Part shown: in pieces, positions 1 to 23,875 of the stretch
Layout: every line of letters starts with the position of its first letter
How positions within the stretch are numbered: the stretch's first letter is position 1
IMG/VR virus record: IMGVR_UViG_3300031566_003864
Location: 1 to 23,875 of that record
DNA from: a virus
Length of the DNA: 23,875 nucleotides
Reading direction: 5' to 3' (one strand)
Notes under the pieces: model-generated
Database searches by the model: none
What the model was told of the DNA's origin: nothing
Seen by the model: only the letters and a program-made list of their open reading frames with translations
Translations under genes and position numbers: made by a program

Positions 1-1
1 T

Positions 2-463
2 AAGGATAAAACAAAGGTGTATGTAAAAGTATTATATGACAAAAAATTGATTATAGTGGTAAAATTTAATAAAAAAATTATTGATCGATGGTTTGGTAAT
101 GATCTTTTATCTGGTGCAAAATTGATAAAAAGACATTTATTAGTTTCACAATATTATATTTGGAAAGTGTGTAATGAAGAAAACGAGAAAGATGATATGT
201 GTATATTAAAAAAAATAAAAAATCTTGATAAATACAAAATATGTGAAGATGATAAAGACAAACATATTGGTTTAAATGATTTTGTTCGTAATACCGTATT
301 ACTTAATGATGATAAAATATTTATTATTCCGAATGGTTTATTATCACTTCCTGATGCCGACAATAATAATAATCTTCCATTAAAAAAAATAATTTCTGAT
401 GAATTTTATAAAGATATGGGGATTAGAAGGCCACCGGGAAAAAGTAAAGCATATATATTATAA
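2..463 (+). CDS. Hypothetical protein, 5'-truncated by the window edge
   Basis: I do not recognise this protein. The frame is open to the first bases of the window, so the gene probably begins upstream; the GTG at 17 is the first in-frame start codon visible but has no convincing ribosome binding site. The visible part is lysine-rich, with basic and hydrophobic beta-type segments at the start, an acidic and lysine-rich middle (EENEKDDM, CEDDKDKH), and a short tail containing RRPPGKSK. It is very AT-rich with many AAT, AAA and GAT codons, more so than the tail genes downstream. An intrinsic terminator follows the stop, so this is the last gene of its transcription unit. Confidence 0.6.
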   Translation, partial: KDKTKVYVKVLYDKKLIIVVKFNKKIIDRWFGNDLLSGAKLIKRHLLVSQYYIWKVCNEENEKDDMCILKKIKNLDKYKICEDDKDKHIGLNDFVRNTVLLNDDKIFIIPNGLLSLPDADNNNNLPLKKIISDEFYKDMGIRRPPGKSKAYIL

Positions 464-493
464 AATAAGTAGCAGACCAGCTGCTCATCAAAG

Positions 494-524
494 CCCATTT
501 TCTTTTTAAGGAAATGGGTTTTTT
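494..524 (+). terminator. Rho-independent terminator
   Basis: A 7-bp stem (CCCATTT at 494-500 with AAATGGG at 512-518) is followed directly by six T residues (519-524). It lies about 30 bases after the stop of the first gene. A smaller hairpin (AGCAG/CTGCT, 471-485) lies just upstream. Confidence 0.8.
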
Positions 525-533
525 ATTTATCTG

Positions 534-573
534 AAAAAACAGTTGACTGGTAAGCTGAAATTTCATATATTTA
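534..573 (+). promoter_or_regulatory. Sigma70-like promoter, copy 1 of a duplicated cassette
   Basis: TTGACT at 543-548 and TATATT at 566-571 are separated by exactly 17 bases, the ideal sigma70 spacing. Bases 534-573 match 2133-2172 at 39 of 40 positions, including the whole spacer; the one difference is at 565. The cassette sits between a terminator and the DUF2958 gene. Confidence 0.75.
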
Positions 574-603
574 AGTATTAAATAAATTAAAGAGGAATAA
601 AAA

Positions 604-936
604 ATGCAACTATTAACAAAAGGTCAAGAAACGCAATTAAAGAAACAATTTCCTAAGGGCAGTTCTTTTGAACAGAAAGTTGTTGCCAAAATATTTAATC
701 CTTATGGTAATGGAACGTGGTATTTGATTAATCAGGATCCTGATGATCATAGTTATCTTTGGGCAGTGGTTGTTTTATTTAAAGATGTTGGGCCGGAGAT
801 GGGTTCTGTTTCATTGGATGAATTAAAATCTATTAGAATAAAGCCATTCAATCTTCCATTAGAGAGAGATAAATGGTTTAGTCCAATTACAGTAAAAGAA
901 TTATACGAGAAATTAAATAAAGGGGAACACGTATAA
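604..936 (+). CDS. DUF2958 family protein
   Basis: This 110-residue protein fits DUF2958, a small family of unknown function common on phages, plasmids and other mobile elements. Family-like features are the start MQLLTKGQ, the segment NPYGNGTWYLINQDPDD around residues 32-48, the GSVSLDELKSIR block around 67-78, and LPLERDKWFSP toward the end. The length matches the family. The ATG at 604 follows an AGAGGA ribosome binding site and lies about 30 bases downstream of the -10 element. The stop overlaps a possible ATA start of the next ORF. No catalytic function is known for the family. Confidence 0.75.
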   Translation: MQLLTKGQETQLKKQFPKGSSFEQKVVAKIFNPYGNGTWYLINQDPDDHSYLWAVVVLFKDVGPEMGSVSLDELKSIRIKPFNLPLERDKWFSPITVKELYEKLNKGEHV

Positions 937-1202
937 AAAAGTTAAATAGTAGTTATTTTGATTGGCTAACTTGGATTTATTCGTCTCCAATAAACATTTT
1001 TGGTTTTAAGTGGCGAACAAAAAATATAGTTAGGAACAAAAAATTATTGAGGAAATATGCGGTTGGATATTGTAAGGGTGAATATACAATTTGTCGCCCA
1101 AAAGTAGATTGTGTAGCCGTAATGTTTTTCAAAGATGGAGATCATTTTTGGTATCATATGACCAATTATGAATTTAATGAGGTATTTATAAATGAAGCTT
1201 GA
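933..1202 (+). CDS. Hypothetical protein with non-canonical (ATA) or displaced start
   Basis: An 89-codon frame fills the otherwise empty gap between the DUF2958 and radical SAM genes. It reads like a real protein: aromatic-rich N-terminus (YFDWLTWIYSSP), a basic stretch (RNKKLLRKY), and a C-terminal beta-rich part with three Cys and FFKDGDHFWYH. It has no ATG, GTG or TTG near its beginning. The codon after a well-placed AGGGGA sequence is ATA at 933, which overlaps the preceding TAA stop as ATAA. An ancestral ATGA overlap changed by a single G-to-A would keep the stop and lose the start; that is inference. The alternative is a TTG start at 1047, with AGGA 11 bases upstream. The end overlaps the radical SAM start by 11 bases. 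Function unknown. Confidence 0.5.
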   Translation: MKKLNSSYFDWLTWIYSSPINIFGFKWRTKNIVRNKKLLRKYAVGYCKGEYTICRPKVDCVAVMFFKDGDHFWYHMTNYEFNEVFINEA

Positions 1203-2145
1203 AAATATAGGATTTTACACATTAGAAGATAAAAGAGCACGGAATACTTCTATTCATTCTCCATTATGGCGTTGTGAATTAATATTAACAGAAAAGTGTA
1301 ATTTTAAATGTCCGTATTGTAGACGTGTGGGAGAAACTATTTCTTTTAAAAACGCAATGAAAACAATAAAATTATGGGCATCTGAAGGATTAAAAAACAT
1401 TCGTTTTTCTGGTGGTGAGCCAACACTTTATAATAGAGTAGATGAATTAGTAAAATGTGCAAAGAAACTTGGTATTAACAGAATAGCACTTTCTACAAAT
1501 GGTAGTGTTAAGTATGAGTATTATAAATATTTGTATGAATGTGGAGTTAATGATTTTTCTATTTCTCTTGATGCGTGTTGTGCTTCTACAGGAGAAATAA
1601 TGTCAGGAATTCGTGGGAATTGGAAAAGAGTAACAGAGAATATAAAAAGAATATCAAGATTAGTATATACAACCGTTGGAATAGTAATTAATGAAGATAA
1701 TTTTGATCAATGTGTTGGTACTATTTGTTTCGCCGATACTTTGGGTGTAAGTGATATTAGAATTATTCCTTCTTCACAATATAATAAACTTTTGACAATT
1801 GCTTCTCAAATTCCACGGCGAATTCTCAAAAAATATCCGATATTAAGATATAGAATTAACAATATAAAGATGAATAGAAATGTTAGAGGTTTGAGATTTT
1901 CTGATAGTAATAAATGTTCTTTAGTTCTTGATGATATGGCAGTTATGGGTAATTATCATTTTCCATGTATTATTTATTTACGAGAAGGTGGGAATGCTAT
2001 CGGAAGAATCGGTAAGGATGTGAGAAATCAAAGAAAAATTTGGTATGATAATCATGATACATTTAAAGATGAAATTTGTAAAAGAAATTGTTTAGATGTT
2101 TGTATAGATTATAATAATAGAGTAGAAAGTTTAAAAAACAGTTGA
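1192..2145 (+). CDS. Radical SAM enzyme with C-terminal cysteine cluster
   Basis: The 317-residue protein carries the radical SAM signature C36-x3-C40-x2-C43 (KCNFKCPYC), which binds a [4Fe-4S] cluster and S-adenosylmethionine, and the GGEP motif at residues 74-77. STNGS at 101-105 and SISLDA at 123-128 fit further strands of the barrel. Five cysteines lie near the C-terminus (C242, C259, C296, C300, C304); this spacing resembles twitch/SPASM domains that hold auxiliary clusters in MoaA-like and peptide-modifying enzymes. The substrate cannot be read from the sequence. The ATG follows TGAGG and overlaps the previous ORF. The stop codon TGA lies inside the -35 element of the next promoter. It is AT-rich and looks like an accessory acquisition. 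Confidence 0.85.
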   Translation: MKLENIGFYTLEDKRARNTSIHSPLWRCELILTEKCNFKCPYCRRVGETISFKNAMKTIKLWASEGLKNIRFSGGEPTLYNRVDELVKCAKKLGINRIALSTNGSVKYEYYKYLYECGVNDFSISLDACCASTGEIMSGIRGNWKRVTENIKRISRLVYTTVGIVINEDNFDQCVGTICFADTLGVSDIRIIPSSQYNKLLTIASQIPRRILKKYPILRYRINNIKMNRNVRGLRFSDSNKCSLVLDDMAVMGNYHFPCIIYLREGGNAIGRIGKDVRNQRKIWYDNHDTFKDEICKRNCLDVCIDYNNRVESLKNS

Positions 2146-2172
2146 CTGGTAAGCTGAAATTTCGTATATTTA
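2133..2172 (+). promoter_or_regulatory. Sigma70-like promoter, copy 2 of a duplicated cassette
   Basis: TTGACT (2142-2147), a 17-base spacer and TATATT (2165-2170), nearly identical to 534-573. The cassette starts inside the last codons of the radical SAM gene, whose TGA stop is part of the TTGACT hexamer. It drives the gene at 2217. Confidence 0.75.
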
Positions 2173-2216
2173 TATAGTTGATTAAGAGAACATTTAAATA
2201 AATAAAGGAACAAATA

Positions 2217-2585
2217 ATGGATCGTGAAACTACTAAAATGTTAATGAAAGAACTTGGTGTCGCTGCTACTGAAATCGCCAGGAAACATGGTATGGAAGTT
2301 AAAATAAATGGCGCCACTTTTGGTTCAACTTTTATGAAACCTCGGATTGAGTTTTTAGCGAAAGATGAAAAAGGTCGTTCAAAAGAAGAACGTGAATGGG
2401 ATATGTTTGCTGAATCATTAGGTCTTGATAAGAATTTATTGGGTAAACAATTTAATGGTAAAACGATTATTGGTTTAGATATGAAGAAACGTAAATATCC
2501 TGTTATTCTTATGTCGCTGCGTGGTAATCGTTATAAAACGAGTGTTTCAAGTGTAAAAAATGGTTGGTATTCAAACATAGGTTAA
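2217..2585 (+). CDS. Conserved phage-type hypothetical protein
   Basis: 122 residues, start chosen by AAAGGAA eight bases upstream. The N-terminal half is helical and charged (MDRETTKMLMKELGVAATEI). The C-terminal half has a beta-type pattern, roughly GKTIIGLDMKKRKYPVILMS followed by GNRYKTSVSSVK. That pattern resembles small phage proteins I have seen in marine viral genomes with a beta-barrel-like end of unknown role, but I cannot name a family. The gene has its own duplicated promoter upstream and the large three-way-junction/terminator structure directly downstream, so it seems to form a single-gene transcription unit. Confidence 0.7.
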   Translation: MDRETTKMLMKELGVAATEIARKHGMEVKINGATFGSTFMKPRIEFLAKDEKGRSKEEREWDMFAESLGLDKNLLGKQFNGKTIIGLDMKKRKYPVILMSLRGNRYKTSVSSVKNGWYSNIG

Positions 2586-2593
2586 AACATATT

Positions 2594-2671
2594 ATACCAC
2601 CGAGGAAATGGGGCTCCATGCCCCGTTGATTCAAACGAAAGTTTGTCTAACACTTACTCGGTGGTATTTTT
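2594..2671 (+). ncRNA. Three-way-junction RNA element ending in a T-tract (terminator-like)
   Basis: An 11-bp perfect outer stem (ATACCACCGAG at 2594-2604 with CTCGGTGGTAT at 2657-2667) encloses two hairpins: GGGGC/GCCCC (2610-2614 with 2620-2624, loop TCCAT) and CAAAC/GTTTG (2632-2636 with 2641-2645) closed by a GAAA tetraloop. A short T-run (2667-2671) follows. The element lies nine bases after a stop codon. It may act only as an elaborate terminator, or it may be a stable processed RNA. The stems are seen directly; the function is inferred. Confidence 0.6.
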
Positions 2672-2703
2672 GGCATCTATGGAACTTTTTAAGAATAAAA
2701 TAG

Positions 2704-2709
2704 TATAAT
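2704..2709 (+). promoter_or_regulatory. Possible sigma70 -10 element
   Basis: A perfect TATAAT preceded by AG, 28 bases before the ATG of the small membrane protein and just after a terminator-like structure. No good -35 hexamer is visible at 16-18 bases upstream. Confidence 0.4.
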
Positions 2710-2736
2710 AGACATTACAAAACTTTGGAGGGAATT

Positions 2737-2892
2737 ATGAAAAATGGAAATACTTATATAACTAGTGGACTTAGTTTAGGTGGAGCGATAGCTGTTGCTA
2801 TTTCGTGGTCAATAAATAAGTCAATTTTATGGTGTATACTTCATGGATTTTTTGGTTGGATATATGTTATTTATTACGCCATTGTTCGTTAA
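2737..2892 (+). CDS. Small two-helix membrane protein
   Basis: A 51-residue ORF with a strong GGAGG site six bases before ATG. The sequence is two hydrophobic helices joined by a short polar turn: a first helix around residues 10-25 (GLSLGGAIAVAISWS), then INKS, then a second around 31-50 (LWCILHGFFGWIYVIYYAIV). The pattern of SW, NKSILW, HGFFGW and YVIYY is one I recall from small membrane proteins in many bacteria and phages, without a known function. It probably inserts as a hairpin in the inner membrane. It lies between two terminators and so appears to be a separate unit. A role in host takeover or superinfection exclusion is conceivable but unsupported. Confidence 0.75.
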   Translation: MKNGNTYITSGLSLGGAIAVAISWSINKSILWCILHGFFGWIYVIYYAIVR

Positions 2893-2914
2893 TAAAAGAA
2901 AATTTTTAATAAAA

Positions 2915-2944
2915 CCCGATTCATTCATTTGAGTCGGGTTTTTT
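2915..2944 (+). terminator. Rho-independent terminator
   Basis: A 9-bp stem (CCCGATTCA at 2915-2923 with TGAGTCGGG at 2930-2938, one U-G wobble), a 6-base loop, and six T residues at 2939-2944. It closes the unit of the small membrane protein. Confidence 0.85.
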
Positions 2945-2973
2945 ATTGCGCAAAATTTTATCATTTTTTATAA

Positions 2974-2994
2974 ATATTTATATTTATATGTGGA
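2974..2994 (+). promoter_or_regulatory. Candidate phage promoter, TATATTTATA type
   Basis: The 21 bases here are identical to 17425-17445 and include TATTTATATTTATATGTGGA. TATATTTATA is at 2979-2988. It lies just after a terminator and 24-44 bases before a start codon, and no sigma70 -35 is visible. A TATAAATA octamer, the T4 late-promoter consensus, also occurs on the + strand at 2969-2976. Confidence 0.55.
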
Positions 2995-3017
2995 ATGTTA
3001 TTTATAGGAGAAACCAA

Positions 3018-3413
3018 ATGAATAAAAAAGAATGGAATAAATTATTACACGAAAATGCTCTTGTAAATGAAGCGAAAGATGGATACGAGACCGTAATGTT
3101 AAGAGATGCAAAAAATCAAAAGGGAACGGAATTATTAAGAGGCGAAAAAGTAGTTGTTATGTTCACTGGTAGTCGTGCGGATTTTGTTTATATTGTTAGT
3201 GCCGACGATCCAAAAAGATTAAATAGATTAATGGTTCGAACTGTAAATTTACATAAATATGTTAAAGGCGCAACGAAAGAACCGTCAGAAAAATTATTAT
3301 ATAAAATGAGTGATGCTGGAATTGCTAAAAGTGTTCTCGGTAAAAGAGTAGAACCTGATGGATACGATCAATATGGGTCGCCTTCTTGGCTATTAGTAAT
3401 AGGATTAATATAA
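3018..3413 (+). CDS. Conserved phage protein with leader ending in LHE (candidate internal head protein)
   Basis: 131 residues starting MNKKEWNKLLHEN. The ATG at 3018 has ATAGGAG upstream and is preferred over an in-frame ATG at 2946, which lies before the candidate promoter. The first 12 residues form a basic, aromatic amphipathic helix ending in L-H-E, like the T4 capsid-targeting leader MKTYQEFIAE that the gp21 protease cleaves after (L/I)-x-E. The rest contains a beta-rich middle (KVVVMFTGSRADFVYIVSA) and a C-terminal block GKRVEPDGYDQYGSPSWL that I recall as conserved in marine phage proteins of unknown function. First gene of the 3018-5955 operon. Its leader shares 16 consecutive bases with that of the next gene. 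Confidence 0.7.
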   Translation: MNKKEWNKLLHENALVNEAKDGYETVMLRDAKNQKGTELLRGEKVVVMFTGSRADFVYIVSADDPKRLNRLMVRTVNLHKYVKGATKEPSEKLLYKMSDAGIAKSVLGKRVEPDGYDQYGSPSWLLVIGLI

Positions 3414-3423
3414 GGAGAGTGGT

Positions 3424-3627
3424 ATGGACACAAAAACTTGGAAAAAGTTATTACACGAAAATGAGTTAAATGAAGAAATGAAGTTTAAAGGTAAAACTGG
3501 TTATGAATGGATAAAAATGATTAGAGATATACCGTACGATGATTTAATGGAATGGGCAGAAATGTCACAATATCCTAAGTTATTAAATTTACTTGATTAT
3601 ATGAAGAAAAAAATGAAATATATATAA
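3424..3627 (+). CDS. Small protein with leader ending in LHE (candidate internal head protein)
   Basis: 67 residues. The start MDTKTWKKLLHENELNEE is nearly the same as those of its two neighbours, so the leader is a shared module. After it comes a short helical body with DDLMEWAEM and a lysine-rich end. AAGGAG lies eight bases before the ATG, and the gap to the previous stop is ten bases, so the two are co-transcribed. No family recognised. If the leader is cleaved after LHE, about 55 residues would remain inside the head; that is inference. Confidence 0.7.
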   Translation: MDTKTWKKLLHENELNEEMKFKGKTGYEWIKMIRDIPYDDLMEWAEMSQYPKLLNLLDYMKKKMKYI

Positions 3628-3637
3628 GGAAAAAACA

Positions 3638-4099
3638 ATGGACACAAAAAAGTGGCGTCAACTAATAAATGAGAGCAGTGTAATAATAGAGGCGGTAGAT
3701 TTTCTCAACAAGGAAAGTGATGCTTCTCAAGAAAACAAGGTACAACTCACATTAGACCGTAAAATAGGTGGAATGACCGCATGGTATCGCCTTGAAACTG
3801 ATGGTTGGTGGAGGCGTATTCACAATCCTGGAAAGGGGTATGGTATTCTTGTAAAGAAGTTTAAAATAACAGGTCAACCAAAAAATAAATATTTAAGCAA
3901 GACAACATATTTAGAATATCCGGTTATCATATCGTACATTCCGTTGGAGTATTCTGGTGAAGTTGATTGGGATCAACCAGGAAATATAGAAAAGGCGAAA
4001 GGAACAATGATGATAAATACGGATAGGACAAGTGCTGACGGAAAGGAAATAGAAAAGTTTGTGAATCAACAAATATCGAGAGGAACATATCAGCCATGA
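3638..4099 (+). CDS. Unknown protein with leader ending in INE (candidate internal head protein)
   Basis: 153 residues starting MDTKKWRQLINESSVIIEA, a third copy of the leader type, with two possible (L/I)-x-E cleavage points (INE, IIE). The body is beta-rich and aromatic (GGMTAWYRLETDGWWRRIH, YLEYPVIISYIPLEYSG) with a lysine-rich core, suggesting a compact folded domain that could bind nucleic acid; no family is recognised. AAGGA lies seven bases before the ATG, and the stop overlaps the next start as ATGA, indicating translational coupling. Confidence 0.65.
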   Translation: MDTKKWRQLINESSVIIEAVDFLNKESDASQENKVQLTLDRKIGGMTAWYRLETDGWWRRIHNPGKGYGILVKKFKITGQPKNKYLSKTTYLEYPVIISYIPLEYSGEVDWDQPGNIEKAKGTMMINTDRTSADGKEIEKFVNQQISRGTYQP

Positions 4100-4371
4100 A
4101 AAAGTCAGAATTAAAGGAAATAATACGAGAGGAAGTTAAAAGCATTTTAGCAGAATTTGGTGGTCGCCGAGCTGGTGGATACAGCAACGATCCGCGAGAG
4201 ATATATGCTAAATATCCTACAAAGTGTGCTGAAACGGGAACACCAATAAAGGCGGGCGAGAAATGTATTTATTATCCAAAACACAAAGAGTATTTTTGTT
4301 TAAAAAGCAAACAAGCGAGAGAATATTATGATTGGAAAATGGATGTAGATGTATTAGGCAGACCCTGGTAA
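4096..4371 (+). CDS. Small Cys-containing protein with leader ending in LAE
   Basis: 91 residues. The first 20 (MKKSELKEIIREEVKSILAE) form a charged amphipathic helix ending in L-A-E, a leader type I recall as common in marine phage proteins. The body has C44-x14-C59-x11-C71 with CAETGTPIKAGEKCIYYPKH, which looks like a small metal-binding or treble-clef-like fold, although a fourth ligand is not obvious. The start overlaps the previous stop by four bases (ATGA). Same operon as the genes from 3018 to 5955. Function unknown. Confidence 0.7.
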   Translation: MKKSELKEIIREEVKSILAEFGGRRAGGYSNDPREIYAKYPTKCAETGTPIKAGEKCIYYPKHKEYFCLKSKQAREYYDWKMDVDVLGRPW

Positions 4372-4385
4372 CTGAGGCGATAAAA

Positions 4386-4589
4386 ATGACGACATTAAAA
4401 GAATATTTATTAGATGAAGTACAAAACAAAGTAAAGATAAGACCAAAAGACATTGGTGATGGCGTAACAATAGAAGCGAAGATTGACGATGAGGGTTATC
4501 TTGTTTTTACTGATGGAACTGGAAATATGATATTTTTCCATCCTGATCAAATACCGCAACTCAAAAAATATTTACAGGGGATAAGATAA
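4386..4589 (+). CDS. Small protein with leader ending in LDE
   Basis: 67 residues beginning MTTLKEYLLDE, the leader most like T4 MKTYQEFIAE in length and pattern. The body is a short beta-type unit (DGVTIEAKIDDEGYLVFTDG) followed by FFHPDQIPQLKKYL. The ATG at 4386 follows GAGGCG and is preferred over an in-frame upstream ATG at 4332 that lies inside the previous gene. Two bases separate its stop from the next ATG. No family recognised. Confidence 0.65.
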   Translation: MTTLKEYLLDEVQNKVKIRPKDIGDGVTIEAKIDDEGYLVFTDGTGNMIFFHPDQIPQLKKYLQGIR

Positions 4590-4590
4590 T

Positions 4591-5955
4591 ATGAAAAAAT
4601 TTTTATATGGACATGACAGTCAAAAGAATGCTTATGTAATAGAAGATTATCCTTATGGGTTTTTAAGGACACAAAAGAAGATATGGGTCGAAACTATACC
4701 AAAGAAAGGCGACCGGGTAGTAAGTCAAACATTAGATCCGAAGAAAAATATTTGGAACAGACCAAAAGCATCAACTTTTTCGCCGATAAGATTTTTATAT
4801 CTTGACGAGAAAGGACACGTAGAAAATATGGGTGTAAGTCCGTATTCCGATTTTAATGAAGTGAAGAAGTTTATAGAGGCGATTGGTGGCGAAAAGAAAC
4901 TTAATAAAAATCAATTACAACAATATTATGATTTAAGTGGAAAAACATTAGAGGGTAGTGATCCAACATATACATATAAGTTTGACAAAACAATAAAAGA
5001 TAATAAAGTTTATACTTTAGATATTAAATTTGATGTCGCCAATGCTGTTAAATTAAAACATATTATTGGTGCAATAGATGATGTTATAGGAAATACTAAA
5101 AAAGGTAAATATGGTACACCAGCAGAAACGTTTAAGCAACTAATGGCAGACAAGGGGATAATAAGGGTATTTGGCAGGGGTGGACACATTATAGTTGGGC
5201 CGATGCTCGCCGACAAGACATATCAACAAATCAAATCACATTTAAAAAATAAAATCAGAGAATCAGTAGTAAATGAGGGTATTGGAACAGAACTTGTAAA
5301 GGTTATGACCAATAAATACAATGGGCAAGTCAAACGAAATGGATTAAAGAAACTTGGTTTAGTTGATTGGGAAATAAACACAGTAGAGAAAAAATATAGG
5401 GATGTTTATATTGGTGTCGCCAAAAAACTTGGAATGAAAACGAATGATGTAAAAGACAACTTTGGTAATATAAGTGTTTATCTCGGCGACAAAACAAATG
5501 ATTTTACGAATGCTCTAAAAAAAGAGTTGAGTAAAGTAAAAATAAAAGAATCTGTAAATGAAGTTGTAGTTGATATATTACAATATGATTTAGAACCCGG
5601 AGTAACATTATATTATAAACGACCTGAAAAAGATCAAGAAAGAACATTTATGTTTACTGATAAAAAGTTAAATAATGTATATAAGAGAAAGGGTAGTACG
5701 ATTATATTTCCAATGAGAGATATTTATGGTTATCCAAAGTATCCTGGTAAAGGTGTATATAAAAGCGAAAAAGTAGTTGGAAAAATAAATGAATCCAATA
5801 ATAATCAAACATCAAAACCAGAAGGATTACCAAAGGGTAAAGCAGCATTTCTGAAAACTGAGGGAATAGAGAAGAATCCTGTTTCTTGGATAAATAGAGT
5901 TGCTAAATGGGAAAAAGAATTAGAAAAAATGATTGGATATACAACTTTAGAGTAA
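4591..5955 (+). CDS. Large operon-end protein with repeated cleavage-like linkers (possible polyprotein)
   Basis: 454 residues, not assigned to a family. AGGGG lies ten bases before the ATG. It has no leader at its own N-terminus, but three internal segments resemble the leaders of its neighbours: HLKNKIRESVVNEG (217-230), KVKIKESVNEV (315-325) and VVGKINESN (395-403). They divide it into an N-terminal part of about 228 residues, two middle parts of about 95 and 75 residues, and a tail. The N-terminal part has beta-rich and helix segments (KFDKTIKDNKVYTLDIKFDV); the second is a lysine-rich helical unit; the third is beta-rich with YDLEPGVTLYYKRP. It ends the operon that starts at 3018. Processing into several internal peptides is a hypothesis; a single fused structural protein is the alternative. 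Confidence 0.7.
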   Translation: MKKFLYGHDSQKNAYVIEDYPYGFLRTQKKIWVETIPKKGDRVVSQTLDPKKNIWNRPKASTFSPIRFLYLDEKGHVENMGVSPYSDFNEVKKFIEAIGGEKKLNKNQLQQYYDLSGKTLEGSDPTYTYKFDKTIKDNKVYTLDIKFDVANAVKLKHIIGAIDDVIGNTKKGKYGTPAETFKQLMADKGIIRVFGRGGHIIVGPMLADKTYQQIKSHLKNKIRESVVNEGIGTELVKVMTNKYNGQVKRNGLKKLGLVDWEINTVEKKYRDVYIGVAKKLGMKTNDVKDNFGNISVYLGDKTNDFTNALKKELSKVKIKESVNEVVVDILQYDLEPGVTLYYKRPEKDQERTFMFTDKKLNNVYKRKGSTIIFPMRDIYGYPKYPGKGVYKSEKVVGKINESNNNQTSKPEGLPKGKAAFLKTEGIEKNPVSWINRVAKWEKELEKMIGYTTLE

Positions 5956-5969
5956 ATTTTTTAATTTTG

Positions 5970-5979
5970 TATATTTATA
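5970..5979 (+). promoter_or_regulatory. Candidate phage promoter, TATATTTATA type
   Basis: TATATTTATA followed by G, 35 bases before the ATG at 6014 in a 58-base gap between genes. No sigma70-like -35 is present. The same decamer followed by G occurs at 8262. Confidence 0.5.
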
Positions 5980-6013
5980 GATAGAATACTTTTGATAAAA
6001 AGGGAGAGGAAAT

Positions 6014-6343
6014 ATGCCTAATAAAGTAAAGAAAAGATGGATTGCTCGTCAAATAAAACGTGGAAATCCAAGATATGTAAAAGTTGGGACTGGTGTGGTT
6101 GAAGTAGAACCGATTGTTGAAGAATTTGTTGAACCAATCGTAGAGGAAGTCGCAGAGGAAGTTGTAGAAGAAGATGTAGAACCAGTTGCAGAGGAAGTTG
6201 CAGAGGAAGTTGTAGAGGAAGTTGCAGAGGAAGTTGTAGAAGAAGATGTAGAACCAACTGTTGTTGAAAGTGGGACTGTAACTGACGTTGAAGTGATAGA
6301 TGAAATAAAACCCGCGAAAAAACAAAAAAAACTAAAGAAGTAA
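6014..6343 (+). CDS. Acidic repeat protein with basic ends
   Basis: 109 residues with AGGGAGAGGA before the ATG. It has three parts: a basic N-terminus (residues 1-27, VKKRWIARQIKRGNPRYVK), a middle built of VEE/AEE units with interspersed EP (28-84), and a lysine-rich end (KPAKKQKKLKK). The block EVAEEVVEEDVEP occurs at residues 45-57 and 69-81. Such a protein is probably extended or coiled and highly charged; a scaffold, chaperone or DNA-mimic role is possible but not shown. It is transcribed just ahead of the tail tube gene, so a structural or assembly role is likely. No family recognised. Confidence 0.65.
   Translation: MPNKVKKRWIARQIKRGNPRYVKVGTGVVEVEPIVEEFVEPIVEEVAEEVVEEDVEPVAEEVAEEVVEEVAEEVVEEDVEPTVVESGTVTDVEVIDEIKPAKKQKKLKK
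6095..6265 (+). repeat. Tandem imperfect repeats encoding VEE/AEE units
   Basis: Repeats of GAAGTTGCAGAG and GAAGTTGTAGAG variants within the acidic repeat gene, with a larger duplicated block offset by 72 bases. The array is in frame and could expand or contract by recombination. Confidence 0.7.
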
Positions 6344-6368
6344 TTTAATAATTTTTAGGAGAAAATAA

Positions 6369-6863
6369 ATGCCAACTGAACGACTTTTAGAAGCCAATGA
6401 GTTGATGATTGAACGTTTTCAACCAAAACAAAAAAATCGTTTTATTATGTATGTTGATGGAATACCGGCGTGGTTGATAAAATCATCTACGAAACCTTCT
6501 ATTTCAATCAATAAAGTAACGATTGATTACATGAATATCAAACGATATGTCGCCGGCAAAGCAGAATGGGGCGAGATTGATATAACCTTATACGATCCGG
6601 TTGTTCCATCTGCTGCTCAATCTGTAATGGAATGGGTACGACTTCATCATGAAAGTTTAACTGGTCGTGACGGCTATGTTGATTTCTATAAGAAAGAGAT
6701 TGATCTTTATGGTATTGGTCCTGTAGGTGATTTGGTTGAGAAGTGGCGATTATATGGTACGCAGATTGTTACTGCTAATTTTGATTCTTATGATTTTTCT
6801 GTAGACGATCCGATTTCAATTAGTCTTACGCTAGCGTACGACTGGGCAGTCCTCGAATATTAA
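6369..6863 (+). CDS. Tail tube protein, T4 gp19-like
   Basis: 164 residues, the usual length for gp19-type tubes, which polymerise as stacked hexamer rings to form the inner tail. Matching features are the N-terminal FQPKQKNRFIMYVDGIPAWL, then SISINKVTIDYMNIKRYVAG, then WGEIDITLYDPVVPSAAQSV and a late beta segment with LTLAYDWAVLEY. The gene order (tube, chaperone-like gene, tape measure) supports the call. AGGAG lies nine bases before the ATG. A terminator follows immediately, which suits an abundant protein expressed at higher levels than downstream genes. Confidence 0.88.
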   Translation: MPTERLLEANELMIERFQPKQKNRFIMYVDGIPAWLIKSSTKPSISINKVTIDYMNIKRYVAGKAEWGEIDITLYDPVVPSAAQSVMEWVRLHHESLTGRDGYVDFYKKEIDLYGIGPVGDLVEKWRLYGTQIVTANFDSYDFSVDDPISISLTLAYDWAVLEY

Positions 6864-6881
6864 TTTTATTCGGAATGGGAA

Positions 6882-6906
6882 AGGCGGGATATTATCCCGC
6901 CTATTT
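6882..6906 (+). terminator. Rho-independent terminator after the tail tube gene
   Basis: A perfect 9-bp stem, AGGCGGGAT (6882-6890) with ATCCCGCCT (6894-6902), and a 3-base loop. The trailing T-run is weak (ATTTATTA), so termination may be partial. Confidence 0.7.
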
Positions 6907-6910
6907 ATTA

Positions 6911-6940
6911 TGAAACAAAAAGTGTTTCATATAGTATAAT
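6911..6940 (+). promoter_or_regulatory. Possible promoter with adjacent inverted repeat
   Basis: TATAAT at 6935-6940, 48 bases before the ATG at 6989, is preceded by a 7-bp inverted repeat TGAAACA/TGTTTCA (6911-6917 with 6923-6929). No clear -35. The inverted repeat overlaps the expected polymerase footprint and could be an operator. Confidence 0.4.
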
Positions 6941-6988
6941 ATAATGTGGATAAAAAGTTATTAATCTACTAATTTAAAGGGTTTTATT

Positions 6989-7174
6989 ATGTATAAAGAA
7001 CCAATGTTTGATTATGATGAAATTTCAGATGTAATGTATATTTCTTTTGGTGAACCAAAGCCATGTCGTACAGAAGAACCTGAATCTGGGCTCGTTATAC
7101 GATATACACCTGGAACTAATGAATTAAATGGATTCACGATTATAAATTATAGTGAAAGAACAAATAGGGAGTAA
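6989..7174 (+). CDS. DUF2283 family protein
   Basis: 61 residues with the typical DUF2283 pattern: MFDYDEISDVMYISFGEPKP, an acidic middle (EEPESGLVIRYTP) and NELNGFTIINY. The family is small (about 60-100 residues), of unknown biochemical function, and frequent in bacteria, sometimes as the partner of toxin genes. Here no toxin is visible and it sits inside the tail module, ending five bases before the start of the next gene. It may be a host-derived passenger or have a regulatory role. The ATG has GGG about ten bases upstream. Confidence 0.75.
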   Translation: MYKEPMFDYDEISDVMYISFGEPKPCRTEEPESGLVIRYTPGTNELNGFTIINYSERTNRE

Positions 7175-7178
7175 TGAA

Positions 7179-7991
7179 ATGGACGAAAAACAATTAATTG
7201 AAAATTTAAAACAAGAACACCAAACAAAAAATCAAGAGGGTTATCCTTCGGAAACGGTAACACTTCCATCAAAGGGATATTTTTATTCTGAAGAACATCC
7301 TTTTGCTACTGGTGAAGTTGAGTTAAAATATCCTACTGCAAGGGAGGAAGATATTTTGACATCAAAGAATTTGATTACTAAAGGTCTTGCGATTGATACT
7401 TTTTTAAAAGCTGTTATTCTTACACCGGTTGATTATGATTCGATATTTTTAGGCGACAAAAATGGAATTATGTTTGCGTCAAGGATACTTGCTTATGGAA
7501 CAGATTATCCTGTAAAGTTAAAATGTCCAAGTTGTCAGGAACAAATTAGTTTAAATATTGATTTATCTAATTTGAGTGCTAAGGAAATTGATTTTGAAAA
7601 ATATTTAAAGGGTATAAGTGAATTTGAAGTTGATCTACCAAATTCTAAAAAAAGAATCAAATATAAAATATTAACAAGTGGAGACGAATCAGCACTTACG
7701 GAAGAAATAAAAAGAACCAAAAAGAAAATAGCTGGATCTGGTGATGCAGAAGTAACAACTCGATTAAAATACGCGATTATATCAATTGATGGAGATACTT
7801 CCCGAGCAAATGTAGCAAAATTTGTTGATTCTATGTTATCAAGAGATTCATTATTTTTACGTGGTGAAATAGTAAATACATCTCCTGACATTGAAAGTAT
7901 TTTTGATTTTGTTTGTCCTGAGTGTGGTCATTCTGACGAACTCAATGTACCAATGGAAATATCCTTTTTTTGGCCTTCCGGCAAGCTATAG
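7179..7991 (+). CDS. T4 gp26-like tail/baseplate assembly protein with split zinc ribbon (chaperone position)
   Basis: 270 residues. The ATG at 7179 follows AGGGAG by seven bases and is preferred over a GTG at 7152. The N-terminal TVTLPSKGYFYSEE and GEVELKYPTAREEDILTSKNLITKGLAIDTFLKAVI fits the phage family related to T4 gp26, required for baseplate hub assembly. Two Cys pairs, C116-P-S-C119 and C246-P-E-C249, would form one zinc ribbon. It ends FFWPSGKL. In many phages the gene between tail tube and tape measure is a tail assembly chaperone whose C-terminus is extended by frameshift, and here an overlapping +1-frame ORF starts at its end. So it may be the functional analogue of the G part of G/GT; that is inference. 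Confidence 0.72.
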   Translation: MDEKQLIENLKQEHQTKNQEGYPSETVTLPSKGYFYSEEHPFATGEVELKYPTAREEDILTSKNLITKGLAIDTFLKAVILTPVDYDSIFLGDKNGIMFASRILAYGTDYPVKLKCPSCQEQISLNIDLSNLSAKEIDFEKYLKGISEFEVDLPNSKKRIKYKILTSGDESALTEEIKRTKKKIAGSGDAEVTTRLKYAIISIDGDTSRANVAKFVDSMLSRDSLFLRGEIVNTSPDIESIFDFVCPECGHSDELNVPMEISFFWPSGKL

Positions 7992-8220
7992 AGCGGAACT
8001 TTATGAGGAACTATTTACCTTATGTTATTATGGTAATGGTTTCAACTTTCGTGAAATGTATGACTTGCCGGTGGAGAAGCGCAGATTCTTATTAAAACTA
8101 TTAGAAAATGCAAAAATTCAAGAAAAGGAACTAATGGATAGAGCACAGAAGAAATCGTTAAAACCATCGAGTTCTTATACTATGCCTTCATATAGTAAAC
8201 CTAAAATGCCTAAGAAGTAA
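7945..8220 (+). CDS. Overlapping +1-frame small protein (possible frameshift extension or gp51/gp28-like partner)
   Basis: 91 residues from the ATG at 7945: MYQWKYPFFGLPASYRAELY, then LCYYGNGFNF, YDLPVEKRRFLLKLL and a lysine-rich tail. It overlaps the end of the zinc-ribbon gene by 47 bases in the +1 frame. The frame is open further upstream to 7891, but that extension looks like antisense-type low-complexity sequence. No ribosome binding site is clear before 7945. A run of seven T residues (CCTTTTTTTGG) lies just after the possible start, where both frames encode FF-(W/G), so a +1 or -2 slip could fuse it to the upstream protein. Independent initiation by coupling is the alternative. This protein is typical of the region before the tape measure in T4-like phages. 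Confidence 0.65.
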   Translation: MYQWKYPFFGLPASYRAELYEELFTLCYYGNGFNFREMYDLPVEKRRFLLKLLENAKIQEKELMDRAQKKSLKPSSSYTMPSYSKPKMPKK

Positions 8221-8238
8221 AATTTTTAGGCATTTTTT
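8203..8238 (+). terminator. Rho-independent terminator overlapping the gene end
   Basis: An 11-bp stem, AAAATGCCTAA (8203-8213) with TTAGGCATTTT (8226-8236), with the TAA stop (8218-8220) in the loop, followed by a T-rich tail. Confidence 0.65.
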
Positions 8239-8261
8239 ATTTTCGTAAAAATCACAATCTT

Positions 8262-8271
8262 TATATTTATA
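8262..8271 (+). promoter_or_regulatory. Candidate phage promoter, TATATTTATA type
   Basis: TATATTTATA followed by G, 30 bases before the ATG at 8301 and just after a terminator. It would drive the tape-measure operon. Confidence 0.55.
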
Positions 8272-8300
8272 GTTAGGAATATTATATCAGGAGAAAAATA

Positions 8301-8516
8301 ATGTTTAAAAAACCATTAAATGAAGGATTAATTGAAAGGTTTATTGATCAAGTAAAAAGGGTATTAGGCGATAGAGAAAAGGCCAAGAAATTAGTTATTT
8401 CTATCGCTAAAAAAGATAAAGAATTAGCTGAATTAACACAAAACATAAATGATGATATGATGGATCTATTAGATTATTTAAGAAAAAACCGTCCTATTAC
8501 AAAAGAACCAATATAA
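8301..8516 (+). CDS. Small helical protein of the tail operon
   Basis: 71 residues, strongly helical and charged: MFKKPLNEGLIERFIDQVKR, then GDREKAKKLVISIAKKDKELAELT and a C-terminal DDMMDLLDYLRKN. A ribosome binding site AGGAG precedes the ATG. The early L-N-E could be a cleavage point as in the 3018-5955 genes, but this is weak. It is the first gene after the promoter at 8262 and 17 bases before the tape measure gene. Function unknown; an assembly factor for the tape measure is plausible from position only. Confidence 0.65.
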   Translation: MFKKPLNEGLIERFIDQVKRVLGDREKAKKLVISIAKKDKELAELTQNINDDMMDLLDYLRKNRPITKEPI

Positions 8517-8533
8517 TAACAAGAGAATAATAA

Positions 8534-10861
8534 ATGGCAACTCCTGGAAATTTATCAGCAGCGGAATTAAAATTATACGAATCTTCATTAAAAAGCCTTG
8601 CTAAATTGACAAATCAAATAATTGATCTCAATGCAAGTAATGAAGATATATTGGACGATGTAGTTGATGCTGCGGCCGAGTTAAATGATGAAGCTAAACT
8701 GTATTTGGCTCAATTAAAGCAAACTGATAATGTAGATAAACAATTATTAGATAAAGCGAAAGAAAAAATTGATCTGATAAAAAAACAAGTTAAAGCAGGC
8801 CAGGCTTTAGAAAAACAACGAGATATAGAGCAAAAAGCGTTGGATGAAATAAATGCTAAATGGGATGATATGGAAACGAAGTTTAGAGGTTTTATGGCTA
8901 AAGGCAAGGCATTCTTTTCTTCGTGGAAGGGGTTTGCGGTAGGTATTGGATTAGTTGCTGCAGCGTTATTTGTTGTATACAAAGATTTAGTATCCGCACA
9001 AACGGACGCGCGACAAGAGTTAGGAGTAACTGGGGAGTCATTTGAGAAACTTCGAGATGTATCTACTGAATTAAATGTTGAGTGGGCTAAGTTGGGTGTG
9101 GGGATAAAAAAATCTTATGAAATAACTCAAGCTATTGCAATGGAGTTTGGTTCATTTGATTATTTGACTAATGAATCCGCAAACAATGTAGCTGCGATGA
9201 CAGTTGCACTTGGTATGATTGCTGATGACGCCGCAAAAACATTATCTTCATTTATGGACATAACAGCTGGCAGTCAAGAATCGGCGAATAATATGTTAAA
9301 AATGGCTGCGGCTACGGCAGATGCGAATGGTGTACCGATGGGTAAAACGATTCGTGATATAACAGACAATGCTGAAGGTCTTGCGAGGTATATGAAGGGA
9401 ACAGGTCAAAACATTGTAGATGCTACAGTCGCCGCAAATAAATTAGGATTTAGTGTTAGCACTATTGTTGATATTGCTGATAGTCTTCTTTCATTTGAAA
9501 GTTCTATTGAAAATGAAATGAACGCAATGGTTTTAACTGGAAAACAACTAAATCTTGGTCGTGCAAGACAATTAGCCATTGAAGGTGATTTGGCTGGATT
9601 ACAAAGAGAGATTACTGACAATCTTATTTCGGAGTATGAATGGGGCGAGTTGAACACGTTACAAAAAAAATCGATGGCTGATGCTCTTGGTATTGGTGTA
9701 AATGAAATGGGGAAGATGATTAGCCGTGAACGAATATTGAATGGTTTAGTTAAAGGTACTCTTACACCAATGAAAGCTATGGCAGAAGGAGCGACATTAT
9801 CTGAGGTGTTAAATGCTGAGGGAATAATTGATCCACTTAAAAAATTAATGAATAGTTTAATTAGAATAACAAGTATTCTTGTTAAAATATTAAATCCAGC
9901 ATTTGAAGCACTTTCAGGATTGATTAGTATATTAACTTTTGATTTTGATAATATTGAGTGGGTGCCTTTTTTGAAATGTCTCGGTTTGACAGCAGCTGGA
10001 TTACTTCTTATTTGGGGTATTGGAAGGCTAATAAAATCATTAGATTTTGGTAGTATATTTAATTTTGGTGGCAGTAAAGCCGGAGCGGCTGGTAAAAAGG
10101 GTATATTTGGAAGAATATTTGGTAGTATGTCTTGGGGTGATGTTGCAAAAGGACTTGTTATTATGGCAGGTTTAGCGGCGACACTGTGGATTTTGGGAGC
10201 TGCGATGAAACAATTTGCTGATGTAGAATGGGAAGATTTGGCAATGGCTGGTGTTGCAATGGGTGGATTACTTGTTGCCGCTACGTTACTTGGTGTTCTT
10301 ATGGCGTCTCCACTTGGAGTCGCGTTATTAACTGGTATGCTTGTATTGGTAGGAATGGCTGCTTCGTTATGGATACTTGGACAAGCATTACAAGCGGTTA
10401 AAGTTGGTATGGATGGATTAGCACCATCGTTAATAGGTATTGCTGGAGTAGCCGGTGATTTGGTTATAGCAGCTGGAGCCATTTATATGTTAGGTGGAGC
10501 TCTTGCCTTTTTAGCTGCTTCATTAGCTGCGGGTAGTATATTAGATTTCTTTGGTCTTGGTGGTGGCGGAGGAATGATAGACAAGTTACTTGAGTTAGCG
10601 AATAATTCTGACAAGTTAGCGGTAGTAGCGGCTGCTGTTCAAACGATAGCGACTGGTGGTGCTGGTGGTGGTGTCGCCGTAAATGCGAGGGCGTTGACGA
10701 CAGCTGGAACTGTAATGGGCGACACGAATGTAAATGTTTCATTAGACGATGTAGTAAATAAACTTGATGAAATAGAATCAATGTTTAAAAATGGTGTTGA
10801 GTTAAAGATGAATGGAGCAAAAGTAGGTGAATGGTTAGCTAAAGAAGCACGAAAAACATAA
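8534..10861 (+). CDS. Tail tape measure protein
   Basis: 775 residues. An N-terminal coiled-coil rich in E, K, L and Q (about 10-120) is followed by a hydrophobic helix (134-149), a long helical domain (155-400) with AMTVALGMIADDAAKTLSSF and GKQLNLGRARQLAI, and a C-terminal block of hydrophobic segments (484-500, 540-556, 573-620, 630-670). Two of these are copies of one unit: GLVIMAGLAATLWILGAAMK (540-559) and GMLVLVGMAASLWILGQALQ (601-620). This architecture is typical of tape measures, which set tail length and may form a membrane channel during DNA entry. It follows the tube and chaperone genes and precedes baseplate genes. The ATG follows AAGAG. Confidence 0.85.
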   Translation: MATPGNLSAAELKLYESSLKSLAKLTNQIIDLNASNEDILDDVVDAAAELNDEAKLYLAQLKQTDNVDKQLLDKAKEKIDLIKKQVKAGQALEKQRDIEQKALDEINAKWDDMETKFRGFMAKGKAFFSSWKGFAVGIGLVAAALFVVYKDLVSAQTDARQELGVTGESFEKLRDVSTELNVEWAKLGVGIKKSYEITQAIAMEFGSFDYLTNESANNVAAMTVALGMIADDAAKTLSSFMDITAGSQESANNMLKMAAATADANGVPMGKTIRDITDNAEGLARYMKGTGQNIVDATVAANKLGFSVSTIVDIADSLLSFESSIENEMNAMVLTGKQLNLGRARQLAIEGDLAGLQREITDNLISEYEWGELNTLQKKSMADALGIGVNEMGKMISRERILNGLVKGTLTPMKAMAEGATLSEVLNAEGIIDPLKKLMNSLIRITSILVKILNPAFEALSGLISILTFDFDNIEWVPFLKCLGLTAAGLLLIWGIGRLIKSLDFGSIFNFGGSKAGAAGKKGIFGRIFGSMSWGDVAKGLVIMAGLAATLWILGAAMKQFADVEWEDLAMAGVAMGGLLVAATLLGVLMASPLGVALLTGMLVLVGMAASLWILGQALQAVKVGMDGLAPSLIGIAGVAGDLVIAAGAIYMLGGALAFLAASLAAGSILDFFGLGGGGGMIDKLLELANNSDKLAVVAAAVQTIATGGAGGGVAVNARALTTAGTVMGDTNVNVSLDDVVNKLDEIESMFKNGVELKMNGAKVGEWLAKEARKT

Positions 10862-10874
10862 TTGGAGAAAATAA

Positions 10875-13133
10875 GTGGCTTTAATAGATTTGTATAAAAA
10901 GGACATATTCAAGAGAGTTGGAAAGACAGCAGATTCATTTGCTAATGATTATGCTGATGGGTTTACGGCAAATAAAACAATAGGTTCACCAACAGATTAT
11001 AAACTCAATAAACTTACACCAACTCAAATATCGAGTGATCCAATACCAACTTCGACAATAAGAAAGATGGCAGAGGAATATTATGATTCAGCGCCACTTT
11101 TAAGAGCGAATTATCTTGGGCAAACTACTGAACCATTAGTATTTATAAAACCAAACGAATCAAAGGATCAATATTCTACAAAGGCGGATTATACAAATAC
11201 AAGACGTGCAGCGACGGCTAAGTGGTTAACAAGTCCAAAAGGATTTCGTTTTGAAGCGAATCAAATAGCATTACAATTACTAAATCCTACATTGGAATCA
11301 AAAATATATAATCCTTTATCTATTTTTAGTAAAACTATTCCGTTGGTTGATTATCATGAGCGTCGTCACATGACAATATCATCTTTATTTGGTATTCCAC
11401 TTGATGTTTTTGGTATTTCGGCGCCAGCGTCTTATACGGAAGCGATTTGGAATAACGAACATCACAGCCGAAACGTAAATCAATCTCCATTTATGGCAGC
11501 GAGAATAGCGAGTGAAAATTTACCGGGTATTGATTTTGCATTTAGTGGTCGTGATTATATGATGAACGATTCGACATGGAATCGTATAAATCCTAATCGT
11601 TATTTATATCCTATTGGCTCTGATGGAGCGGGATTACCAATAAGTAATCGGCTTACTCCTGGCGAAGAAAAACAAAGGAATAAAGGTTTAGCTGCTCAAG
11701 CGTTCAGGTTTACAAAAGCGTCTGGATTTAATCCTATATTAGATGCTCAAATAACAATAAATGATCAAAAAAGTGGTTCGAGTTTTCTACAAAAATTATT
11801 AAAGAATATACCTTATGCTAATACGATTCTTAGATTATTTGGATATGGTATATTAGATAAGGCAGAAAAGATAAAGATATTCAATAGATACAATCCTACA
11901 TTTCCATATTCAGAGTATGGTGGAAATGAGATAAGGATAATAAATGCGGATGGCGAGTTATTAGATGTATATGCGGTAGATTTGAGTGAATCACCAATAG
12001 ATGCTGTGTTACAAACGATAGAAAAGGTAATAAAAGTTGGAAGTGGTACTGAATCGCCTCCAAAGGGATTCACATTTGCGTCACGACAAAAATTAGAGAG
12101 AGCGGCTGGTTATCAAGATGGATTTCAAGATCAACGTATACTTTATAATCCACAAGATGATATGCCAACAGTTAATCAATATATGCAGGCTTACGGTGAT
12201 GTAATGAAAAAAAGAAGTGGTGATAAGAGTGGAACGGCAAACATTGATAGTCTTGTACCTTCATTAGATGATAGAAAACCATATACAAAATACATGGAAT
12301 CATTGACAAAAGATGAAGGCAGTCAACCAACAAAAAAGGGATTGAGAATATTACACAGTCCTACTGGATATGGTATGGCTCGTCCTGGTGCAAAAAACCT
12401 GGAAGATAGAATTGGAGATCAAATTAGTTTACTTCCTTATGGTGAAGATTATGAAGTCGATCCAAAGGATTCAACTTCAACAGCGAAAGATTTTACTGAT
12501 TTAGTACCATTTAAGTTTTATCATATAAATGAAAGAAAATGGATAGTATTTCGTGCTACTTTAACCGGAATAAATGATCAAATTACACCATCTTGGAGTG
12601 GTAAAAAATATATTGGTCGTGCTGATCAAGTTTATACTTATAGTGGTGCGGAGAGAACAATTAACTTTGCTTTTACTATTGTAGTAAATTCACCAAAAGA
12701 AATGAAACCATTATATGAAAAGTTAAATTATCTTATTGGGTTGAACTATCCAAAATATAGAAACTTATCATCAAAAATGGGTATTTATATGGAGGCGCCT
12801 TTTGTAAGACTTACAATAGGTGATTTGTTTAAGAATGTATCAGGGATATTACAAGGTGGTATAATTGTAACGGTTGGCGATGATGCTACTTGGGAAGTTA
12901 GAAATGAACATCCACATTTGTCTGATTATGATGTTGAAGCATCAAAAATAGGTAAGATTCAAGTAGCGAAACTTCCAAGATTAATAGAAGTTAGTATAAA
13001 TGGATTTACACCATTTGGTTTGGAAAATCGTCCGATAAGTTCCACCAGTCCATTTTATTCAGCAATTAAAGAATGGCAGAACCAGAGTGAAAATCCCAAT
13101 TCAAATCCAACCACTGAAACGGGAGCTGTATAA
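10875..13133 (+). CDS. Large baseplate / tail-tube initiator-like structural protein
   Basis: 752 residues starting with GTG, seven bases after TTGGAGAA. The N-terminal two thirds (ISSLFGIPLDVFG, FRFTKASGFNPILDAQ and others) is not recognised. The last 230 residues, from about FTDLVPFKFYHINERKWIVF through RADQVYTYSGAERTINFAFT, LNYLIGLNYPKY, APFVRLTIGDLF and LIEVSINGFTPFG, follow the pattern of phage tube-like or baseplate proteins comparable to T4 gp48/gp54, on which the tube starts. The stop overlaps the next start as TAATG. The position after the tape measure fits a baseplate hub or tube initiator. Exact T4 equivalent uncertain. Confidence 0.6.
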   Translation: MALIDLYKKDIFKRVGKTADSFANDYADGFTANKTIGSPTDYKLNKLTPTQISSDPIPTSTIRKMAEEYYDSAPLLRANYLGQTTEPLVFIKPNESKDQYSTKADYTNTRRAATAKWLTSPKGFRFEANQIALQLLNPTLESKIYNPLSIFSKTIPLVDYHERRHMTISSLFGIPLDVFGISAPASYTEAIWNNEHHSRNVNQSPFMAARIASENLPGIDFAFSGRDYMMNDSTWNRINPNRYLYPIGSDGAGLPISNRLTPGEEKQRNKGLAAQAFRFTKASGFNPILDAQITINDQKSGSSFLQKLLKNIPYANTILRLFGYGILDKAEKIKIFNRYNPTFPYSEYGGNEIRIINADGELLDVYAVDLSESPIDAVLQTIEKVIKVGSGTESPPKGFTFASRQKLERAAGYQDGFQDQRILYNPQDDMPTVNQYMQAYGDVMKKRSGDKSGTANIDSLVPSLDDRKPYTKYMESLTKDEGSQPTKKGLRILHSPTGYGMARPGAKNLEDRIGDQISLLPYGEDYEVDPKDSTSTAKDFTDLVPFKFYHINERKWIVFRATLTGINDQITPSWSGKKYIGRADQVYTYSGAERTINFAFTIVVNSPKEMKPLYEKLNYLIGLNYPKYRNLSSKMGIYMEAPFVRLTIGDLFKNVSGILQGGIIVTVGDDATWEVRNEHPHLSDYDVEASKIGKIQVAKLPRLIEVSINGFTPFGLENRPISSTSPFYSAIKEWQNQSENPNSNPTTETGAV

Positions 13134-13441
13134 TGTCATATAGATATGAATTTACTCAACAAACACGAGATAAAGATAAAAAATTCAGAAAGTTTACTTC
13201 GACTTTATATCCAAAAATTTTATTGGATAACAATGATATTTATATTTTTACAAATGTTGGAGATAGACTTGATATATTAGCGGGCAAGTATTATAACGAT
13301 GTAAATTTATGGTGGATTATTGCCCAAGCGAATCAGATTGGAAAGGGTACGTTAAATGTTATTCCTGGTACACAATTACGAATCCCACAAAATTTAGCAA
13401 AAATATTCAATGATTTGGATACTATTAATAGGACGAGGTAA
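13133..13441 (+). CDS. LysM-like baseplate protein (T4 gp53 / P2 gpX type)
   Basis: 102 residues. The core IYIFTNVGDRLDILAGKYYN (residues 38-57) with DVNLWWIIAQANQI and LNVIPGTQLRIPQN has the LysM pattern: DRLD, a helix with YY, WW and ANQI, then PGTQLRIP. In contractile phages such small LysM proteins sit in the baseplate (T4 gp53) or link the tube end (P2 gpX). The start codon overlaps the previous stop (TAATG), so translation is coupled. Two bases separate its stop from the next ATG. Confidence 0.75.
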   Translation: MSYRYEFTQQTRDKDKKFRKFTSTLYPKILLDNNDIYIFTNVGDRLDILAGKYYNDVNLWWIIAQANQIGKGTLNVIPGTQLRIPQNLAKIFNDLDTINRTR

Positions 13442-13443
13442 TT

Positions 13444-15684
13444 ATGTCAAATGAATATGCAACATGGCCGGCATTAACCGATTTTCAACCAAGCATAAAA
13501 AGAGAATTACTACGACGAAAGAATAAAACTTTTGGAGATGGTAATAAACCGCGAGCAACATGGGTTAGGGCTATTTCTAATGCAGTTGATGCCGTGGTAG
13601 TTAGATCTCCAGCTGCAAAATCCGGCGAAACGACATCAATAGGAGATATACGAAATGATTTAAATGTAATGGTTGGTGGTTTACTTCGTCCAAGTGGCGC
13701 AACTCGTGGTGGTTTTGAGCCTGTGTATCAACGAGTGGCGACTGGACGAGAGATAATAGATAGACCGATGCCAGGAATAGAATCTATTTCATTACAAACT
13801 AAAGGTGATTATGGTTCATTGAGAAAGATTACAATAAATTGGCTTTGTCCAAGTGTTGAGGATTTGGATATTTTAATGCCGTATTGGTTGTCGCCAGGAA
13901 TTTCAGTAGTAGTGGAGTGGGGATGGTCAAATATTGGTCAACCGCCGATACCATTAGATATTTTAAATGTTGCTGATATGGTAGATTTGTATAAAAATCC
14001 AGCATTGATTATGAAAAAAATAATTTTAAGAGGCGGAGATCCAAAGGCTGATTATGCGGGTAATCAAGATTTCTTTATTGGTATTATTACAAATTTTTCT
14101 TGGAATATGAATGAAGATGGTACATTTACTTGTACAACGGAACTAACAACATTTGGCGAAACGATGTTAGCGTTAAATTTAAACAAGGATGTAAAAACAA
14201 AAGGTGTTAAAGTCAACGAAAAAACTATATATAGTATTAGAGAATATGTTGAAAAGGCATTCAGTAATGAAAATTTAGATAGTCAAATGAAGGCACTTCC
14301 GGAAGGACACGAAAAGGATATAATAAAAACTCCAACGATTACTGAAGAGCCAAAACAAACAAAAAGGTTTATAGAAGGAGATTACAATTTACCCGATTCG
14401 AGCGAAACAAATGGAGATATTTATGTAACCTGGGGATTTATAGAACGTAATGTAATTACTAAACATGGATGCCCGGCAGTAGATGCGGATTGGTTTGTAT
14501 TTGAAATGGATAGTTCAAACACAAGAGTTTCAAATGATGGATTTTTATATTCTCGTGATTCAGATATACTTATTAACAATAATGGTAATAATACAATGAT
14601 AGAATTTTCTACGCCTCCGAAAAATTATAATGCCGAGATATTTGGAAAAGTTGATGAAAAGTCAACTACAGTGGGGTTTTTAAATAATGTATATGTACGA
14701 AGAAGTGTACTTGTAGATGCGTTTAAAAATAGTGAAACTCTTGAAGAAGCAGTAAAAAAATTAATTAATAAAATTAGGTATGCTGCATTTGATTTATGGG
14801 ATTTGAAACTTCATACCGATCCAACAAAGGAACAAAAAGCCGAAGTAATAGATCAAAAATTTGTTAGTAAGAAATCTTTAGATGATGTAAAACAATTATT
14901 AATAGCAGAAAAGAATACGGAAGGTGCGCTTTTTAATTTTGGTGGTTATAGTGGAACAAGTATTTTAAGAAGTGTAAGTTTTACATCTAAACTGACGGAT
15001 CAAGTAGCATTAACTCATTTTTTTGGTAGAAATAAGGATACGATTACTTCTAATAATGTAGTATATAGTGCTGATTCTGATACTGGGATTAAAGCAATAT
15101 ATGGAGCAGCGGTTGATCGGGTTTTGCGAAAATTACAATTTAAAGAAGATACAATACAATTAAAAGAAGCTCCACCTATTGAAGAGGAAGATAAAAAAAG
15201 ATTAATTACAATTCTTTCAGACGAAAAAATTGCGTGGACAAAAAGTGCACCAACATCAGATTTATTTTTTTATTATAAGAATGAAAATGATAGAAAATCT
15301 GTTGGTCAATATTTACGACGAGTAACCGATGACAACAAATTAAAAAATGTTCCAATTTATTTTTTAGAAATAAGTGTAGTTATTGATGGTATAAGTGGTA
15401 TTTTACCTGGACATGTTTTTACAATGGATAATTTACCAAGGGTATACAGAGAAAATGGAGTATTTCAAATTCTTGAAATTTCACACGAAATTTCATCTGA
15501 TGATTGGGAAACGACATTACGGGCTTATTTTAGACCGGTTAATATTTTTGCTGGTAGTAAGAAAACATATGCCGAAAAAACAGCAAATGTAACATCTACT
15601 GGTAAAGAAGAAAATGATCCCGTAGTAGACGAAAATTTTGATGTAACTAATACGCAGTGGAGGTCTAGCGATGAACCTGCTTAA
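13444..15684 (+). CDS. Baseplate hub-like protein (T4 gp27 type)
   Basis: 746 residues. Near the N-terminus, MPGIESISLQTKGDYGSLRK, ITINWLCPSVEDLDILMPYWL and GISVVVEWGWS (about 115-160) is a block I recall from large baseplate hub proteins of marine myophages; it continues to FFIGIITNFSWNMNEDGTFT. The C-terminus, YFLEISVVIDGISGILPGHV then NLPRVYRENGVFQILEISHE and WETTLRAYFRP, resembles the ring-forming domain of gp27/gp44-type hubs. The central 300 residues, with repeated lysine and asparagine-rich stretches, are unassigned. The gene is followed with a 14-base overlap by the 123-residue protein. A wedge protein is an alternative. Confidence 0.58.
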   Translation: MSNEYATWPALTDFQPSIKRELLRRKNKTFGDGNKPRATWVRAISNAVDAVVVRSPAAKSGETTSIGDIRNDLNVMVGGLLRPSGATRGGFEPVYQRVATGREIIDRPMPGIESISLQTKGDYGSLRKITINWLCPSVEDLDILMPYWLSPGISVVVEWGWSNIGQPPIPLDILNVADMVDLYKNPALIMKKIILRGGDPKADYAGNQDFFIGIITNFSWNMNEDGTFTCTTELTTFGETMLALNLNKDVKTKGVKVNEKTIYSIREYVEKAFSNENLDSQMKALPEGHEKDIIKTPTITEEPKQTKRFIEGDYNLPDSSETNGDIYVTWGFIERNVITKHGCPAVDADWFVFEMDSSNTRVSNDGFLYSRDSDILINNNGNNTMIEFSTPPKNYNAEIFGKVDEKSTTVGFLNNVYVRRSVLVDAFKNSETLEEAVKKLINKIRYAAFDLWDLKLHTDPTKEQKAEVIDQKFVSKKSLDDVKQLLIAEKNTEGALFNFGGYSGTSILRSVSFTSKLTDQVALTHFFGRNKDTITSNNVVYSADSDTGIKAIYGAAVDRVLRKLQFKEDTIQLKEAPPIEEEDKKRLITILSDEKIAWTKSAPTSDLFFYYKNENDRKSVGQYLRRVTDDNKLKNVPIYFLEISVVIDGISGILPGHVFTMDNLPRVYRENGVFQILEISHEISSDDWETTLRAYFRPVNIFAGSKKTYAEKTANVTSTGKEENDPVVDENFDVTNTQWRSSDEPA

Positions 15685-16042
15685 CGAATATAGCAAAGCA
15701 AAGGGAATTAAAAAGACGATAAAGAATTATCCCAAACAATATTTTCCGCAACTAACGGCAGAAGATTATCGTATTGGATATATTGAACGATATTTTGCTA
15801 AGCCACGCACAAATCCGCAAGGTGTAATCATTGAGATAGATAAAGACGAGTATAACAGTTTAACTGGTTTATTTCCGACACCAGTTGGACTTCATTACAA
15901 TGTCATAAAATTAAGATGGTTGATCCGGGGAACTTTTGAGGCAATACAGCGTTCAAATAGTAGTACGGTAGCGTTTCAAGAAAAATATATGCCAAGGATA
16001 TCATTACATTTAAGAAACATGTTACAGTTCTGGCAGGGTTAA
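15671..16042 (+). CDS. Conserved small tail-module protein, function unknown
   Basis: 123 residues; GTGGAGG lies seven bases before ATG, inside the end of the hub-like gene. The sequence is basic and helical at the start (MNLLNEYSKAKGIKKTIKNY), then PKQYFPQLTAEDYRIGYIER, a beta segment (GVIIEIDKDEY), KLRWLIRGTF and a C-terminal helix ending LRNMLQFWQG. I recall similar proteins next to hub genes in marine myophages but know no function. An early L-N-E is present. It ends 21 bases before the polymerase gene, and no terminator lies between, so they are probably co-transcribed. Confidence 0.7.
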   Translation: MNLLNEYSKAKGIKKTIKNYPKQYFPQLTAEDYRIGYIERYFAKPRTNPQGVIIEIDKDEYNSLTGLFPTPVGLHYNVIKLRWLIRGTFEAIQRSNSSTVAFQEKYMPRISLHLRNMLQFWQG

Positions 16043-16063
16043 CATCTCACCAAAAGGTTATTT

Positions 16064-17413
16064 ATGAACATAATAGAAACAATAGAGGATTTCGCCATTT
16101 TCAAGGCGACAATCGAAAACAAAGATATAATCATTTTACCCACATTGACGAGTCCGTATAAGCATCCCTGTGACAATCATTTATCTCTTATTTATGTAAG
16201 AGTTATAGAATCTGACGACGAATATATTATTGGTTTTAATCATACAGACACAGTTGATATGGATGTATCGTTATTAGAAGAAATACAACCTAAAACGATA
16301 TGGACTATCAACCAAAAAAGACTTCTAAGTTTTATAAAAAACAAAGACATAAAAGATGTTGATATGTTTTACTACTTGCATTACAACGATGTGCCTCAAT
16401 GGATTCTGGACACGCCTACACACCTTTATTTCAACAGAAAGTTCAGTCAAGAAGAAGATATAAACATTTATATTCCACTTCCAAAACACATAGAGTTACA
16501 TCAAGACAATGCGGGGAAGATGGTTACGATACTTCATAATCATTATATACCGGCTGCCTTTGATTTTTACACTGAGAATCTAACGACGATGTATGAAGTG
16601 GAATCTCAGGGACTCAAGGTTGATTTGTCATTATTACAACATTATTATGGCGACAAGGTAATACCTTATGTATCAGATGACAGTCGTATATTCAGTGAAT
16701 ACAACTTTTACACATCCGCGGGTCGCCCGTCAAATCGTTATGGTGGTCTCAACTTTGTTGCGATTGATAAAGAAAAGGGTCACAGAAGGTCATTTATTCC
16801 AAGAAATGATGCGTTGTTATTATTTGATTTTGATTCATATCATTTGAGTTTGATTGCTAAGTTGATAGGACACGAATTTAGCGAAAAGAGTATACATACA
16901 TATTTAGGTCGTTATTACTTTGGAAAGGATGAACTGACCGACGAAGAATATGCCGACTCCAAAACTTTGAATTTTCAATATTTATATGGTGGAGTACCAA
17001 AAGAAGTTAGGGATGCGATACCATTTTTTGCCGAGGTTCAAGATTTTTATTTCGCCATTTGGCGACAAATAAAAAAAGATGGATTTTATGAATCGCCTTT
17101 ATCTGGAAGAAAGATATACAAAAAACAAATAGAAGACGCCAGCCCAACAAAGGTATTTAATTATTTTATACAATTAATGGAAACAGAAGCCAATTTAGTA
17201 TTGATGAAAAGAATCAACGAGTATTTACGAAACTATAAATCAAAGTTGGTATTGTATATTTACGATTCTTTTCTGTTTGATATAAGTCAAGACGATGGTA
17301 AAGAAATGATAAATGGTTTACGGGATATACTAAAAGTATTTCCTACAAAGGTATATTTTGGATATAACTATCAAGATTTACAAGACATTACACAAACTTT
17401 CATTTCGGAATAG
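16064..17413 (+). CDS. Divergent family A DNA polymerase lacking a clear exonuclease domain
   Basis: 449 residues. The catalytic palm and fingers of Pol I-type enzymes are all visible: TSAGRPSNRYGGLNFVAI (218-234, the TxxGRxSS block), motif A with D255 in FDFDSYHLSLIAKL, motif B with K300, F304 and Y308 in KTLNFQYLYGG, N366 and Q370 in FNYFIQ, and motif C with D401 in YIYDSFLFD. Both metal-binding aspartates are kept. Changes from Klenow: the steric-gate Glu710 position is H260, the motif C H-D-E is Y-D-S, and Arg754 is Y297. About 170 residues precede the thumb region and show no DxE exonuclease motif, so proofreading may be encoded elsewhere, as I recall for Rhodothermus phage RM378. AAGG precedes the ATG at a six-base spacing. 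It lies downstream of tail genes. Confidence 0.85.
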   Translation: MNIIETIEDFAIFKATIENKDIIILPTLTSPYKHPCDNHLSLIYVRVIESDDEYIIGFNHTDTVDMDVSLLEEIQPKTIWTINQKRLLSFIKNKDIKDVDMFYYLHYNDVPQWILDTPTHLYFNRKFSQEEDINIYIPLPKHIELHQDNAGKMVTILHNHYIPAAFDFYTENLTTMYEVESQGLKVDLSLLQHYYGDKVIPYVSDDSRIFSEYNFYTSAGRPSNRYGGLNFVAIDKEKGHRRSFIPRNDALLLFDFDSYHLSLIAKLIGHEFSEKSIHTYLGRYYFGKDELTDEEYADSKTLNFQYLYGGVPKEVRDAIPFFAEVQDFYFAIWRQIKKDGFYESPLSGRKIYKKQIEDASPTKVFNYFIQLMETEANLVLMKRINEYLRNYKSKLVLYIYDSFLFDISQDDGKEMINGLRDILKVFPTKVYFGYNYQDLQDITQTFISE

Positions 17414-17423
17414 GATTTTCAAT

Positions 17424-17445
17424 TATATTTATATTTATATGTGGA
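17424..17445 (+). promoter_or_regulatory. Candidate phage promoter, tandem TATATTTATA
   Basis: Two overlapping TATATTTATA copies (17424-17433 and 17430-17439) followed by TGTGGA. Bases 17425-17445 are identical to 2974-2994. It starts 11 bases after the polymerase stop and lies 21 bases before the ATG at 17466. Confidence 0.55.
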
Positions 17446-17465
17446 TAAATGTGTGGAGAAAATAC

Positions 17466-17717
17466 ATGATAAAATTAAAAAATTTATTAAGTGAAGACAA
17501 ATTGTTTATTTCGATAAATCCAACCGGGGAATCTGTTTACAAATATGAATTATTTTTACAAAATTCAACAAAAAAACAACGAAAAAAATATTTTGATTTG
17601 TTAGGTGCTGTGATAACTGATGGTGATTATAATAGATTATTCTTTATCGATAAAGAGAAAGCTTTAGTTGCAAAAAACAAAATTGAAAAGGCTTTAAAGA
17701 AAAATAATTGGAGATAA
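17466..17717 (+). CDS. Small protein with leader ending in LSE
   Basis: 83 residues from the ATG at 17466, which has GTGGAG nine bases upstream; in-frame ATGs at 17358 and 17439 lie in the polymerase gene or in the candidate promoter. It starts MIKLKNLLSEDKLFI, with L-S-E as a possible cleavage point. The rest is lysine-rich (NSTKKQRKKYFDLLG) with a beta-alpha pattern (YNRLFFIDKEKALVAKNKI) that looks like a small compact fold. No family recognised. The next gene begins after three bases, so they share an mRNA. Confidence 0.68.
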   Translation: MIKLKNLLSEDKLFISINPTGESVYKYELFLQNSTKKQRKKYFDLLGAVITDGDYNRLFFIDKEKALVAKNKIEKALKKNNWR

Positions 17718-17720
17718 TAA

Positions 17721-19925
17721 ATGACTAAAGAGTTTATAGAAGAAATTATATTTGAATTATCATATAGAGTATCAAATGGTATTCCTGATTTAAAGAATGA
17801 AGATCATTTATATGTGCTTCGTGAAATAATGGAAGAAAAAGGCATATCGTTTGATGTGATAGAAAGTGTTATTGATAATTTGAGAGAAAAGAGGTTACTA
17901 ACTGAACTTGAATCATTTGGTGGGCCGACTCGTTCTTTCGCCATAGATTTTGATGGAACACATAGTTCTGGAAGTCTAAATTTTGATTTTAAAAATTATG
18001 ATCCCGAAATTAAAGAACCTGTTCAAGATGATGAAGCAGAAGCTGAGGACGACGGCGATGAACCGGTAAAAGAAGAAAGTTATATTCCAACCTATATTTT
18101 TGATCCTGATAAAATGGGTATAGTTGAAACCGGAAATAGCATTCCAAAGAACGAAGTATTGAGTGAAAACAAGTTTAAGTGTTTTATGACAGGAGAGGTT
18201 TTTCTTGAAACAACGAATGGAACACTTGTTAAGGAACTTGATTATTTAGACAACACGATAGAGGAATTGAATGAAGACTGGTGGGCTGATTATTCTGAGG
18301 AAGAGCAACAAAAATATATTCAAGACCATCCAGCAAGTCAAAAAGCATTGGATGCAAAAAAGAAAAAAGAGAAAGATGTGCCGTCTGGCGAAAAAGACAA
18401 TAAAGAACAAAAAGATGAAATGAGAAATGTTGATCATGAAGAAACCACCAAAGCTTTAATGTTTACCAAAACAGAAGCGGAAACAGAAAAGAAAACTAAA
18501 AAGAGTGGTGAAGTGTTAGGCCGCGGATTGGGAACTCCTGAATCAAGAGCGGGAGAAGCGGCTACACATTATGCGATTAGACAATTGATTGCAGGGAAAA
18601 ATTTAGATGAAGTAAAAAACACTCTAACGGATATTGCTAATCAGAAAGACACATATTTGAAAAAAGAGTGGGTTAATAGTTCTCTTAACGCTACTAAATT
18701 TATTGTGAATAAATATGGAGCAGAAAATATAGATGAAGTTGTTTGGGATACTCCATCAGGTAGAAAATTAATTGGAGTTGAAGGACACATGACACCAAGT
18801 GATATGTTTATTACAACAAAAGACGGGAAAAGAATAGGAATATCATTAAAGAAAGATGGTGATGTATATTTAGTTAATAGTGGATATAAACAAGCGTTGC
18901 TGAATTTATTAGAAGGTATGAATGAACAAGAAAAACAAAAAATAACAGAATCCGCGGGTGATGAATCATATAAAAAAGATAGAAACGAAAAGTTACAAAA
19001 AGCTATAAATGTATTAGATGGAGAAATGAAATCTACATTTAATACATCACTTAAATATTATAAATCAAACATTGATGAAGCTATAAATATATTTGGGCCA
19101 AATTATGGAAAATACTTGGATTCATTAGATAACATGGATTCAATAGTTGAAAGAGCGAATAGTGGTGGTAAACTTAAAACGGACGAAATTAAAGCTTTTG
19201 CAAGAATTATTGGTCGAGGAACTCCAATTTATGAAAAGAACCCTGATTTATATAACGATATAAATTTAGCGGATTATAGACTTATTGGACGATTATTAAA
19301 AAATTTTGAAGAAAGCCCAAAGTTTGCTGTTTCATTAAAGAAATTTATTTCTAAAAGAATACATATAAGTGAACTTCTTAATTTAGAACAAAATCCAAAA
19401 TTAGATGAATTCATAACTGTATATGGTGAATCGCCAGATGGAGTTGAATTGAGTAAAAAGAGTTTATTAGAGTTATTCGGCGAAAAAACTACAAAATTAT
19501 ATGAAATAAAAGAGGGATTTGAAAAGGCTAAAACGCCAGAGGAAAAGAAAAAATATTCAAACGAGATAATGAAAAGTATTAATAATAGTATTTATATAGA
19601 TTTTAAAGACGGAGCACATGATGGTGTAATTAAAGTAAAACACGAAGATGGAAAAGAATATCCAATATTTACTGTTGGAACAAGGACTCGTGGAATTGGG
19701 GCCGCTACAGCTCTTGAAATACATCAAACTTCATATATGGCGAATGCTTTAAAATTTAAGACATTTGATGTTGAAAAATGGAATCCATTACAAAGAAATA
19801 ATTTTTTCAAAAGATTAAAAGGTGAATATGAAGAAAGGTTAAAAGATAATAAAGGAAATCCAGAAGGAATTGCGGAACTTCAAGATGGTATAAAGAAAAT
19901 AAACGAAAAACTAAAGGAGAAATAG
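17721..19925 (+). CDS. Large phage protein with PD-(D/E)XK-like core, candidate virion nuclease
   Basis: 734 residues. The first 60 (MTKEFIEEIIFELSYRVSNG, then LKNEDHLYVLREIMEEKGI) are an N-terminal domain I recall from several marine phage virion proteins. An acidic linker (100-120) and a lysine/glutamate-rich stretch follow; between them is DYSEEEQQKYIQDHPASQKA (190-209), a motif repeated in the small ORF at 22924. The core (270-400) has E279 in SRAGEAATHYAIRQL, D361 in MTPSDMFITT and K377/K378 in RIGISLKKDG, a layout like PD-(D/E)XK nucleases, though the second acidic residue is replaced by serine (S375-L-K377). The C-terminus has VGTRTRGIGAATALEIHQTS. Function is inferred, not established. 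It ends two bases before the next ATG. Confidence 0.6.
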   Translation: MTKEFIEEIIFELSYRVSNGIPDLKNEDHLYVLREIMEEKGISFDVIESVIDNLREKRLLTELESFGGPTRSFAIDFDGTHSSGSLNFDFKNYDPEIKEPVQDDEAEAEDDGDEPVKEESYIPTYIFDPDKMGIVETGNSIPKNEVLSENKFKCFMTGEVFLETTNGTLVKELDYLDNTIEELNEDWWADYSEEEQQKYIQDHPASQKALDAKKKKEKDVPSGEKDNKEQKDEMRNVDHEETTKALMFTKTEAETEKKTKKSGEVLGRGLGTPESRAGEAATHYAIRQLIAGKNLDEVKNTLTDIANQKDTYLKKEWVNSSLNATKFIVNKYGAENIDEVVWDTPSGRKLIGVEGHMTPSDMFITTKDGKRIGISLKKDGDVYLVNSGYKQALLNLLEGMNEQEKQKITESAGDESYKKDRNEKLQKAINVLDGEMKSTFNTSLKYYKSNIDEAINIFGPNYGKYLDSLDNMDSIVERANSGGKLKTDEIKAFARIIGRGTPIYEKNPDLYNDINLADYRLIGRLLKNFEESPKFAVSLKKFISKRIHISELLNLEQNPKLDEFITVYGESPDGVELSKKSLLELFGEKTTKLYEIKEGFEKAKTPEEKKKYSNEIMKSINNSIYIDFKDGAHDGVIKVKHEDGKEYPIFTVGTRTRGIGAATALEIHQTSYMANALKFKTFDVEKWNPLQRNNFFKRLKGEYEERLKDNKGNPEGIAELQDGIKKINEKLKEK

Positions 19926-19927
19926 TT

Positions 19928-20320
19928 ATGACAAAAACACAATTATTGTGTACATTCACACGTAAGAACAAATTAGAGGAAACGATTGAGGAAATACTAA
20001 AGACGTACACAATTGCGTTTGGTAGGATATATATATTAGAAAATTTAGACAATAAAAGGGAATTGATATGTACATATAATGTAAATTTTGATCCAAGTGG
20101 TAAAGCATTACGGAGTACAATTTCAATACATCGTAAGAAACAAACAAACACATTATACACGATAAATGCATTAAATCATGTAGTAAGTTTATTAAATGAT
20201 GGCAAAGTTGATCCAAATTTTGAAGTGGATTTTACAAAATTTCAAAACACATTATTAGTTACCGACGAAAATGGGTTGAAAAAAATTCAAACAAAGATAT
20301 TTGATATACGCGAGGTTTAG
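19928..20320 (+). CDS. Conserved phage protein of unknown function
   Basis: 130 residues: MTKTQLLCTFTRKNKLEETI, TYTIAFGRIYILENLDNKRE, LICTYNVNFDPSG, then STISIHRKKQTNTLYTINAL and a C-terminal block ending IFDIREV. I recall this arrangement from marine T4-like phage genomes, without any described function. The fold appears alpha/beta. AAAGGAG precedes the ATG, the spacing to the previous gene is two bases, and the next starts ten bases after its stop. The conserved position beside the 734-residue protein suggests a linked role. Confidence 0.7.
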   Translation: MTKTQLLCTFTRKNKLEETIEEILKTYTIAFGRIYILENLDNKRELICTYNVNFDPSGKALRSTISIHRKKQTNTLYTINALNHVVSLLNDGKVDPNFEVDFTKFQNTLLVTDENGLKKIQTKIFDIREV

Positions 20321-20330
20321 GAGATAATCA

Positions 20331-20567
20331 ATGGAGAGAGAAGAATTAAAAGAGATTGTACAAGAAATGATTTTAAGTGAAGCAAGACCAAAAGACACTA
20401 AAGGCATCAAAAAAATATACTATGATCTCGGCGACAAAATACAAGGTTTAGCTAAGTTAGGAAAAACCAAAAGGGATGCTAAAATCAAAGATTTAGCGGC
20501 AAAAATGTTTAAGGCATTTAGGGAGTTAGAAAGTTATTTTGATAAAGAATATGATGGTTGGGATTAG
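20331..20567 (+). CDS. Small helical protein with leader ending in LSE
   Basis: 78 residues: MEREELKEIVQEMILSEARP, a charged amphipathic leader ending in L-S-E, resembling that of the gene at 4096. The mature part would be a lysine-rich helical bundle (GDKIQGLAKLGKTKRDAKIK, then FRELESYFDKEYDGWD). AGGAG is ten bases before the ATG. No family recognised. Confidence 0.68.
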   Translation: MEREELKEIVQEMILSEARPKDTKGIKKIYYDLGDKIQGLAKLGKTKRDAKIKDLAAKMFKAFRELESYFDKEYDGWD

Positions 20568-20579
20568 GGAGAAGATTAA

Positions 20580-20879
20580 ATGAAGATAAAGAAAAAGGTA
20601 TTTGAGGAACTTTCGGATTTAGAACACGCTCAATGGATGTCATGGGCAAAGGACATCACCAAAACTGAAAAGATAAGTCCTGAGCGAGTAAAACGTTGGG
20701 AAGAAGATATGTTTAAGCCTTATAGTGAGTTGAGTGAGGAAGATAAGGACAAGGACAGAGAAATCGCAATAATTGTGTTACAGGTACTTGCTAAATATTA
20801 TGATCTTGTACCAAAAACTGAAATAAAGGAATCCAATATAAATGTATATATTGGAAAAATGAAAACTGAGTGGCCGTAA
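20580..20879 (+). CDS. RyR-domain-like small protein
   Basis: 99 residues. The core LEHAQWMSWAKDI, then SPERVKRWEEDMFKPYSELS and EEDKDKDREIAIIVLQ, follows the pattern LEHxxW...W...PYxxLxExxKxxDR seen in RyR-type repeat domains of bacteria and phages. The biochemical role in phages is unknown; the domain is thought of as a ligand or protein-binding module. GGGAGAAG lies before the ATG. It ends 30 bases before the fusion enzyme gene. Assignment by pattern only. Confidence 0.6.
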   Translation: MKIKKKVFEELSDLEHAQWMSWAKDITKTEKISPERVKRWEEDMFKPYSELSEEDKDKDREIAIIVLQVLAKYYDLVPKTEIKESNINVYIGKMKTEWP

Positions 20880-20909
20880 CAAAACAATAAAAGGTTTTGG
20901 TTAAATACT

Positions 20910-22580
20910 ATGAATTATTTCAAATTTAATTATAAAAATAGAATTATAAATGTATATATTACTCTTGATTGTAAGCCAATGGTTTTTATTAAAAAACCAA
21001 ACAATGACAAAGTAATAGTTTATAAAATACATTTCTATGATAATATAAACAATAAAATGTTGTATGATGTGGAAATAACCGACAATTGTCTGCCAATTAA
21101 TTGTTGGGCAATTTGCAACATCAAATGTAAAGAATATCGAATAGAAATAATAGATAAAGATGAAGATATGTTGATATTATCTCATATATTATTAAATGAA
21201 AATAAAGAATATAAAAAAATTGATTTATATAAAGAAAACATATATTTGGACGAAAATGGTTCTTTAGGCGAAACACCTCTTTGTGAAATAATGAAAAAAC
21301 ATGGTAGCGATAAGTCAACATATCATAATTATACATTATTTTACCATGCACTTTTTCAAGGTATGAGATATAAAAATATAAATTTATTTGAATTGGGAAT
21401 TGGTTCTAATGATGTAAGTATTCTATCGAATATGGGCAAAGCAGGAAAACCTGGTGCATCACTTAGGGGATGGAGAGAATATTTTAAAAATGCTAGAATA
21501 TATGGAGCAGACATAGATAAAAAAATATTATTCAAGGAAAAAAACATAGAAACTTTTTATTGTGATTCATTAAGTTCAAAATCAATAAAAGATATGTTTA
21601 ATCAAATAGATGTTTTATTCGATATAATTATTGATGATGGATTGCATACATATGAATCAAACTTTAATTTTTTAATTAATTCTTTTAATAATTTAAAGTC
21701 GGGTGGTTATTATATAATAGAAGATGTTTATGTAATAGAGCAATTTAATTCTATAAGAGAAACATTATTAAATGATTTTGAAATAGAATTTATTGATATA
21801 TATAAAATACCACATATTAGAAACAAAATAGACAATAATTTAATAATAATAAAAAAGAAAGAAGATAAAAAGAGGTGTTTTGTTACTTTTTATTCTAACG
21901 AAGATTATGAACTAAATCAAGTATTGGTAGAGAGTATTAACAAGTTTTCCAAATATAATATATTATCATTTACACACGACGATTTTTCACATTTAGACAT
22001 AGAAAATAGGTATCGATGTCCAATATTCATTCAGAAAGTATTATCATATATTAAATGTCTTCAAATTGGATTTGATGAAGTTGTATGGTTGGATTCAGAT
22101 ATAATTGCATTTCCTAAAATAGATAATATATGGAATAATACTTGCAAGATAGAAGATTATTCTTTGTTACCTGTTCATTTTATGTTGTTAGATCCATATA
22201 ATTTGTTGAATAATGAAAAAAAATATTTTAATTGTAAAATAACAAATAATACTGTTTATTTACATGCGTGTATTTCTATTTTTAATAAAAATTGTTTAGA
22301 TTTTTTTAATAAAGTTCTGGATAAATATTTATACGTCGATCATAGACTATTTCCATTTGGCGACGAATCTATAATGAATTGTTTGATATGGGAAAAAGAA
22401 GAGCCTAAAAATTTAGGAAGATGTTATATTCAATATGATTATAAAAAAAATAGTGAATATATTCATGGGAAATTTATTTTTGAAAAAATTAAAAAAGATG
22501 AAATATTAGCATTTCATGGGTGTAAAGAAAAAGAAATTTCTAGAGAATATTTGAAAAGGATATCAGAAAACTTTTGCTAA
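20910..22580 (+). CDS. SAM methyltransferase - GT8-like glycosyltransferase fusion
   Basis: 556 residues in three parts. Residues 1-120 are a beta-rich unassigned domain. Residues 121-320 are a class I SAM-dependent methyltransferase of the macrocin/mycinamicin O-methyltransferase type: HGSDKSTYHNY (131-141), FELGIGS (160-166), GASLRGWREYF (182-192), GADID (199-203), IIDDGLHTY (240-248) and GGYYIIEDV (265-273). Residues 321-556 resemble GT-A glycosyltransferases of family 8: a CFVTFYSN start, D395-S-D397 in VVWLDSDII as the metal-binding DxD, FGDESIMN (483-490) and H536-G-C-K near the end. Together they would add and O-methylate a sugar on a phage or host glycan. It is very AT-rich, with weak SD, unlike neighbours, suggesting acquisition. 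Confidence 0.78.
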   Translation: MNYFKFNYKNRIINVYITLDCKPMVFIKKPNNDKVIVYKIHFYDNINNKMLYDVEITDNCLPINCWAICNIKCKEYRIEIIDKDEDMLILSHILLNENKEYKKIDLYKENIYLDENGSLGETPLCEIMKKHGSDKSTYHNYTLFYHALFQGMRYKNINLFELGIGSNDVSILSNMGKAGKPGASLRGWREYFKNARIYGADIDKKILFKEKNIETFYCDSLSSKSIKDMFNQIDVLFDIIIDDGLHTYESNFNFLINSFNNLKSGGYYIIEDVYVIEQFNSIRETLLNDFEIEFIDIYKIPHIRNKIDNNLIIIKKKEDKKRCFVTFYSNEDYELNQVLVESINKFSKYNILSFTHDDFSHLDIENRYRCPIFIQKVLSYIKCLQIGFDEVVWLDSDIIAFPKIDNIWNNTCKIEDYSLLPVHFMLLDPYNLLNNEKKYFNCKITNNTVYLHACISIFNKNCLDFFNKVLDKYLYVDHRLFPFGDESIMNCLIWEKEEPKNLGRCYIQYDYKKNSEYIHGKFIFEKIKKDEILAFHGCKEKEISREYLKRISENFC

Positions 22581-22653
22581 GTATTATGAATGGGCTACGT
22601 AAAAATATAAAAAATAATAAAAACTGAAATATTTTTGGAATTTTGAAACTTCT

Positions 22654-22663
22654 TATATTTATA
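22654..22663 (+). promoter_or_regulatory. Candidate phage promoter, TATATTTATA type
   Basis: TATATTTATA in the 145-base gap after the fusion gene, 62 bases before the ATG at 22726. The rest of the gap has no ORF or clear terminator. A GGGGGAGGA at 22692-22700 resembles a ribosome binding site but has no start codon near it. Confidence 0.5.
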
Positions 22664-22725
22664 ATATAACACTTTTATAATAAGTTACTTTGGGGGAGGA
22701 CTAAAATAGTAAAATTGGAGAAAAA

Positions 22726-22905
22726 ATGAAACATTTAAGTGAAAAAGACTTGCGTATTATAAAGGCTAAATTTATTAAAGATAATACACCTTCGGCTAAA
22801 ATCATAAAAATACTTTTATCAGAAATAGATTTTTATAAATTATCTATTAAGAAGGCTTTTAGTGGTGGCATTCAACAAAGAGGGCCTGACGATTATATGC
22901 AATAA
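22726..22905 (+). CDS. Small basic protein, unknown
   Basis: 59 residues with TTGGAG six bases before ATG. It reads MKHLSEKDLRIIKAKFIKDN, then TPSAKIIKILLSEIDFYKLS, then SIKKAFSGGIQQRGPDDYMQ. The sequence is helical, basic and lysine-rich, with two L-S-E triplets. The centre has a faint DNA-binding-like helical pattern, but this is not enough for a call. It is followed after 18 bases by another tiny gene. Confidence 0.6.
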   Translation: MKHLSEKDLRIIKAKFIKDNTPSAKIIKILLSEIDFYKLSIKKAFSGGIQQRGPDDYMQ

Positions 22906-22923
22906 TCGAATTAGTGGAGTGAT

Positions 22924-23028
22924 ATGTCCAAAGATGCTCAAGAAAAATATATAAAAGACCATCCAACATCTTTAAAAGCTCGTAATGCAAAAGCAAAAAA
23001 TAATAAAAATTATGGAACTTTTCCGTGA
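22924..23028 (+). CDS. 34-residue protein sharing a motif with the 734-residue protein
   Basis: 34 residues: MSKDAQEKYIKDHPTSLKAR followed by a lysine/asparagine-rich tail. A GTGGAG site lies five bases before ATG. The segment QEKYIKDHPTSLKA matches QQKYIQDHPASQKA inside the protein of 17721-19925 at 10 of 14 positions. The shared unit is a short acidic/basic helix that I recall from phage proteins (EQ..YI..HP.S..A), function unknown. It may be a free copy of that module. Confidence 0.6.
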   Translation: MSKDAQEKYIKDHPTSLKARNAKAKNNKNYGTFP

Positions 23029-23060
23029 TAGGAAAGTATAAATTATATACAACAAAAAGG

Positions 23061-23087
23061 TTACACCAGTCGGTTTAGGCTGTGTAA
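23061..23087 (+). promoter_or_regulatory. Leader hairpin upstream of the gp32-like gene (possible autoregulatory element)
   Basis: TTACACCAG (23061-23069) pairs with CTGTGTAA (23080-23087), leaving one bulged C, around a 10-base loop. It spans about -69 to -43 relative to the ATG. In T4 the gene 32 autoregulatory pseudoknot lies about -67 to -40. No convincing loop-to-downstream pairing was found by eye. Confidence 0.45.
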
Positions 23088-23129
23088 TTTAACTATTAAC
23101 AAATAACACTTAACGAAGGAGACTTAATT

Positions 23130-23875
23130 ATGGCATTAGATCTTAAACAAATCAAGGGTCGTTTGGAATCCCTAAAGAAAACCAACAAAAAATCAAATCT
23201 TACGTGGAAACCTACCGAGAAAGAAACCACAATTCGCATCGTACCTTACAAATTCAATCCTGACAATCCATTTATCGAATTGTATTTCCATTACGAGTTA
23301 AACAACAAAACCTATTTATCGCCGGCATCATTTGGAGAGCGTGATCCCATTATGGAGATTGCTCAAAAACTCAAATCAACTGGCGACAAGGAAAATTGGA
23401 AACTTGGTCGTTCATTAGAACCAAAACTTCGCACATTTGCTCCTGTTATTGTTCGTGGTAAAGAGCATGAAGGCGTAAAGTTTTGGGGATTTGGAAAGAC
23501 GATTTACGAAGATTTACTTTCCAACATTTCCGATCCCGATTATGGCGATATTACCGATCCAGTATCGGGTTGTGACATTGTTGTTTGGACTGTAAAGGAA
23601 GAAGGCAAGAATTTCGCGACACCGAAAATGAGAATCAAACGACATTCAACTCCTGTTACGGAAGATGTCGATGTCTTGAAGAAAATCACGGAAGACCAAC
23701 CTGACATCAAGGAACTTTATGATCTTAAATCTTATGAAGAACTTGAAGATGCTCTCAAGAAACATTTGAATCCTGAAGAAGCTGCTGAAGAACAAAAAGA
23801 ATCTGAATCTACTGACAAAGAAGAATCTACCGACAAAGAAGAATCTGTTAGCGAAGAAACATCTACCGCAGGAAC
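23130..23875 (+). CDS. 32: Single-stranded DNA-binding protein, T4 gp32-like (3' end beyond window)
   Basis: 248 codons are visible and the frame is open at the window end. AAGGAG lies before the ATG. The N-terminus has a basic LAST-like stretch (SLKKTNKKSN). The core WKPTEKETTIRIVPYKFNPD, FIELYFHYELNNKTYLSPAS, KFWGFGKTIYEDLL and GCDIVVWTVKEEGKN follows gp32 (compare IRFLP, FGKKIWDKI and GANFVLKV in T4). The zinc-binding His and Cys of T4 gp32 are missing, as in some other phages. The C-terminal tail is acidic (EEAAEEQKESES) and contains two 18-base repeats encoding ESTDKE (23805-23840). Such tails recruit replication proteins. Its codon use is richer in C-ending codons than the neighbours, consistent with high expression. 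It coats ssDNA in replication, recombination and repair. Confidence 0.85.
   Translation, partial: MALDLKQIKGRLESLKKTNKKSNLTWKPTEKETTIRIVPYKFNPDNPFIELYFHYELNNKTYLSPASFGERDPIMEIAQKLKSTGDKENWKLGRSLEPKLRTFAPVIVRGKEHEGVKFWGFGKTIYEDLLSNISDPDYGDITDPVSGCDIVVWTVKEEGKNFATPKMRIKRHSTPVTEDVDVLKKITEDQPDIKELYDLKSYEELEDALKKHLNPEEAAEEQKESESTDKEESTDKEESVSEETSTAG
23805..23846 (+). repeat. 18-bp tandem repeat in the gp32-like C-terminal tail
   Basis: Two copies (23805-23822 and 23823-23840) encoding ESTDKE differ at one base, followed by a partial third copy (GAATCT). The array lies in the acidic tail region, which tolerates length change. Confidence 0.65.

Follow-up and report, generated by a model that had tools for sequence, protein, structure and literature searches.

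Background

The Alt protein of bacteriophage T4 is the textbook example of a packaged ADP-ribosyltransferase. Alt and other head proteins of T4 carry leaders of 10 amino acids each (ipIII, MKTYQEFIAE; Alt, MELITELFDE; gp24, MAKINELLRE). According to reviews, proteins foreign to T4 are carried into its prohead core by the capsid-targeting sequence (CTS), and gp21 removes the N-terminal peptides of the internal proteins and of Alt (PMC9958956); in T-even phages the internal proteins are highly diverse and only the CTS is conserved (PMC3012670). The inner-head proteins of phiKZ and SPN3US resemble the cargo proposed here in being packaged, ejected and freed of propeptides by cutting after E, but the propeptides mostly exceed 100 residues and are cut after A-x-E or S-x-E rather than (L/I)xE; in SPN3US, eight of about 50 head proteins are cut and two paralogues have a common N-terminal 15-mer (PMC5694885). 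The polyvalent effector proteins and MuF-fused ADP-ribosyltransferases, too, comprise virion-packaged multidomain proteins and ADP-ribosyltransferases, which are deployed early and enriched in myoviruses (PMC9503650); there, packaging was inferred from fusion or gene neighborhood, whereas here it is suggested by a removable leader and by predicted cleavage sites between domains. Titles, abstracts and some passages of the open literature on 'capsid targeting sequence' yielded no report of leaders such as those described below.

Genomic context of the cassette

The window, by which we mean the whole stretch of DNA analyzed, is the 23,875-base IMG/VR record IMGVR_UViG_3300031566_003864 of an uncultivated tailed phage, with a G+C content of 32%. 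T4-type genes for the tail tube, baseplate hub and wedge (Table 1) place it among the T4-like phages (myoviruses), and synteny over the tail module and the small DNA polymerase links it to G005 (a 182-kb contig), G008, the 484-kb huge phage LR756508 (also W01) and the cultured Flavobacterium phage immuto. The polymerase, a short family A enzyme (449 aa, 16064-17413) that adjoins the tail genes, is also found in immuto and G005. Elsewhere the window encodes a radical SAM protein (1192-2145) and a 556-aa protein that appears, by eye, to be a methyltransferase plus glycosyltransferase (20910-22580).

The region of interest consists, in this order, of a hairpin, three TATTTATA boxes, five cassette genes, gene 4591 (genes are named by their first position) and the tail tube gene, the landmark 3' of the cassette. 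The hairpin is not among the sites listed by a consensus terminator scan. The first-pass annotation of this DNA had proposed that 3018, 3424, 3638, 4096 and 4386 encode unrelated bodies behind short leaders; all five genes, with their starts and leaders, were confirmed, the starts are mostly preceded by an AGGAG-like ribosome-binding site, and no similarity between the five bodies is detectable. The first three leaders are indeed related, and the 16 bases common to 3018 and 3424 are TTATTACACGAAAATG. No family was found for the five proteins in Pfam and PHROGs searches, no match to 3638 or 4591 by tblastn among 50,697 phage records, no relative of 3018 in a related-locus search, and no known domain or relatives for the cassette bodies of the window. 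At the level of the N-termini, the first 59 residues of 3424 match L034:8368 (39.7% identity), and the leader of 4096 matches proteins of L049, L059, L067, L137 and L309, but only within residues 1-27 or a shorter stretch. The AlphaFold model of 3638 was unusable (pLDDT 44) and was set aside.

Table 1. Features of the window discussed in the text
Feature	Position	Strand	Remarks
Strong RNA hairpin, terminator-like	2911..2943	+	directly 5' of cassette, parting it from upstream genes; fold -18.6 kcal/mol, z -5.8
Candidate late promoter of cassette	2975..3006	+	three TATTTATA boxes (2975-2982, 2981-2988, 2999-3006)
Putative cargo gene 1	3018..3413	+	class A leader MNKKEWNKLLHENALVNE (3018-3071); predicted cut before A19; 113-aa body, no function assigned
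Putative cargo gene 2	3424..3627	+	class A leader MDTKTWKKLLHENELNE (3424-3474); body about 50 aa
Putative cargo gene 3	3638..4099	+	class A leader MDTKKWRQLINESSVIIE (3638-3691); 135-aa body, no function assigned
Putative cargo gene 4	4096..4371	+	class B leader MKKSELKEIIREEVKSILAE (4096-4155); 71-aa body with several cysteines
Putative cargo gene 5	4386..4589	+	class C-like leader MTTLKEYLLDE (4386-4418); 56-aa body
Probable polyprotein, 454 aa	4591..5955	+	predicted internal sites after E229 (RESVVNE), E324 (KESVNE), E401 (GKINE)
Tail tube protein (T4 gp19-like)	6369..6863	+	phrog_4542, E 5e-25; 55.6% identity to G005
Baseplate hub	7182		phrog_150
Wedge subunit	13133		phrog_7145
Separate putative cargo gene	17466..17717	+	class C leader MIKLKNLLSE (17466-17495); TATTTATA upstream
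734-aa protein	17721..19925	+	possible site IIFE/LSYRV after residue 12
Separate putative cargo gene	20331..20567	+	class B leader MEREELKEIVQEMILSE (20331-20381); pairs with 4096 in N-terminal comparison
RyR-domain-like protein without leader	20580..20879	+	a class B leader of 16 additional residues is present in the homologue L034:783

Leader classes and their distribution

A single leader pattern, as originally envisaged for the cassette, does not describe these genes. The leaders are short and end in hydrophobic-x-E, and they fall into three classes: class A, MDxKxWxKLLHENxLNE (3018, 3424 and 3638); class B, MKKSELKxIIREEhxxhLxE (4096 and 20331); and class C, MIKLKxLLxE (4386 and 17466), which has the length and shape of the T4 leaders. 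The class C-like leader of 4386 is comparable to that of T4 Alt, and that of 17466 has the same 10-aa length as the T4 leaders. Class A and class B leaders are new sequences. Among the additional starts that the first-pass annotation had listed in the window, 17466 and 20331 proved to fit leader classes C and B, respectively, and 8301, 15671 and 22726 fit none. The possible leader of 17721, a protein with no assigned function, is a weaker case; W01:242336 and G008:147682 begin similarly (ILLE/WSYR).

The motif alone is weak evidence, as had been cautioned from the start: (L/I)xE ending at residue 8-20 is present in 14.7% of internal segments of window proteins, and LxE occurs near the start of 9 of 25 other window genes. 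For five consecutive (L/I)xE genes, the probability of a chance occurrence is about 7e-5, and 0.002 once all positions are allowed for, which is suggestive only. Beyond the motif, a degenerate DNA pattern derived from the first three leaders matches only those three places, with no match in 100 dinucleotide shuffles.

Nor is the phenomenon limited to one cassette, since dozens more genes in relatives carry such leaders; it is these relatives that make the case for shared leaders strong. The 17-kb contig L034, which encodes terminase and portal, has seven further genes starting MDxKxWxK, six clear and one degenerate, with unrelated bodies; at scores of at least 45, there are 12 pairs of similar N-termini in this contig compared to none among internal segments. 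In LR756508, the corresponding numbers are 204 and 5, and 33 N-termini are class B leaders against 2.6 expected from internal segments; 26 of these 33 genes lie within 82 kb (140-222 kb), around a Peptidase_S77 gene at 156.5-158 kb. LR756508 also encodes, at 368-401 kb, two further, unrelated families of small proteins with N-termini in common (EKxYIxxK and ELRYLK) that lack the LxE end. A leader match in L005 falls inside a long unrelated open reading frame and was judged to be due to chance.

When 20-24 aa leader consensuses were compared to cultured phages by tblastn, a search of little power at such length, only LR756508 and immuto were found. Immuto has four leaders of the form M..F(D/N)L(K/R).FL.EN, four that are class B-like, and an annotated prohead protease. 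The class B pattern is present in at least 119 stretches in IMG/VR compared to four in 257 Gb of prokaryote genomes, the four being on contigs with phage-related genes; the virus specificity of the class B leader is thus established by sequence.

Predicted cut sites

To delineate the end of the class B leader, IMG/VR was scanned with a DNA pattern that covers residues 1-14 only, which yielded 132 distinct proteins. The six residues past the pattern converge on xKVLNE, with a hydrophobic residue at position 18 in 73% of the proteins and E20 in 64%; conservation runs to residue 20 and ends at residue 21 (entropy 3.7-4.1 bits), and no alignment is apparent among the bodies (mean column identity 5%). 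Residues 18-20 depart from a perfect LxE in about a third of the leaders, and [LIVM]xE with its last residue anywhere from 16 to 24 is found in 113 of the 132 proteins compared to 16 of 132 in a control stretch. The conserved residues show synonymous codon variation, which indicates selection on the peptide.

For class A, the first-pass annotation had placed the cut after LLHE or LINE, which is probably not the case. In ten aligned leaders, the first E, at residue 12, fits the hydrophobic-x-E motif in 6/10, and the second, at residues 16-19, in 10/10, so that the class A leaders appear to comprise 17-18 rather than 12 residues, with the cut likely to occur at the second E. Across the classes, short N-terminal leaders of about 10-20 aa that end in (L/I)xE are thus found on unrelated proteins.

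Leaders as detachable modules

The modular character of the leaders is most apparent on recognizable enzymes in relatives. In L140, MIKLTDILKE precedes a complete Fe/Mn superoxide dismutase, with homology from residue 29-32 (E 1.5e-47), and in L054, MIKLAQLLKE precedes a 5'-deoxynucleotidase, with homology from residue 14. The RyR-domain-like protein 20580 is 48.9% identical to L034:783, the similarity beginning at residue 17 of the latter (RyR domain E 4e-4 and 5e-6, respectively, both below the Pfam cut-off). In all three families, the body begins after the leader, as expected of a module that the cargo does not need for its fold. The L140 gene (5505-6203) is an instance of a virus-encoded superoxide dismutase with a class C leader, and the enzyme is possibly packaged in virions.

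In G005, MIKLRDILNE precedes a Tox-ART-HYD1 domain (an ADP-ribosyltransferase family) that scores over its cut-off; proteins of L142 and L048 begin similarly, and the L048 contig has Peptidase_S77. The body of an L085 protein is P-loop kinase-like, and a scan of 110 leader proteins detected the AAA and Zeta-toxin families, one each. LR756508 encodes a set of some 16 or more class C leader paralogues at 177-338 kb (L016-L024), with the signature LxRG ... PxR..SxFA ... EVxFxG. These are possibly a large ADP-ribosyltransferase-like family, a label that rests on motifs only since a profile of these YRG-motif paralogues found no PDB relative; no Pfam match was found either. Another class C protein, W01 213967, weakly matches ADP-ribosyltransferase families.

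Gene 4591, which adjoins the cassette, probably encodes a polyprotein with internal predicted cut sites. It contains three [LIVM]NE motifs (at 227-229, 322-324 and 399-401) compared to 0.45 in shuffles (P 0.01) and shows distant homology (E 0.004; 24% over 180 aa) to an L054 polyprotein that begins with a leader of class B and in which KESVNE and SINE align with the second and third of these sites. In the 685-aa product of L034:5132 (5132-7189), [LIVM]NE occurs seven times where shuffles give 0.74. The motifs separate segments such as DUF5661 and a terminal zinc-ribbon-like one, and junctions of the type ENKMNE(A/Q) recur between the small domains. The DUF5661 segment has a homologue in G025 inside a stand-alone class B leader gene, and L034:10642 contains an internal class B leader, MKIKMSELKSMIGEILKE.

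Prohead protease and candidate late promoter

No gp21-type prohead protease was detected in the 23.9-kb window, which is a fragment. Its closest relatives, G005 and G008, encode Peptidase_S77, as does LR756508, inside the leader cluster. Among the 22 leader contigs that reach 49 kb, 17 encode Peptidase_S77, compared to 2 of 14 control contigs picked by a neutral gene-start pattern (Fisher p 2.9e-4). The lack of a detected protease in the other 5 of 22 is weak evidence because contigs are fragments and may be incomplete. Leader cassettes elsewhere are located beside terminase and portal (L034) or between the sheath and tube genes (L127, L116).

The TATTTATA boxes, located 5' of 3018 and of 17466, may serve this phage group as a late promoter, one that differs from the T4 late box TATAAATA. 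The observed and expected numbers upstream of genes are 7 and 0.9 in the window, 18 and 2.0 in G005, 26 and 3.5 in G006, 19 and 1.7 in G008, and 24 and 2.1 in immuto; in W01, no enrichment upstream of genes was found. In immuto, TATTTATA favors structural genes (16/60 vs 8/154, p 3e-5), a value to be treated cautiously as the regions were chosen after the list had been seen. The box is strand-specific and occurs in the window at 2975-3006 and upstream of 6014 and 8301, and in G005, G006, G008 and MW353175. The T4 late box itself was considered as the promoter and rejected, being, unlike TATTTATA, not enriched upstream of window genes.

Function of the leaders

We consider it likely that the leaders are propeptides which direct proteins to the capsid and are cut off by the prohead protease, and that the cargo is packaged and probably injected. 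The idea of T4-like targeting leaders cut at this motif is strongly supported by the sharp hydrophobic-x-E end and the co-occurrence with Peptidase_S77, which, like the leader classes and their modularity, are apparent from the sequences themselves, as well as by the nearby head genes and the detachable leaders on enzymes, one of which is an ADP-ribosyltransferase and so has the activity of T4 Alt. The cargo protein would be synthesized late in infection, and its N-terminal leader, which is short, basic and amphipathic, would, by analogy with T4, dock it into the prohead core. A T4-type prohead protease, the Peptidase_S77 seen in relatives, would then cut after hydrophobic-x-E, removing the leader, and the same protease would separate the segments of the 4591 polyprotein. 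The mature bodies would remain alongside the DNA inside the head and pass into the host at infection, where we infer that their roles are probably diverse, either accessory or directed against the host. Our literature search found no published virion proteomics for phages with class A or B leaders, immuto included.

The central idea of the first-pass annotation, T4-like capsid-targeting leaders cut after (L/I)xE, thus finds strong comparative support, and the number of classes, the class A site, the adjoining polyprotein and the extent of the phenomenon, which reaches well beyond one cassette, called for revision. As with the T4 CTS (internal proteins I-III and Alt, and the gp24 propeptide), short N-terminal leaders ending in (L/I/F)xE precede unrelated proteins; the 10-residue length of class C, ADP-ribosyltransferase cargo and Peptidase_S77 in related genomes are further points of resemblance. 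In contrast to T4, leaders of classes A and B extend to 17-20 aa and have other sequences, cleavage is predicted, and a genome can contain tens of leader genes as opposed to a handful, along with internal leaders, polyproteins, and superoxide dismutase and nucleotidase cargo.

The leader could also target proteins to the prohead core as core or scaffold parts that, like T4 gp67 and gp68, are consumed in assembly rather than delivered. The leader genes immuto 123355 and W01 153398 lie directly before the protease, as do T4 genes 67 and 68, and the multi-site polyproteins resemble core proteins cut to peptides; nevertheless, we regard this as unlikely, given that the bodies include complete enzymes (superoxide dismutase, deoxynucleotidase, ADP-ribosyltransferase and kinase-like) and vary from genome to genome, which ill suits structural core proteins.

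Still less probable, in our view, is that the leader is no head propeptide but a signal for loading into the lumen or baseplate of the contractile tail, as in extracellular contractile injection systems. The cassettes between sheath and tube in L127, L116 and L067, and just upstream of tube in the window, would be compatible with such a role, but T4 itself has head and tail late genes as neighbors, other cassettes adjoin terminase, portal and protease, and the leaders end in a T4-type prohead protease motif and co-occur with Peptidase_S77.

A DNA-level effect, with translation-enhancing or recombining start regions in which the peptide is irrelevant, could account for the 16 identical bases in 3018 and 3424, but is very improbable because residues are kept despite synonymous codon variation and conservation ends at the protease-type motif. 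The equally remote view that LxE is a chance occurrence near the N-termini of K/E-rich proteins and that the cassette consists of ordinary small late genes draws on the background frequency of the motif, but is refuted for classes A and B by whole-leader similarity and the accompanying statistics, the weak cases 8301, 15671 and 17721 excepted.

Conclusions

Returning to capsid targeting, we lean towards the broader view that a large, unrecognized T4-like clade uses three leader classes, present also between polyprotein domains, to load tens of proteins per virion, among them superoxide dismutase, a nucleotidase and many ADP-ribosyltransferase-like proteins. Phage-carried proteins usually become known only after virion proteomics, and for uncultivated phages they are not known; if the three-class packaging code is true, the whole injected proteome would be predictable from DNA. 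Unusual cargo is indicated, namely, a superoxide dismutase behind a leader and polyproteins that would be cut within the head, and the predicted cut sites are directly testable. If the leaders work in this way, packaging would be gained by the addition of a 10-20 residue tag, and a simple profile would suffice to identify, in thousands of metagenomic T4-like phages, the host-facing proteins that are packaged, most of which have no known function.
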